A stretch of 64,000 nt of DNA. It comes from a bacterium. GTDB lineage: Bacteria > Verrucomicrobiota > Lentisphaeria > Victivallales > GWF2-38-69. Positions 1 through 64,000 of this stretch are shown here, in pieces. The stretch covers positions 1-64,000 of the forward strand of contig JAJXWI010000006.1 of NCBI GenBank assembly GCA_021781705.1, in the 5' to 3' direction. The notes under the pieces were generated by a model. That model made no database searches and was not told the origin of the DNA. It worked only from the letters and a program-made list of their open reading frames with translations. Positions within the stretch are counted from its first letter, which is position 1. Every line of letters begins with the position of its first letter. The position numbers were made by a program, and so were the translations under genes.

Positions 1-1095
1 ATAAAAGAGTTTCTACAATTGCGCAGAGACAGGATGACTTTTGCTATGCTTGTAGGAATTCCATTGATTCAGATACTAATTTTTGGCTATGCTATAAATA
101 CTAATCCAAAAAATCTTCCGACCGTAACTTTAGTTTATGACAATAGTAATTTCTCAAGGCGAATAGTATCAGGAATGGTAAACAGTAAATATTTCACCAT
201 AATTGCTGAGGCTAAATCTGATGAAGAAGTGAATCGCTACCTAAGGAACGGCGATGCGTTGTTTGCTGTTACGATCCCACCTCAGTTTACCAGAGATTTA
301 ATTAAAGGCAAAAATCCTTCTATTTTGATAGAACCGGATGCTTCAGATCCAACAACCGTAGCGAATGCGCTCGGCGACATAACCCAAATAATAAACAGTG
401 CTGTTGAATCGGAAATAAAGGGAGCCGTATCGTATCTCAAAAAAGATCCGCCTCCATTTAATATAATCATCCACAGGGATTACAATCCTGAAATAAACAC
501 GCAATACAATGTTATTCCCGGGCTGGTAGGTATGATTCTTACGCTGACTATGGTGATTATCACTTCTATCGCAATAACAAAAGAGAAGGAAACAGGAACC
601 AATGAAAATCTACTTTCAACCCCTGCGATTCCTTTAGAAATTATGATAGGCAAGATAGTACCATACGTACTTATCGGTTATGTTCAGGTGCTTTTAATTT
701 TGGGGTGTGCCAAATATGTTTTTGGCGTCCCCATCCTTGGAAGTGTATGGCTTTTGCTTTTTGTCTGTTTGTTTTTTATCGTCGCTAACTTGATGATTGG
801 TCTGATATTTTCAATTCTGGCAAAAACACAGATGCAAGCCATACAGATGTGTATGTTTTTCTATTTGCCATCCATTATGCTTTCAGGATTTGTTTTCCCG
901 TTTTACGGAATGCCTGTCTGGGCGCAGAATCTTGGCAATCTCCTTCCAATGACTCACTTCCTCCCGATAGTCAGAGGAATTATGCTAAAAGGCAATCAGT
1001 TTCAGAATTTTTCCTGGCATTTTTACTGCCTTCTGGCCTTTCTCGTAGTAATTACCATCATCGGCCTTCTCCGTTACCGAAAAACTCTTGATTGA
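1..1095 (+). CDS. ABC-2 type transporter permease (YhhJ/DrrB-like), 5' truncated by window edge
   Basis: Inner-membrane permease half of an ABC exporter. The frame is open from base 1 and the residues before the first possible start (TTG at 19) still match the family pattern KEFLQLRRDR, so the gene begins upstream of the window. Seen: an N-terminal hydrophobic helix (PLIQILIFGYA), a soluble extracytoplasmic segment of about 140 residues, then five hydrophobic segments. The ITKEKETGTNENLL segment after the second helix is the conserved cytoplasmic loop of ABC2_membrane proteins. It ends at a TGA at 1093-1095. The ATPase partner is expected just upstream, outside the window. The substrate cannot be told; relatives export drugs or act in envelope biogenesis. 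Confidence 0.9.
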   Translation: MKEFLQLRRDRMTFAMLVGIPLIQILIFGYAINTNPKNLPTVTLVYDNSNFSRRIVSGMVNSKYFTIIAEAKSDEEVNRYLRNGDALFAVTIPPQFTRDLIKGKNPSILIEPDASDPTTVANALGDITQIINSAVESEIKGAVSYLKKDPPPFNIIIHRDYNPEINTQYNVIPGLVGMILTLTMVIITSIAITKEKETGTNENLLSTPAIPLEIMIGKIVPYVLIGYVQVLLILGCAKYVFGVPILGSVWLLLFVCLFFIVANLMIGLIFSILAKTQMQAIQMCMFFYLPSIMLSGFVFPFYGMPVWAQNLGNLLPMTHFLPIVRGIMLKGNQFQNFSWHFYCLLAFLVVITIIGLLRYRKTLD

Positions 1096-1338
1096 TTCAA
1101 ATGACTATAATTCTTAAAGCGAATCTGGTACAAAGGAACAGGAGATCCTACTAAAAGTTGTGTATGAAAAGAAAAACAACGTACCTAAATTTATATTAAA
1201 TTAAGAAACAAAAACATAAAAAAGGAACTTTGTTTTATGGAAGAAAAAAGTACTATCTCCCGACACGAAAAAAACAATAATCACTACACTTAAGGAACTC
1301 TTTAGTCTAGGAATAGGCAACAGGCTAAAGAAAATAAT
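1096..1338. other. Intergenic, no gene seen
   Basis: AT-rich spacer between a forward and a reverse gene, both ending here. A short frame at about 1265-1340 reads TKKTIITTLKELFSLG and then stops. It could be the tail of a decayed gene, but I cannot assign it. Confidence 0.4.
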
Positions 1339-2919
1339 TTAAGCCGATTCTTTTAGTCTTTGCTTCTCGGCAAGATCAGTCAAGCAGTCTGGTTCTGGAA
1401 GCGTTAAAAATTTTTCCTTTTTTATACAGTCAATCAGAATATCACGGACTAACAAATTATTATAAACTTTTATATCCGTGGCTCCATCAAATTTATAGTT
1501 ATCCCCTCCGGAAAACATAAAATCATTAATGCAAATCGAATAATATTTGGCCATTTGTATTTCTTGACCATTGTTAAGAATCATAGAAACTACCCTATTT
1601 CCAACTGGTTTTGAATGATCAAATACAACTTTCATGCCGCAGAATTGTATACACCCTACTTTATTGTTCCCATAATTATCCAGACCGTGCTCCATTACAG
1701 CCTTTATAGATTTTCCTGACAACTTCATACTGACAATAGTATTTTTAAAGGGGAATATTCTATAAATATCTCCTAGAGTAATATCCCCTTTTTCCAATCC
1801 CCCTCGTATGCCAAGCCCGTTAATGAAAGCAATTTGCGAATTTATTATAGACTCATTCACTATCTTAGCCATATAAACACCTAATGCATTTACCGTCAGT
1901 TTATTATAATGCAAAGTCATTGCTGATTCGCCTATGACTTCAGAGTACTTCTTCTCTATATCCGAGTATTTTGCCAAAATTCTTTCTCCGTTATTTTCAG
2001 AAAGTATTTTAACGTCGGTGGGGACGCTGCAGACTTTTGCTTCGATTTTATTGACTATCTTAGTTCTATCGTCTATGTCAATTTTAATAACCCCATATTT
2101 TCTGCCATAACATTCGGCTTGAATAACTAATACTTCATTTATTCTTCCACAGACAGTTTCATGACTGTGTGCGGAAATTACAACATCAAACCCTTTGGTA
2201 TTTAAACACAAATTATTAATTTCTTCTCCTACAATTTCTCCGGTATTTTTATCCTGTGCTGAAGGGATATGAGTTAAAGCTACGATAATATCAGGCACTC
2301 CGTTCTCATCTTTACTTGCATTCAAATAATCAATCCAATACTGGGCAGCTCCCCACGGCTCCGTAATCTTGAGCCCTTCCAAATTCTTAGGTTTAGTAGT
2401 TATGCCTGTAGCGATCGTACTTAATCCTATAAAAGCTATCTTTACGCCGTCTACTTTTACCATCTTATAAGGGGCAAACCAAGCCGGAGTTTTCCCATTT
2501 TCTTTATTTACGACATTAGCGGCAAGATAGACGAAATTACCATCTTTCTGCCATTTATCAAATGCTTTTTGTTCCCAGTCAAACTCATGATTGCCGACTG
2601 CCGAAAAATTAACTCCAAGTTCTCTAAACATATCGCTTATGGGAGCGCCTTTAGTATCATAAGAAACAACAGTCCCCTGATAATTATCTCCTCCGGAAAT
2701 TAAAACAACATTATCCCTTCCATATTTTTTTATTTCAGAGAAGATTGCGTTCATAAAAAATATCATCCCAGGAATATTATTGGTTTTATTATGATATATC
2801 ATTGAGTGGAAATCATTAAAATTCAGTATATATATCGTTTTAGCATAAATGTTAAAAATGAAGATAAACGCCAAAGCAGATACAAGAACTCCCAAACACC
2901 TAAAAGATTTCATATGCAT
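1339..2919 (-). CDS. Secreted 5'-nucleotidase / 2',3'-cyclic phosphodiesterase family metallophosphatase (UshA-like)
   Basis: Probable periplasmic dimetal phosphoesterase that releases phosphate from nucleotides or related esters. Seen: a signal peptide (residues 1-26, ending NIYA); the first metal motif FNDFH (D36, H38); GGDNYQGT near 77; GNHEFDWE near 112; a THIPS segment near 216; and SAHSHE near 250. These are the calcineurin-like metallophosphatase motifs. A C-terminal 5_nucleotid_C domain follows (about 330-510, with GIRGG and GGDNY). The length of 526 aa is normal for the family. Downstream of a Na/Pi-cotransporter-like gene with a 52-bp gap, so phosphate scavenging followed by uptake is a reasonable inference. 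Substrate not determined. Confidence 0.88.
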   Translation of the reverse strand: MHMKSFRCLGVLVSALAFIFIFNIYAKTIYILNFNDFHSMIYHNKTNNIPGMIFFMNAIFSEIKKYGRDNVVLISGGDNYQGTVVSYDTKGAPISDMFRELGVNFSAVGNHEFDWEQKAFDKWQKDGNFVYLAANVVNKENGKTPAWFAPYKMVKVDGVKIAFIGLSTIATGITTKPKNLEGLKITEPWGAAQYWIDYLNASKDENGVPDIIVALTHIPSAQDKNTGEIVGEEINNLCLNTKGFDVVISAHSHETVCGRINEVLVIQAECYGRKYGVIKIDIDDRTKIVNKIEAKVCSVPTDVKILSENNGERILAKYSDIEKKYSEVIGESAMTLHYNKLTVNALGVYMAKIVNESIINSQIAFINGLGIRGGLEKGDITLGDIYRIFPFKNTIVSMKLSGKSIKAVMEHGLDNYGNNKVGCIQFCGMKVVFDHSKPVGNRVVSMILNNGQEIQMAKYYSICINDFMFSGGDNYKFDGATDIKVYNNLLVRDILIDCIKKEKFLTLPEPDCLTDLAEKQRLKESA

Positions 2920-2971
2920 CCATCGTTAGTACTCAAAATAGATTTTGACATAATGCAGATAAAATAAAATG

Positions 2972-4573
2972 TTAATTTTCGTTAATGTTCGTCCCGGGGA
3001 TAGTGGTATTAAAATCATATTTGTACAAATTAATTATTCCACTCAGATAAACAAGTATATCGCAATAGATATAAGCCAGCTCAAATTTAGTATCATATTC
3101 TGCCTTTATATCCTTTATAATCTCAAGTACTTTTGCCTTTCTGAGATTAAAGTTTAAAGACTCAGTTACAATATCTACTTCCTCTATATTCGTTTTATTA
3201 CAGATGAAATCGGATAGGCATTTTAGAACAAGCAAGACATGAATAGATACAGCATGTGTAAATACGTTTTCTACCCCCTTGTCACATCTATTAATAATTT
3301 CACAATACCTGGCAAGTCTATTGTTAAGATTATTCGAGAAAAGCAATTTTTCATATAGCCGGTATTCCTGCAAAGAACTGCTATTTCCTCCTCCATACAT
3401 GTAATTATGGATATCTTTTATTCTATTTAATATTAAATTGTTAGAATTACAAATAGACTTAGCATCCGGAAGCTTTTGAGATGATTCGAGATCTACTAAA
3501 ACGTAAAAATTAGCAATAATTCTGTCTAATTCTCTATTCATCAATTCATACCATTGACTTTCGGGCAATGATTCAATGCCGTTTATGTAGTATGTCTTCG
3601 CCAAAGCTTCATCTATATCGTCAGGGTAGATTTTAGTATATAGTCTAACCAGGTGCTTTAAAAAGATCAGGCATAAGAACACAATAAACAAATTAGTTAT
3701 TAACATTGCGCCGCCCACCTCAAAAATTACATTTTTATGTATGCTCCTAAGTAAACTATTTAGCAGTGGAATTGAGGTAACTTTTTCCAGAAAATAAAGT
3801 CCTATTACAATAGTGGTAGTAGCCAGCGTAATATTTGAATTGGCAAGCATCAATCGTCTAGCGGACCCCTTGAATGGCAAAGAATAAAGCCGAGCCTTAA
3901 TGCACGAGGAAAGGCAGGCGCCATAGAGCATTAGAACCGATTGTTCATAGGATATAAGAGTACTACCCCATAACCCGATAATCATAAAAGTAAATCCGGC
4001 AGTGGACTGCATTATAAATGATATTGCTGTTCCAATCAAAAGAATAAGTAGCGGATAGTGGAATCTCGTTATTATGTGCTTTACATAGTCATTGTTTCCT
4101 ATGAATGCAAAATTATCTTTAATCAGTATAATTCCGAATAGTAAGAGCCCTATGCTAAAAATAAACATAGCAACTAATTTCAGATTTTCATGCCGGCTTT
4201 TTCTGAGAATAAAGCGCATAATCCCGCCAAGGCCAAGAATAATGTAAATTAAATTCCTCTCATTAATAAGTGCCAAAAACGATGATGCCCCAGAAGTTAC
4301 CGAGGCCCCCAATATACAGACAAAAGCAGTTTCAAAATTTATCAGTCCTGAAAAACAAAATGAAGATGTCGAATACATAACCAGCTTACCGGAGTCAGCT
4401 ACCAACGCTGTAATCCCCGCGCTCTTAAAAAACGATGAAACCAACGAAGGCTTTTCTCTTTTTTTTATTTTTTTCTTGGCTTTGGAAGACTCAACTGAAT
4501 ATTGATTTAGGCTTACAATGCCGGAATATAAAACTCCAAGCGCTAATATCATTGCACAGATATGACCAAACAT
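2972..4573 (-). CDS. Na+/phosphate cotransporter (NptA/PhoU-like) family membrane protein, divergent
   Basis: Integral membrane protein of 533 aa. Hydrophobic segments fill residues 1-330, including two inverted family-type repeats: ASVTSGASSF near 90 and QSTAGFTFMIIGLWGS near 195, which resemble the QSS(A/S)T signatures of Na/Pi cotransporters. The last 180 residues are soluble and helical, as in the PhoU-like tail of bacterial NptA/YjbB proteins. The first repeat has lost the canonical QSSS, so transport activity and ion specificity are uncertain. Sits between the phosphatase and the symporter-SBP fusion gene, all on the same strand. Start ATG at 4573; the 113-bp upstream gap could hold its own promoter. 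Confidence 0.72.
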   Translation of the reverse strand: MFGHICAMILALGVLYSGIVSLNQYSVESSKAKKKIKKREKPSLVSSFFKSAGITALVADSGKLVMYSTSSFCFSGLINFETAFVCILGASVTSGASSFLALINERNLIYIILGLGGIMRFILRKSRHENLKLVAMFIFSIGLLLFGIILIKDNFAFIGNNDYVKHIITRFHYPLLILLIGTAISFIMQSTAGFTFMIIGLWGSTLISYEQSVLMLYGACLSSCIKARLYSLPFKGSARRLMLANSNITLATTTIVIGLYFLEKVTSIPLLNSLLRSIHKNVIFEVGGAMLITNLFIVFLCLIFLKHLVRLYTKIYPDDIDEALAKTYYINGIESLPESQWYELMNRELDRIIANFYVLVDLESSQKLPDAKSICNSNNLILNRIKDIHNYMYGGGNSSSLQEYRLYEKLLFSNNLNNRLARYCEIINRCDKGVENVFTHAVSIHVLLVLKCLSDFICNKTNIEEVDIVTESLNFNLRKAKVLEIIKDIKAEYDTKFELAYIYCDILVYLSGIINLYKYDFNTTIPGTNINEN

Positions 4574-4686
4574 GAAAACTATATTCCTAAAGTTATTTTA
4601 TTGGTTTACAAACTTCTCGAAAAGCTCTGGTTATATTTTATAGCATACAGAAGTAGTTGTTCTTCTGAAACCAAACTCAATACTGG

Positions 4687-6861
4687 CTATGATTGTCCAA
4701 TCATAACATCGATCTCTCCCATTATCCAGTACTCATATCTCTTTTTTTGTATTTCATACTTGTCCCATATTGTAATCCAAGTATTAATATAATCTCTAAA
4801 AGTTTCTACATTATCGCTGCAAGGCATAAGATATGCAAAAAAGAAATTAAAACCCTCTTGGGGAAAGTAATAAATCAAATATCCTGGATAAAGTATATTT
4901 ATAGCCGAGACCATCTCTCCGAAGTAGCATAGGATATCGCTTTTTTTATCTATGTAAAAATCATTAATATGTTTTAACGGTACAAAATGATATCTTTTAA
5001 TATGTTCATCCATAAAACTGCCTGCATAAATAATACCGACTCTTAGGTCTTTAGCCGCGCGAAGATGATTAAAATCAGGATATTGTTTTTTATATTTCTT
5101 AGGGATTACTGCAACTGGAGTTGCTTTCATGTAGGGATGAGAAGCTATTACACCATCAAATGGAGGACGATACAAATGGCCGCCCACATAGATAGCTATT
5201 TGTATCCCTTTATCAAGGCATTTTTGATAATCTACAATATAGGGAATAGAGTAGAATTCGATCCTGATGCAGCCAAGTTCTTGTGCTATAGCATAGATAA
5301 AATCTATGTCATACCCAACCAACACGCCATAATTATTAAAAAAAGAAAAAGGAATAGCTTCCGGATTATACCCAACCTGAAGAGTTTTAGTTCTAATGAT
5401 TTTATCCAGTAGCGATTCTTCAGAACTAAGAGTAGAGAGAGGATGATATTCATCCAGATTCAGATATACTCCTTTTATTTGCGAGTACCAACTTCCTCGG
5501 TAAGGATGTATATTCATATGTGTAAGTTCCTCCTTAACCTCATCATCTCCCGACAGGAATTTAGACATTAGAAGACTTATCCCTGCAACAGTAATTACGA
5601 AGGAAAATGTACTTACAATAAAAATTAAGATAAGCTTGGCCCAATATATCTTTATTTTGCCAAGGAGTAACGAATAACACATAATTGTACAAACTATAAT
5701 AAAAATCGCTCCATTCGCATTATTAAAGTAAACCAAAAAATTGGCAACCACCATAAAAATATCATAAGCCTTACTGGGTAGGCCTGCCATCTGAAGGAGG
5801 AATGGAACGATTACGGAATTACCCCCAAAGAGACATGGAATCATACCTATATAGTAAATAAGCTGCTCGCCAAAATTAAACGCTCTATCATAGTACCAAT
5901 GCGCAAAAACGACAAAGAATATCACAAGAAATTTATAACTTGCCGGAACAAGCCAAGCTAGTGGAACAATAATACTTATTATATTGCGGCCTTTTTCATT
6001 TTCCCCATTAACCGATAAACTGCCATCGTTCTCTTCATCATTAAATTTGTACATCAAATTATATATAACTGGCAAAGCAAGAAAGACATTACCAGTCGTG
6101 AAAGCAATAAACGCCGCTGGCATTGAGTAATGCAGAAACTTTCTATAACTGATCTTACTTATGCTTGCCAATATCCCAGGATAAATGATCATGGAAATAA
6201 AAATAAGGTAAAAGATTGAAGCAAGAGCATAAATAAGGACGACTTTTAATTTTATAACACTCAGAGTACCAAATGTATAAGTTGATATAACTAGAACTCC
6301 GAACGGCAACAGATGCATGAGATAATCGTTAACGCTCTTCATTATAGATGCCAGTACTCCTGCATATTTTATTAAGGTCATTTTATGCTCTTCTTGGATA
6401 AGTGCCAACCCTATCAAAACACAGAATATTACAATCGCAGGGATATAGCCATGTGCCATTGAATGGAATGGATTGTAGGGGATAAACAAGTCGATAAAAT
6501 CTATTCCTGCAGGATTAAGCGGTTCAGGGCAAAAAAACCTATTTCTTTCGATATCAGGAAAAGAATGTTGAAGCCCCAAAGCATAAAAAACACTGACAGC
6601 CCACAAAAAAAGAAGTATGATGCCACCTTTTTTTCCCATAAGTTTAGCATTATCCATACTCAGAGAACCAATAGAATGCAGTATACTGAAAATCATATAA
6701 GGAATAATTGGAATCTGGTATATCCTTATAAATAAGGTATTAACAGGTTCCAATACAACACACCCATCACCAAAGGAAATCCCAAGAATTAGACCTACAC
6801 ATGTTGATATGTATATCTTACTGCCGAGTGACAATTTTTTGTAAAAATTAAATGCAAACAT
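4687..6861 (-). CDS. Dicarboxylate/amino acid:cation symporter fused to a periplasmic solute-binding domain
   Basis: Predicted 724-aa fusion. Residues 1 to about 435 carry the multi-helix DAACS (GltP/DctA) architecture: an N-terminal KLSLGSKIYIS segment, the scaffold helices, and the re-entrant region around GNSVIVPFLLQMAGLP. After one more hydrophobic helix (about 415-440) and a linker, residues about 484-715 form a bacterial extracellular solute-binding family 3 domain (LQVGYNPEAIPFSF, GYDIDFIYAIAQELG, LRVGIIYAGS). The extra helix would place this domain outside the membrane, where it could deliver substrate to its own transporter (inference). The longer frame from a GTG at 6885 lies inside the terminator hairpin of the preceding gene, so I chose the ATG at 6861; neither start has a clear Shine-Dalgarno sequence. 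Confidence 0.85.
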   Translation of the reverse strand: MFAFNFYKKLSLGSKIYISTCVGLILGISFGDGCVVLEPVNTLFIRIYQIPIIPYMIFSILHSIGSLSMDNAKLMGKKGGIILLFLWAVSVFYALGLQHSFPDIERNRFFCPEPLNPAGIDFIDLFIPYNPFHSMAHGYIPAIVIFCVLIGLALIQEEHKMTLIKYAGVLASIMKSVNDYLMHLLPFGVLVISTYTFGTLSVIKLKVVLIYALASIFYLIFISMIIYPGILASISKISYRKFLHYSMPAAFIAFTTGNVFLALPVIYNLMYKFNDEENDGSLSVNGENEKGRNIISIIVPLAWLVPASYKFLVIFFVVFAHWYYDRAFNFGEQLIYYIGMIPCLFGGNSVIVPFLLQMAGLPSKAYDIFMVVANFLVYFNNANGAIFIIVCTIMCYSLLLGKIKIYWAKLILIFIVSTFSFVITVAGISLLMSKFLSGDDEVKEELTHMNIHPYRGSWYSQIKGVYLNLDEYHPLSTLSSEESLLDKIIRTKTLQVGYNPEAIPFSFFNNYGVLVGYDIDFIYAIAQELGCIRIEFYSIPYIVDYQKCLDKGIQIAIYVGGHLYRPPFDGVIASHPYMKATPVAVIPKKYKKQYPDFNHLRAAKDLRVGIIYAGSFMDEHIKRYHFVPLKHINDFYIDKKSDILCYFGEMVSAINILYPGYLIYYFPQEGFNFFFAYLMPCSDNVETFRDYINTWITIWDKYEIQKKRYEYWIMGEIDVMIGQS

Positions 6862-6864
6862 ATT

Positions 6865-6893
6865 AAAAAAAGCCAGAGATTTCACTCTGGCTT
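6865..6893 (-). terminator. Rho-independent terminator of the DUF1015-ser operon
   Basis: On the reverse strand, AAGCCAGAG and CTCTGGCTT form a 9-bp stem around a 6-nt loop, followed by a run of seven T. It lies 12 bases past the DUF1015 stop codon and overlaps the first codons of the longer reading frame of the symporter gene. Confidence 0.88.
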
Positions 6894-6904
6894 AAATTTA
6901 TAGA

Positions 6905-8152
6905 TTATTCAAGGCTTCTTACGATCATGCCCGACCTGAGTTTAGGCTCAAACCATGTAGATTTAGGGGGCATTATCTGACCGGCATCAGCTATAGCCAT
7001 CAGTTGATCCATCCCTGTAGGATATATAGCAAATGCAACTTTGCAATCTTCATTGCACCTTTTGACAAGCTCTTTCATGCCTCTTATACCGCCAACGAAG
7101 TCTATGTGTTTGTCAGTTCTTGGATCTTGAATTCCAAGCAATGGAGCCAAAACATTGTCCTGAAGCAAAGACACATCAAGAGATTTGACAGGATCGTTAG
7201 GAATTATTTCCTTTTTCGCAGTCATTGTATACCATTTCCCGTCAAGGTACATAGAAAATTCTGTCCTTTTCTTTGGCTTTGCCTGACTTGGATCAGAAAC
7301 CTTTATTTCAGCGACCGTAAACTTTTCCTTGATCTTATTTATGAGCTGCTCAGAAGTATGTCCATGCAAGTCTTTAACTACTCTGTTATAGTCCATAATG
7401 TAAAGTTGATTGTCAGGAAATATAACCGACAGGAAATAACAATATCCTTCATTTCCCCGGTGTTTTGGATTCTTATTTTTCCTGAGCTCATAAACTCTTG
7501 AAGCAGCAGCAGACCTGTGATGTCCGTCCGCTATATAAAGATATGGAATTTTGGCAAATAAATCCACATATTTCTTCACTTCGCTCTTTTCTTCAATAAT
7601 CCATAAGGTATGAGCGACTCCGTCCTCAGCTACAAAGTCAATATGAGGATTTCTAGTCGTAATTTGAGCGGTAAGATCATCTATTTCTTTTTTATGAGGA
7701 TATGTAAGAAAAACCGGCCCTGTATTGGCATTACATGTATCAACATTTCTTACCCTGTCATCTTCTTTGTCTCTTCTGGTAAGCTCATGCTTCTTAATGA
7801 TGTTATTCAGGTATTCTTCAACAGAAGTTCCAGCAACAAGCCCAGTTTGAACGACATCGCCCATTTTTTGTTTGTAAATATAAAAACACGGCGTCTTGGA
7901 TTGAATAAGAACCCGGTCTTTTATCATTTTCTGTAGATTTTCGGCCGCTTTTTTATAGACTGGGTCACTGTGTCCATCAAAATCATCAGGAAAATCTATC
8001 TCAGATTTCTCGACTCTGAGAAAAGTATATGAGTTCCATTCGGCCATTTTTTTACCTTCCTTTGTAGACATCACGTCATAAGGAAGAGAGGCCACTTTTT
8101 CCGCAAGTTGGGGGTTTGGATTAAATCCTTTAAACGGCACTATTTTTGACAT
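6905..8152 (-). CDS. DUF1015 family protein
   Basis: 415 aa, full length for DUF1015. The family signature is visible: an N-terminal PFKGFNPNP segment, SLPYDVMS near 23, SYTFLRVEKSE near 41, and LYIADGHHRSAAA in the middle. The function is not established. DUF1015 genes commonly sit beside serC/serA in anaerobes and have been suggested to act in serine metabolism or related kinase reactions. Here it is the third gene of serA-serC-DUF1015, separated from serC by a hairpin terminator, so it may be transcribed at a lower level or from its own promoter. Confidence 0.92.
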   Translation of the reverse strand: MSKIVPFKGFNPNPQLAEKVASLPYDVMSTKEGKKMAEWNSYTFLRVEKSEIDFPDDFDGHSDPVYKKAAENLQKMIKDRVLIQSKTPCFYIYKQKMGDVVQTGLVAGTSVEEYLNNIIKKHELTRRDKEDDRVRNVDTCNANTGPVFLTYPHKKEIDDLTAQITTRNPHIDFVAEDGVAHTLWIIEEKSEVKKYVDLFAKIPYLYIADGHHRSAAASRVYELRKNKNPKHRGNEGYCYFLSVIFPDNQLYIMDYNRVVKDLHGHTSEQLINKIKEKFTVAEIKVSDPSQAKPKKRTEFSMYLDGKWYTMTAKKEIIPNDPVKSLDVSLLQDNVLAPLLGIQDPRTDKHIDFVGGIRGMKELVKRCNEDCKVAFAIYPTGMDQLMAIADAGQIMPPKSTWFEPKLRSGMIVRSLE

Positions 8153-8190
8153 TTTAAAAATTCCTCCATAAAAAAATTATCATTCACTCA

Positions 8191-8219
8191 AAAAAAAAGC
8201 AGTGTTTCCACTGCTTTTT
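8191..8219. terminator. Bidirectional hairpin terminator between serC and DUF1015
   Basis: GCAGTG (8199-8204) pairs with CACTGC (8209-8214) around a 4-nt loop, flanked by A8 on the left and T5 on the right. On the reverse strand it reads as stem plus U-run, 10 bases past the serC stop. Confidence 0.85.
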
Positions 8220-8228
8220 GGTCTGGAT

Positions 8229-9317
8229 TTATGCCGGATTTTCCTTTTGGAATTTTTCCATAAAATCCCTCAGAGAATATACCGCTTCGTCGGTAACAGC
8301 GTTGTAGCAGCTTGCCCTGCAACCACCGACGCTCTTATGTCCCTTGAGTCCTACGAAGTTGGCCTTCTTTGCTTCGGCCAGGAATTTTTCTTCGAGAACC
8401 TCTGTCGGAAGCCTGAACACAATATTCATTATCGACCTATACTCCTTTTCGACATGAGATCTGTAGTAGCCGCTGCTTTTGTCTATCACTCCATAGACAA
8501 GTGAAGCTCTTCTCGTAGCTGTTTCTTCGATATCCTTCAATCCGCCCTGAGCCTTCATCCACTTAAGAACTTTACCCATCATATAGACAGAAAATACGGG
8601 AGGAGTATTGTAGAGAGACTGGTTATTTACATGAATGTCATATCTGAGATAAGTTGCAATATTCTTGTTGCATTTATCGAGGATACTCTTTCTTACGAAA
8701 ACCATTGCCATACCTGACGGGCCAAGGTTTTTTTGAATTCCACCGTAGACAATGTCAAATTTTTCCCACGGAATCGGTCTGCTCATGAAATCTGACGACA
8801 TATCGGCAACAATCGGAACATTTACTTCCGGCCATTCAATATTTCTAATCCCGCCAATGGTTTCATTGGAAGTCATATGCAAATATGCTGTTCCTTCTTG
8901 AATTTTAATTTCAGAATTTTTGGGCATTCTGCTGTACTGTATACTTTTCCCATCCCATGCCGGATAAGCCTCGCCAAATATTTTGGCTTCCTTGAAAGCC
9001 TTTCCGCTCCACTCGCCACAGCAAATATAAGCAGCTTTTTTGCCTGGCTCGATAAGATTCATCGGAACCATTGCAAACTGGAGAGTAGCTCCACCCTGAA
9101 CAAATATTACTTCAAAATCCTCAGGAACTCCATAAACTTCTTTCGCAAGAGCCATTGCTTCGGCATGAGTTTTGTCGTACTCCTTACCTCTATGACTCAT
9201 CTCAATCACGGACATCCCACTATTCATGTAATCAACAAATTCCCTCTGTGCTTCTTCTAAAACAGGCAGAGGCAGCGTGCATGGACCTGCGCCAAAATTA
9301 TATGCTCTTTTTCCCAT
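8229..9317 (-). CDS. serC: Phosphoserine aminotransferase
   Basis: PLP enzyme converting 3-phosphohydroxypyruvate and glutamate to O-phosphoserine and 2-oxoglutarate; cytoplasmic, second step of serine synthesis, and also used for the pyridoxal phosphate precursor. Seen: N-terminal NFGAGPCTLP, EMSHRGKEY near 40, FVQGGATLQF near 72, and the PLP-lysine motif GGIQKNLGPSG near 190-200. The C-terminal GLKGHKSVGGCRASCYNA is the substrate arginine/histidine segment. 362 aa, usual length. Only 24 bp downstream of serA, hence the same transcript. Confidence 0.97.
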   Translation of the reverse strand: MGKRAYNFGAGPCTLPLPVLEEAQREFVDYMNSGMSVIEMSHRGKEYDKTHAEAMALAKEVYGVPEDFEVIFVQGGATLQFAMVPMNLIEPGKKAAYICCGEWSGKAFKEAKIFGEAYPAWDGKSIQYSRMPKNSEIKIQEGTAYLHMTSNETIGGIRNIEWPEVNVPIVADMSSDFMSRPIPWEKFDIVYGGIQKNLGPSGMAMVFVRKSILDKCNKNIATYLRYDIHVNNQSLYNTPPVFSVYMMGKVLKWMKAQGGLKDIEETATRRASLVYGVIDKSSGYYRSHVEKEYRSIMNIVFRLPTEVLEEKFLAEAKKANFVGLKGHKSVGGCRASCYNAVTDEAVYSLRDFMEKFQKENPA

Positions 9318-9341
9318 TGTCTTTCTCCTTAATATATTAAC

Positions 9342-10325
9342 CTACTTCATTAAGTGCTTGTTAACTGGATGAACTACTTCGCCTTTAGCAAATGCCTTGA
9401 GCATTTCAATAACTTCAAAGGCTATAGCATCCTGCGACTGTTCTGTTGACGCCCCGATATGGTGCGTGCCATAAACATGCGAGTGAGTTGAAAGAGAAGT
9501 ACTAAAATCAGAGGTTCCTGCTTCAGGTTCATTGCAGTATACATCAACACCTGCCCAGATATTTTTTTCGTTCATTGCCTCAATAAGGTCATGCTCGACT
9601 ACGATATCGCCGCGAGATGTATTGAGGATAATCGCATTATTTTTCACATTTTTGAGAAATTCCTTATTTACCATGCCTTTGGTGTGCGCATTGGAGGGAA
9701 CGTGTATGGTAATAACATTAGACTCCTTAACGAGATCTTCCAGTTTTTCCTTAAATTCAAAAACTTTGTTCTTCAAAAGTTCTGCCTGCTTGGGATTAGG
9801 ATTTTTTATAGCAACAGGGTCATAAGCCAATATTTTCATTCCAAAAGCCCTGGCTCTTTCAGCAAAGGCTACACCTATTTCACCCATTCCGATGATGCCC
9901 AAAGTTTTTCCACATATTCCCTCGGCTTCTGAATATTTCTTTTTATTCCATTTCCCCTGCCTGAGCTCGATTACATTATCAGCTATTTTACGGTCAAGTG
10001 CAAGCATTAGCCCAAAAGCAAGTTCAGCAACTGCGATGGAGTTTTTCCCGGGAGTATTACAAACATAAACACCTTTTTTAGCAGCAGCGTCAATCTCAAT
10101 AGTGTTATAGCCAGCCCCTGCTCTGATAATCATTTTAAGCTTATCAGAAGAATTAATTGCATCTGCAGAAACTTTTTTGCTCCGGACAATAAGAACTTCA
10201 AAACTTTTGATTTGCACTGGTAGTTCATCAGCTTTAATATCCGGCTTCAACACTACCTCATGACCAAGAGCCATAAGTTGAGGGAGGTAAGCTTTCTGGA
10301 ATTTGTCGGCAATAAGTATTTTCAT
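9342..10325 (-). CDS. serA: D-3-phosphoglycerate dehydrogenase, short form without ACT domain
   Basis: NAD-dependent oxidation of 3-phosphoglycerate, the first step of serine synthesis. Seen: the Rossmann motif GIIGMGEIG near 143, catalytic arginine in NTSRGDIV near 235, the glutamate in NEPEAGTS near 264, and the histidine in GTHHIGAST near 285. At 327 aa it lacks the C-terminal ACT/ASB regulatory domains of long PGDHs, so serine feedback through ACT is not expected. GGAG lies just before the ATG. First gene of serA-serC-DUF1015. The related 2-hydroxyacid dehydrogenase families are the alternative, but the operon context supports SerA. Confidence 0.93.
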   Translation of the reverse strand: MKILIADKFQKAYLPQLMALGHEVVLKPDIKADELPVQIKSFEVLIVRSKKVSADAINSSDKLKMIIRAGAGYNTIEIDAAAKKGVYVCNTPGKNSIAVAELAFGLMLALDRKIADNVIELRQGKWNKKKYSEAEGICGKTLGIIGMGEIGVAFAERARAFGMKILAYDPVAIKNPNPKQAELLKNKVFEFKEKLEDLVKESNVITIHVPSNAHTKGMVNKEFLKNVKNNAIILNTSRGDIVVEHDLIEAMNEKNIWAGVDVYCNEPEAGTSDFSTSLSTHSHVYGTHHIGASTEQSQDAIAFEVIEMLKAFAKGEVVHPVNKHLMK

Positions 10326-10504
10326 CCTTAATCTCCTATCCTTTTGTGTTTTTGTGGACTGTTGTTACATAATTAAAATTAATTCAAAATATAATTATTC
10401 AAGCAAGTAAGTTTTAAAAAATATTATTAAACTTTAAAACTTAAAATAATTTTAACTGCGAGTTTTTTATGTTAATACTAAATTCCCACCCGATCAATTT
10501 ATTT

Positions 10505-10606
10505 CTTCTTCGTTTGTTATCGTAACTATGAGCTTTTTAAGCCTCTCAAAATCTACTATAACTTATCGTCTTAAAGGGGTATACCATGTCTGGGGTATTT
10601 TCTGCT
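10505..10606 (+). mobile_element. IS481-type transposase tail relic, left copy
   Basis: About 100 bp that match, in opposite orientation, 13366-13465 at roughly 88-90% identity by eye. The right part (TTAAAGGGGTATACCATGTCTG) also matches the 3' end of the transposase gene at about 14550-14573. Translated in that frame it reads LKGYTMSG, against LKGYTIS in the full gene. I read it as the 3' end of a lost IS copy. It forms the left inverted arm around the CxxG/DUF362 cassette. Confidence 0.65.
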
Positions 10607-10901
10607 AAATTACAAAACGATCTTGACAAATGGATATGCTTAGAATAGCATGAAAGAATGCGTCAAGACAGAATGTGTTGCGTGAGAACTTCAAGCGAAC
10701 ATTTATAGATGCAAGGCCTCTTTTGAAAGAAAAATTAGAACATCTAAATCAAGAGAGGGGATTCGAAAATTCGCTGAGCACTTGATTTTCGCTTTTACAA
10801 AGCGGAGCGCAAACAGGGAAGAACCATAAAAGGAGAACACCCAAGTCCCGAATGCGTATCGAGTTATGTTCTGCGGTAGTTATCTTGGATAAATTCTATC
10901 T
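10607..10901 (+). other. Intergenic leader of the CxxG peptide pair; possible promoter
   Basis: No gene of usual size. TTGACA at 10623-10628 and TAGCAT at 10646-10651, spaced 17 bp, form a plausible sigma-70 promoter pointing at the peptide ORFs. A purine-rich AAAGGAG at about 10828 precedes no obvious start. A 17-codon frame (MRIELCSAVVILDKFYL) overlaps the next ATG by 4 bases; it may be chance. Confidence 0.4.
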
Positions 10902-11228
10902 ATGAAAAAGAAACGACTTCAATGGGGATCAGGGCTGGCACTACGCCACTTTGATGATAGAACTCGTTCATTGTTGTGCAATAACGGAAGTGCCCCTGAC
11001 GGGCTTAGGGATAATTTGGGTGGATATTGCGGAGCCGGGAACACTCCTGAATATAATCCAGCGTCTTATTGCACTGATGGAGGAAATAATAATTCGAACT
11101 GGGGTAAGTATTCTTGTAGTCTTGGTAATAATCCGAGTGGGGATCAGGACTGTGTTGAGGGCAATGTGATTGACAAAGATGTCATTTATCCCGGTGCATG
11201 CGCCGATGGCGGGATGATTATAGCGTAG
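10902..11228 (+). CDS. Candidate RiPP-type precursor peptide with six CxxG motifs (copy 1)
   Basis: 108 aa, no homologue recognised by name. A short basic N-terminus (MKKKRLQW) with LRHFDDRT is followed by a core very rich in Gly, Asn, Ser and Asp. It contains exactly six cysteines (26, 43, 57, 72, 84, 100), each in a C-x-x-G motif: CNNG, CGAG, CTDG, CSLG, CVEG, CADG. Spacing is 12-17 residues. The regular spacing, small hydrophilic residues and leader-like N-terminus resemble ranthipeptide/sactipeptide precursors, whose cysteines are crosslinked by radical-SAM enzymes. No such enzyme lies in the window. An in-frame stop lies four codons before this ATG; no clear Shine-Dalgarno sequence. The shared pattern with the next ORF makes coding likely. 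Confidence 0.6.
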   Translation: MKKKRLQWGSGLALRHFDDRTRSLLCNNGSAPDGLRDNLGGYCGAGNTPEYNPASYCTDGGNNNSNWGKYSCSLGNNPSGDQDCVEGNVIDKDVIYPGACADGGMIIA

Positions 11229-11259
11229 ACTGTGGTAGGGATTATTGATGATTCTATCG

Positions 11260-11338
11260 TAGCATCTCCGAAGCAACGCAACAGCAGAAAACAAGCGGAT
11301 AAAGAATGGGGAAATTCCAGAAGATTGGAGTCAGAAAA
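11260..11338 (+). mobile_element. IS5-type transposase fragment (short relic)
   Basis: The stretch from TCCGAAGCAACGCAACAGC to the A6 run matches 59403-59490 of the larger IS5-type relic with only small changes and a short deletion. In translation it corresponds to the PKQRNS...NKQIKNGDIPE...W part of IS5-family transposases. Only about 80 bp remain, between the two CxxG peptide ORFs. Confidence 0.75.
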
Positions 11339-11341
11339 AAC

Positions 11342-11659
11342 GTGCAATATAACAAGTTGGAACTACAAGAACTTAACAGTAGCTCTCATACCGGTGAGCG
11401 AGCCATTAGAAAAACATACTGCTACGCGGGGTCGGGCGCCTCTGGGAGCAGCTTGCCAGCATCGGGATGCGGCGATGGCTCATCCGTAAAGAATCTGGGC
11501 TATTGCAATGATGGAGGGGGGGATAACCATATTGGTCAGATGTGTGGTGACGGGGGACAGACATTTGGTGCATCGGGCGCACCAGAATGTGCTGCTGGAA
11601 ACGGAGCTGACGACACGCCACATCCAGAACTCACGTGTAATATTGGAACCAACCCCTGA
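11342..11659 (+). CDS. Candidate RiPP-type precursor peptide with six CxxG motifs (copy 2)
   Basis: The frame is open from an ATG at 11306, but bases up to 11338 belong to an IS5 relic. I therefore prefer the GTG at 11342, which has GGAG about 11 bases upstream and gives 105 aa. The N-terminus QYNKLELQELNSSS resembles the K-x-P-x-L-type leaders of peptide natural products. The core holds six cysteines, each in CxxG (CYAG, CGDG, CNDG, CGDG, CAAG, CNIG), 12-16 residues apart, almost the same spacing as the upstream copy. The function is unknown. A crosslinked secreted peptide is an inference from composition and leader; no maturase is present nearby. Confidence 0.6.
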   Translation: MQYNKLELQELNSSSHTGERAIRKTYCYAGSGASGSSLPASGCGDGSSVKNLGYCNDGGGDNHIGQMCGDGGQTFGASGAPECAAGNGADDTPHPELTCNIGTNP

Positions 11660-12011
11660 GATGACAGTTCAAAGCTTCTAATACCCAACTATGTTGTCGT
11701 GAACTTAAAAATTGTTACAAGCTGAAATAAATAACAATGTCTTTAAATGTATGAAAAGTATCGTTCGGCACAAGACAAGAATCCGCTTTTGTTGAATCCC
11801 TGTTGAGTAGCTTTCCACTTTTTCGGATGAACTTTTCTAAATAATTCTCCAGTGGTGCTGATAAAATCTCCTAATTCAAATCGTTATCGGTTGCACTTCC
11901 CTCTTGATTGTGGCATTTTTTAAAACTGTTAAAAACAAATCGTAGTGTCTTTGCCTGCATCGCCATAGCTTTGCGACTGCAGAGCGAAGGCGGGTGTGAA
12001 AAAAGCAAGCA
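11660..12011. other. Intergenic, no gene seen
   Basis: 352 bp with stops in all frames. A GC-richer patch at 11950-11998 (TAGCTTTGCGACTGCAGAGCG...) looks like a dispersed repeat. No promoter or terminator that I would defend. Confidence 0.4.
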
Positions 12012-13208
12012 ATGACTAATAATGCTAAGAATGTGGTTATATCAAAAGGACTTGGGCCTTATGAGAATACAAAAAAAGTTCTCGCACATTTTGATTTTTC
12101 GCACCTGAAAGGGAAAAAAGTATTGCTTAAACCAAACGCGGGGCGAGTAGCTCAGCCGGAAAAAGGAATAACTACTCATCCGCAAGTGGTTGCCGCAGCT
12201 ATAGATTTTTTCAGAGAATTTGCTTCCACAGTCGCCATAGGGGAAAGCCCTATTTCCGGCGTAAAAACAATGGAAGCATTTGAAGAAACAGGAATAGCCT
12301 CCGTAGCCAGGGATCGAAACTGCCCCCTACTAGACCTCGATAAAAACAAACCCGTTATAACAGAAATACCAAAATCCATAACAGTAAAAAGCCTTAAGAT
12401 TTGTAAAGAGATATTTGAATTTGACTACATTGTTTCAATTCCCGTCATAAAAACCCATATGCATACTGGAATAACTCTCGCAATAAAAAATATGAAAGGA
12501 TGCTTATGGCGGAGAAGCAAAGTGCTCTTTCACATGCTTCCCGAAATTAAAGGATGTAAAGAAAAACCAATTGATGTAGCCATTGCGGAAATGTCTACTG
12601 TCTTAAAGCCGCATTTCTCCATAATTGATGGCACTATATGCATGGAAGGGATGGGGCCAAGCGCAGGGAATCCACGCCCGATAGATACTGTCATTGCCGG
12701 AGAAAACCCTTTTATGGTTGACGCAGTAACCTGCGCATTAATAGGCATTGACCCTGCAAGCATACCGCACATCAGAATGGGTGCGGCCCTCAATAAGACT
12801 ACTATTGACTTAGATAAAATAGATATTCTCCCGAGAAATTGGAAAAATTACATAGTGGCGTTTGAAACTTCGCCATCCTCCTTTTCTATACAATACCCAA
12901 ACATCATAGTTCATGATAGAAATTCGTGCAGTGCGTGTCAATCATCACTATTTTTGTTTCTTAAACAGTATGGCAAGAAACTTCTGGATTATTTCCCAGT
13001 AGAAAATATAAATATTGCAATCGGCAAGGGAAACTCAAACCTCCCAGAAAAAACTATCTGCATAGGAAACTGCACATTAAATAGCAAAACAAAAGGCATA
13101 TATATTCAGGGATGCCCTCCTGTTTCCAGCGAAATATTGAGATCAATAACTGGCTCGGAAGAATTTGATACTGCTGACGGGCATGGACAACGTCCGATAG
13201 AAAAGTAA
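12012..13208 (+). CDS. DUF362 domain-containing protein
   Basis: 398 aa. DUF362 features: KKVLLKPNAG near 34, an IGESP near 77 after a strand, and VSIPVIKTHMHTGITLAIKNMKG near 139-161, then DGTICMEGMGPSAG near 199 and a conserved NPFMVDAVT near 230. Many DUF362 proteins carry C-terminal ferredoxin domains; this one does not, though Cys residues recur (NSCSACQSS, GNCTL, QGCPPV), which could bind a metal or cluster. The biochemical role of DUF362 is not established. It lies between two inverted IS481-tail relics together with the CxxG peptides, so it could be cargo of the same insertion. Weak Shine-Dalgarno sequence before the ATG. Confidence 0.85.
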   Translation: MTNNAKNVVISKGLGPYENTKKVLAHFDFSHLKGKKVLLKPNAGRVAQPEKGITTHPQVVAAAIDFFREFASTVAIGESPISGVKTMEAFEETGIASVARDRNCPLLDLDKNKPVITEIPKSITVKSLKICKEIFEFDYIVSIPVIKTHMHTGITLAIKNMKGCLWRRSKVLFHMLPEIKGCKEKPIDVAIAEMSTVLKPHFSIIDGTICMEGMGPSAGNPRPIDTVIAGENPFMVDAVTCALIGIDPASIPHIRMGAALNKTTIDLDKIDILPRNWKNYIVAFETSPSSFSIQYPNIIVHDRNSCSACQSSLFLFLKQYGKKLLDYFPVENINIAIGKGNSNLPEKTICIGNCTLNSKTKGIYIQGCPPVSSEILRSITGSEEFDTADGHGQRPIEK

Positions 13209-13365
13209 ATTTTGATTTAGCAAAAGAACACTAGCAGCTTGTCGGGCTTTGCTCTAAAGATTATAAAGGCTACTTCTAAAAATATCTTTTTGAGAGTTTA
13301 TGTTCAAAAATAATTTTACCACATTCAAGGTTGAAGAGCAACCAACAGAGGTTTGAATTGCAGAA

Positions 13366-13465
13366 AATACCCCAGACATGATATACCCCCTTTAGGACGA
13401 TAAGTATAGTAGATTCTGAGAGGCTTAAAAGCTCATACTTATGCTAACAAACGAAGAAGGAACAC
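13366..13465 (-). mobile_element. IS481-type transposase tail relic, right copy (inverted)
   Basis: Reverse complement of 10505-10606 with about ten differences and one indel. Its 3' side points left, into the cassette. Ends about 100 bp before the IS481-type transposase gene. The remaining parts of the 13209-13561 gap hold no gene. A hairpin (GGAACACT at about 13458 with AGTGTTCC at about 13504) lies at its outer edge. Confidence 0.65.
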
Positions 13466-13561
13466 TACCAGTATAATTAAAAAGTCACCTTTAAACAACA
13501 TTGGAGTGTTCCGTCTATGTGTCCATATAAATATAATGCCTTAATTGGGATGAAATGTTAA

Positions 13562-14681
13562 ATGTTTGATCTGACACCTAGAATGGTTTTACAGGCTAAA
13601 TCGAATGGCATTAAACCTACGGCTAAGTTGTATATGACTAGTGTACGCATAGTTAGAAAATGGTTCAGGAGATACAAAGAATCTGGTAAAAGCGGACTTA
13701 AAGATGTTAGTAGGCGTCCCCAAAATAGTCCTAACGCTATTCCAGAAGAGAAGCGAAAATTGATAAAAGAACTTAGGGATAAAACTCATTTTGGAGCAAG
13801 CAGACTGAAGGCTGAATACAATTTAACAAATTCCTCCAGAACGATAAACAAAGTATTACACAGATACGGCCTGATCAAGAAGAGAAAGCGCAAGCACCAT
13901 AAAAAAAATGATTTAAGACAAGAAAAAGCAAAAAAAATATCAACCTTTAAAGTACTATCAGCTTGATGTTAAGTATCTTAATGATATACCGCAGTATTAT
14001 CGTTATATAGTAGAACTTTCTCTGCCACGTTTTGAATACACAATTCGAGATGTGATAACTGGAGCTGTTTTTCTCGGATATTCTCAAAGCTGCAATATGA
14101 CATATTCCTGTTTATTTGTAAGCAAATTCCTGAATCATCTGAAAGATAGTGGAATAGATTTAAGCCAAGTAATCATACAAACAGACAATGGTAGTGAATT
14201 TTCTGGCACGGAGAGAAAGGAAAGAGACAGGGGATTCAAGCACATGATTGAGAAAGTATTCAAGTCTAAACACAGGCCTATTCCACCGAGTTGTCCAAAT
14301 GCCGATGTAGAAACTTTCCATAACCTTGTAGAAAATGATTTTTTTGATCTCGAAAATTTCGCTTCTCGGGAAGATTTCTTTTGCAAAATTTCAACATATC
14401 AGTCCTACTTCAACTATCTGAGAAAGAACTCTTATAAAGGCTATAAAGCTCCTGCTGAATTGATCAAATTAGCTTTACCCGACTTCGACTGCAATAGCTA
14501 CTTATCTTTTTTCCCTGTTGACTTGGATGAATTGCTTGTTAAGCTTTTCTTAAAAGGGTATACCATCTCTGTAAACATCCCGCGGACTATGGAATTTTCT
14601 CTGGATTTTACCATGGAATTATGTTTGAGTTTGAGTTTGACATATCTTATGGCGTTAGGATATAGTACTATCAAAGCCTAA
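13562..14681 (+). pseudogene. IS481-type (DDE integrase core) transposase, split by a frameshift at an A8 run
   Basis: The first frame (13562-13966) encodes a helix-turn-helix region: VRIVRKWFRRYKESGKSGL, then HFGASRLKAEYNL and a basic linker. At the A8 homopolymer (about 13930-13937) the frame is lost. Removing one A restores KYQPLKYYQLDVKYLND, running straight into the second frame. The catalytic triad is complete: D in QLDVKYLND, D in IIQTDNGSEF, E in ADVETFHN. The product would be about 370 aa. Either a decayed gene, a sequencing error in the homopolymer, or programmed frameshifting. The tail after LKGYTIS (about 14570 on) does not look like the family and may be outside the original gene. 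Confidence 0.85.
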
Positions 14682-14702
14682 TAAAAATAGGAGATCAATA
14701 AA

Positions 14703-15083
14703 ATGAAGAAGTTACTACTGTTAGTCGTATTCTGCATTGTATGTGCTTCAAATTCTTTTTGCTGGATTATACCAACATATACGTTGAGATTTTTTTTCAG
14801 TAATTCCAATTCCGCTCATGAGAAACTATATTTTCGTCTCATAGATAACTATCAGGCAGAAGTAATTTCAGAAGAGGGACGTGGCTTTATAATAGATTCC
14901 AACAGCTATTTTGATTTACACTATAAACAGAGGTGGTCCCCTATCGCGAAATATAATGACGATAATCGTTTAGTGTACGAAATAGTTATCAAATATAAAA
15001 ACGGAGAGATGATACCTGTAGGAAGGTTGAGACTTCAAGGATATTCTTTTACTTATCTTGGCAATGCCTTTTCTCCCCCCTAA
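14703..15083 (+). CDS. Hypothetical secreted protein
   Basis: 126 aa with a clear signal peptide (KKLLLLVVFCIVCASNSFCW) and a good AGGAG 9 bases before the ATG. The mature part is a small, aromatic-rich domain with no motif I know (HEKLYFRLIDNYQAEV..., VYEIVIKYKNGE). Lies just right of the transposase gene on the same strand. Probably periplasmic or exported. Confidence 0.6.
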   Translation: MKKLLLLVVFCIVCASNSFCWIIPTYTLRFFFSNSNSAHEKLYFRLIDNYQAEVISEEGRGFIIDSNSYFDLHYKQRWSPIAKYNDDNRLVYEIVIKYKNGEMIPVGRLRLQGYSFTYLGNAFSPP

Positions 15084-15111
15084 TAGCATCTGAAAAATTG
15101 AGGTGAACTGG

Positions 15112-15572
15112 CTAATTAATAGTCAAGATTGCTGTAACACAATCAGGTTCCGAGGCACAACTTTTGTCGCTCAGCTTTGCCTTAACGAATGCGTCGTCAA
15201 AGCTGAACTGATTTTCTGTGATCTCGATCAAGTTGACTATTTCAAGCCCTTGCAAGCTCATTAGTCGTATTTTTGTTTTCCATCCATCCGCTTCCGCCGG
15301 CATCTGTAATACTTCCCGTATCTCATCGACCTTCCCAGACATATACGTGACTTCCCTATTGTATCTTATGTATTCGCCCCCTCCTCTGATTCAAAGTTTG
15401 AGTAATGTACAAATACCCAATCCGTTCGTTCACTCTTAAGTTTGGTTGTTAATATTATCCTGCCTAGCACAAAACACCCTGAAATGTTCTGCTTTGCCGC
15501 GAATGTACCGGAAGGATGCAGTACGACCGTCAGGAGGAAACATATTAACATTATTATTTTTAATCTTTGCAT
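15112..15572 (-). pseudogene. Small secreted protein broken by a frameshift
   Basis: Two abutting frames look like one gene. The upstream half (15366-15572) begins with a signal peptide (RLKIIMLICFLLTVVLHPSGTFA). The second half (15112-15342) continues as YIRYNREVTYMSGKVDEIREV in another frame. Adding one G to the G5 run at about 15379-15383 (reverse strand) joins them into a single frame of about 150 aa. The second half has VLQMPAEADGWKTKIRLM and an acidic C-terminus. Not recognised. Either a true frameshift or a homopolymer error. Confidence 0.5.
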
Positions 15573-15651
15573 AGTTTATCCTTTCTATTTTGAATTTTTA
15601 GTTTTAATTAAAATATTAGGTTCTATCAAAAGCTAAGCCAAAATATGGCTT

Positions 15652-16467
15652 TTAAATGAGAGTGCACAAAAACAGCAATATCTCAATTACGATGAGAACG
15701 ACGATATACCATTCAAGCCTGAGATTACGCTTCGTTTGTATAATATTAAGAATAGTCTCCGCCGTAGACCCTATAAGCTGAAGCTTTCGTTCCAGAACGT
15801 CGTGGCGTTCTTTTATTTCGAATTCATCCATAAGCCTCATAAAAAACCTTTCGAGGGTGACATTGTCCCACAGCAAGTCAGGTCTTTCCAACACCTCAAC
15901 TCTCCCAACCATATTGTGCTGGTCCAGCAATGCTGTTCCAATATGCCTGAGCAACTGCCTGGTATCCGGAATCTTAACGTTATATCCGGTATTTTTTAAC
16001 CCCTTAGCAAAAGGATCTATAAGCTCAAAACTTTTTGCTATTTGCGCTTCATAATAATCCAACACCACATTTCTGGAAAGAACTTCTGAGATTAACAACA
16101 AATAGTCAATTCTCAATTCAGGGATATAAATGCTATCCACATGAATATATTCCTGCACGTCAGGTTTTACTTCTACTAGGAGCTCTTCTGTTTTGGGGTT
16201 CTCAAATTGATTAACTATAAAATCTTTCAGTTCATTAAAGAAAACTTTTTCTTCAGAAGGAGTAACATTCATAAGCACTATAGATCCGTACTTAAAAATG
16301 GCAGCGGCTCCTTCCGCTCCTGCGGGTATCATCAGGGGCGATTTTGAAAAAATCTGTTTAGTTTTTTCGAGCGATTTCGTATCAATCTTTTCAGCTATAA
16401 AGAAAGAACGCATTCTTACTTGTTGCTTGTTAGACAAAAATTTTATTTCGGTTTGATAGTTATTCAT
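15652..16467 (-). CDS. RMD1/YagE family (DUF155) membrane-anchored protein
   Basis: 271 aa. Matches the DUF155 pattern: RSFFIAEKIDTKSLE near 20, AAAIFKYGSIVLMNV near 56-70, and ELRIDYLLLISEVLSRNVVLDYYEAQI near 133-159. There are long predicted helices in the C-terminal half (LLDQHNMVGRVEVLERPDLLW), and one terminal transmembrane helix (EWYIVVLIVIEILLFLC). Homologues in eukaryotes (RMND1) support mitochondrial translation; the bacterial role is unknown. The stop codon overlaps a short stem (AAGCCA/TGGCTT with T-rich tail, 15630-15653) that may be a terminator. Confidence 0.88.
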   Translation of the reverse strand: MNNYQTEIKFLSNKQQVRMRSFFIAEKIDTKSLEKTKQIFSKSPLMIPAGAEGAAAIFKYGSIVLMNVTPSEEKVFFNELKDFIVNQFENPKTEELLVEVKPDVQEYIHVDSIYIPELRIDYLLLISEVLSRNVVLDYYEAQIAKSFELIDPFAKGLKNTGYNVKIPDTRQLLRHIGTALLDQHNMVGRVEVLERPDLLWDNVTLERFFMRLMDEFEIKERHDVLERKLQLIGSTAETILNIIQTKRNLRLEWYIVVLIVIEILLFLCTLI

Positions 16468-16492
16468 AAATTTTCTCCCCTTTTATTAAAAT

Positions 16493-17887
16493 TTAAAAAT
16501 CAGCATTTTTTGGCGTACGTGGATAAGGGATTACATCCCTGATATTATTCATTCCTGTACAAAATTGAACCATTCTCTCAAAACCCAACCCAAACCCGGA
16601 ATGAGGCACAGATCCGAATTTTCGAAGATCCAAATACCACCAGTAATCTTCCGGATTTTGCCCCACCTCCTTTATTCGCTGAGCCAGAATATCATATCTT
16701 TCTTCTCTCTGACTTCCTCCTATAATCTCCCCTATTCCTGGAACAAGAACATCCATTGCGGCAACGGTTTTCCCATCATCATTCTGCCGCATATAAAAAG
16801 CTTTTATCTCCTGCGGGTAGTTTGTAACTATTACGGGCGATTTAAAATGTATTTCGGTCATATATCGTTCATGTTCGGACTGCAAATCAATTCCCCAATC
16901 CACAGGAAATTCAAATTTCTCGCCCGATTTTTTCAGTATATCAATGGCTTCGGTATAGGTTATTCTCTTAAAAGAACTATTCGCAATATTAGATAAATTA
17001 TCAATTAGCCCCTTTTGAATTCTCTCATCAAAAAACTTCAAATCATCCATGCAGTCGTTCAGAACTGATTTCATTAAGTATTTTACATAATCTTCAGCCA
17101 GGTCAGCATTATCTTTGATGTCGGCAAATGCCATCTCAGGTTCAATCATCCAGAACTCAGCAAGATGCCTTCTTGTATTTGAATTTTCAGCACGAAACGT
17201 AGGCCCGAAAGTATAAATATTACCAAGAGCGCAGGCATAAGTTTCGCCTTCAAGCTGTCCGCTAACCGTCAGACTTGCCGCTTTCCCAAAAAAGTCCTGA
17301 GAGAAATCTATGGAACCCTTATCGTCTTTAGGAAGGTTTGCAAGGTCAAGAGTGGTAACCTTGAACATTTCCCCAGCTCCCTCGCAGTCACTGCAGGTAA
17401 TAATTGGAGAATGCAGATAATAAAATCCTCTCTCCTGAAAGAACTTGTGAGTTGCAAACGCCAGAATATTCCTTATTCTGGCAACTGCGCCGAAAGTATT
17501 TGTTCTCGCCCTAAAATGCGCTATTTCACGCAGCCGTTCAAAAGAAATCCTCTGTTTCTGAAGCGGATACTCTTCCGGATTACAAAATCCTGTAACCCTT
17601 ATATCTTTTGCTTTAAGCTCGACAGGCTGTTCTGCTCCAGGAGATTTAACAAGTTCGCCCCGGACAATAATCGCGCTACCAGGAAAAAGCTTCACTATTT
17701 CAGACTCATAATTAGGAAGCGTTGTTTCTGCGATAATCTGCAAGTTCTTAAAACAGGATCCGTCATTAAGCTCTATAAAAGAAAACCCGCCCTTGGAATC
17801 TCTTCTTGTCCTGACCCAGCCGCCTACTTGAATACTGCTGCCTGTCCGATTGTTATTTAGAACATCCCTTATATAGTCTCTTTTCAT
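16493..17887 (-). CDS. asnS: Asparaginyl-tRNA synthetase
   Basis: Class IIb synthetase that charges tRNA-Asn directly. Seen: N-terminal OB fold ([21 protein letters not shown] near 23-43), class II motif 2 ([21 protein letters not shown] near 229-249) and motif 3 ([12 protein letters not shown] near 430-441). The residues YHDV-type replaced by TRRHLAE and the overall 464 aa length fit AsnRS rather than AspRS. Lies 25 bp upstream of the DUF155 gene on the same strand. Confidence 0.97.
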
Positions 17888-17926
17888 ATTAAATAAAAAT
17901 CTGATTTCTAATTAGTAAGTGCTCTA

Positions 17927-18349
17927 TCAGGCTATTATCGGCATCCTCTCTTCGCAGGAAATAGGCGGAGCCATAAATGGAGCTTTTAAATTTTTTTCAA
18001 AATCAATAGGAACATTAAAATCATCTATAGAATCTTTTTCTGTCTTTGAAAGAAGACCGTAATCCAGCATATTAAAAACTATATTGCCCACTGACATTCC
18101 ATCTTTTATGCCCCACTCGCAAAACACTTCATAAGCAAGTGGACCAAACTTTTTTATGGCATACTCAGCTATGCCCATAAGAAGTTCCTGTCCAGAAACA
18201 TGCCTCGACTCTTCTGCATCTCGCGTAGACTCACACATTTTTACAGTATAAATAACAGCATCATTCACAAAGCCATAGGAATCAGGATGATAACGGTCAT
18301 CCTTGATCATGATTTTTTTAACGGCTTCGTAAAATTCCAGATTCTGCAT
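17927..18349 (-). CDS. Minf_1886 / TIGR04138-like conserved hypothetical protein
   Basis: 140 aa. Resembles the small conserved protein described for Planctomycetes and Verrucomicrobia: DDRYHPDSYGFVNDAVIYT near 17-35, RHVSGQELLMGIAEYAIKKFG near 48-68, and WGIKDGMSVGNIVFNMLDYGLLSKTEKDS near 81-109. The function is unknown. Useful mainly as a taxonomic hint. Forty bases upstream of asnS on the same strand. Confidence 0.75.
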   Translation of the reverse strand: MQNLEFYEAVKKIMIKDDRYHPDSYGFVNDAVIYTVKMCESTRDAEESRHVSGQELLMGIAEYAIKKFGPLAYEVFCEWGIKDGMSVGNIVFNMLDYGLLSKTEKDSIDDFNVPIDFEKNLKAPFMAPPISCEERMPIIA

Positions 18350-18533
18350 AGTGGTGATAATTTAATAAATATTTCACTTCCCTTTCCGGAGTGATATATA
18401 TTTGATGTCAACGATGTAATGAACTCTGAAAGTACCTCGTATCTGGCTTAAGTCAACTCTTCTCATAAATTTTGATCTTAAAAAATATATTTTCCATTAT
18501 TTTGCAAGATGTTAATTTTAGTGCAAATATTTT

Positions 18534-18556
18534 TATACCTAACATCTAACACCTAT
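18534..18556. repeat. Heptamer-repeat tract at the ATPase 3' end
   Basis: ACCTAAC ATCTAAC ACCTATT: three 7-bp units. They encode the last residues and stop of the P-type ATPase gene (IGVRC-stop on the reverse strand). Confidence 0.6.
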
Positions 18557-21253
18557 TTTTCTTCGCCTGATTAATTTTTCTACTTCTACGGCGAAAAATA
18601 TCACAGACGATAATACAAGTGTAAGTACAAGTTCATCCAAAGTTAGGGGCTCTGTCTTAAAAATAGGGTTCAAGAATGGAACATATATCGTTGCCATTTG
18701 TGCAATAAAAGTCAGTACAACAGCACCTAAAAGCGGTTTATTTGAAAAGAATCCCTGCGTAAAGATAGATTGGGTTTCAGACCTTATGGCAAGCACATGC
18801 CCCAGCTGGGTTAAGCATAATACTGTAAACACCATTGTCTGCCAATGCCCATGTCCAGTACTGATCGACCATGCTTGGGTAAAAAGAGTTACTCCGCCCA
18901 TCAACAATCCGACCCAAATTGCATGAATGCCTAACCCATGAGCGAATATACTTTCTTTTGGATGCCTCGGAGGCCTGCTCATCAGGTCTCCTTCTGCAGG
19001 TTCGGCAGAGAGGGCAAGTGCAGGAAGTCCATCTGTGGCAAGATTGACCCACAGTATATGAATTGGTAAGAGCGGAATTGGAAGACCAAGCAAAGGCGCA
19101 AGAAAGAGCGTCCATATTTCTCCAGAATTAGTCGTAAGTAGGTATCTTACGAATTTTCTAATATTGTCGTATATCTTTCTTCCTTCTCTTATGGCTTTAA
19201 CGATAGTAGCGAAATTATCATCAAGGAGTATCATGTGAGCTGCTTCCTTTGATACATCTGTTCCTGTAATCCCCATTGCCACGCCAATATCCGCCCTTTT
19301 TAGTGCAGGCGCATCATTTACACCATCCCCTGTCATTGCAACAAACTGTCCCTTATCCTGAAGCGCCTTGACTATTTTTAGCTTTTGTTCTGGCGCCACC
19401 CTTGCATAAACCTTGATGTGCTCAACTTTCGCTTCGAACTCTTTCAACGATAAACATTCCAGTTCCCTGCCTGTAATTACCGTTGTGGCATCATGCCCGA
19501 TAATCCCCAGCCTTTTAGCTATTGCCATTGCTGTAGTAGGATGATCTCCGGTAATCATAACCGGTTTTATCCCGGCAGACTGGCATATTGCCACCGCTTC
19601 CCTTGCCTCTTCTCTCGGAGGATCCATCATACCAACCAGACCTAAGACAGTAAGATCTGCCTCAACATTCTCATGCGACATGTCATTCGGTAACGTGTTC
19701 CACTCTCTTACGGCAATACAAAGCACTCTGAGTCCATCATCAGCCATTCTCTCATTGACAGCATAAATCTCATCTTTGTTTATAGTCTTGATCCCATCTG
19801 AAGTTAACATATTACCAGCCTTTTCTATCACAGCTTCGATCGCACCTTTGGTAAAGGAAAGGTAGTTATGAGTTGATAATTGATGGTTCGTGGTTCGTGG
19901 TTCATGGTTGGTGGATTTTAGCTTTTCTCTATTACCTATATGGAACGTCGTCATGCGTTTTCTATCGGAGTCAAAAGGAATTTCTGCAACCCTCGACATC
20001 TGTTTTTCTATTTCACTTTTATCAAAACCTTTATCCTTGGCAATATTAAACAATGCTATCTCTGTAGGATCGCCTATTACGCTGCCTGAAGCATCTACCT
20101 CCGCATCGTTACTTAAAGCAAGCGCAGTAAAAAATATAGTTGATAGTTGGTGGTTCGTGGTTCGTGGTTCGTGATTGGAGAGGTTAATTTTCTCTCTTAA
20201 ATTTTCACCTTTAATTAATTTTCTATCAATATAAATTTCCTCCACCGTCATCTTATTCAGAGTGAGTGTTCCTGTCTTATCAGAGCAAATATAGGTAACG
20301 GAGCCGAGAGTCTCTACAGCTGCAAGTTTCCGTACCAATGCATTTTGTCTAACCATATTCTTTGCTCCTATGGCAAGAGATATGGTTATCACTGCTGGCA
20401 GCGCTTCAGGAATTGCTGCCACGGCAAGAGATATAGCAGTTAAAAACATCAGCAAAGGCTGTTCGCCTCTTAGCATTCCGATAGTAAAAACAATTGCGCA
20501 TATTGCAAGAACTGCAATGGCAAGTTTCTTTCCAAATGCGGCGAGCCTTTTTTGAAGGGGCGTTTTTACCTCTTTTTCATCTTGAAGCATCGCTGCAATC
20601 TTTCCAAGCTCTGTAGCCATTCCCGTGGCCACAGCAATACCCACGCCTCTGCCGTAAGACACGGTAGTACCTTTGTATACCATATTTTTCCTATCTCCGA
20701 GAGATAGTATTTCGTCATGCAATTCCTTTACATGCTTCTCTACTGGATGAGATTCGCCGGTAAGAGCAGCCTCTTCAATTTTCAACTGTGCAACCTCAAG
20801 CAACCTCAGGTCAGCAGGAACTACCTTTCCCGCTTCAAGAAGTACAATATCGCCGGGAACAATTTCTACCGCTGGAATATTTACAGGCTTTCCATCTCTT
20901 GTTACAGTAGCAAGTTGCGCCGCCATTTTTTTCAACGCATCCATTGCTTTTTCTGCTCTGTATTCCTGAACAAATCCTATAATGGCATTCAAAACAAGGA
21001 TCACTATTATTGCTAAGGTATCTGAGAGTTCGCCGATAATACCAGAAATTAATGCCGCTGCGATAAGAATAAGTATCATGAAGTCGCTGAACTGCTCAAT
21101 AAACATCATGAAAGGTGTCTTTTTCTTTTTCTCTTTTAATTCATTCGGACCGTATTCCTCAAGGCGTCTTTGTATTTCATTCGAAGAAAGTCCGCTAAGT
21201 GAAGAATTCATCGCCGTAATAACTTCCTCTACATTTTTTTGGTGCCAGTTCAT
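18539..21253 (-). CDS. P-type cation-transporting ATPase, Ca2+-ATPase (IIA) type
   Basis: 904-aa ion pump of the cytoplasmic membrane. Seen: N-terminal cation_ATPase_N (GLSSNEIQRRLEEYGPNEL), TGES in the actuator domain, the phosphorylated D325 in CSDKTGTLT, TGDGVNDAPALKRADIGVAMG in the P domain. M4 PEALPAV, M5 NSGEIW and M6 NLATDGLPALAL are the Ca2+-site helices of SERCA/LMCA1-like pumps. Expected role: Ca2+ export. Oddity: two insertions at about residues 358-372 and 447-462 in the nucleotide-binding domain both read NHEPRTTNHQLST and are encoded by 7-bp repeats. The frame stays open, so they would be translated. The C-terminus also ends in repeat sequence. Confidence 0.95.
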   Translation of the reverse strand: MNWHQKNVEEVITAMNSSLSGLSSNEIQRRLEEYGPNELKEKKKKTPFMMFIEQFSDFMILILIAAALISGIIGELSDTLAIIVILVLNAIIGFVQEYRAEKAMDALKKMAAQLATVTRDGKPVNIPAVEIVPGDIVLLEAGKVVPADLRLLEVAQLKIEEAALTGESHPVEKHVKELHDEILSLGDRKNMVYKGTTVSYGRGVGIAVATGMATELGKIAAMLQDEKEVKTPLQKRLAAFGKKLAIAVLAICAIVFTIGMLRGEQPLLMFLTAISLAVAAIPEALPAVITISLAIGAKNMVRQNALVRKLAAVETLGSVTYICSDKTGTLTLNKMTVEEIYIDRKLIKGENLREKINLSNHEPRTTNHQLSTIFFTALALSNDAEVDASGSVIGDPTEIALFNIAKDKGFDKSEIEKQMSRVAEIPFDSDRKRMTTFHIGNREKLKSTNHEPRTTNHQLSTHNYLSFTKGAIEAVIEKAGNMLTSDGIKTINKDEIYAVNERMADDGLRVLCIAVREWNTLPNDMSHENVEADLTVLGLVGMMDPPREEAREAVAICQSAGIKPVMITGDHPTTAMAIAKRLGIIGHDATTVITGRELECLSLKEFEAKVEHIKVYARVAPEQKLKIVKALQDKGQFVAMTGDGVNDAPALKRADIGVAMGITGTDVSKEAAHMILLDDNFATIVKAIREGRKIYDNIRKFVRYLLTTNSGEIWTLFLAPLLGLPIPLLPIHILWVNLATDGLPALALSAEPAEGDLMSRPPRHPKESIFAHGLGIHAIWVGLLMGGVTLFTQAWSISTGHGHWQTMVFTVLCLTQLGHVLAIRSETQSIFTQGFFSNKPLLGAVVLTFIAQMATIYVPFLNPIFKTEPLTLDELVLTLVLSSVIFFAVEVEKLIRRRKIGVRC
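19870..19914. repeat. Heptamer repeat inside the ATPase gene (copy 1)
   Basis: Tandem GGTTCGT-type 7-bp units, in-frame in the ATPase N domain. On the coding strand: AACCATG AACCACG AACCACG AACCATC AATTATC. Confidence 0.85.
20139..20180. repeat. Heptamer repeat inside the ATPase gene (copy 2)
   Basis: Same 7-bp unit as at 19870 (AATCACG AACCACG AACCACG AACCACC AACTATC on the coding strand), same reading frame, giving the same NHEPRTTNHQLST peptide. Confidence 0.85.
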
Positions 21254-21325
21254 AAAATCCTTATCTTATCTGCTTTCGCTTATGAGACTCGTGAACATAT
21301 TATATTATTGTTTTACCAATTTACG

Positions 21326-21513
21326 ATTCGGACAAATGTCAAGTATTCAGTAAAGTACGTGTAGCATTACGTCGATTTACGGCGCCTTGCTAAAACGCAT
21401 GGCTAAAGAAAGTCGATCTACCATAAGAAAACGCGGCGCCCTCGGCGAGGTCGCCCTACATTGAAAAAAATACAATATTAGGCAGGGACAGATCGCCGAG
21501 CCGTCCGTTTGAT
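21326..21513 (+). repeat. GC-rich dispersed element, copy A (MITE-like)
   Basis: The core 21428-21513 matches the reverse complement of 61327-61411 at about 90% by eye, including GCGGCGCCCTCGGCGAGGTC and GGGACAGATCGCCGAG. The left end (GACAAATGTCAAGTATTCA, 21329-21347) matches the end of copy B, but here about 75 extra bases separate it from the core. Fills most of the gap between the ATPase and tRNA-Gln; no gene inside. Confidence 0.75.
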
Positions 21514-21548
21514 TTTTTAGTGTTATGAATAGACATTAGAAAGAAAAG

Positions 21549-21622
21549 TGGCAACCCCGTAAGGATTCGAACCTCAACTAAATGGACCAAAACCACTTGT
21601 GCTACCGTTACACCACGGGGTT
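21549..21622 (-). tRNA. tRNA-Gln (anticodon TTG), CCA encoded
   Basis: Cloverleaf: acceptor AACCCCG/CGGGGTT, D arm GTG...CAC with GGTAG, anticodon stem AGTGG/CCATT with loop TTTTGGT (anticodon TTG), T arm TGAGG-TTCGAAT-CCTTA, discriminator G then CCA. 74 nt. Confidence 0.95.
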
Positions 21623-21682
21623 TTAAGAGGCAGTTAAATTAGCGATATTTTTATATATTTCCAGCAAAATTCTGAAAACTTT

Positions 21683-22717
21683 TCACTTTATACAATTCGG
21701 GTAATTTTCATCCAGGAATTTCTGAAGTTCGGGCCATACCCTGTCTATCGGCTCATTTTGCCTTTCTAACTCCCGTAAATAAAAATAATATTTCCGCCCA
21801 ATATTGATCTTTTTCCTCTCGGTTTCATAAAGATATTTTTCTACTTCCTTATCAAGAGAGAGAGGATTTTTCGGATTTATTGCCCGTTCTACAGCTACCT
21901 TATTAAGGTGCTCATTAAACGAGGCGGAAACGTCTTCTTCAGGCAAGCCAAAGTCGGCATGGTGTTTCTTTAAAAGTTCTTCAAAAAATTTTCCTTTATC
22001 ATATTTGTCTGAGGATTGAAGAATTTTTATATATTCAAATATAAATTCTTTGCCTCTCTTCTTCTTTAAAATAGCATCTATCAGGAGTTGACTCTCTTCA
22101 GCAAAGCAATCGTAAAGAGCTCCATCTTCCGCGACATTTTCGAAAGTTATGATTTTTTGATAATCAACCTTACCCTTATGCTGTACAATTCGGGTTAATA
22201 TAGGAAAATCTGAATATGTAAAAGATGGGTCTCTCTGTCGATTAACTTCTCTTAAAGTTCCTGTTGTAATCCATTTTATATCTGAATCCTTGTATTTATC
22301 AACGGGAATAGAAATTTTGGCAAGCAGAAATGCCTTTATCAAATTCTTTTCAAAATTTCGCGTGTCGGCGAATAAAAGTTTTTGGTTGGTAACAACTTCT
22401 ATAGTTGCAGGAGTTTTTCCATTCTTTATAACATTTGAGAGAGCCTTGTCATCGATAACAACTTCCAAATTGTATTCAGGAAACTCTAATCCGTACATTC
22501 TATTAAACAGATAGGCTGTCTGAATAAAGTAACTGTTAACTCTGTAGTACTCATAGTCATTTATTTCGGCATAGACACTAATATCAGGGCAAAATTGAAC
22601 TTTTGAAGTTGCTGCAAGCTGTAGAGAAAGAGTTAAAAAGAAAAATATTAGGATCCCACGGAATATAGGCTGAAGTAAATTAACTCGAAGAATATTAGCT
22701 GAAAACATCGTATACAA
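21683..22717 (-). CDS. Hypothetical secreted or membrane-anchored protein
   Basis: 344 aa. N-terminal hydrophobic segment (about 18-36, ILIFFFLTLSLQLAATS) looks like a signal peptide or anchor. The rest is soluble. FIQTAYLFNRMYGLEFP followed by YNLEVVIDD resembles the start of peptidase-MA-like extracellular domains, but no HExxH is present. Function unknown. Starting Met could also be at residue 4. Same strand as the heptosyltransferase upstream, but 370 bp apart. Confidence 0.65.
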   Translation of the reverse strand: MYTMFSANILRVNLLQPIFRGILIFFFLTLSLQLAATSKVQFCPDISVYAEINDYEYYRVNSYFIQTAYLFNRMYGLEFPEYNLEVVIDDKALSNVIKNGKTPATIEVVTNQKLLFADTRNFEKNLIKAFLLAKISIPVDKYKDSDIKWITTGTLREVNRQRDPSFTYSDFPILTRIVQHKGKVDYQKIITFENVAEDGALYDCFAEESQLLIDAILKKKRGKEFIFEYIKILQSSDKYDKGKFFEELLKKHHADFGLPEEDVSASFNEHLNKVAVERAINPKNPLSLDKEVEKYLYETERKKINIGRKYYFYLRELERQNEPIDRVWPELQKFLDENYPNCIK

Positions 22718-22740
22718 ATTCAGTTTTTATTATTTCTCTT

Positions 22741-22815
22741 CTGTCGCCACGCCCTAAAGAGGCGGGCTTGTTTTTATTTATTGTTTCATAGTCCACGGGC
22801 TCACGCCCGTGGCTA
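22741..22815 (+). repeat. Intergenic hairpin repeat
   Basis: CCACGGGC (22793-22800) and GCCCGTGG (22805-22812) make a perfect 8-bp stem with a 4-nt loop. A second GC-rich stem (GCCC/GGGC) followed by TTGTTTTTA lies at 22751-22775. Looks like a dispersed palindrome or terminator between genes. Confidence 0.55.
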
Positions 22816-22961
22816 TCATCTTTGTATAATATTCCGGAGGTTATTTCGTGCTCGGGAATTCCCAATCTTCACTTTCAAAATCCTTAATAGCCTCTTTTGT
22901 CTCTTTTTGAAGCTTAGGCGATAAATGTTCGATAGCTTGTTCCTGAGATCTTTTAAGTTGT

Positions 22962-23105
22962 TTAGAATATAGCAATGGAAACAACTGCCAAGACAGTTGA
23001 CGCAACATTCCCAAATCCCTCGAATATGCTTCGCCATCCCGTAGGACTACTACATTCACTGCATCGACTCTGTCCACATTTACTACATTTAACTTTCTGA
23101 TTCAT
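22962..23105 (-). CDS. Small zinc-ribbon membrane protein, possibly frameshifted
   Basis: 47-aa ORF whose ATG overlaps the heptosyltransferase stop by about 17 bases. Two CxxC knuckles (KCSKCGQ and RCSECSS) are followed by a hydrophobic helix (NVASTVLAVVSIAIF) and a stop. Beyond the stop, another frame continues as a charged helix (SKQLKRSQEQAIEHLSPK...) down to 22841, which looks like coding sequence. So the real gene may be 22841-23105, broken by a frameshift near 22970. Function unknown. Confidence 0.45.
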   Translation of the reverse strand: MNQKVKCSKCGQSRCSECSSPTGWRSIFEGFGNVASTVLAVVSIAIF

Positions 23106-24186
23106 TATTATCTCCGTTACTATCACTTTTTATATTCACTTTTTCTATGGCTTCTATTACATCTGCAGGAGTTATAGATTGAAGACACATATAGGTTTTT
23201 TCAGGATTAACGCACTCTCTGGAAAAGCATGGAGAACAGCTCTGTTTCTTTAAGAGAACCGTCCAGTTTTTACTCAAAGGTCCTGTGGCAAAAGGGTCGG
23301 TAGAACCGAATACAGCGACACCCTTCGTATCGAGAGCTGAACCAAGATGCATTACCCCGCTGTCATTGGAAATACAAATATCCGATTTCTTGAGGATGTA
23401 GATAAGCTCTTTCAAATTGGTTTTCCCCGCAAGATTCAATATACGAGAATTGTCCAACCCCAAAACAACACTTTCGGCAGTTTCCGTTTCATTATTGGCA
23501 CCAACAATAACCACTCTGCCATTTTTTTCTTTCATCCAATACCGGCAAACTTCATTATACGAGGAGGCGTCCCATCGTTTTGCCGGACCATATGCAGCGC
23601 CCGGAGCCACGACCATAACATTCCCCTCTTCCAGGAAAGTTTTTATTTTCTGGTCTCTTAATTCTGAAGAATCAATGAGCGTAAATTCAGGATAGTTTTC
23701 ATCCCATTTTTCACAACCCAATTCATATACCATTGAGAGGTATTTATAAGACTGATGCTCTTCAGAATATGATTTTTTCTCGTGCCATTTTACTCTGAAG
23801 CTTCTTGTCAATAAAATATTTCGCAACCCATTTGATGCGCCATAAACTTTTGGTACCGTTTTTCGAAAGTACCACGCAGACCGGAAGGAGTTTACAAAAA
23901 GAAAACCCAGCCCAGCCCTAAGCTCAGACAATTCTTTGAGCTTTTCCTTGTTCAAGGAAGAATGGCCACTTCCAGTCGTTATTATTTTTGAAACCCAAGG
24001 AATAGATGAATACAATGGAGAAAGATTATCTGGACAGACTACAAAAAATCCACACCCTTCCGGCAAGGCTTTTTTAATGCAGGTCATTGCCGGCAAAGCC
24101 ATGATAGCATCACCAAGCCAGTTGGGAGATCTGACAACAATCCCATTGCGCCAGTCCAAGGAGGATATTTCTGAATTCAAACGCAT
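23089..24186 (-). CDS. Lipopolysaccharide heptosyltransferase, GT9 family (WaaF-like)
   Basis: 365 aa. Cytoplasmic face glycosyltransferase adding ADP-heptose to LPS inner core or a related glycan. Seen: NWLGDAIMALPAMT near 20-33, VVAPGAAYGPAKRW near 191-204, ISNDSGVMHLGSALDTKGVAVFGSTDP near 279-305, and the Cys-rich C-terminal SCSPCFSREC typical of WaaF. Supports a Gram-negative outer membrane. The upstream flank holds a heptamer-repeat tract. Confidence 0.92.
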   Translation of the reverse strand: MRLNSEISSLDWRNGIVVRSPNWLGDAIMALPAMTCIKKALPEGCGFFVVCPDNLSPLYSSIPWVSKIITTGSGHSSLNKEKLKELSELRAGLGFLFVNSFRSAWYFRKTVPKVYGASNGLRNILLTRSFRVKWHEKKSYSEEHQSYKYLSMVYELGCEKWDENYPEFTLIDSSELRDQKIKTFLEEGNVMVVAPGAAYGPAKRWDASSYNEVCRYWMKEKNGRVVIVGANNETETAESVVLGLDNSRILNLAGKTNLKELIYILKKSDICISNDSGVMHLGSALDTKGVAVFGSTDPFATGPLSKNWTVLLKKQSCSPCFSRECVNPEKTYMCLQSITPADVIEAIEKVNIKSDSNGDNNESES

Positions 24187-24191
24187 GATGT

Positions 24192-24228
24192 ATTGCTGAT
24201 TTATGATTTGTGATTGCTAATTATAAAA
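24192..24228. repeat. Heptamer-repeat tract upstream of the heptosyltransferase
   Basis: TTGCTGA TTTATGA TTTGTGA TTGCTAA TTATAAA: five degenerate 7-bp units, only 6 bp before the heptosyltransferase start, so it forms its 5' untranslated region. Confidence 0.7.
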
Positions 24229-24263
24229 ATATTTAAAATTCAAAACCAATTATTTTTCCCTTA

Positions 24264-24355
24264 TAGGATCAGACCGCCGAGATGTCCATCAGTACCGAGC
24301 TTAAACTCGGTATAAACACAAAACTGGCGGACGAGATAACTCTCGACCGCCAAAA
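24264..24355. repeat. Palindrome-rich intergenic segment, relative of the GC-rich element
   Basis: CAGACCGCCGAGATGTCC (24270-24287) resembles the CAGATCGCCGAGCTGTCC core of the element at 61.3 kb. Two stems follow: ACCGAG/CTCGGT (24294-24311) and TGGCGG/CCGCCA (about 24327-24353). No coding frame. Confidence 0.45.
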
Positions 24356-24410
24356 CTTATACAAAGATTAATTATTGAGCATGTAGGCTAGCCTACATAA
24401 CACACGTACT

Positions 24411-24827
24411 CTATTTCCACGAAACCACGATAGTACCTCCAGCCTGAACGCTGACTAATGTATCTTCATATGAATAAGTAACACCGTCACATTCAAATAT
24501 AGGTTCGCTAGGAAGAGCGTTTCCAGCGAACTCCTTAGTAATCCTAAAGACCAATTTTAAGCCCTTATTAAACATGAAGAAGCACTCATCATAACAATAA
24601 ACATCTCCAGGGGGAATGCGTCCAAGACTATCGTAAGAATGCTTTTCGAATCCTTTTACAAAAATATCCGTCTTGATAACCATATACTCTTTAGTATTAT
24701 TCTGGATTTTCCCAGACGACACAACCACCTCAATATCCTCGCCTACTGGTAGGTTTTGGCGATACGCTGCCTGCGTAGCTGTCGCTAAAGATGTCATAAC
24801 TAAAACCGCAACTATAAACTTTTTCAT
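24411..24827 (-). CDS. Hypothetical secreted protein
   Basis: 138 aa with a textbook signal peptide (KKFIVAVLVMTSLATATQA, cleavage after AxA). The mature domain is beta-rich (EDIEVVVSSGKI, KEYMVIKTDIFVKGF, GGTIVVSWK) with a Cys pair (VYCYDEC) and one later Cys. No family recognised. Shine-Dalgarno AGGAG 7 bases before the ATG. Confidence 0.65.
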   Translation of the reverse strand: MKKFIVAVLVMTSLATATQAAYRQNLPVGEDIEVVVSSGKIQNNTKEYMVIKTDIFVKGFEKHSYDSLGRIPPGDVYCYDECFFMFNKGLKLVFRITKEFAGNALPSEPIFECDGVTYSYEDTLVSVQAGGTIVVSWK

Positions 24828-24919
24828 ATTTATCTCCTTTTTTTTTGTTTTTTATAACAGTCTTTGCAAATATAGATTCTACCTAGGAATTTTTCAAGAA
24901 AAAATCAAGAAAAAATAAA

Positions 24920-25843
24920 TTATCTTACTCTATTTAGGATAACATTTGCCCAGGAAAGGCCGACACCAAAACCACTAGCTAAAACACGCATTGCAGATTT
25001 GTCATTTAAAATCTTCTCAAGAAGGATAGGAATTGAAGATGAGACAGTATTTCCATACCCATAAATATCGTACATAACCTTCTCTTCTTCGAGATCAAGT
25101 TTTTTAGCAAGAGAATCAACTATGAACCTGCTACCCTGGTGAATAAGGTATTTATCTATATCTTTTACAGTAAGATTATTTCGTGAAAGTAAATTCAATA
25201 TATCTGAGGGTACTTCTTTAATGGCGAAATTCGCTATTCCCCTGCCATTCATGTAAAGAACGCTATTTTCACAGATCAGGTCTTTGTAGTCTTTCCCTGA
25301 AGTTCCGTAAGAAATATCTTGTGTAACAAATATCGGATTTTCAGATATTAATGTAACTGCACTACCATCACCAAAAATAAGGGACGTATTTTTATCGTCA
25401 GTATCAATTATTTTTGAATAAGGATCGGCGGTAAACAACAACCCTTTTTTCATTTTATTGGCAGCCATAAAGGATTGGACTATAGATAAGCCATAAACAA
25501 ACCCCGAACATCCGAGAGATATGTCAAAAGAAGCACAACTACCTTTTAATCCTAGCTTACCGTGAAGAATAGCAGATGTTTGAGGAAGGGAATAGTCTGG
25601 ATTCTGAGTTACTACTACCAATAAATCAATTTCCTCGGGAGAAATTTGTACTTTTCCCTTAAGCCTGTCATAAGCGCTAAGACACAAATCCGTAGTATTT
25701 TCATTGTCGGCTTTTATCGCTATTTGCTCTACTCCTATTCTCTCTTTGATGAACTCGTCAGTTATGTTAAATTTTTCTTTTCTGTCGTAGTTAGACACCC
25801 GTTTTTCCGGTATGTAATAAGCGATTTCTTCTATGCCCAGCAT
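24920..25843 (-). CDS. 3-oxoacyl-ACP synthase III family (FabH-like) ketosynthase
   Basis: 307 aa thiolase-fold enzyme. The triad is visible: Cys in SLGCSGFVYG near 108, His in YLIHQGSRF near 233, Asn in YGYGNTVSSS near 262. The usual IHQAN is IHQGS, as in many specialised FabH homologues, so the substrate may differ from acetyl-CoA plus malonyl-ACP. Also visible: FGDGSAVTLIS and the C-terminal GFGVGLSWA glycine loop. A housekeeping FabH would normally lie near plsX/fabD; here it follows a ribosomal operon after a terminator and is likely a separate unit. Confidence 0.88.
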   Translation of the reverse strand: MLGIEEIAYYIPEKRVSNYDRKEKFNITDEFIKERIGVEQIAIKADNENTTDLCLSAYDRLKGKVQISPEEIDLLVVVTQNPDYSLPQTSAILHGKLGLKGSCASFDISLGCSGFVYGLSIVQSFMAANKMKKGLLFTADPYSKIIDTDDKNTSLIFGDGSAVTLISENPIFVTQDISYGTSGKDYKDLICENSVLYMNGRGIANFAIKEVPSDILNLLSRNNLTVKDIDKYLIHQGSRFIVDSLAKKLDLEEEKVMYDIYGYGNTVSSSIPILLEKILNDKSAMRVLASGFGVGLSWANVILNRVR

Positions 25844-25960
25844 ATTATCAAATCCCTTTTTATTAAGGCGTTATTCATATTTTATAACATATAAATTAAT
25901 TAGGATTTAGACTGTTTTCCAGTCAAAATTCATACTTTTCGTCCAAATTAAAGAACTAAA

Positions 25961-25998
25961 AAAGCTCCTCTGCCTATAAAAAACAAGGGAGCTTTAAT
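25961..25998 (-). terminator. Terminator after rpsS
   Basis: On the reverse strand AAAGCTCC (25995-25988) pairs with GGAGCTTT (25968-25961), then a T-rich tail. It closes the ribosomal operon directly after rpsS. Confidence 0.75.
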
Positions 25999-26020
25999 TT
26001 CAGCAACAAAAAAAAGAGCT

Positions 26021-26290
26021 TTATTTACCGCTGACGACACCATGTTGTTTAAACTGACGTGTCAGAGAAAATTCTCCAAGTTTGTGTCCAATCATATTTT
26101 CAGTAACAAATACTGAAAGAAAGTTCTTTCCGTTATGAACACTGAAAGTGTGCCCGACAAAATCAGGAAGAATAACAGATCTTCTTGACCATGTTTTAAT
26201 AGGCTTCTTCAGAGAACCCTTGTTCATTTTCTCAACTTTCTTAAGAAGATGAGAGTCTACAAAAGGCCCTTTTTTTACCGATCTAGCCAT
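26021..26290 (-). CDS. rpsS: 30S ribosomal protein S19
   Basis: 89 aa. [15 protein letters not shown] at the start, [20 protein letters not shown] in the middle and [11 protein letters not shown] near the end are all standard S19. Start overlaps the rplB stop by one base. Binds the 30S head. Unusually this is the last gene of the operon: rplV, rpsC and rplP do not follow. Confidence 0.98.
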
Positions 26291-27117
26291 TATTTTTTCC
26301 TCCGTTCAACGATAAATCTACTAGTAGTTTTCTTTTTCTTTCTGGTCTTTTTGCCTTTGGCAAGCTGTCCCCATGGAGATACCGGATGTCCACCGCCGCT
26401 AGTTCTGCCTTCCCCTCCGCCCATTGGATGGTCTACTGGATTCATAGCAACGCCTCTTACGTGAGGTCTTTTTCCGGAATAACGTTTTTTTCCGGCTTTT
26501 CCGAGTGTTACGTTCATCTTTTCGACATTGCCAACCTGTCCTATTGTAGCAAGGCAGTCAACGTGAATTTTACGAACTTCGCCGCTCGGCATTTTTATCA
26601 TAGCATATTCGCCTTCATTAGCGCGAAGAGTAGCAACCTGTCCGGCAGAGCGAACAAGTTTTGCTCCCGAACCAGGTGCAATTTCTATGTTATGTATGCC
26701 CATGCCCACAGGAATGTGCTTAAGTTTTTTTGTATTTCCAGGCTTAATTTCAGCGTTTTCACCACTCATAATGACCGCGCCTACGGTAAGACCTACGGGA
26801 GCTATAATATATCTTTTTTCGCCATCGGCGTAGAATACGAGAGCAATATTTGCGCTTCTGTTTGGATCGTACTCTATTGAATTTACGGTCGCAGGAATAT
26901 CGAACTTATCTCTTTTAAAGTCGACAATACGGTATCTTCTCTTGTTACCGCCCCCCCTGAATCTGGTAGTTATATGACCGTCGCTGTTTCTTCCGCCGGT
27001 ATTACTCTTGCCTTTAACAAGAGATTTTTCAGGTTTTTTAGCGGTAAGTTCCGAATAATCAAGCACCGTCATCTGGCGCAAACTCGGAGTTAACGGAGCA
27101 AATTTTTTAAGAGCCAT
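26290..27117 (-). CDS. rplB: 50S ribosomal protein L2
   Basis: 275 aa, usual length. [19 protein letters not shown] near 41-59, [22 protein letters not shown] near 130-151, and the peptidyl-transferase-proximal [20 protein letters not shown] near 220-239 with the conserved His. Sixteen bases after rplW. Confidence 0.98.
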
Positions 27118-27133
27118 AGTATCACCTATCCTT

Positions 27134-27424
27134 TTAAACTATTTCAATGCTGCCTTCAGACAAAGTAACAATGGCACGCTTCGTATCAGAGGTATAGCCC
27201 TGTTTAATAGACCTTCTACCCATTCTTTTCGGCTTGCCGAGACGATTAAGGACATTTACTCCTTTAACCTTCACATTGTATATACTTTCAACAGCACGTG
27301 CTACATCTATTTTTGTAGCATCTTTATTAATCTCGAAGACATACTTGTTGGCATCTTTTTGAGCTAGGCTCTTTTCGCTAACAAGTATCGTTTTTACTAC
27401 TGAATATGGATTAAACATTTTCAA
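27134..27424 (-). CDS. rplW: 50S ribosomal protein L23
   Basis: 96 aa. [19 protein letters not shown] and [24 protein letters not shown] are typical L23. Located at the peptide tunnel exit, docking site for trigger factor and SRP. Fifteen bases after rplD. Confidence 0.97.
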
Positions 27425-27439
27425 TTCCCTCTCTCTGAA

Positions 27440-28066
27440 TTACAGTTTTGACACAAAGTCTTTAATTGCTTCTTCAGTGAAGAGAACATCATCACATAAG
27501 AGCATCTGATAAACGTTCACCGAATCAACTTTAGACAGTAATACATTAGGAAGGTTCGAAGCAGCCTTCAGCGTATTATCAGTAAAATCTTTTACCAAGA
27601 CAAGGATTTTGTTCTTAAGCCCGAGCTTATCGAGCAATGCAACAAAGTTTTTCGTCTTAGCATCTGTGATATCCATTTTGTCAACCACATGCACGTTAGA
27701 AGTATTAAGCTTTTCAGAAAACACTCTCTTAAGCGCAAGTTTTTTGACTTTTTTGTTTACCTTTTTGGAGAAATCACGCGGATGAGGACCGAAAGCAACG
27801 CCGCCGCCTACCCATATAGGGCTTCTTGACGAACCAGCTCTAGCTCTACCAGTACCTTTTTGCCTCCATGGCTTAGCACCGCCGCCTCTAACCATTGCGC
27901 GAGTTTTTGTAGATGCAGTTCCGGCTCTGAGTCCGGCACGATAAGCAACTACAACATCCTGTACAGCCTGTTCTCCTTTTTCTAGCTCGAACCATTGGTC
28001 CTGAACTACAAATTCTCCGACCGAGCCGCCATCTTTATTAAATATCTGAACTTTATTCATATTCAT
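27440..28066 (-). CDS. rplD: 50S ribosomal protein L4
   Basis: 208 aa. The tunnel-lining loop is clear: GTASTKTRAMVRGGGAKPWR and QKGTGRARAGSSRSPIWVGG (about 53-92). L4 also represses its own S10 operon in E. coli; whether it does here is unknown. Six bases after rplC. Confidence 0.98.
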   Translation of the reverse strand: MNMNKVQIFNKDGGSVGEFVVQDQWFELEKGEQAVQDVVVAYRAGLRAGTASTKTRAMVRGGGAKPWRQKGTGRARAGSSRSPIWVGGGVAFGPHPRDFSKKVNKKVKKLALKRVFSEKLNTSNVHVVDKMDITDAKTKNFVALLDKLGLKNKILVLVKDFTDNTLKAASNLPNVLLSKVDSVNVYQMLLCDDVLFTEEAIKDFVSKL

Positions 28067-28072
28067 TACCTC

Positions 28073-28714
28073 TTAAGCGGAAACTTTCTTTCTTGCAGAG
28101 CGAACAATCACGACTCCGCCAGTTGGTCCCGGAACAGCACCTTTTACATAAAGGAGATTGTCTTCCTTACCTATACGCATAAGCTGTAGGTTCTGAACTG
28201 TGCGAGTCACATTCCCCATATGTCCTGGGCGCCTCTTGTTTCTATCAACCTTACCAGGCCAAGTACGCTGTCCTGAAGAACCAGGTCTTCTTATCCAGCC
28301 GCCCCCGTGAGAAGCTCTACCACCTGCAAACTTATAGCGTTTTACAACACCCTGAAAACCACGACCTTTCGTTGTCCCATACACGTCAATAAAATCATTT
28401 TCTTTAAACTGTTCTACCGTAAGGACTGAACCCAGTTCAAATTTTTCATCCTTTTCTGCGCGAAACTCGCGGATCACACTAGGCGGATTTTCAGCTTTTC
28501 CGCTCTTTGCGCAATGGCCTTTTACAGCTTTACTGACATTTTTAGCCTTTCTCTCACCGAAGCCAAGCTGTACGGCCGAATAGCCGTTGTTTTCTTCAGT
28601 CATCTGGCTTATGACGGTACAAGGACCAGCCTGAATAACAGTAACAGGAGTAATTTTTCCTGTTTCGTCATAGACCTGGGTCATACCGAGCTTCTTACCG
28701 ATTAGACCTTTCAT
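28073..28714 (-). CDS. rplC: 50S ribosomal protein L3
   Basis: 213 aa. GLIGKKLGMTQVYDETG start; GRGFQGVVKRY and SHGGGWIRRPGSSGQRTWPGK, then GHMGN. The last segments approach the peptidyl-transferase centre. A 146-bp gap with heptamer repeats separates it from rpsJ, unusual inside this operon. Confidence 0.97.
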   Translation of the reverse strand: MKGLIGKKLGMTQVYDETGKITPVTVIQAGPCTVISQMTEENNGYSAVQLGFGERKAKNVSKAVKGHCAKSGKAENPPSVIREFRAEKDEKFELGSVLTVEQFKENDFIDVYGTTKGRGFQGVVKRYKFAGGRASHGGGWIRRPGSSGQRTWPGKVDRNKRRPGHMGNVTRTVQNLQLMRIGKEDNLLYVKGAVPGPTGGVVIVRSARKKVSA

Positions 28715-28782
28715 CTTTTCTCCTATGGCACATACCTCTGAGGGAATTGGTGCCGGTTACGATTAGGGGCTTGCCTCTAATC

Positions 28783-28858
28783 AATTTTGAATTTTGAGTT
28801 TTGAGTTTTGAACTTTAAGTTTATTACATCGTAGTTATAACTCATCACTCAACACTAT
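28783..28858. repeat. Heptamer-repeat tract between rpsJ and rplC
   Basis: TTTTGAA TTTTGAG TTTTGAG TTTTGAA CTTTAAG (28786-28820), then TAACTCA TCACTCA ACACTAT (28837-28857). Located inside a ribosomal protein operon, so it would be transcribed in the leader of rplC. Confidence 0.8.
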
Positions 28859-28860
28859 AC

Positions 28861-29190
28861 TTAGAATCCTACTTTAATGGAGATATCAACTCCAGAGGGC
28901 AGATTCAGTTTCTTTAATTCATCAACAGTTTTTGCTGTTGGATTAACTATATCCATTAATCTTTTATGAGTTCTGGTTTCAAACTGATCCATAGACTTCT
29001 TGTCTACATGAGGGGAACGGTTTACCGTAAGTCTCTCAATTTTTGTAGGCAGGGGGATAGGTCCCGCAACCAGTGCACCAGTTCTTTTTGCAGTGTTAAC
29101 GATGTCCTTCACGGATCTGTCGAGGACCCTGTGATCAAAAGCCTGCAAACGAATCCTTATACGTTGTTTTTGGTTTTCTTTTGCGCTCAT
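28861..29190 (-). CDS. rpsJ: 30S ribosomal protein S10
   Basis: 109 aa. [42 protein letters not shown] and [12 protein letters not shown] are diagnostic. S10 is also the NusE antitermination factor. ATG overlaps the fusA stop by 4 bases (ATGA), indicating translational coupling with EF-G. Confidence 0.98.
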
Positions 29191-31304
29191 TTATTATTCT
29201 CCAATATTTGTTGCTGTATATTATTAGGAACTTTTGCAAAATGAGATGGCTCCATAGAATGTGACGCTCTACCTTTAGAAACAGAACGTATGCTAGTAGA
29301 GTACCCGAACATTTCTGCCAGCGGCACATGAGCCATAATTTTCGTCTCATGATCGCCAGTGTCAAGTTCGACAATACTACCACGTCTACTGGAAACATCT
29401 CCTATAATATCTCCCATGTATTCTTCGGGAGTGACTATTTCCATCTTCATTATAGGTTCAAGAATAACAAGGTCTGCCTTCTTTGCAGCCTGTTTAACTG
29501 CCATTGAACCAGCAATTTTAAATGCCATTTCAGAGGAGTCAACCGGATGGTAAGAACCATCAAGAATATTGACTTGAAAGTCTGTAAACGGATACCCTGC
29601 AAGGACGCCACCTTTCGCAGCCTCTTGTATCCCTTTCTCTATAGGTTTAATATACTCTTTAGGAATATTTCCGCCTTTTACCATATTTTCTATAACAATA
29701 CCTGATCCACGTTCAAGCGGAAGGATTTCAAGTATAACATGGCCGTATTGTCCTTTTCCTCCGGACTGTCTGACAAACTTTGTATCAGCATCGGCCTTCT
29801 TCATGATAGTTTCTCTGTAAGCTACCTGAGGCTTTCCTGAGCTAGCTTCAACTTTGAATTCTCTGACAAGCCTGTCCATAATAATTTCAAGATGCAGCTC
29901 GCCCATACCTGAAATAACAGTTTGTCCGGTCTCTTCATCGCTTTTGACAACAAATGTCGGGTCTTCATCAGAAAGAGCCCCGAGCGCCATGAAAAGCTTA
30001 TCCCTGTCTCCCGAAGTCTTAGGCTCAACGGCAATAGACATAACAGGCTCAGGGAAATTCATAGATTCAAGGGTTATTTTATTACTATCCAAGCACATAG
30101 TATCACCTGTAGTAACATCTTTAAGCCCCACGGCTGCAGCAATGTCTCCACTGTAAATACTTTCGCGCTCTTCTCTTGAGTTTGCATGCATCTGCATGAG
30201 ACGGCCGAATCTTTCATTCCTCCTGGTACGAGGATTATATATTGTCATACCAGTAGTAGCCGTACCTGAATAAATTCTAAAGAATGTAAGCTTACCAACA
30301 TAAGGATCATTCATAATCTTGAAGGCCAGAGCTGAAAATGGCTCGCTGTCACCTACGTGAACAGACTTTTTCTCTTCAGTAACAGGATCCAACCCGTCAA
30401 TACTCCACACATCCACAGGAGACGGGAGATAATTAATAACAGAATCCAAAAGTAGCTGAACACCTTTGTTTTTGAAGGCAGTACCGCAAATAACAGGAAC
30501 AATATTTCCGCCTACAACAGCTTCTCTGAGCGCTTCTTTTAACTCAGCAACTTCAGGTTCCTTGTCGTCTAGGAACAACTCCATTATTTTTTCATTAAAT
30601 TCAGAAAGGCATTCAATAAGGTACGAACGGTATTCTTCTACCTTATCTTTGTGCTTAGGATCAAAACCTGCTTCTTCTCTGACAATCGAACCAAGTTCGT
30701 CGCCATCAAAATAGTAAGTTCTGCCCTCGATAATATCTATCATCCCCCTGAATTCACCTTCAGAACCGATCGGAACTTGTATAGGAACAGCCGTTGCACT
30801 AAGCTTCGTCCTCATGTCCTGCACAACTTTTTCAAAATTGGCTCCTATCCTGTCCATCTTATTGACGAAGGCAACAATAGGCACACCATATTTCCTCGCC
30901 TGCCTCCAGACCGTCTCCGTTTGAGGCTGAACACCGCCAACCGCACAAAATACGGTTACAGCGCCGTCAAGCACACGCAACGACCTTTCAACTTCCGCGG
31001 TAAAGTCCACATGCCCCGGAGTGTCAATTATATTTATTCTATGATTTTTCCATGCACAAGTCGTCGCGGCAGAAGTTATTGTAATTCCTCTTTCCTGCTC
31101 CTGAACCATCCAGTCCATAGTAGCTGTACCTTCATGAACTTCCCCCATCTTGTAGTTCACTCCAGTGTAATAAAGGATTCTTTCGCTTGTAGTAGTTTTA
31201 CCGGCATCAATATGCGCTATAATGCCGATATTGCGTACGTTAGGCAGCGGAAACTGCCTACCAGTCGACTCGTTATAATCTTTTTTTCCTGATACTTTGG
31301 CCAT
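29187..31304 (-). CDS. fusA: Elongation factor G
   Basis: 705 aa translocase GTPase. G1 [19 protein letters not shown] near 31, G2 region [12 protein letters not shown]3 [10 protein letters not shown]4 VNKMDRIGA near 139, then domains II-V ending with [18 protein letters not shown]. Full length. Twenty-seven bases after rpsG in the str operon order rpsL-rpsG-fusA. Confidence 0.98.
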
Positions 31305-31331
31305 GTGAAAAGTAAATCCAAATAAATGTTA

Positions 31332-31802
31332 TTACCACCTAAAATGGGCAAAAGCTTTGTTAGCCTGGGCCATTTTATGTGTATCGTCTTTTTTCTTAAT
31401 TGTTGAACCGGTATTGTCGAAAGCATCAAGAATTTCAGTTGATAAACTTTTGCTCATCGGTACCCCTTTTCTTCCTCTTGCATAGGTAGAAATCCATTTA
31501 AGAGCAAGACAAACTTGTCTGTCATTATTGATTTCTACCGGAACCTGATAGGTAGCTCCACCAACGCGGCGGCTCTTTACTTCAAGTTTTGGTTTTGCAT
31601 TTTCCAGAGCCTGGACAAAAACTTCAAGCGGCTCCATCTCTTTTTTCTTTTTCTTGATTTCTTTCAAAGCCCCGTAAACAATACCTTGAGCAACGGCCTT
31701 CTTGCCTCTTTCCATAATTGTATGGATCAGGCGAGAAACCAATTCGCTGTTGTATATCGGGTCGGGTGTAACTTCCCTTTTTTCAGCTCTATGTCTTCTC
31801 AT
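31332..31802 (-). CDS. rpsG: 30S ribosomal protein S7
   Basis: 156 aa. [21 protein letters not shown] start, [16 protein letters not shown] (about 76-91), [13 protein letters not shown]. Primary 16S-binding head protein. S7 represses the str operon in E. coli. The 103-bp gap to rpsL is a place where such control could act. Confidence 0.98.
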
Positions 31803-31905
31803 TCCTTTTAACCTTCAAATATTTGTTAAACCTAAATTCCTTGTACACGGCAGAATCTGTCGGCGTCTTCCGACGACGACAGACTGTAAACAACAAAACT
31901 TCAAA

Positions 31906-32280
31906 TTACTGCTTAGGCTTCTTAGCACCGTATTTTGAACGGCTGCGCCTGCGTTTTTCAACTCCAAGGCTGTCAAGTGCGCCACGAACGATATGATAGC
32001 GCACGCCTGGAAGGTCTCTTACCCTTCCACCTTTCACAAGTACCACGGAGTGTTCTTGAAGATTATGTCCTTCGCCTCCTATGTAAGCTGTAACTTCTTC
32101 CCCATTAGTGAGGCGGACTCTGGCAATTTTTCTCAGAGCTGAGTTAGGCTTCTTAGGAGTTCTAGTTGTTACCTGAGTGCAGATGCCTCTACGCTGCGGG
32201 CAACCCTTCAAAGCACGAGCTTTGACTTTCTTGAACTTTTTAGTTCTGCCATTTTTAACCAGTTGATTAATTGTAGGCAT
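31906..32280 (-). CDS. rpsL: 30S ribosomal protein S12
   Basis: 124 aa. [11 protein letters not shown] start; [21 protein letters not shown] carries the streptomycin-relevant lysine; [20 protein letters not shown] and [11 protein letters not shown] follow. The wild-type Lys in PKKPNS suggests no streptomycin-type resistance substitution there. Eighty-two bases after rpoC. Confidence 0.98.
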
Positions 32281-32362
32281 GTTTTTTCACCTTAAAATTT
32301 ATTTTTTTTACAATCAAAGAGCGTTTAATTTATAATTCTTTTGTCGTTATACAAATTTTTTT

Positions 32363-35300
32363 TTAATTTTCTTTGTCAATAGCTAGAATTTCTTCAGCTT
32401 TTGCCTTTGCTTCCGTTTGTTCAACAGTCAATTTACTCTTCCCATCTTCAGAAGAGTTGAACTCAAGCTCTATTTCTGCTCCAAGCTTCCTAACGGATAA
32501 ATGTGCGTATTTTGAACATCCGGTACCAGCAGGTATCAAGTGCCCTGTTATCACATTTTCCTTAAATCCTTTGAGCTGGTCAACCTTGCCAAGGATTGCA
32601 GCATCTGTAAGGATTCTTGTTGTATCCTGGAAAGAAGCAGCTGAAATGAAACTTTCGGTTTCAAGAGAAGCTTTTGTTATTCCAAGAAGCACAGGATCAG
32701 CTTCGGCTGCACTCCCGCCGTTTTTCGCGACCTTTCTATTTTCTTTTAGAAAATTACGTTTATCTATCTGTTCGCCAGGCAGATACTGTGAAGTACCAGC
32801 TTCAGTAACTCTTACTTTCTGAAGCATTTGTCTGACTATAATTTCAATGTGCTTGTCATTGATTTCTACGCCCTGTGCGCGGTAAACAAGCTGAACTTCA
32901 TTAACCAAGTATTTCTGGAGTTCCTGAGGTCCGCAGATTTCAAGAAGGTCATGAGGGTCAATAGATCCATCTGTGAGCTTTTGTCCCTTCTTAACTATGT
33001 CGCCTTTTCTAACGGTCAAGTGCTTATTGGAAGGAATTGAATGTTCTTCAATAAGTGTTGCGTCTTCTATATCGTGAATAATGAGCTGTATTTTACCTCT
33101 GCCCATGCGTCCGATTTCTACACGCCCTGACATTCTAGCTATTTCAGCAAGTTCTTTTGGCTTTCTTGCTTCAAATAATTCAGCTACGCGCGGAAGTCCT
33201 CCGGTAATATCCTTATTCTTTGAAAGCTGTCTTGGAAGTCTTGCTAACACGCTACCAGTCTCAACCATATCATTTTCTTTTATCATGATATGAGCGCCAG
33301 ACGGCAGAGGATGATGGTCAATGATTTCGTTATTTGCATTGAAAATAATGATTTGCGGATGCAAATCTTCTCTATGCTCCATGACCATCACTTCTTCTAT
33401 TCCGCTTAGCCTTACTTCACGGCTCAGAGTAATTCCTTCAATTAGGTCTCTGAATTCAACTCTACCAGAAACTTCAGAGAAAATCGGAATATTGAACGGA
33501 TCCCACTTTGCTACAAGATCATCTTCGTTAACTGCAGCTTTTTCTTTACAGAACACAACAGACCCGATAACCAACTCATATTTTTCCAGCGTTGTCTTAT
33601 CTTGATCTTTAACACTTACGGTACCGGCCTTAACAACCTTCATTGTACCTTCTTTGTCTTCAATGAATCTGACATTATCTCCGAAATGAATCCAGCCTGA
33701 ATTCTTAACTCTTACTTCATTTTGCTGCAGTGCAGACGATGCTGTACCCCCGATATGGAATGTACGCATTGTCAACTGGGTTCCAGGCTCACCGATTGAC
33801 TGAGCGGCAATGATACCTACCGCATCGCCAATCTCTGCGAGTCTGTTTGAAGCCAGATTCTTTCCATAGCATTTAATGCACATGCCAAACTCTGTTTCGC
33901 ATGTGAGAGAAGATCTTATAAAGACTTCTTTTACATTGCTCTTATTGATGGCAGAAGCTATTTCTTCGGTAATGTATTCATTAGCTCTTACGAAATATTT
34001 ACCTTTTCCACCACCCGGCACATCTTTAGCACAAAATCTACCGACAATCCTGCTCTTAATTGAAACAATTTCTTCGCCGGAATCCTTGATTGCGCTTACA
34101 GCTATTGAATTTGTCGTACCGCAATCGTCTTCTGTGCAAATAACATCCTGAGACACATCCACAAGCTTTCTTGTCATGTAACCGGAGTCAGCAGTCTTAA
34201 GAGCTGTATCGGCAAGACCTTTTCTTGCTCCGTGAGTACTTGTGAAATATTCGAGAACTTTTAAGCCTTCTCTGAAGTTTGAAATAATCGGTCTTTCGAT
34301 GATTTCTCCGGAAGGTTTTGCCATCAGTCCGCGCATACCTGCAAGCTGTCTTATCTGGTCCCTGCTTCCTCTTGCTCCTGAATCAAGCATCGCGTAAACA
34401 GGATTAATTTCTCCATCTTTTACAGTACCTTTTTTAAGAGTAACGATAAGTTCGTCTGCGACATTGTTAGAAGCTTTGCTCCATGTATCGATAATCTTAT
34501 TGATACGCTCATCGCTGGTAATCATTCCATCATGGTACTGTTTTTCAATCTTTTCAATTTCCTTGCCAGCCGCTTCAATTTCAGCCGGTTTACTCTTAGG
34601 AACTTTCAAGTCTGCTATAGAGATTGAAAAGCCTGACTTTGTTGCGTATTCATATCCCAGAGCTTTAAGCGCATCAAGCATTTTTACAGTTCCCATGCGC
34701 CCGATCTTGATATAGCAATCGCTTACGAGCTTATTCAAAATCTTTTTGTTCGTAGGACCATTAAAGAATCCTAGTTCATCATCCCATACTTCATTGAATA
34801 TGCATCTACCTAGGGTAGTTACGATATATTTTGATTTCTTATCGCCCCAAACAGTATCCTTTCCGTAATCAGGATTAGGAATTTTGACTAGCTCGTGGAT
34901 ATTAATTTTTTTCTCATCGTAAGCAGCTAAAAGTTCAAAGTAACCTGAATACAACTTAGGATTGCTGTTTTTTTCGCTATCCAGCGTAGTAGTCAGATAA
35001 TATGCACCAAGAGTAATATCCTGTGATGGTGTCGTAATAGGTTTTCCGTTTGATGGGGAAAATATATTATTCGGAGATAACATCAAAAGTTTGGTTTCGA
35101 GCTGGGCCACCGTTGATAACGGAATATGAACAGCCATCTGATCCCCGTCAAAGTCTGCGTTATATGCAGTACAAACCAGTGGATGAATCCTTATGGCTGA
35201 ACCTTCAATCAGCACCGGATTAAAAGCCTGTATACTTAGTCTGTGCAGAGTAGGAGCACGATTCAGAAGCACAGGATGCCCTTTTATCACTTCTTCAAGA

Positions 35301-36541
35301 ATATCCCATACTATATCATCGCCTCTTTCAATCATCTTTTTGGCGCTTCTTACAGTATGAACGTGTCCACGATCCTTCAGATGACGAATAATAAACGGTT
35401 CAAAAAGCGTAAGGGCCATTTTTTTCGGAAGTCCGCACTGGTCAAGGTTAAGTTCGGGTCCTACAACGATAACTGAACGACCTGAATAGTCTACGCGTTT
35501 TCCAAGCAAGTTCTGTCTGAAACGACCACCTTTACCCTTGAGCATGTCACTCAAAGATTTGAGAGGACGGTTTCCTGCACCTGTAATAGCTCTGCCGTGT
35601 CTGCCGTTATCTAGTAAAGCATCTACAGCTTCCTGAAGCATTCTTTTTTCATTTCTGATAATCACTTCAGGAGTCTTGAGTTGAAGCAAATTCTTTAAGC
35701 GGTTATTTCTGTAAATAACCCTTCTATAAAGATCGTTAAGGTCGTAAGTAGCAAACCTTCCACCTTCAAGTGGAACTAGAGGTCTCAGTTCAGGCGGGAT
35801 TACAGGAAGTACTTCAAGAACCATCCATTCCGGTTTTGCACCGCTATTAGAAAATCCTTCAATAAGCCTTAAACGTTTTGCAATTTTCTTTCTGATGGCT
35901 CTGCTTCGAGTAGCAAACATCTGAGAAGTCAGGTCTTCCTTCATTTGAGCAAGATCCAACGTCTCGAGCAGCTTTTTAATTGCCGGAGCACCCATGTCAG
36001 CCTGGAACGAATCCATTCCGTAAAGTTCAATAGCTTCACGATATTCAATTTCGCTCAATGTTTGACAAACTTTGAGTGGAGTATCACCCGGATCTACGAC
36101 TACCCATTCTTCGTAGTAGATTACTCTTTCAAGAGCACGGGCTGTCATATCTAAAATCAACCCAAGCCTGCTTGGCATACACTTAAAAAACCATACGTGC
36201 GAAACAGGTACAGCCAATTCAATATGCCCCATTCTTTCACGTCTTACTCTGGAAACCGTTACTTCTACGCCGCAACGGTCACATATTACGCCTTTATATT
36301 TTATGCGCTTATACTTTCCGCAGCCGCATTCCCAGTCGCGAGTCGGACCGAAAATTCTTTCGCAAAACAAGCCGCCTTTTTCAGGCTTGAAACTTCTATA
36401 GTTAATGGTTTCAGGGTTTTTAATTTCCCCATGACTCCACGAACGGATCCTTTCAGGAGATGCCACATTTATTGACACTGCCTCAAAAGTATTTTCCTCT
36501 ACGTGGTCAATGCCTTTATTTGCCATGTTACTGTCTATCAC
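32363..36541 (-). CDS. rpoC: DNA-directed RNA polymerase subunit beta'
   Basis: 1392 aa. N-terminal zinc-binding [20 protein letters not shown] near 71-90, the catalytic [16 protein letters not shown] near 470, the trigger-loop and bridge-helix region ([19 protein letters not shown]), the second zinc cluster ([13 protein letters not shown]) and [16 protein letters not shown]. Continuous, no large lineage insertions obvious. Nineteen bases after rpoB. Confidence 0.99.
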
Positions 36542-36560
36542 GGTAAAACTCCTATTTAAA

Positions 36561-39500
36561 TTAAGAAAGAGTGCTTTCTTTGACTATTTGTATGTCAAGC
36601 CCCAAGCTCTGCATTTCCTTCATAAGTACATTGAAAGATTCAGGGCGGCCTGCTTCAAGAGTGTTCTGTCCTTTTACTATGGATTCATACATCCTTGTAC
36701 GACCCACAACGTCATCGCTCTTCACTGTGAGCATTTCCTGCAGAGTATAGGCAGCACCGTAAGCTTCAAGAGCCCACACTTCCATTTCCCCGAAGCGCTG
36801 GCCTCCGTGCTGGGCTTTGCCTCCGAGAGGTTGTTGTGTAACAAGCGAATATGGACCTACTGACCTTGCGTGTATCTTATTAGCTACAAGGTGGTCCAGC
36901 TTCATCATGTACATCTTTCCGACAGTTACTCTCTGATGGAACCTGTTACCAGTTCTACCATCGAAGAGGTCGGTTTTTCCGTCAAATACCCACTTTCCCT
37001 GCTTGAGAACAAATCCCCAGTGATGATCTTCGCCGTTTTCTTTAGCACATTTCTCATTGGCCTTCTTCATAAAGTCAATAATAGTATCTTCGCTAGGCCC
37101 GTCGAACACAGGACATGCAACTTTCAGCCCAAGTATTCCGGCAGCCCATCCAAGGTGAGTTTCAAGTATCTGACCCACATTCATACGGCTAGGCACGCCA
37201 AGAGGATTAAGAACAATATCTACAGGAGTACCATCAGCAAGGAATGGCATATCTTCAACAGGAACTATCTTAGCAACAATACCCTTGTTACCGTGACGCC
37301 CTGCCATCTTGTCACCAACCTGTAATTTTCTCTTTGTTGCTATATAAACTTTTACTCTCTTGACGGCACCAAGTTCAACATTCTGTCCGCCTTCCAGAGA
37401 ATTTATAGCCTCATCCCTCTCGTTTTCAATCCTGTCAAATTTAGGAACGTATTTTCCCATTATTCCGTCTATCTGCTCTTTTACGGAGCACTCTTCCATC
37501 TTGTAGTATCTGTGCTTGTTTGCAAGCTTATTTATACCACTTGAAGTAACTCTTCTATTGGAAGAAATGAGTATCATATCTTTCTTTGATGAAGAGGTAT
37601 CGTAAATCGGGTAAGGAAGTTTCTGTTTGAGCAGAATTCCGGTAAGCTCTTCTACTAGTTCTTCCAGAAGAACAGAATATTCAGCTTTCGCATTATCTTT
37701 AATATGTTTGCATTGGCGTCTTACTTCCGTCTTAGTCATAGCGGATCTGTTTGGATCTTTTGAACGCTCAACTCTCACATCCATGACCATACCAGTAGTG
37801 CCGCTTCCTACGACAAGGCTTGAATCCTTTACATCTGCAGCTTTTTCGCCAAAGATAGCGCGAAGAAGTCTCTCTTCCGGAGCAAGTTCAGTTTCGGACT
37901 TCGGAGTAATCTTACCTACGAGAATATCTCCAGGCTTAACTTCCGAGCCAAGTCGAATAACACCGTCCGGGCCAAGATTTCTCAGAGCCTCTTCACTTAC
38001 GTTAGGAATGTCTCTTGTGATTTCTTCAGGACCAAGCTTCGTATCTCTTGCCAGAGTTTCAAATTCAGTAACATGAATACTTGTGTATACATCTTCCTTA
38101 ACGACGCGTTCGCTTATAACAATAGCATCCTCAAAGTTATATCCACACCATGACATGAACGCCACGGTAAGATTCTTTCCAAGTGCAAGTTCGCCCTCAG
38201 ACGTACCAGCACCATCGGCTATTATCTCGCCTTTCTTCACGACCTGTCCTGAATGTACTATCGGTCTCTGATTAATACCTGTACCTGCATTTGTTCTCAG
38301 ATATTTGTACAATTCATAGACTCTAGCTTTCTCAGGTTTTGCCGTAGATTCCAATGATTTCCCATCAGCCGTTATTACTATTATATCGCCTGAAACTTCC
38401 GCAACGATGCCATCTTCTTCAGACGCTATAACAGCCTTAGTATCCACAGCTACGCGGCCTTCAAGTCCGGTACCCACAATCGGAGCTTCAGTAGTAAGCA
38501 GAGGAACAGCCTGTCTCTGCATATTTGAACCCATCAGAGCTCTACTTGTATCGTTGTGTTCAAGGAACGGTATCAAAGTAGCTGCTGCGCTCACCATTTG
38601 CTTTGGAGAAACGTCCATCAACTGAACTTCTTCCCTCGGCTTTTCCAGAGGATCGCCCTGGTATCTTGTCATAACGGTTATATTGGCGAATTTACCCTTT
38701 TCATCAATCGGAGCATTTGCCTGAGCTATAACATATTGCTCTTCTTCATCGGCTGTAAGATATACTATTTCGTCGGTAACTTTATCATTCTTTACAACTC
38801 TGTATGGAGACTCAAGAAATCCAAAATCATTTACCCGCGCATAAAGAGACATCGAAGAAATTAGTCCAATGTTAGGACCTTCAGGAGTTTCAATCGGACA
38901 TACACGGCCATAATGACTTGTATGAACGTCACGAACTTCAAATCCGGCTCTTTCTCTATTAAGACCGCCTGGTCCAAGAGCGCTGAGTCTTCTTTTATTT
39001 GTAAGTTCTGCAAGCGGATTTGTCTGATCCATGAATTGAGAAAGCTGGTTTCTTGCAAAGAAATCTCTTATAACGCTTGCGAAAGCTTTCGGATTAACTA
39101 GCTTTGCAGGAGTCATGACATTCTCGTTCATTCCGAGAAGAGTCATTCTTTCACGTACAAGCCTTTCAGTTCTGACAAGCCCTATGCGGCACTGATTCTG
39201 AATCTGCTCGCCAACGGTCTTTATTCTTCTGCTTCCAAGATGGTCAATATCGTCAACTTTCCCTGCAGTGCATCTTAAATTCATAAGATATTTTGTAGCA
39301 CCAACCATGTCCTCTTTTGTGAGAGTCCTTACACTTTCAGGAATATTTAAACCAAGCTTCTTATTTATTTTGTATCTGCCGACAAGACCTATGTCGTATC
39401 TTTTTACATCGAAGAACAATCTGTCAAGAAGTTGGATAGCATTCGGAATGCTCGGCGGATCTCCAGGCCTCATCCTTCTGTATATTTCTTTCAATGCTTC

Positions 39501-40382
39501 GTCTTTTGTAGTGGACGTATCTCTTTGTAGACATTTCAACAGATAATCAGCTTTGTCAGGAATATGAATTACACGAATGTCTTTTATTTTCTGAAATTTT
39601 AACTCGGATAGAGCCTGTTCTGTCAGCGAGTCATAAGATTCTACTACAATATCCCCATCAACATCAACAATTTCTTCCATCGCGTAAAACTGAGAATAAT
39701 CTGCTTCTTTTAAAAGAGAAGCTACGCTCATTTTCTTTATCGTGTAGAAGTTAGAAATAATATCTTCGTCTGTTTCGTATCCAATGGCTCTGAGAAGCGT
39801 AGTAATCAAAAATTTCCTGCGCCTTCTCTTCCTGTCCAGATATATATACATGTTGTCGTTTATATCAAACTGCACTTCAAGCCACGAACCTCTGTCAGGT
39901 ATTATGCGGTACGAATAAAGAGTACGGCCGCTTGTATGCTGTTTCTTCTCAAAGCAGACACCGGGAGACCTGTGCAACTGGCTGATAATTACGCGCTCAG
40001 CTCCGTTTATAACAAAAGTACCTCTGTCAGTCATAATAGGTAGTTCTCCCATATAGACTGTTTCGGTCTTTATTTCTCCATTATTTTCAAGTTTAAATTC
40101 TATATTAAGAGAAGCTCCAAAGGTTTCTCCGTCTTTCAAGCAATCCAGTAATTTTGTTTTCGAAGCACCAATACTATATGAAACGTAATCCAATACGCAC
40201 TTTTTATCGTAACTTTCAATGGGAAATACTTCTTTCAGAACCTCATGCAACCCCTGAAATTTTATATCCTCTTGAGGGACATTCTGCTGTAGAAAGTCTT
40301 TGTAAGACTCAACCTGAATATTAATCAGATTCGGTACAGCCAATACTTCGCGAAGTTTTCCCAAATTTATTCTTTCTGCCAT
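36561..40382 (-). CDS. rpoB: DNA-directed RNA polymerase subunit beta
   Basis: 1273 aa. Rifampicin region: [26 protein letters not shown] has the wild-type Ser/Gln/Asp/His-equivalent arrangement, although the position usually His is Asn (NKRRLS, where E. coli has HKRRIS). This Asn is seen in some naturally rifampicin-tolerant or divergent lineages. Also [17 protein letters not shown] and the C-terminal [24 protein letters not shown]. Follows rplL after a terminator hairpin. Confidence 0.98.
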
Positions 40383-40456
40383 AACACACCTTGATTTTTC
40401 CGGTTTTTAGGATAAACGACCTATAATAAAAAAAATTGCCCTTTTTTTATAAAGGC

Positions 40457-40490
40457 AAAAAGCGGGAATCGCTGTTTACCGCGATTCCCG
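40457..40490 (-). terminator. Hairpin between rplL and rpoB
   Basis: CGGGAATCGC and GCGATTCCCG form a 10-bp perfect stem with an 8-nt loop, followed by TTTTT on the reverse strand. Equivalent to the partial terminator that sets the L7/L12 to RNA polymerase ratio in other bacteria. Confidence 0.9.
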
Positions 40491-40518
40491 TCTGGAAATA
40501 TTTGTATCTTTTATGATA

Positions 40519-40917
40519 CTACTTGAGTTCAACTGTTGCGCCAGCTTCTTCAAGTTCTTTTTTCATTTTTTGAGCTTCATCCTTTGAAATGCCTTCTTTT
40601 ACAGGCTTAGGAGCAGCTTCTACAAGATCTTTAGCGTCCTTGAGTCCAAGTCCTGTAGCAGCTCTTACTACTTTAATTACGTTAACTTTATTTTCTCCAA
40701 ATCCCTTGAGAATTACTGAAAATTCTGTTTTCTCTTCAGCAGCTTCAGCAGGAGCTGCAGCTACAGCCACAGCAGCTGCAGCAACAGGAGCAGCAGCGGT
40801 AACACCAAGTCTATCTTCCAATGCTTTAATAAGCTTAGAAAGATCAAGAACTGTCATGTTCTCAACATAAGATATGAACTTTTCCATTTCAGGAGTAACA
40901 TTTACTACTTCAGACAT
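40519..40917 (-). CDS. rplL: 50S ribosomal protein L7/L12
   Basis: 132 aa. Helical N-terminus, the Ala-rich hinge ([19 protein letters not shown]) and the C-terminal factor-binding domain with [21 protein letters not shown] and [16 protein letters not shown]. Forty-eight bases after rplJ. Confidence 0.98.
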
Positions 40918-40965
40918 TTTATAACCTCCGTTATTTATTTATTATTTTTTTAACTAAAAATTGTC

Positions 40966-41487
40966 TTAAGATTGTGCTTTTTTTTCCTTGATAGCACTCA
41001 ATACGTAAACAGGACTTGCCAATTTAGCATTAAGTACACTGACCAGATTTCTGGCAGGCGCCTGTAGAACACCAAGCAACTGAGCGTAAAGAACTTCTTT
41101 AGAAGGCAGTTTTGATATTGCTTCCACTTCTGCGGGTTTAAGAACGGACCCATCAAGGTACCCGGCTTTAAATCCGAGAAAATCGAACTTTTTAATATAA
41201 TCGCTCATAATCTTGGCTACTGAACCAGGATCGCCATTACCGCTAATTAACGCAGTGTCCCCGGTGAGCTTGACGGCTGCCAATTCAGGCATGCCATTAA
41301 GTTCAGCAGCTTTTGTAATCATGGTGTTTTTCAAAACATGACAATCGGCCTTGCTTTTTTCAAGCTGAATCCTGAGCTGCTCAAAGTCTTTAACTTTAAG
41401 CCCCTTATAACTCATCATGTAAATGAAATCAGACTTCTCAAGAATAGCGCCAATATCTTTTATTAATTGTTTCTTTTCAAGTCTCAT
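40966..41487 (-). CDS. rplJ: 50S ribosomal protein L10
   Basis: 173 aa stalk base. RLEKKQLIKDIGAILEKSDFI start, YKGLKVKDFEQLR, VLKNTMITKAA, and a C-terminal helix for L7/L12 dimers. Starts directly after the rplA stop. Confidence 0.97.
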   Translation of the reverse strand: MRLEKKQLIKDIGAILEKSDFIYMMSYKGLKVKDFEQLRIQLEKSKADCHVLKNTMITKAAELNGMPELAAVKLTGDTALISGNGDPGSVAKIMSDYIKKFDFLGFKAGYLDGSVLKPAEVEAISKLPSKEVLYAQLLGVLQAPARNLVSVLNAKLASPVYVLSAIKEKKAQS

Positions 41488-42189
41488 TTACGCCACCACT
41501 TTTATGTAGTCTTTTAAGCTTATTTTAATTCCAGGGCTCATTGTAGAGCTCATTGTACAACCTAAAAGGAATATACCTTTTGAAGTTGGCGGCCTGGAAG
41601 CTTCAATAGCATGTATTACGGATTTACTGTTCTGCTCAAGCTGTTCAACAGTGAATGAAAGCTTACCAACTGGGACGTGTGCACATCCTCCTTTGTCTGC
41701 TCTAAATTCAACTTTACCAGCTTTTGCTTCTTTTACCGCGGTTACGATATCCTCAGTAACAGTGCCTGTCTTAGGATTAGGCATCAGTCCTTTTGGGCCA
41801 AGAGCCTTACCAAGAGGTCTTACTTTTGGCATATCTCCAGGTGTAGTGATAAGAGAATCAAATTCTACCCATCCACCCTTAATTTTTTCAATAAGTTCGT
41901 CCATTCCTACATAATCAGCGCCCGCAGCCTTTGCTTTATCTGCAAGATCTCCAGATGCTATAACAGCCACTGTAACTTTCTTGCCAGTACCACAGGGAAG
42001 CGTAACGGCTCCTCTCACTGTCTGGTCGGATTGTTTAGTGTCAACGCCAAGCCTGAAAGCTAATTCTACTGTTTCGTCAAATTTCACATGAGGAATACTT
42101 TTGAGAAGCGCCAGGGCTTCTTTTAGATCATACTGCTTTTGGCTATTGATCTTTTCTACCTGTGAACGATACAATTTACTTCTATGCAT
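41488..42189 (-). CDS. rplA: 50S ribosomal protein L1
   Basis: 233 aa. [17 protein letters not shown] and [36 protein letters not shown], and [10 protein letters not shown] are L1 signatures. L1 is the autoregulator of the L11 operon in many bacteria. Overlaps rplK by 8 bases. Confidence 0.98.
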
Positions 42190-42610
42190 CTGCCACCTCG
42201 ATTCCCATACTTCTAGCAGTACCTTTAATGATTTTTTCAGCTGCTTCTAAATCTCTGGCGTTAATGTCATTTTCTTTCAGCTTTGCAATTTCCTGTACTT
42301 GTTTCCTTGTAACTTTGCCCACAACTTCTCTTCCTGCTGTTTTAGCCCCGGAAGCAAGCCCTGCGGCTTTTTTCAGAAGAACTGAAGCCGGTGGGGATTT
42401 AGTTATAAAGGTAAACGAGCGATCCTGATAAACAGTTATCACTACAGGGATCACAAGGCCTGACTGAGCCTGAGTAGCAGCATTGAATTTTTTGCAGAAT
42501 TCCATGATGTTCACACCAGCTTGTCCAAGTGCAGGACCTACCGGCGGAGCCGGGTTTGCCGCCCCAGCAGGAATCTGCAGCTTAATTACTGCAGTTACTT
42601 TTTTTGCCAT
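42182..42610 (-). CDS. rplK: 50S ribosomal protein L11
   Basis: 142 aa from [17 protein letters not shown] longer frame to 42658 exists, but the family begins at this Met. [24 protein letters not shown] is the thiostrepton/GTPase-centre region; [17 protein letters not shown] follows. L11 has a role in the stringent response. Confidence 0.97.
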
Positions 42611-42699
42611 ATTTTTACCTGTTTTCTGTGGTCCGGAAGAACGGATTTCCTTCCACATTAATTAACATACTATATTGCATTGGTTGAGAAGCCCGTTCG

Positions 42700-43287
42700 T
42701 TATGCTTCCTTCTCAACTTGCCAAAATTCTAATTCTACCGGAGTAGATCTTCCGAAAATCGAAACAAGGACTTTTAACTTTCCCTTTTCCTGATCTATTT
42801 CCTGAACGGAGCCCTCAAAGTTTTCAAACGCACCGTCCTTAACTCTCACGTTTTCGCCTACTTCATACTGGTTCTTATGAACTAAATTGTCTTTTCTTTC
42901 CTGAACCTGATTCATAAGATTATTCACTTCACAATCTGTCAAAGGCATTGGCCTACGATCAGCCCCGCATCCTATGAAACCAATTACACTCTGCGTGCCG
43001 CGAACAAAGTACCACACATCATCTCTAACTTTGCCTTCGCTGTCATACAGATCCATTCTAACCAGTACATATCCCGGAAAGAATTTGCGGGCAGACGTAA
43101 TCTTTTCCCCCTTTTTTACCTCAGAAACTTTTTCTACAGGGATAAGCACTTCATAAATAGGAAGATCATTCCCTTCCAATTTAAGCTGTCTTTCGATGTT
43201 TTCTTTTACTTTGTTTTCATGACCGGACATGGCCTGTATTACATACCATTTCCCGCTCTCTGTTTTCTGTTCCAAAGTACTACTCAT
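42700..43287 (-). CDS. nusG: Transcription antitermination factor NusG
   Basis: 195 aa. NGN domain ([32 protein letters not shown]) and a KOW domain ([23 protein letters not shown]). Couples RNA polymerase with Rho or ribosomes. Twenty-one bases after secE. Confidence 0.98.
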
Positions 43288-43308
43288 TGTTTCTATAAAA
43301 CCTTCACA

Positions 43309-43506
43309 TTAAAAACCAGTTAATAGTCTGACTATTTTTTGACAACCAAAATCAACCACTGCTACAAACATAGACAAAACAGCAACGGCAACAATCACAA
43401 CCATCGTAGTCTTGAAGAGCTCATCCCTCTTGGGCCACGAGCATTTCCCAATCTCTTCGATAGTCGCTGATACGAATTTTCTAACTTTTGTCAACCAGTC
43501 ATTCAT
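43309..43506 (-). CDS. secE: Preprotein translocase subunit SecE
   Basis: 65 aa from MNDWLTKVRKFVSATIEEI. The frame can be extended to 43593, but that extension is the complement of tRNA-Trp and is not protein. KCSWPKRDELFKTT is the conserved cytoplasmic amphipathic segment; one transmembrane helix (VVIVAVAVLSMFVAVV). Single-helix form as in most bacteria. Confidence 0.96.
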   Translation of the reverse strand: MNDWLTKVRKFVSATIEEIGKCSWPKRDELFKTTMVVIVAVAVLSMFVAVVDFGCQKIVRLLTGF

Positions 43507-43519
43507 AATTTCAATAATT

Positions 43520-43595
43520 TGGCAGGTGAGACAGGGATCGAACCTGCGACCTGCGGTTTTGGAGACCGCTGCTCTCCCAGCTGAGCTACTCACCT
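43520..43595 (-). tRNA. tRNA-Trp (anticodon CCA), CCA end encoded
   Basis: Acceptor AGGTGAG/CTCACCT, D arm AGCTCAGCTGGGAGAGCA, anticodon stem GCGGT/ACCGC with loop CTCCAAA, T arm GCAGG-TTCGATC-CCTGT, discriminator G then CCA. 76 nt. Between rpmG and secE, a widely conserved position. Confidence 0.97.
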
Positions 43596-43610
43596 ACAGT
43601 AGTTATACAA

Positions 43611-43763
43611 TTATTTTGTCTCTTTATGCAAAGTATGCTTTTTATCAAACTTGCAAAACTTCTTCTTTTCCAACCTGTTTGGCGTATTCTTCTTTTCCTT
43701 TTCGGTCGAATAATTACGCCTTTTGCATTCTGTGCATGCCAAGGTTACTATTTCTCTAGCCAT
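43611..43763 (-). CDS. rpmG: 50S ribosomal protein L33
   Basis: 50 aa: [21 protein letters not shown] and [20 protein letters not shown]. Two Cys in CTEC and one later Cys in KFCKF; the fourth zinc ligand expected in the Cys4 form is Phe/Asp here, so zinc binding may be lost. Between tuf and tRNA-Trp. Confidence 0.93.
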
Positions 43764-43784
43764 CGTACTCACCTAACTAAATTC

Positions 43785-43817
43785 GTCCCGAGTTCTTTTT
43801 GAGAAGAACCCCGGGAC
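43785..43817 (-). terminator. Intercistronic hairpin between tuf and rpmG
   Basis: GTCCCG...TTCTT and AAGAAC...CGGGAC form a long stem with a one-base bulge. The following U-run is weak, so attenuation or RNA processing is as likely as full termination. Confidence 0.5.
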
Positions 43818-43843
43818 AAATAATTAAAGTTTAAATTAATCGC

Positions 43844-45040
43844 TTACTGTATAATGTCAGTAACTCTGCCTGATGCAACAGTTCTGCCGCCTTCACGAAT
43901 AGCAAAGCGCAGTGTCTTTTCCATTGCTATCGGAGCAATAAGTTCAACTTCGATTGTTGCGTTATCGCCAGGCATAATCATTTCTACGCCTTCAGCAAGC
44001 TTAACAATACCAGTAACGTCAGTAGTTCTGAAATAGAACTGAGGTCTATAGTTCGCAAAGAACGGAGTGTGTCTTCCACCTTCTTCTTTTGACAAAACAT
44101 AAACTTCTGCTTTGAATTTGGTATGAGGAGTAATTGTCTTTGGCTTAGCTAGTACCTGTCCGCGTTCAACATCTTCCTTCTTTGTACTTCTGAGCAAGCA
44201 CCCTACATTATCCCCTGCACGACCTTCATCAAGTATCTTACGGAACATTTCAACGCCAGTGACAGTAGTAGTTACAGTAGGCTTGATACCAACTATTTCT
44301 ACGTCTTCGCCAACCTTGATAACTCCACGCTCAACTCTTCCTGTTACTACCGTACCGCGGCCTTCAATTGAAAATATATCTTCAATAGGCATAAGAAAAG
44401 GCTGATCAACTGCGCGTACAGGCTGTGGAATATATTTATCAACTGCTTCCACAAGTTCATGTATGCATTTTACATCTGGGCTGTTAGGATCGCCTTGTGC
44501 TTCCATAGCTTTTAGAGCTGAACCTTTAACGATTGGAATTTCATCTCCAGGATACTCATACTTATTGAGAAGATCACGAATTTCCATTTCTACGAGCTCT
44601 ATAAGCTCAGGATCGTCAACTTGGTCAACTTTGTTCATGAATACTACAAGGGCAGGAACACCTACCTGGCGAGCAAGCAGAATGTGCTCACGTGTCTGAG
44701 CCATCGGTCCGTCTGTAGCAGCGATAACAAGTATAGCACCGTCCATCTGGGCCGCGCCGGTAATCATGTTCTTGATATAGTCAGCATGTCCAGGACAGTC
44801 AACGTGCGCGTAGTGACGAGTAGCAGACTGATACTCAACGTGTGCTGTGTTGATGGTAATACCGCGAGCTTTTTCTTCCGGTGCAGCGTCAATCTGGTCG
44901 TAAGCCTTTACGTCACCACCGAATTTCTTAGCCATTGCCATCGTAATAGCAGCTGTAAGAGTGGTCTTACCATGGTCAACGTGACCGATAGTACCTACAT
45001 TAACGTGAGGTTTTGTTCTTTCAAATTTTTCTCTAGCCAT
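43844..45040 (-). CDS. tuf: Elongation factor Tu
   Basis: 398 aa. [21 protein letters not shown] near 19, [37 protein letters not shown] near 81, NKVDQVDD near 136. Carries aminoacyl-tRNA to the ribosome. Here it stands upstream with rpmG-trnW-secE-nusG, not between fusA and rpsJ. Only one tuf copy in the window. Confidence 0.99.
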
Positions 45041-45132
45041 GTTCTTCTATTTGCCTCCTAGTTAGTTATCTATTTTTTATATGTTTATTGTCGATTTTTT
45101 ATTTCCATTCTCACTTCGCTCGAAGCGAAAGC

Positions 45133-45208
<76 letters not shown>

Positions 45209-45319
45209 ACCTGTTGTAGTCCGAGTTTCGGACTTAAATTATTTGACATTCCAAATTTATCATTTCAATAAAGCCCAGCCTGTTTCAATGCAGACATCTT
45301 AAGTTACGCACTAAATTTC

Positions 45320-45369
45320 TATAAACATTCTAAAACTTAACACCTAACACTCAAAACCCAAAACTCAAT
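45320..45369. repeat. Heptamer-repeat tract between tRNA-Thr and tRNA-Leu
   Basis: CTTAACA CCTAACA CTCAAAA CCCAAAA CTCAATT: consecutive 7-bp units ending directly at the tRNA-Leu CCA. Confidence 0.8.
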
Positions 45370-45454
45370 TGGTGCTCGGGGGGGGACTCGAACCCCCACA
45401 GATTGCTCTACATGCCCCTCAAACATGCGCGTCTGCCAATTCCGCCACCCGAGC
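45370..45454 (-). tRNA. tRNA-Leu (anticodon GAG), CCA end encoded
   Basis: Class II tRNA of 85 nt. Acceptor GCTCGGG/CCCGAGC, D arm GTGGCGGAATTGGCAGACGC, anticodon loop TTGAGGG in a stem GCATGT/GCATGT, long variable arm, T arm GGGGG-TTCGAGT-CCCCC, A then CCA. Confidence 0.96.
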
Positions 45455-45530
45455 AACGAAACGGATTTTTATTTTAGCACTCCACTTTTGCAATACAAAT
45501 AAATATTTGATTTTTTTGCATTTTTCTTAA

Positions 45531-46019
45531 CTAAAATTTTTCGGAAAGTATTTTTGCCGTATCCCGCAAAGATTGAGGAATAACCTTAACATCGCCTAAA
45601 ACAGCCATAAAATTTACATCCCCACTCCATCTCGGAACAATATGAAAATGAAGATGCTCTTTGCATCCGGCCCCGGCGGCAGAACCAAAATTGTACCCCA
45701 TATTAAAGCCGTCTGGCTTTATTGCTTCGCATAAAACATCTTTCGATTTGACGGTCAAATCTGAAATTTCATACAAGGTTTTCTTATCAAGAAGAGAAAT
45801 ATCTCCAACATGCTTGTATGGCGCTATCATCAAATGACCTGAATTGTATGGAAAAGCATTCAACATTACAAACACATTTTCACCCCTGAAAAGAACCATA
45901 AAATTATCTTCTTTCTTGTTGTCTGACTTTTCACGGGAACATAAAAAACAGTTCCCGTCTTTCGGAGATAAAATATATTCAATCCGCCAGGGAGCCCATA
46001 GCTTATTTTTCGAGTTCAT
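45531..46019 (-). CDS. HIT family nucleotide hydrolase/phosphorylase
   Basis: 162 aa. N-terminal LWAPWRIEYI and CFLCSR (CxxC) are typical of the Ap4A-phosphorylase-like HIT branch. NAFPYNSGHLMIAPYKHVGD near 53-72, and the catalytic HLHFHIVPRW near 120. Acts on dinucleoside polyphosphates or AMP derivatives; exact substrate unknown. Confidence 0.93.
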   Translation of the reverse strand: MNSKNKLWAPWRIEYILSPKDGNCFLCSREKSDNKKEDNFMVLFRGENVFVMLNAFPYNSGHLMIAPYKHVGDISLLDKKTLYEISDLTVKSKDVLCEAIKPDGFNMGYNFGSAAGAGCKEHLHFHIVPRWSGDVNFMAVLGDVKVIPQSLRDTAKILSEKF

Positions 46020-46080
46020 TTGCTTTATCCTTTCAAATTCTAATTTGAACTTGTACGAGATTACCCATCACAAAACATCT

Positions 46081-46113
46081 GTTTTAAGTGTTAAGTTTTG
46101 GGTATTAAGTAAA
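46081..46113. repeat. Heptamer-repeat tract upstream of the HIT gene
   Basis: GTTTTAA GTGTTAA GTTTTGG GTATTAA GTAAAAA, five 7-bp units between the histidine kinase stop and the HIT gene start. Confidence 0.75.
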
Positions 46114-46173
46114 AAACGATTGAAACCTAACACGACGTTTTACGAAGAACATCATTTTGTAAAATATCTGACG

Positions 46174-48402
46174 TCAAATATACGCTTTAATTCCAGTTAA
46201 AAAATCTTCGCACCTATTTTTCAATTCATTAATTTTTCTTTTAGCTCCCTCCGCGTCCCCCGCTTCAGCACTAACTCCTACACTCTCTGCAAGCGAAGAA
46301 ATAGCAAAGGAACAAACATTATCAGCCTCGATCTTAAGAGCTTCACTATTGACACTTATCATACCAAATTCATTTTGATCTACAGCCCGTGTTATGCTTT
46401 TAATCAAAACCTCTACCCTGCTTGAAAAATACCTTAGCATTTGTATGGTTTCTACCTCATTTTCATTGGTTTTTACCAATAAACTATTTATATCAATCAA
46501 CGAAGATATAGTCTTGTCGGTTCTGAACGCACTTATGCTCAGACTGTTTTCCGTTTCAGTCATAGGTTCAAACCTGTCAATAAAAGAAAGAAAGCTATTG
46601 ACGTCTATAGGCTTACTCAAGTAATAACTTATTCCGGCGTTTTTATATATTTCAAAGCCGCTATTCAAAACACTGGCTGTTATAGCCACGATTGGCGGTG
46701 TAATTTTCCCCCTTCTACTTTTATTTTCTGTAATTATTCTACTGGCGGTAAGCCCATCAATAATCGACATCTGTATATCCATTAGAATTAAATCAAAGTC
46801 TTCATTTTCGGCCAGCTCAACAGCTTCCTGTCCGTTACTGGCAATCTTAAGAATATGCCCCGTATTCTTAAATATCTCTTTCATGAGAAAATGATTCATC
46901 ACATTATCTTCGGCAAGGAGAATTTTCAGGCTGGACAGCTTTGGAGTTCCATCTCCGCTTTTCTTCTCTTTTTTAACTAAACTTGAAATAAGCGCTTTTT
47001 CAAAAACCTGAGTCTTTACTCCTTCTGAGGCATCGCGCCCTACCAAATCAAACTCTAAAAACAAATCAAATTTCGATCCCAGCCCCAGCTTACTTTCAAC
47101 TTTAACTTCACCTCCAAGCACTTTTGCCAGCTTACGCACGATCGCAAGACCAAGACCCGTTCCTTCATAACAACAACTATCATTATGTTTTCCCTGCACG
47201 AAAGGCTTGAATATTTCATCTTTCATATCATCCGGAATTCCTATTCCTGTATCAAAAACTGAAATATTTATCTTCGTTTTATCAAAGGCTGAATCGGCAA
47301 GTTTACTTACGGAAAGGTATACACCGCCGCTCGGTGTAAATTTTATAGCGTTATTTGTAAGATTGATAAGAATCTGCTGAATTTTAAACACATCGCCTTT
47401 CAGAAAAACAGGAACATCCCTGGCAACATTAAATGACAGACTAATTCCTTTTTGTTCAGCTTTAAATTTAAACATATCATAAACGCTCTGAAAAAACTCT
47501 ATCACATTAAATACTGACAAATCTATTTCAATCAACCCGGACTCTATCTTTGAGAGATCAAGAATGTTGCTTATCAGGTTGAGTAAAATATCTGAAGAAG
47601 TTTTTATGGCGTTTATATATTCTCTGTGAGTCTCCGAAAGATCGTCTCTGCTGAATAAATCCGCAAGCCCGATAATAATATTAAGCGGAGTCCTCATTTC
47701 GTGGCTCATACTAACTATAAAGTCTGCCTTTGTTCTCTCAGCAGAGATGGCCTCTTCTTTTGCCTTGGCAAGGATATTTTCTGTGCGTTTTATATTTGTT
47801 ATATCTGTGCCTACAGCTATAACACCAATTATATTTTTACCTTTTTCAGATTTATACAAAGGCGAAAATTTTACGTCATAAATCCGTTTAATTACCTGAA
47901 TGCACCCCGATATATGCTCTCCTCTCAAGGCTTTTAGATAGTAATCCCTGAGCACAGAATACCTATCGAACCTTGCCGAATAAATACTATCTCCATCAAT
48001 CTGTTTCGGCTTCAATCTAAGACTGCAAAGCCCCTTCCCTTCAGAAAGCACAATCTTTCCAGTTCTATCAAAAACAAAAAGAATCAACGGAACTCCGGAA
48101 AAAATGGCCAATAACTCTTCTCCGCTGCGCCATATTTTTTTTCTCTTTTCAAAATTGTTTCCAAAAAGGAGAAAAAAACCAAAAATAAAAAATGTCCCCA
48201 CGGAAATATACAAATACAAATGCTCTCGGGATATGATCTTTAAGAAGTTACTTATCTGGGTGTTGTCTTTTCCCGATATAAAGATATGTTCTGCTTCAAT
48301 AAAAAGCGCAAAAGCAGCTGCAAGCAGCATGAAACATACACAAAAAAGAAATATAAACTTATCAAAAATACTGTTTTTTTTAGCCATAAATTTATACCGC
48401 AT
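46174..48402 (-). CDS. Hybrid sensor histidine kinase with receiver and degenerate HPt-like domain
   Basis: 742 aa. Two N-terminal transmembrane helices (about 14-35 and 58-76), PAS domain (about 95-205, LFVFDRTGKIV), HisKA with H234 in SMSHEMRTPLN, HATPase (NLTNNAIKF, DTGIGIPDD, GTGLGLAIVRKL), receiver with D542 in LILMDIQMS. The C-terminal 110 residues are helical and HPt-sized, but the motif that should carry the phosphorylatable His reads SEALKIEADN, with Glu687 at the His position. So the last phosphotransfer step may be absent or use another protein. No response regulator gene adjacent. Alternative start at residue 6 (MAKK). Confidence 0.92.
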   Translation of the reverse strand: MRYKFMAKKNSIFDKFIFLFCVCFMLLAAAFALFIEAEHIFISGKDNTQISNFLKIISREHLYLYISVGTFFIFGFFLLFGNNFEKRKKIWRSGEELLAIFSGVPLILFVFDRTGKIVLSEGKGLCSLRLKPKQIDGDSIYSARFDRYSVLRDYYLKALRGEHISGCIQVIKRIYDVKFSPLYKSEKGKNIIGVIAVGTDITNIKRTENILAKAKEEAISAERTKADFIVSMSHEMRTPLNIIIGLADLFSRDDLSETHREYINAIKTSSDILLNLISNILDLSKIESGLIEIDLSVFNVIEFFQSVYDMFKFKAEQKGISLSFNVARDVPVFLKGDVFKIQQILINLTNNAIKFTPSGGVYLSVSKLADSAFDKTKINISVFDTGIGIPDDMKDEIFKPFVQGKHNDSCCYEGTGLGLAIVRKLAKVLGGEVKVESKLGLGSKFDLFLEFDLVGRDASEGVKTQVFEKALISSLVKKEKKSGDGTPKLSSLKILLAEDNVMNHFLMKEIFKNTGHILKIASNGQEAVELAENEDFDLILMDIQMSIIDGLTASRIITENKSRRGKITPPIVAITASVLNSGFEIYKNAGISYYLSKPIDVNSFLSFIDRFEPMTETENSLSISAFRTDKTISSLIDINSLLVKTNENEVETIQMLRYFSSRVEVLIKSITRAVDQNEFGMISVNSEALKIEADNVCSFAISSLAESVGVSAEAGDAEGAKRKINELKNRCEDFLTGIKAYI

Positions 48403-48728
48403 CCACTAAAGCGCACCCTATCGGACTTCGTCCCCAAACATTTTGCTAATTAAATTTATTATTGATTATAAATATATCATAGGTGAAATTGTTTTCTTTT
48501 GAAATAGAATTGCAAAACTAATTATTTCTGCAATTATCTCAAATAGATAAGCGCCCAGAATTGACACTCCTTTCAAGAATGGTATGATGCATAACAAGGA
48601 CAAACGGTTTGTCAGAAGTAGTGCATAAGGCTTTTCCCTCCTCAATACACGATCTTCTTGCTTTATAACAATACGCAGAACTCACCTTAACTATAACATG
48701 GTATTAGCTTTAGAAGGTAGTTCAGGTT
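48403..48728. other. Intergenic region with an orphan forward promoter-like site and palindrome
   Basis: No gene of usual size. TTGACA at about 48562 and TATGAT 16 bases later form a good sigma-70-like promoter on the forward strand. It is followed about 15 bp on by a perfect 7-bp palindrome, GACAAAC-G-GTTTGTC (about 48599-48613). Downstream there is only a 14-codon frame (MMHNKDKRFVRSSA). Could be a small RNA, an old IS end or chance. Confidence 0.4.
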
Positions 48729-48730
48729 AA

Positions 48731-48759
48731 AAAAACAGGGCCTTTTCACAAGGCCCTTT
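48731..48759 (-). terminator. Terminator after Cys-rich protein copy 1
   Basis: AGGGCCTT pairs with AAGGCCCT around a short loop, followed by seven T (reverse strand). Same layout as at 53882-53912. Confidence 0.88.
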
Positions 48760-48790
48760 ACTATTCTTTATATTACTTAGCTTTTCAGTC

Positions 48791-48976
48791 CTACTCAATA
48801 GGAGTCGGCTGGCAAAGGTTTTCCTTCTTATTTGCAACGTGCCCACATACCTTACAGATAAACTTAGAGTTGTTCACCATAGGCTTGATTCTTTTAAGAT
48901 CCATACTGCACGAACAACATGTTAACGCACACATCTTGTTTTCTCCACAACATTCTGTTACACGTTCTACTAACAT
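48791..48976 (-). CDS. Small Cys-rich (zinc-ribbon/rubredoxin-like) protein, copy 1
   Basis: 61 aa from the ATG that follows AAGGAGAAGG. A longer frame reaches 49024 but lacks a ribosome site. Cysteines: ECCGENKMC, TCCSCS, and a knuckle FICKVCGHVANKK, then NLC. The last knuckle is rubredoxin/zinc-ribbon-like. Nearly identical to 53926-54129 (about 80% by eye). Function unknown; the location in a redox-stress island suggests metal or electron handling. Confidence 0.75.
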   Translation of the reverse strand: MLVERVTECCGENKMCALTCCSCSMDLKRIKPMVNNSKFICKVCGHVANKKENLCQPTPIE

Positions 48977-49046
48977 AGCTTCCTTCTCCTTCTTTTTGTG
49001 TTTTACAAATAGTATGTAAATCAATTTTTATATACACTAGAGTAAA

Positions 49047-49074
49047 ATTATATTGAAGTCATTAGATTTGTCAA
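49047..49074 (-). promoter_or_regulatory. Sigma-70 promoter of Cys-rich protein copy 1
   Basis: TTGACA (49074-49069) and TATAAT (49052-49047), 16-bp spacer, both perfect consensus. The same promoter with the same spacing lies before the second copy. Confidence 0.88.
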
Positions 49075-49196
49075 TAAAAACTTTGAAAAGTTCCAGTATA
49101 CTACTTCTGCGTGTCCAAGTCGATATTTCTTGCGACAGCGTTTTATTTTTTTCTCAATCAGTTTATTTTAGATTCAACTAAACTCTATATGAGGGA

Positions 49197-49577
49197 TTAA
49201 GTCTGATGTAAAAGTTTTTTCTCTAAAGCAATAACCTTAGGATGGAGTATCTGATTTTCTTTGACAATATGCTGGTGAAGATATAGTTCCATTTCTTTTA
49301 GTTCAGTTAAGATTAATCGATACGCATTGCAGGCGTCTTCCGAAATCTTGTAGTTGAGAGTAACTTTATGGATATTATCAGTCAAATTTCCTTCAATTTC
49401 GTGTTCCTTTTCCAAATGCTGCATAAGAGTTTGGACAGTTTCAAAACATGCGTGAGATAACGGTATACCAGTACGTTCGATTCTATCATATTTTTAATGT
49501 GCTGATGTAATACTTCTCCTACGAGCATAATCATATTCTGTTCTATCATTTGTTTCATAATCTTGCTCCTTTCTTAG
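49197..49577 (-). pseudogene. Ric/YtfE-type di-iron (hemerythrin-like) protein fragment joined to a rubrerythrin-like 5' end
   Basis: An ORF at 49197-49424 (75 aa) matches the C-terminal half of the iron-sulfur repair protein Ric/YtfE/ScdA: LEKEHEIEGN, SEDACNAYRLILTELKEMELYLHQHIVKEN and LHPKVIALEKK. The N-terminal half and the ligands before LEKEH are missing. Upstream, 49528-49577 (ribosome site and first 13 codons, MKQMIEQNMI) matches the start of the rubrerythrin gene at 55041-55091 with few differences. The two parts are in different frames. I read it as a recombination product or decayed gene. A separate function for the 75-aa piece is not excluded. Confidence 0.6.
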
Positions 49578-49583
49578 CAAGAA

Positions 49584-50441
49584 TTACTTTTTCTGGTTCA
49601 TTATTTCCCTTAGAATATCCATATTTCTAGTTCTTTTATAGAGTGGCTCATGCGAATGTTCATAAACTGGCAAGGAATCTTCAAATGTCTTAAAGCCATT
49701 AACTTCATAAAATATGCCTAAAGGCCAAGGAGATTCCGAAAAAGCAAGAGATAAAGCTTTTACCTTATCATCTTTGGGGTGAGTATCTGGAATGATCACT
49801 ATATTTTCTTTGTACCATTTATGAGTATTAACTTTATTAAATGATACACACGCTTGAAAAATATCCACCAGTGCAAAACCTTTATGCATGATTGCTGCTT
49901 TTATTATTTCTTTGGTTTTTTCTTTGTCTCCGGCGGCTCCCCTCGCTACAAATGTGGCTCCCATTGTTATGGCTAAAGCAACAGGATTTAGCGGAATTGA
50001 GTTAACCCCTTCTGTTTGTATCGGGGTTTTCATTCCCTTCTGAGTAGTGGGTGACGCTTGTCCTTTAGTAAGCCCATATACCATATTATTATGAACAATA
50101 ACCGTTATATCAGGGTTTCTACGTATTGTGTGAATAAAATGGTTTCCTCCCTCGCCATACATATCGCCGTCGCCGCTTTCAACAATGAGTTTTATATCAG
50201 GATTGGCTGCTTTTATCCCCGATGCAACCGGTAAGGCTCGACCGTGAAGGCCATTAAAATAGCTTACATCATAATAATGAGGCGCTTTTGCTGCCTGCCC
50301 GATTCCAGAAACAAAACAAAGCTTATCTTTGCTGAGCCCCAGTTCCACCATTGCATCCAGCATAATATTACGGATGCCGAAATTTCCGCACCCGGGACAC
50401 CATGCTATATCTGTAGCTATATCAAAATATTTTCTATCCAT
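49584..50441 (-). CDS. korB: 2-oxoacid:ferredoxin oxidoreductase, beta subunit (KorB-like)
   Basis: 285 aa TPP-binding subunit. CPGCGNFGIRN near 15-25 (cluster/TPP), SGDGDMYGEGGNHFIHTIRRNPD near 92-114, the TPP-Mg motif with NNMVYGLTKGQASPT. Most likely 2-oxoglutarate:ferredoxin oxidoreductase; pyruvate or indolepyruvate enzymes are alternatives. Overlaps korA by one base. Confidence 0.92.
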   Translation of the reverse strand: MDRKYFDIATDIAWCPGCGNFGIRNIMLDAMVELGLSKDKLCFVSGIGQAAKAPHYYDVSYFNGLHGRALPVASGIKAANPDIKLIVESGDGDMYGEGGNHFIHTIRRNPDITVIVHNNMVYGLTKGQASPTTQKGMKTPIQTEGVNSIPLNPVALAITMGATFVARGAAGDKEKTKEIIKAAIMHKGFALVDIFQACVSFNKVNTHKWYKENIVIIPDTHPKDDKVKALSLAFSESPWPLGIFYEVNGFKTFEDSLPVYEHSHEPLYKRTRNMDILREIMNQKK

Positions 50442-52132
50442 TATATGACCTCCTTCATTTTCCTATAAAGCTCATCAGATATAAATTGTAGGCCATTATA
50501 TTTTAGAATTGTACTGGGAATCTTTATCCCAAGTTCATGTTCAATTAAATTTTTAAATTGATAAGCCTGGTTATTTTCAATCATTACTATTTTTTTTGCT
50601 TTTTGAAAATAGTTTAAGGCCGTTTGAGCTATCGGATAAACCTGTTTAAAATGAAGCAAGCTAACCTTATCTCCTATTTTTTTGACAGCTTCCAGCGCTG
50701 TGGTTAAAGCAGACCCCCAACATACAAAAAGGATCTCATAATCATCACTCCCGTACAAATCAGGAACAAGCGCAATATCTTTCAATAATGCAAACTTCCC
50801 AAAACGTTTATTTTTCATTTTTAAGACGATTCCATTGAGCTCTTCTGTTATTCTGCCCGACTCGTCATGCTCGTCAGAATCCACACAAACCCGACCCACA
50901 CCAAAACCCGGAACTGAACGAGGAGACAAAGAACCTTCTTTAAGGTCATATCTTTTGTATTCTTCTTTAGCTTCAACAATATACTTTTCAGGAGGAGAAT
51001 AAATTTTAAATCCAGGAGTATTGTAGTAACTATCTGTAAAGTATTGATCCGTGAGGACAATGACCGGCGACTGATACTTATCTGCAACATCAAAAGCATA
51101 TTTTGTAAGTTCATATCCTTGTTCAAGATTTCCCGGAGCAAATATTGCCCTGGCAAATACTCCATGCCCTGCGTATAGTGCCAAATTAAGATCACCTTGT
51201 TCTGTTCTCGTTGGTAACCCTGTAGCTGGACCAGGTCTTTGAGCCAAATGAATGACTACAGGCGTCTCTGTCATTCCTGACAAGGATAATCCTTCAGTCA
51301 TAAGCGCAAATCCTCCACCAGATGTTGACACAATAGCTCTTGCTCCGGCGTACCACGCTCCAATAGCCATGTTAATTACGCCTATCTCATCTTCCACCTG
51401 CTCGACTACCACACCTGCCTTTTTCGCCCAGTTCGCCAATGTTGTAAAGACTCCCGTACCTGGAGTCATCGGATATGAAAAAACAGCATCGCATCCTCCA
51501 GCCAGCGCGCCAAGCGCGATTGATTCGGAACCTGATACCAATATATCGTCCTTAACGTAATCATTATTTTTAATTTCAATCTTCAGACCTGCCTGCTCTG
51601 CTATTTTTTTGCCTTCTTCATAACCAACTTCAGCAGCCTTGATGTTGTCGGCAATGATTTTTTTATCTTTTGTTTCAAACTGCTTAGCTATATAAGATTT
51701 TAATACTTCCAAATCTACGCCGGTAAGGCCAGCTATTGATCCCGCAACAACCATACTTGCATAAATTATATTACCAATGGATAAGGATGTATCGTTAAAG
51801 CCAAGATGAAAAATATTTGAAGCTTTTACAATTTTTGTATCTGCAATTACTATACTTTTTTCTAAAAGTTCAGGTTTGTACCTGGTATAAGCAGCAAGAT
51901 CAAAAGGAATAAATATGTCTGGAGCTCCCCACTGATTACATATACGGTTTTCCGATATCCTTATAGTTGTAGAATTTGTGCCTCCTCTTACGCGAGACAT
52001 GTACTCTTTTGTAGCAAAGACATTGTACCCTGCCTTTTTCATTGCTGAGGTAAGAATTGCTTCAGTAGACTGAACTCCAGCGCCAGCCTCTCCGGCAAGC
52101 ATTATAGTTAGATCGGTTATTGTATTATTCAC
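50441..52132 (-). CDS. korA: 2-oxoacid:ferredoxin oxidoreductase, alpha subunit with N-terminal gamma domain (KorA-like)
   Basis: 563 aa. Residues 1-170 are the gamma domain (MLAGEAGAGVQSTEAIL, SRVRGGTNSTTIRIS), and 190-560 the alpha domain (GSESIALGALAGGCDAVFSY, QVEDEIGVINMAIGAWYAGA, STSGGGFALMTEGL). GTG start with GGAGGAGG upstream. Reversible CO2 reduction or oxidative decarboxylation with ferredoxin. No separate delta ferredoxin subunit gene is next to it. Confidence 0.93.
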   Translation of the reverse strand: MNNTITDLTIMLAGEAGAGVQSTEAILTSAMKKAGYNVFATKEYMSRVRGGTNSTTIRISENRICNQWGAPDIFIPFDLAAYTRYKPELLEKSIVIADTKIVKASNIFHLGFNDTSLSIGNIIYASMVVAGSIAGLTGVDLEVLKSYIAKQFETKDKKIIADNIKAAEVGYEEGKKIAEQAGLKIEIKNNDYVKDDILVSGSESIALGALAGGCDAVFSYPMTPGTGVFTTLANWAKKAGVVVEQVEDEIGVINMAIGAWYAGARAIVSTSGGGFALMTEGLSLSGMTETPVVIHLAQRPGPATGLPTRTEQGDLNLALYAGHGVFARAIFAPGNLEQGYELTKYAFDVADKYQSPVIVLTDQYFTDSYYNTPGFKIYSPPEKYIVEAKEEYKRYDLKEGSLSPRSVPGFGVGRVCVDSDEHDESGRITEELNGIVLKMKNKRFGKFALLKDIALVPDLYGSDDYEILFVCWGSALTTALEAVKKIGDKVSLLHFKQVYPIAQTALNYFQKAKKIVMIENNQAYQFKNLIEHELGIKIPSTILKYNGLQFISDELYRKMKEVI

Positions 52133-52169
52133 ATCGTCCTCCTCCTTGAAAAAGTATTGTAGTGAAATA

Positions 52170-52345
52170 ATTTTGATCTTAATTTAAAACAGACTGGCAA
52201 TCTCTTTAGCTTTGGCTTGAGCCTCCTAGCTCTTCTGCATTTATATTTCCTTTCTCATATTGAGCCTTAATGAATTCAATCCTGTTGTTAACCAGTCCTG
52301 GAAAAGACAATCCGAAGGCAGGCATGACAGTTCTTCTTATTTGTT
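52170..52345 (-). pseudogene. Decayed copy of an FMN azoreductase gene (3' end)
   Basis: On the reverse strand, one frame reads FGLSFPGLVNNRIEFIKAQYEKG and another frame then reads EAQAKAKEIASLF followed by TAA. The intact azoreductase at 55123-55749 has the same pieces (FGFIGIKDIEFIKAQ and YEAQAKAKEVASLF). So this is a frameshifted remnant of a second azoreductase gene, located just upstream of korA. Only about 55 codons remain. Confidence 0.7.
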
Positions 52346-52389
52346 TCTTATTTCTACGATTTACCAAAACTTATGAGCGTTACTCATCG

Positions 52390-53214
52390 CTATGCCTTGA
52401 TGAAGTCCAGCAAGTCGGCGTTAAGTTGATCCTTATGAGTGCTGGCTAGACCGTGAGGACCGCCCAGGTAAACCTTCAGTATCGCGTTCTTAACGAGTTT
52501 AGACGAGAGCACGGCAGATGCTGCGATCGGCACAATCTGATCGTCATCTCCATGGATGATTAGTGTCAAAACGTCGAACTTCTGCAGATCCCCGCTGAAA
52601 TCAGTCTCGGAGAAGGCCTTGATACAGTCGAGTTCGTTCTTGAGACCTCCCTGCATCCCCTGAAACCAGAATGCATCCCTCATTCCCTGCGTGACTTTAT
52701 GCCCCTTACGGTTTGCACCGTAGAACGGAGTGGCCAGGTCCTTGAAGAACTGTGAACGGTCGGCAGTGACGCCAGCACGGATGCCGTCAAACACATCGAT
52801 CGGCAGTCCGCAGGGGTTGGTCTTTGTCTTCAGCATCAGTGGCGTCACTGAGCCCATCAAGACAACTTTGACTACACGACGGGATGTACCATGTCGGCCG
52901 ATATAGCGGGCAACTTCGCCTCCCCCAGTAGAATGGCCTATCATGATTGCGTCTTTAAGGTTGAGGACTTCGAAAAGTTCCGCCAGATCGTCAGCATATG
53001 TATCCATATCATTGCCACTCCAAGGCTGGCTGGATCGACCATGGCCACGACGGTCATGGGCAATGCACCGATATCCATGAGAGGCCAGGAAGACCATTTG
53101 GTTCTCCCAGGCGTCTGCGCTAAGAGGCCAGCCATGACTGAAAACAATTGGTTGACCTGTACCCCAATCTTTGTAGTAAATTTGTGTATTGTCCTTTGTA
53201 ATAATAGTGCTCAT
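52390..53214 (-). CDS. Alpha/beta hydrolase (non-heme chloroperoxidase-like)
   Basis: 274 aa. Oxyanion HGWPLSAD near 28, nucleophile elbow GHSTGGGE near 94-101, Asp in HGDDDQIVP near 225, His in GGPHGLAST near 253: a complete triad. Closest to cofactor-free haloperoxidases/esterases. The DNA is visibly GC-richer than its neighbours and uses different codons, suggesting recent transfer. Substrate unknown; a peracid or ester hydrolase role in a redox-stress island is speculation. Confidence 0.9.
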
Positions 53215-53248
53215 TATGATTCTCTATCTTATTTATCACTATTTGTTT

Positions 53249-53845
53249 TCAGTGACCAAGAAAAGAGTTGACAAAGTCCCAGTTGATAAGATACTTAATA
53301 AAGGCATCTAAATAGTCGCTACGTCGGTTTTGGTAGTCTAGGTAATAGGCATGCTCCCAAACATCTATTGTCAATAAAGGTTTCATTTCATGAGCGATTG
53401 GGGTATCAGCATTGGATGTTTTTACAATCTCCAACTTGCCATTTTTTAGCACCAACCATATCCAGCCACTACCAAATTGCGTCAAGCCAGTATTCTTTAA
53501 ATTTTCAATGAAATTGTTATAATTTCCGAAGTTGGCATTGATTTTCTGTGCAATATTTCCTGTTGGCATTCCTCCTCCATTGGGTTTTATGGAGTTCCAG
53601 TAAAAATCATGGTTCCAAGTCTGGGCTGCGTTATTAAAGATTCCAGCTTGAGTAACATCATTTACTGTCTTTTTAATGATTTCCTCCAGTAGCTCACTGG
53701 CAAGGGCGGTTCCCTCAATCAATTTGTTTAAATTAGTAATATAAGCGCTATGGTGTTTGCCATGATGAAAATCCAGTGTTTTCGCACTGATATGTGGTTC
53801 GAGAGCGTCTTTTCCGAATGGAAGTTTAGGTAGCATGAAAGTCAT
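53249..53845 (-). CDS. sodB: Superoxide dismutase (Fe/Mn family)
   Basis: 198 aa from the ATG at 53845, which has GGAGGT 5 bases upstream (the ATG at 53857 is 4 codons earlier and has none). Metal ligands: His in DFHHGKHHSAY, His in TWNHDFYWNS, Asp and His in TIDVWEHAYY. GGGMPTG and FGSGWIWLV fit the family. Fe versus Mn cannot be decided; Gln/Gly positions lean Fe. Converts superoxide to peroxide, complementing the superoxide reductase gene downstream in the island. Confidence 0.95.
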   Translation of the reverse strand: MTFMLPKLPFGKDALEPHISAKTLDFHHGKHHSAYITNLNKLIEGTALASELLEEIIKKTVNDVTQAGIFNNAAQTWNHDFYWNSIKPNGGGMPTGNIAQKINANFGNYNNFIENLKNTGLTQFGSGWIWLVLKNGKLEIVKTSNADTPIAHEMKPLLTIDVWEHAYYLDYQNRRSDYLDAFIKYLINWDFVNSFLGH

Positions 53846-53881
53846 ATTTACCTCCATAAAATGTTTATGTTTTTTTAATTT

Positions 53882-53912
53882 AAAAAAACAGAGCCATTTT
53901 ACACGGCTCTTT
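53882..53912 (-). terminator. Terminator after Cys-rich protein copy 2
   Basis: AGAGCC/GGCTCT stem followed by a run of T on the reverse strand. Same layout as at 48731, supporting duplication of the whole unit. Confidence 0.8.
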
Positions 53913-53925
53913 AATATTCTTTGTA

Positions 53926-54129
53926 TTATTTAGTTTTTTCAATTCTATTTAGAGGGGTCGGCTGGCAAAGGTTTTCTTTCTTATTTGCGACGTGCCCACA
54001 TCCCTTACAGATAAACTTAGGATTATTCACCAGAGGTTTAATTTTTTTAAGATCCAGACTGCACGAACAACATGTTAGTGCGCACATCTTGTTTTCCCCA
54101 CAGCATTCCATAATAAATTCTACAGACAT
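53926..54129 (-). CDS. Small Cys-rich (zinc-ribbon/rubredoxin-like) protein, copy 2
   Basis: 67 aa; aligned without gaps to copy 1 (48791-48976) apart from a few extra C-terminal residues. All cysteines are conserved: ECCGENKMC, TCCSCS, FICKGCGH, NLC. GGAGGAAG lies 6 bases before the ATG. Has its own consensus promoter. Function unknown. Confidence 0.75.
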   Translation of the reverse strand: MSVEFIMECCGENKMCALTCCSCSLDLKKIKPLVNNPKFICKGCGHVANKKENLCQPTPLNRIEKTK

Positions 54130-54200
54130 GGCCTCTTCCTCCTTATTTTTGTGTTTTACAAAACAGCATACAAATCAATTTTTATATACACTAAGGTAAG

Positions 54201-54228
54201 ATTATATTGATGTTACCATATTTGTCAA
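54201..54228 (-). promoter_or_regulatory. Sigma-70 promoter of Cys-rich protein copy 2
   Basis: TTGACA (54228-54223) and TATAAT (54206-54201), 16-bp spacer. The sequence around both elements matches that before copy 1. Confidence 0.88.
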
Positions 54229-54270
54229 TAAAGACGTTGGAAAGTCTCAGAAAGTCTAGAAAAATAGTTC

Positions 54271-54474
54271 TTAATATAGGTCATTTACTTTTTCGATACT
54301 TTTTAACTCATTTGATCGTTGTAATAACAATTTATCTTTTCCCATATTATTTTTTGTATCTTTACCAAAAGTATTAATAAAGTTTTCGTACTGTTTCAAT
54401 TCCTTAATGGGTTTATAACTAGGATCATTTTTTGATGCTTTAACTAAAGCTTGTGAACCATAGTCGAAAGCCAT
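54271..54474 (-). CDS. Hypothetical short ORF
   Basis: 67 aa, Lys/Asn-rich, helical: DYGSQALVKASKNDPSYKPIK, then KQYENFINTFGKDT. No Shine-Dalgarno sequence. Sits between the Cys-rich gene and rubrerythrin. Could be a real small protein or a remnant; weak support. Confidence 0.3.
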   Translation of the reverse strand: MAFDYGSQALVKASKNDPSYKPIKELKQYENFINTFGKDTKNNMGKDKLLLQRSNELKSIEKVNDLY

Positions 54475-54522
54475 TATATTTTTGGGTTTATTTTATCCAT
54501 ACCGCTATATTATGCTCTTAAG

Positions 54523-55071
54523 TTATTTATAAGCTTTAAATTTGTCTTTTTTAGCTTTGCATAGCGGACAAGTATCTGGGGCCGATCCTTCAATTGTATA
54601 CCCGCAAACTTCGCAAACCTGTATTGCGTCTAATTTGGCATCCATGCCTTTATCAATGGCCAGTTTAGCTTTTTCAAAAAGTTTCTTATGTTCTTTTTCA
54701 GTCCCATAAGACCATTCAAAACTTCTTTTTGCACTATTTTCATTCTGAAACCTAGCTACTTCTATATATGCTGGATACATCTCCTCGATTTCAAAAGTTT
54801 CACCAGCTATAGATAATCCAAGGTTTTTACTGGTACTCCCGGGGCCAAATGCTGCCATACTATTAGCGACACGACCGCCATCCAAATATTTTAACTCTTG
54901 ATAATGGTCAAATGCATGAATAGTTTCCGCATCGGCAATAGCTCTGAATAGCCGTGCGACATTAGGATAATTTTCCTTTTCGGCTATTTCCGCAAAGCGG
55001 ATATAGCGCATATGAGCTTGGCTTTCTCCCCCGAATGCATTAATCATATTCTGTTCTGTCATTTGTTTCAT
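54523..55071 (-). CDS. rbr: Rubrerythrin
   Basis: 182 aa. Ferritin-like di-iron domain (GGESQAHMRYIRFAEIAEKE, ADAETIHAFDHYQE, SFEWSYGTEKEHKKLFEKA) and a C-terminal rubredoxin domain with CEVCGYTIEG and CPLCKAKKDKF. Reduces hydrogen peroxide in anaerobes, taking electrons through rubredoxin. AAAGGA lies before the ATG. Its 5' end was duplicated at 49528-49577. Confidence 0.96.
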   Translation of the reverse strand: MKQMTEQNMINAFGGESQAHMRYIRFAEIAEKENYPNVARLFRAIADAETIHAFDHYQELKYLDGGRVANSMAAFGPGSTSKNLGLSIAGETFEIEEMYPAYIEVARFQNENSAKRSFEWSYGTEKEHKKLFEKAKLAIDKGMDAKLDAIQVCEVCGYTIEGSAPDTCPLCKAKKDKFKAYK

Positions 55072-55122
55072 AATTTTTGTTCCTTTCTTAGCTATTGATA
55101 GTGAGCTAATTTTTATCTTAAT

Positions 55123-55749
55123 TTAAAAAAGACTGGCGACTTCTTTGGCTTTAGCTTGCGCCTCATAAATCTTTTGCGTTTGTATTCCCCCACCCATATC
55201 CATTGGCTGAGCTTTTATAAATTCAATATCTTTGATCCCTATAAATCCAAAAATAGTGCGCAGATAAGGCTCATGATGATCAAATACGCTTGCTTCTGGG
55301 GTGCTATAATCTCCTCCACTTGAAGTAATCACAATCATCTTTTTATTTTTTACCAAACCTTCCTTAGTACCAGTATCAGTATATCGAAAAAGGTATTTCG
55401 GTTGCACAATGACATCCAGGTAATGTTTTAGTAAATAGGGAATTGAAAAATTCCACATTGGAGTACTTACCAGATAGGCATCAGCTGATAAAAATCTTTT
55501 TATGTGTTGGATTATCCCTTGCCAGGCTACAAGAGCCTCTCTTGTCAGCTCTTTGCCACCTGAAAGCATATACTTACCATCAAGCTGTTTCATATATAAT
55601 CCGGGTAGTTTTTCTTTGAAAAGGTTTAATTCGTCAGTTGTCCATCCGGGATGACTCTTGATAAAGGCCTCCAAAAAAGATGCGCTTATTTTAAGAGTTC
55701 GCGAGTCCTCTCCACGAGGTGTTGCAATAATGTGCAGCAGTTTTTTCAT
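55123..55749 (-). CDS. azoR: FMN-dependent NADH-azoreductase / quinone reductase (AzoR)
   Basis: 208 aa flavodoxin-like fold. ATPRGEDSRTLKIS near 9-22, PMWNFSIPYLLKHYLDVIVQPKYLFRYT near 98-125, ITSSGGDYST. Two-electron reduction of quinones and azo compounds protects against redox cycling. A broken second copy lies at 52170-52345. Fifty-one bases upstream of rubrerythrin on the same strand. Confidence 0.94.
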   Translation of the reverse strand: MKKLLHIIATPRGEDSRTLKISASFLEAFIKSHPGWTTDELNLFKEKLPGLYMKQLDGKYMLSGGKELTREALVAWQGIIQHIKRFLSADAYLVSTPMWNFSIPYLLKHYLDVIVQPKYLFRYTDTGTKEGLVKNKKMIVITSSGGDYSTPEASVFDHHEPYLRTIFGFIGIKDIEFIKAQPMDMGGGIQTQKIYEAQAKAKEVASLF

Positions 55750-55801
55750 GTGTACCCTTTCCTATACTAATTTCTACATTAATTAATATGACGATAGTTT
55801 T

Positions 55802-56971
55802 TTACAGTCCGGCATGCTTCTTATGTATCTTATCAACCAGTATATCTAAGGCTTCAAAGGTCTCTGCTCTCGGCAGACCTTTGCACATCACAGTATCTAG
55901 AATTTCTACTCTAAGATTGGGGATTGAGCCAGAAATCTGTTCTGCCGCCTTTGTCGCCCACCCGTATGACCCAATTATTGCTGCATACTTCAATTTAGGA
56001 TGTAGTTCATTGGCTAAGTGCATGGCCGAAAAAATACCCGGATGGGGGCCAACTTGCACAGTTGGCGTTCCGATTATAATCGTTGCGGCATCAACAAAGG
56101 CCATTGCCATTTTGCCAATATCTGTAGTCGACAATTCGAACTTTTGAACTTTTACGCCCCGTTCTGCTAATGCAGCGACAAGATAGTTAACCATTGCCTC
56201 TGTACTTCCGTGCATCGAGATGTATGGGATAACGACAAAATTCGATACTCGATCAGAGATCCAATCCTCGTAGGCTGACAAAATAAAGTTAGGATGGTTG
56301 TAGATTGGCCCATGGCTGGGTGCGATAAAGTCAAACTGCAACTCCCTAACTTTTTTCATGTTATTTTGAATCATCTTACGGAAGGGCATCATGATCTCGG
56401 CATAGTAGCGCTTTGCAGCTTCATAGACAACAGGATCATCACCTGCGTAAAGATCAGTGGTAGCGAGATGGGAACCAAAAAAGTCACACGAAAACAGAAT
56501 GCGATCCTCAGGTAAATGCGTAACCATAGTCTCAGGCCAATGCACCCATGGCGTATGAACAAAACGAAGAGTTTTGCCACCGAGCGATAGAATCTCGCCA
56601 TCTTCTACAGTTTTAATTCGTTCATCCGCAATACCAAGGTGATCAATCAAAAGTCCCTTTGCTTTTGGAGAACACACAACTATAGATTGGCTGTATTTTC
56701 CTAAGACAAAAGGAATACATCCTGAATGATCTTGTTCAGAATGATTCGAGATCACGTAGTCTATACGATCTATATTTTTCAGCTGATTCATTAGAATCTT
56801 TTCCATAGCAGGATCTATTGTGTCTATAAGAGCGGTTTTTTCTGATCCTTGGACAAGATAAGAATTATAGCTTGTTCCGTCCGGAAGTGGAATCAATGCA
56901 TCGAATAACCGCCGATTCCAGTCAATAGCTCCCATCCAATAAACACCTTTGCAAATTTGCCTGGGGTTCAT
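55802..56971 (-). CDS. Flavodiiron protein (A-type flavoprotein, FprA-like)
   Basis: 389 aa. Metallo-beta-lactamase-like di-iron domain with NHSEQDHSG near 79, VHTPWVHWPETM with the next His, SCDFFGSHL and SHGPIY. The flavodoxin domain (about 250-389) starts VIPYISMHGSTEAM. Reduces oxygen to water and/or nitric oxide to nitrous oxide using FMN. Electron donor likely a rubredoxin-type protein; candidates in the window are the small Cys-rich proteins or rubrerythrin, not proven. Confidence 0.95.
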   Translation of the reverse strand: MNPRQICKGVYWMGAIDWNRRLFDALIPLPDGTSYNSYLVQGSEKTALIDTIDPAMEKILMNQLKNIDRIDYVISNHSEQDHSGCIPFVLGKYSQSIVVCSPKAKGLLIDHLGIADERIKTVEDGEILSLGGKTLRFVHTPWVHWPETMVTHLPEDRILFSCDFFGSHLATTDLYAGDDPVVYEAAKRYYAEIMMPFRKMIQNNMKKVRELQFDFIAPSHGPIYNHPNFILSAYEDWISDRVSNFVVIPYISMHGSTEAMVNYLVAALAERGVKVQKFELSTTDIGKMAMAFVDAATIIIGTPTVQVGPHPGIFSAMHLANELHPKLKYAAIIGSYGWATKAAEQISGSIPNLRVEILDTVMCKGLPRAETFEALDILVDKIHKKHAGL

Positions 56972-57060
56972 GATTGCCTCTTATTTTGTGTTTATTCTCA
57001 AATTGAGCGAAAAGCAGTTGTTCTAGATGAAGACTACTATTATTTATCCTTTTTGAATAG

Positions 57061-57918
57061 TTAAACAGAGCTAGCTTCATCAAAAAAAGCTGCCATGATA
57101 AAGTCATTTTCAGTTAATCCGCCAGCCACATGTGTACTAAAAGTTACTTTAATTTTACCATAACTTATGGTCATTACAGGATGATGCCCCTGCTCTTCTG
57201 CAATTACGGATAAAATATCCAGAAACCATTTTGTATCTGCAAAGTTTAAAAATTTAAACTCTTTAACAAGTTTACTATCTTCTATTAACTCCCAACTCTG
57301 ATATTTAGACACTAAAGCTTCGATTTTATTTTTAGACAATGGCAAAACTTTCCCTTCACAGGAGATGCATTTGGAAGGCAGATTCTCTTTATTAGAAGCA
57401 GAGGTCGGAAACCTAATGACTTCTTCCAAATTCTTAAACACTTCTGCGTAATCTGGAGGATTAGTCAATTCATCAACAATCTGAACATATCTGACGATAT
57501 TGCTCTTATCTACGATAAATACGGACCTGGCTAAAAGATTGAGCTCTTTAATTATTACTCCGTAATTTATGCCGAAAGATGAATATCTATAATCAGACAA
57601 TACCATCTCATGCTTTATATCATTGGCAGAACAAAACCTCTTTTGCGCAAATGGCAAATCCTTACTAATTCCCAGTATTACGACGTCTGAAGAGACCTTA
57701 GCAGCTTTTTTATTAAATTCTCTTACCTGTAAATCACACACAGGCGTATCCAAAGAAGGAAACGATGAGATAAGCTTTATCTTATCATTAAAATTCAAGA
57801 GGCTAAGTTCTTGTAACTCTTGTGTTACAGCTTTGAAATTCGGTGCCGGAGTTCCAGCTTCTAATACTCTGCCAGACAGAGTCAAAGGTCCACCTTTAAA
57901 AGTTATTTTTCTGTACAT
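57061..57918 (-). CDS. Thiol peroxidase (Tpx) fused to a pterin-4a-carbinolamine dehydratase domain
   Basis: 285 aa. Residues 1-168 are Tpx: VTFKGG-like start (ITFKGGPLTLSG), peroxidatic Cys61 in SLDTPVCDLQ, resolving Cys96 in KRFCSAND, same spacing as E. coli Tpx. After a short linker with a CISCEGK motif (two Cys), residues 188-280 are a PCD/DCoH domain: WELIEDSKLVKEFKF, EEQGHHPVMTISYGKI, and STHVAGGLTENDFIMAA with the active-site histidines. Each half looks intact. The meaning of the fusion is unknown. Separated by 90 bp from the flavodiiron gene. Confidence 0.9.
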   Translation of the reverse strand: MYRKITFKGGPLTLSGRVLEAGTPAPNFKAVTQELQELSLLNFNDKIKLISSFPSLDTPVCDLQVREFNKKAAKVSSDVVILGISKDLPFAQKRFCSANDIKHEMVLSDYRYSSFGINYGVIIKELNLLARSVFIVDKSNIVRYVQIVDELTNPPDYAEVFKNLEEVIRFPTSASNKENLPSKCISCEGKVLPLSKNKIEALVSKYQSWELIEDSKLVKEFKFLNFADTKWFLDILSVIAEEQGHHPVMTISYGKIKVTFSTHVAGGLTENDFIMAAFFDEASSV

Positions 57919-58001
57919 TTTGATTTCTCCTATTAGTTGATATTTTGGAGTACCGTAAAATGTATTAAAATTATTTTTTTAAGAAACGAGGCAATACACC
58001 G

Positions 58002-58385
58002 TCATGCTTTCCAAAGACCATGTAAATTACAATACTCTCTTAATATAAGACCTGGTTGTTTATACACATAAAATTCAGCCTCAGGCTTGTCTCCAGGTTT
58101 TAGATATTTTCTATTGACATATTCCTTATTAATAACCTCTATCCATTCAATATAATGGTCTTTTTCCATAGGATGAGGAGTCGTACCCACTTTGACCTTG
58201 ATATCAATCCCACTGCCTTCAAGTACCGGAACATGCTTTTCCCTTGAAGCATCAACAGTGTTTTCCTTTTGAAGGTCCATTGGTTTGCTACAACAAACCA
58301 ATGAGCCAACTATCACACCGTGCATAATTTCTATGATGTTTCCACAGCCTTAGCATTTGTAAATTTGCAATCTTTCAGTTATCAT
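58002..58385 (-). CDS. dfx: Desulfoferrodoxin (superoxide reductase) with an in-frame TAA near the N-terminus
   Basis: The ATG at 58385 follows a good AAGGAGG and starts MITERLQIYKC. Then TAA (58350-58352), followed in the same frame by GCGNIIEIMHGVIVG and the rest. Normal desulfoferrodoxins read YKCxxCGNIVEV here, so the stop replaces one residue between the first and second Cys of the desulforedoxin-like iron centre I. The catalytic centre II is intact: EKHVPVLEG, TPHPMEKDHYIEWIEV and the final CNLHGLW. Translation could restart at the ATG at 58325, giving a 107-aa one-iron protein. Superoxide reduction by centre II alone is known in neelaredoxins. Recoding, mutation and error are all open. 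Confidence 0.85.
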
Positions 58386-58465
58386 AGGGCCTCCTTATTG
58401 TTAATACTTTTACTTTAATTCTTCCCTGAAACTTCCCACCTTTTTAAAAGAGTAATAATTATCTA

Positions 58466-58891
58466 TTATTTACCGAGAGCTTGTTCCAAATCCATAGCAT
58501 GTTCCTGCTCTACTGAAAGAATAGTTCTCAGTTGCTGCGCAAGGTGATAAAGATTTAATTCTTCTGCCTGTTTCACCCGAGAAATATATCTTTTAATAGC
58601 ATCATTTTCACCAACTAAGTCTTGCCTAAGCATCTCCTCATTGTTTTGAGATACCTTTGGAACCGGCATATTTACGGTAGGGAATCCGCCAAGGTAAGCA
58701 ATCTGGCTAGCTAATGTCGTTGCATGTGCTAGTTCCTCTTGCGCATGAATTATAAGTTCCTTTTGAATTGTCTGGTACATGGCGCCCTTCAATACTCCTT
58801 GATGCTGAGCATACTGCACGCAAGCCGTATACTCCAATCCTAAATCCTTGTTGAGTAATTCAATTAATTGTTTTTTTGTTATTGCTGCCAT
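58466..58891 (-). CDS. Ferritin-like / bacterioferritin-type protein
   Basis: 141 aa four-helix bundle: LLNKDLGLEYTACVQYAQHQG near 11-31, HAQEELAHATTLASQIAYLGG near 49-69, GENDAIKRYISRVKQAEEL, VEQEHAMDLEQAL. Glu and His residues are at the expected di-iron spacing. Iron storage or peroxide-consuming role. Upstream of desulfoferrodoxin with about 80 bp between. Confidence 0.85.
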   Translation of the reverse strand: MAAITKKQLIELLNKDLGLEYTACVQYAQHQGVLKGAMYQTIQKELIIHAQEELAHATTLASQIAYLGGFPTVNMPVPKVSQNNEEMLRQDLVGENDAIKRYISRVKQAEELNLYHLAQQLRTILSVEQEHAMDLEQALGK

Positions 58892-59089
58892 TTCATTCCC
58901 TCCTTTATTCTTTCTTTATTTTCAAGCTATTTTATACTACGCCTATCGCCGCAATATATCATTAGGGGGTCCTCTAATAATTGAAATTATACAGAAAACT
59001 TGTATTAAATCCATAAATATATTTTTCTTATTGAGTTTTTATTGAATTGGAAATCTTTTCGCAAGAAACTTGAGACTGGTAGGGACAAA

Positions 59090-59830
59090 GAACGCAAAAG
59101 TACAGCAGGCAGGAAACCTTCAATACAGTATTGATATTCAAGGTACTTGTTTTGCAATCGTTGTATAACCTCGGAGATGACGCTGATGGAATATCAGTTA
59201 AAAGACAGGCTTTCTTCTACGCGTTTCCTTGGCTTGTCTATTGGAGATTGTGCTCCTAATGCAAAGACTATTAGGCTCTTCAGAGAACAGCTTGGAGAAC
59301 TTGACCTTGTCAAAAAGCTTTTTGGTGATTTTAATCATTACCTTGCCAAGAATGGTTTTGAGGCAAGAAAAGGGCAGAATGTTGATGCTTGCATATGTAG
59401 AAGTTCCGAAACAACGCAACAGCAGAGGAGAAAACAAGCAGATAAAGAATGGGGATATACCTGAAAATTGGACAGAGAAAAAACTGAGGCACAAATATAT
59501 AGAAGCAGTCTGGGTCAAGAAGAACGGAACGAGCTATTATGGATACAAAAACCATGTGGAAGTAGATGTTAAGCACAAATTTATTCACAAGTACAAAGTT
59601 ACTCCATCGTCCGTTCATGACAGCAATGTATTTGAAGAAATACTCGATGATATGAATACAAACAAAGATGTATTTGCTGATTCCGCATACAGATCTAAAG
59701 AAACGTTGAAAGAACTTGAGGACATGGGATACCGAGAACATCTCCAGCGAAAAGGCTGCAGGCACAAAAAACTGACTGACTGGGAAATACATGGCAATCA
59801 CACCAGGCCTAAAACCAGATCGTCGATAAA
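59090..59830 (+). mobile_element. IS5-type insertion sequence relic, transposase frameshifted and truncated
   Basis: Segments of one transposase lie in several frames: STAGRKP (about 59098), then YQLKDRLSSTRFLGLSIGD and LFREQLGELDLVKKLF in the frame beginning at 59147, then VEVPKQRNS, NGDIPENWTEKK, SYYGYKNHVEVDVKHKFI, VFADSAYRSKETL and GYREHLQRKG in another. The last segments match IS5-family (DDE; ADSAYRSK with the second Asp). It ends before the normal C-terminal ER...F region, after KTRSSINE. Not functional. A small piece of the same element is at 11260. Confidence 0.88.
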
Positions 59831-59924
59831 CGAGTCATTTATTTTCGTTGTCATAGTCTTTTCTCCTTATTTAAGGTTTCTTTTTATTTTATCTGGCTAT
59901 AACCATTTACACAAAATTCTGTAA

Positions 59925-60108
59925 ACCCTCGAAAATTCTGTTTTCTTGATATTTAGAATGTGGAATTTTTCCAGCTTTCGATAGTAAAATTATTTTTTAA
60001 ATACCTTTCCTGAATATAAACCCTAAAAAATATATTTTTAGAAGTAGCAAAAATACTTACAAGAACTTACTAGTGTTAAGTCCGCAAAACTGCCAACCTG
60101 TAAACAAA
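59925..60108. other. Intergenic, no gene seen
   Basis: AT-rich sequence between the IS relic and the OppC-type gene; no stem with T-run that I would call a terminator. Confidence 0.4.
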
Positions 60109-61287
60109 TTAAGACTCTCCGATACTTTTTCTCAAATTTTCTCCGACAAGATTAAAAAGAAGTATTGTCGCAAAAATGATCAGCCCCGGCCACAATGTTA
60201 GATTCCAATATCTCAGAGGATCTGTAAAAGCTTCTTTTAACAGTTCGCCCCAGCTCGCAGTAGGAGATTGAACCCCGAATCCAAGAAAACTAAGCCCGCT
60301 TTCGGCCATAATATTTGCAGCCGCAGCAAAAATAACTGTAACAATTATCGGACCAAGAATGTTGGGAAGAATATGATTAAACATGATTCTGCACTTCGAC
60401 ATTCCGAATATTTCACACGCTTGAACATAAGCAAGATTACGCTGCTTGAGAACTTCTCCTCTTACAATTCTTGCAAATCCCGTCCAACTTAAAAGTCCAA
60501 TTATCAGAATAACAACCAGGCACGACTGCTCAAACTTTAAGTCCGTCAATGACGCCATAAGTATCAGAAGTAAAAGAAAAGCAGGAAAACATATTACTAT
60601 TTCCACTATTCTCATTACGACTATGTCAATTACCCCGCCGCTATATCCGGAGACAAGCCCAACCGCAGTGCCTATAATCAAAGATATGAGCGTGGCAAAA
60701 AAACCAACAGCAAAAGAAATTCTTATTCCAAATACAATCCTGGAAAAAACATCACGTCCAATATTGTCAGTTCCCAGCCAATGCTCTTTTGATGACTCTT
60801 CATAAGGCATACCGGACAACTCATAAGGTGAATATGGAACAGGCGGCATAACATTCAGTACAACCTCGACTGAATGCAGAGTTTCCGGATCCCATTTGTG
60901 CTTTACATGCCACTTGGAACAAAATGGAATGAAAACAGCCGCAGAAATTAGCACAAAACTTAAGACTTTTATACCCTTTTTGAGCTTTATAAACTTCAAA
61001 AATATCACAAGCAACGGAATAAAAAAAATCAGGTAATTGTACAATTTATCAATGATAATTTCCGGCCCGTACGGATTAAAAATTAGATACAGAACAGGAA
61101 AAGATATTTTGAAATTGCGTTCAATGATAATAATAGGCAGATTCCCTGTTATTAATGGCGCGTAAACTGCAATGATAAACAATAAACAAATACCATAGAG
61201 TCCGCAAAGAGCGATTTTCTCTTTTTTAAACCTGAACCATACTTCAGCTATACCAGACTGCCTATCCAAAACAACCTCCGCCACCAA
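60109..61287 (-). CDS. Peptide/nickel-type ABC transporter permease (DppC/OppC-like), orphan
   Basis: 392 aa. N-terminal extension with several hydrophobic segments (about 30-120), then the family core LGTDNIGRDVFSRIVFGIRISFAVG near 172-196 and the EAA loop ACEIFGMSKCRIMFNHILPN near 289-308. The usual partner genes (oppB, oppA, oppD/F) are not beside it: clpC is upstream and an IS5-type relic downstream. So it is either an isolated gene or the rest of the operon was lost. Confidence 0.9.
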   Translation of the reverse strand: MVAEVVLDRQSGIAEVWFRFKKEKIALCGLYGICLLFIIAVYAPLITGNLPIIIIERNFKISFPVLYLIFNPYGPEIIIDKLYNYLIFFIPLLVIFLKFIKLKKGIKVLSFVLISAAVFIPFCSKWHVKHKWDPETLHSVEVVLNVMPPVPYSPYELSGMPYEESSKEHWLGTDNIGRDVFSRIVFGIRISFAVGFFATLISLIIGTAVGLVSGYSGGVIDIVVMRIVEIVICFPAFLLLLILMASLTDLKFEQSCLVVILIIGLLSWTGFARIVRGEVLKQRNLAYVQACEIFGMSKCRIMFNHILPNILGPIIVTVIFAAAANIMAESGLSFLGFGVQSPTASWGELLKEAFTDPLRYWNLTLWPGLIIFATILLFNLVGENLRKSIGES

Positions 61288-61292
61288 TAATT

Positions 61293-61440
61293 ATTTGCAT
61301 AAGTATTCAGCAAGGTGCGTTATAAATCAAGCGGACAGCTCGGCGATCTGTCCCTACCTAATATTGTATTTTTCAAAGGTAGGGCGACCTCACCGAGGGC
61401 GCCGCGTTTTCTTTATTGAATACTTACGCATTTGTCTCAT
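61293..61440 (-). repeat. GC-rich element with terminal inverted repeats, copy B (MITE-like)
   Basis: Ends: ATTTGCATAAGTATTCA (from 61294) and, inverted, AAATGCGTAAGTATTCA (about 61436-61420), 15 of 17 bases matching. The core (61327-61411) matches 21428-21513 in the other orientation. Length about 145 bp; no ORF. Between clpC and the OppC-type gene. Confidence 0.7.
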
Positions 61441-61484
61441 TAATTATTGATATTATGAATTTAATTCACCATCTTTCTTTATCG

Positions 61485-63947
61485 TTATTTCCCTTTCGTC
61501 AAAAACAGAAGCCTTGTATTATCTTTCTTTACTTCTATTTCAGCCCCAGCATGGAATGCGCCGCGCAAAATATCCTCAGAAAGCGGGTCTTCAACATATT
61601 TCTCAATGGATCTTCTCAGCGGTCTGGCTCCATATTCCGGCTGATACCCCACGTCTATCAGAAAATCAATAACGTCTTCCGGCACAATCAGAGTCAAATC
61701 CTTTCTTGCCAGGCGTTTCTTTACTTTATCAACTTCTAGGCTGACAATATTTCTCAAGTCATTTCTTGAAAGTTTTGAAAAAATTATAACTTCATCAACT
61801 CTATTGATAAATTCAGGCTTGAAATGTTTTTTAGCCTCATCAAGAAGCCTCTCCTTCTCCTGTTCTACTTCAGATTGATTATCTCCGAAAGAAAAACCTA
61901 GAGCCTTTCCCTGGATTATTTTGTGGGCACCAAGATTACTGGTCATTATTATTATCGTATTTTTAAAATCAATGAGCCTTCCAACATTATCGGTAAGCTT
62001 CCCATCCTCCACAATCTGTAAAAGCATGTGAAGCACATCAGGATGCGCCTTATCAATCTCATCAAAAAGCACAACCGAATAAGGGCGCCGCCTGACTCTC
62101 TCCGAAAGCTGCCCCCCTTCGTCATGGCCGATATACCCGGGAGGTGAACCAACAAGCCTGCTTACATTGAATTTTTCCATGTATTCAGACATGTCAAGCT
62201 GAATAATCGCTTCAGGGTCTCCAAATATAAACTCGGCAAGCGACTTGGCAAGCAGAGTCTTGCCAACGCCGGTAGGCCCTAGAAAAATAAACGAACCTAT
62301 CGGGCGTTTAGGGTCTTTCAAATCAGCACGTGACCGCCTCAATGCCCTGGAAATAACTTTTATCGCCCCCCCCTGACCTACCACAACTTTTGAAATCTCC
62401 TCTTCCATATTCATCAGCCTGAGGCTTTCTTCTTTTTCCATTTGACGAATAGGAATTCCTGTAAGCTTCGCAACAATTTCCGTTATTTCCTTCTCCCCTA
62501 TTTGAGCTCTATTTGACTTCTTTTTCTCTTTCCACTGCTCGACTAGTTTTGAAATTTCGGCGCTAATAGTTTTTTCTTCATCCCGAAAATTCGCAGCCTC
62601 TTCAAATTTCTGATTTGCTACGGCCTCTTCCTTGGATTTTCTTATTCCTTCAAGTCTCTTTTCCAACTCCTCAGTATCGGGCGGAATAATAACTTCAGTA
62701 ATTCTTGTTCTTGCGCCGGCTTCATCCATTACATCTATTGCCTTGTCCGGCAAAAATCTTCCGCTTATATACCTGTCCGACAAAGCAGCAGCAGCCACAA
62801 TTGCAGCCTCGCTATACTTTACAGAATGATAATTTTCGTAATGTTCCTTTAACCCTTCAAGTATTTCAATGGTCTCGCTAACGGATGGAGGATTAACCAT
62901 TATGGACTGGAATCTTCTTTCGAGCGCCGCATCTTTTTCTATATATTTTCTATATTCGTCCATCGTTGTGGCGCCCACGCATTGAAGCTCGCCTCGCGCC
63001 AAGGCAGGCTTAAGAATATTTGAAGCATCCATAGCCCCTTCTGCTCCACCTGCACCAACTATTGTGTGAAGCTCATCTATAAAAACTATCACTCTTCCGG
63101 AGGCTCTTATTTCTTCAATAATCGCTCTTATTCTTTCTTCAAACTGCCCTCTGTACTTGGTGCCGGCAATCATTAGAGGCAAATCAAGCCCGAAAACAAG
63201 TTTATCCTGTAAAACTTCAGGCACTTTCTTGGAAATGATAGCCTGCGCCAACCCTTCAACTATCGCAGTCTTTCCCACTCCGGCCTCGCCTATCAGTACA
63301 GGATTGTTTTTGTTTCGTCTGCATAATACCTGTATTACCCGTTCTATTTCATTTTGCCTTCCAATGACAGGGTCAAGCTCCCCTCGCTGTGCAAGCTCGG
63401 TAAGATCTCGCCCAAAAGCTTTAAGCATTGGAAGAGCACTAGCACTTTCGGCAACATATGGCTTGGAAGGAATAGTTGTATTTTGCTGAAAATCATCACT
63501 CCCCGGCAAAAAGTTCGGATCCAGAGCCATCATGATTTCTTGCTTTATCTCTTTTGGATTTATATTCAGATTTCTGAGAATTTTAGCTGCAGCACTCTCT
63601 CCCTCGCTTAAAAGACCAAGCAGGAGATGTTCGGTGCCAATATAATTATAATTCATGTTCTTAGCCTCGAGTGCGGCAAGGTTAAGAACTTTTTTCAGCC
63701 TGGGAGAATATGGCAGTTCCCCCTTTGTCTTGGTGGCTCCGGCATTTCCTGAGAGTTTCTCAACTTCTAGCCTCAAATTATCCAAATTAAGCCCCATTGA
63801 TTTCAATACAGAAACCGCCACCCCCTGCCCAAGATTTATAAGCCCAAGCAAAAGATGTTCGGTACCAACATAATCGTGATTAAACCTTACCGCTTCCTGT
63901 TGAGATAATGCCAAAACCTGCTTCGCGCGCGGCGTAAAATTAGTCAT
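61485..63947 (-). CDS. clpC: ATP-dependent Clp protease ATPase subunit ClpC
   Basis: 820 aa from MTNFTPRAKQVL (a longer frame reaches 63983, but the family starts here). Double Clp N domain (YVGTEHLLLGL, YIGTEHLLLGL), first AAA+ with GEAGVGKTAIVEGLA near 210, UVR-like middle region, second AAA+ with GPTGVGKTLLAKSLAEFIFG near 554. A ClpP loop is expected near GFSFG. Unfolds substrates for ClpP. Full length; not the ClpB disaggregase because the long coiled-coil is absent. Confidence 0.97.
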   Translation of the reverse strand: MTNFTPRAKQVLALSQQEAVRFNHDYVGTEHLLLGLINLGQGVAVSVLKSMGLNLDNLRLEVEKLSGNAGATKTKGELPYSPRLKKVLNLAALEAKNMNYNYIGTEHLLLGLLSEGESAAAKILRNLNINPKEIKQEIMMALDPNFLPGSDDFQQNTTIPSKPYVAESASALPMLKAFGRDLTELAQRGELDPVIGRQNEIERVIQVLCRRNKNNPVLIGEAGVGKTAIVEGLAQAIISKKVPEVLQDKLVFGLDLPLMIAGTKYRGQFEERIRAIIEEIRASGRVIVFIDELHTIVGAGGAEGAMDASNILKPALARGELQCVGATTMDEYRKYIEKDAALERRFQSIMVNPPSVSETIEILEGLKEHYENYHSVKYSEAAIVAAAALSDRYISGRFLPDKAIDVMDEAGARTRITEVIIPPDTEELEKRLEGIRKSKEEAVANQKFEEAANFRDEEKTISAEISKLVEQWKEKKKSNRAQIGEKEITEIVAKLTGIPIRQMEKEESLRLMNMEEEISKVVVGQGGAIKVISRALRRSRADLKDPKRPIGSFIFLGPTGVGKTLLAKSLAEFIFGDPEAIIQLDMSEYMEKFNVSRLVGSPPGYIGHDEGGQLSERVRRRPYSVVLFDEIDKAHPDVLHMLLQIVEDGKLTDNVGRLIDFKNTIIIMTSNLGAHKIIQGKALGFSFGDNQSEVEQEKERLLDEAKKHFKPEFINRVDEVIIFSKLSRNDLRNIVSLEVDKVKKRLARKDLTLIVPEDVIDFLIDVGYQPEYGARPLRRSIEKYVEDPLSEDILRGAFHAGAEIEVKKDNTRLLFLTKGK

Positions 63948-64000
63948 AAAAAACCTTAACTTCCTAACATAATAAAAAAACAAAATACAAATAGCTTAAG

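Follow-up and report, generated by a model that had tools for sequence, protein, structure and literature searches.

Paired six-CxxG reading frames in a Victivallales genome as probable orphan precursors of a SynChlorMet radical-SAM peptide system

The DNA analysed here, hereafter referred to as the window, is a stretch of 64,000 nucleotides at positions 1 to 64,000 of contig C109 (JAJXWI010000006.1), from an uncultured Lentisphaeria-type bacterium. It carries two small open reading frames, ORF1 and ORF2, which run in the same direction, are separated by 77 bases and have serA-serC-DUF1015 genes on one side and a DUF362 gene on the other. The locus comprises the following features.

10502..10605, forward strand: left arm of an inverted repeat of about 105 bp, 90% identical to the right arm
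10902..11228, forward strand: ORF1, CxxG precursor-type frame of 108 aa, with leader-like residues 1-25 (MKKKRLQWGSGLALRHFDDRTRSLL) and a core, residues 26-108, with six CxxG
11306..11659, forward strand: ORF2, CxxG precursor-type frame of 117 aa, with leader-like residues 1-38, including YNKLELQEL, followed by a six-CxxG core
12012..13208, forward strand: gene of a DUF362 protein (PF04015, 175 bits), adjoining the pair
13360..13462, reverse strand: right arm of the inverted repeat, partner of 10502..10605

The two arms enclose ORF1, ORF2 and the DUF362 gene, and their sequence resembles that of an IS481-like transposase gene at its 3' end; for the left arm, a 24-bp stretch matches positions 14548-14571, within the transposase ORF 14052-14681. 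The IS481-like transposase of the window [13562-14681] is broken over two ORFs, [13562-13966] and [14052-14681], and is probably inactive. A fragment 87% identical to it is found on contig C116. A relative from the same family (G002) retains the order DUF362 ... serA-serC-DUF1015 without CxxG ORFs, and its DUF362-serA interval is occupied by two unrelated ORFs of about 620 and 180 aa. Since the junction order is kept in this relative without CxxG ORFs, the pair can be described as specific to its lineage, at a junction that is itself conserved. The G002 genome gave no match, at the threshold used, to ScmE, a radical-SAM enzyme described below. The DUF362 gene is a conserved neighbour that presumably lies outside the peptide system.

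All 12 cysteines of the pair lie within CxxG motifs, six in each ORF. They correspond to residues 26, 43, 57, 72, 84 and 100 of ORF1, with spacings of 17-14-15-12-16, and to residues 39, 55, 67, 80, 95 and 111 of ORF2, with spacings of 16-12-13-15-16. A sequence-only reading of the window had described exactly this layout and both spacing series, and the translations confirm them. It had also held that random frames would not show such a pattern, which the controls bear out: residue shuffles, 20,000 for each ORF, never yielded six CxxG, and in a survey of the window together with 71 control loci, which gave 7312 stop-to-stop frames of 60 aa or longer, ORF1 and ORF2 alone have at least six CxxG with every Cys in such a motif. 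The annotated frame has the top codon score of the six frames in both cases (0.084 versus 0.074 for ORF1; 0.026 versus -0.048 for ORF2). These margins are small, so codon usage by itself is weak evidence for coding; the objection that the frames might be non-coding, anticipated in that reading, finds no backing in the scores, which do not make either ORF look non-coding. Searches of Pfam and NCBIfam with ORF1 and ORF2 gave no match, and promoter-like matches around the pair were not commoner than in shuffles. None of the 36 radical-SAM matches of the genome lies on C109, in agreement with the earlier remark that the window lacks a maturase.

The two ORFs have relatives in their own genome. Including the pair, there are 12 family matches, of which one is at a maturation cassette described below, eight are intact orphans (the pair and six others) and three appear decayed. 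A search for further CxxG ORFs had been recommended, and it recovered the following homologues, each with a repeated CxxG motif.

C127:43210-43515: one family member
Contig C35: two family members
Contigs C99 and C14: family members
Contigs C65, C98, C1, C20 and C25: family members

The family loci consist of single or paired ORFs, mostly amid unrelated genes. The copies on C1 (L207) and C20 (L208) look frameshifted and that on C25 (L209) looks truncated, which may reflect decay or assembly errors. Membership of the pair was assessed with a profile made from seven other sequences of the same genome and eight from other genomes, both window ORFs being excluded. Against the 995 ORFs of the window, this profile ranked ORF2 first (E 2.3e-9) and ORF1 second (E 4.8e-5), and none of 2000 shuffles scored as high as either. 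The profile search proposed in the sequence-only reading thus places both window ORFs, by their sequences, in the precursor family, and we regard this membership as established. A profile made only from the precursors of other genomes did not give significant values for the window ORFs (E 0.22 and 3.1), so the kinship of the pair is demonstrated through its own-genome paralogues. Scanning the contigs of the genome with the single sequence of ORF2 revealed no relatives.

A comparison of the flanks of the window pair with the other orphans revealed no DNA similarity. One orphan on contig C35 is surrounded by 133-bp inverted repeats (L023 4552-4683 and 7743-7875), which look like MITE-type repeats and occur about 40 times in the genome, partial copies included, with one copy just past the end of the window at C109:64129-64238. 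Spread of the orphans inside this shared repeat was considered and rejected, because at about 40 copies genome-wide its nearness is uninformative. An orphan CxxG ORF of the same contig is flanked by two short genes that are ~80% identical to each other and have a signal-peptide-like start, MKNKLKV... (L023 4882-5478 and 6792-7076).

A complete SynChlorMet (Scm) cassette is present on contig C14 (L065 2073-8455), accompanied by a gene for an S26 signal-peptidase-like protein and by a precursor with five CxxG. ScmC, ScmD, ScmE and ScmF lie together at C14:2908-8455, and each exceeds its NCBIfam equivalog cut-off.

C14, ScmC (TIGR04249): 218 bits, cut-off 125
C14, ScmD (TIGR04248): 101.5 bits, cut-off 100
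C14, ScmE (TIGR04250): 567 bits, cut-off 400
C14, ScmF (TIGR04251): 543 bits, cut-off 400
C14:2073-2282: precursor of 69 aa with five CxxG, at the end of the gene set

The full set, all on one strand, consists of genes for a PqqD-like protein, two SPASM radical-SAM enzymes, an MsbA/NHLM-like ABC exporter, an HprK-like protein and an S26 signal-peptidase-like protein, and the precursor. The radical-SAM/SPASM genes that had been suggested as a search target near CxxG ORFs are therefore the ScmE/ScmF pair beside the C14 precursor, and this cassette is likely the maturation locus. NCBIfam models gave no match to the precursors. The solved structures nearest by sequence are the sactisynthase SkfB for ScmE and BlsE-type enzymes for ScmF, both at superfamily distance. 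Other SPASM maturase candidates, on C116 (308 aa), C37 and C59 (weak SPASM score), had no CxxG ORF in the stretches examined around them. The SynChlorMet cassette is known from profile models only, with no substrate or product described in the literature searched: neither the Scm names nor the model accessions led to a paper, and the RRE-Finder paper does not mention Scm.

The association of the family with the cassette extends to other genomes. In an order-level survey of 137 genomes, seven have an ScmE over the cut-off (a true ScmE). Family matches at E<1e-3 were found in 6/7 of these Scm genomes versus 1/130 of the others (Fisher P 6e-9), and the lone match among the 130 has an internal stop. 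In the seventh Scm genome (G087), two CxxxG-variant ORFs adjoin the cassette; three others of this kind are found at the second of the G128 cassettes. These C-x-x-x-G precursors lie beside the cassettes at L092 8344-8640 and 8711-9241 (G087) and at L085 16-878 (G128), suggesting rings that are one residue larger. Five CxxG ORFs, on both strands, surround ScmC/ScmD of another Victivallales cassette (G088, L101 1043-3836). Furthermore, a scan of public genomes for ScmE relatives of at least 40% identity gave nine loci, and a CxxG ORF passing the strict criterion was found at 6/9 of them versus 0/71 control radical-SAM loci spanning 1.14 Mb (P 2.8e-7). By record title, the six belong to Lentisphaeria, Victivallales, Nitrospirae, Anaerolineales, Chloroflexi and Fermentibacteraceae. 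At a seventh Scm locus, from Deltaproteobacteria (L110), the match is a looser one and its leader, SYEKPALIDM, is good; the remaining two (L108 and L114) have no convincing precursor, L108 ending early at a contig end. We consider the family, its location at Scm cassettes and its restriction to Scm genomes to be established.

Several weaker candidates were set aside. No convincing CxxG ORFs were found near sub-cut-off ScmE-like genes (G012, G024, G037, G082, G102 and G126); frames at L102 and L104 that passed a loose filter near such genes look like GC-rich off-frame reads. A single-sequence search of 60 relatives gave two weak own-genome matches, later shown to be paralogues, and a weak match in G012, a genome without a true ScmE; its remaining matches were weak and of composition type.

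The precursors share a core unit and a leader. Over 133 motifs from outside the window, the unit is C-x-x-G-x-x-[A 44%, P 15%, V 15%], with Ala, Pro or Val at position C+6 in 74%; this bias indicates that the conserved unit is longer than CxxG. Some units are one residue longer (CxxNG, CxxTG). The leader pattern of the family is K-Y-x-x-P-x-[LIM]-x-x-L. RiPP maturases of the ScmE/ScmF kind usually bind the leader through a PqqD-like domain.

Both window ORFs very probably descend from the Scm precursor family. The interpretation that we favour, to which we assign a probability of roughly 0.6, is that they are functional orphan precursor peptides whose Scm radical-SAM RiPP system is encoded at another site in the genome. 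The only plausible enzymes for the pair act in trans; their action on this particular pair, and its expression, we infer. In the proposed pathway, the leader would be bound by the PqqD-like RRE protein ScmD, and the SPASM radical-SAM enzymes ScmE and ScmF would oxidise every C-x(2,3)-G unit. The most likely linkage would join the Cys sulfur to the alpha carbon of the Gly three (or four) residues on. The HprK-like ScmC may add phosphate, the S26-type peptidase would cut off the leader and the ABC transporter would export the product. A single maturation cassette would be shared by many dispersed precursors. The RiPP-precursor reading made from the sequence, with enzymes acting in trans, holds in its outline; the refinement is that the system is a SynChlorMet cassette and differs from the loci of classical ranthipeptides or sactipeptides.

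Glycine has no beta carbon, which makes a ranthipeptide-type bond to Gly unlikely. We propose a chain of Cys-Gly C-alpha rings because ScmE is nearest to SkfB and because streptosactin (GggA/GggB) contains a C-x-x-G ring, in which one SPASM enzyme forms a Cys31-Gly34 S-C-alpha bond and the rings are unnested (PMC8172795). The product would resemble streptosactin in topology, with small Cys-Gly thioether rings following one another along the chain without nesting. C-alpha thioether (sactipeptide) chemistry for the family is suggested by this CxxG precedent. A more ambitious reading, which we hold tentatively and as somewhat improbable in its entirety, is that the one cassette modifies a genome-wide library of no fewer than nine intact and dissimilar precursors, of which eight, the tandem pair of the window included, are orphans. 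Each would become a chain of five to seven small Cys-Gly thioether rings of four or five residues, which would make the family a bead-chain type of RiPP and the system a radical-SAM counterpart of promiscuous lanthipeptide systems.

Among the alternatives, the most probable concerns the bond. The pair may be Scm RiPP precursors with another chemistry, in which Cys is joined to a beta or gamma carbon (ranthipeptide) or to a partner other than Gly, or in which the linkage is C-C or C-O. The strong bias at C+6 would suit this, Ala or Pro three residues past Gly being a possible partner, and the scores of ScmE against PapB, PqqE and other SPASM families are roughly the same. However, Gly is the one fixed partner and a link to it must be at C-alpha, and a Cys-x-x-Gly sactionine is already known from streptosactin. 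We rate another chemistry as unlikely though a serious contender, with the qualification that this estimate overlaps the favoured explanation and does not exclude functional orphans.

It is slightly less likely again that the pair are relics, derived from Scm precursors and now non-functional (untranscribed or unrecognised), stranded between transposase remnants. The leaders of the pair have lost conserved residues: that of ORF2, YNKLELQEL, matches Y-x-x-P-x-L-x-x-L save for the Pro, and that of ORF1, WGSGLALRHF, fits the family pattern poorly, both Tyr and Pro being missing. With leaders so degenerate, there is a real chance that the pair is decaying. ORF1 has no clear ribosome-binding site, the inverted copies of the transposase 3' end enclose the pair, and the C1, C20 and C25 copies appear frameshifted or shortened. 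Against this, ORF1 and ORF2 are open over their full length, two intact copies lie side by side, and every one of their cysteines is still within CxxG, a pattern that drift would quickly break. Moreover, the genome is a MAG, a consensus assembly, so assembly errors may account for some of the apparent frameshifts in other copies.

Small metal-binding or disulfide-rich proteins with no relation to RiPPs could also have six Cys in a chain rich in Gly, Asn and Asp, but CxxC pairs are absent, Pfam and NCBIfam hold no match and the family is closely tied to Scm radical-SAM cassettes, which makes this reading very improbable. Chance open frames, for which one could cite the missing database matches and a codon usage that favours the frames only weakly, are already refuted by the shuffles, the 7312-frame survey without a third case and the leave-out E-values of 2e-9 and 5e-5.

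The functional-orphan reading can be compared with known systems. With SynChlorMet the likeness is direct, since the cassette of this genome passes all four equivalog cut-offs with a CxxG precursor adjoining and the window ORFs are of the same precursor family; the difference is that the pair, on C109, is away from the cassette, on C14. Streptosactin is a 14-mer with two rings, one to Ser and one to Gly, made by one maturase without ScmC or ScmD, whereas here 5-6 CxxG extend across some 80 residues and there are two maturases. Prochlorosin-type systems, which are LanM lanthipeptides, have one promiscuous maturase and many dispersed precursor genes. The likeness lies in one cassette with many scattered precursors, while the enzymes and motifs are unrelated. 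The ranthipeptide freyrasin (PapA/PapB) and SCIFF peptides likewise combine six evenly spaced Cys motifs with a SPASM maturase, and their six thioether bonds would have a counterpart here. In freyrasin, however, the bond goes to the beta carbon of Asp (PMC8172795, PMC8326336), and Gly, the proposed partner here, cannot accept at that position.

The substrate family appears to be new, as do the two ring spacings within it, its distribution across several phyla and the occurrence, in one genome, of a single cassette with eight intact scattered precursors. The Scm cassette gains a substrate family, consisting of C-x(2,3)-G-x-x-[APV] repeats behind a K-Y-x-x-P leader. In this one genome most Scm precursors lie far from the cassette, and genome mining of maturase neighbourhoods would miss such precursors.
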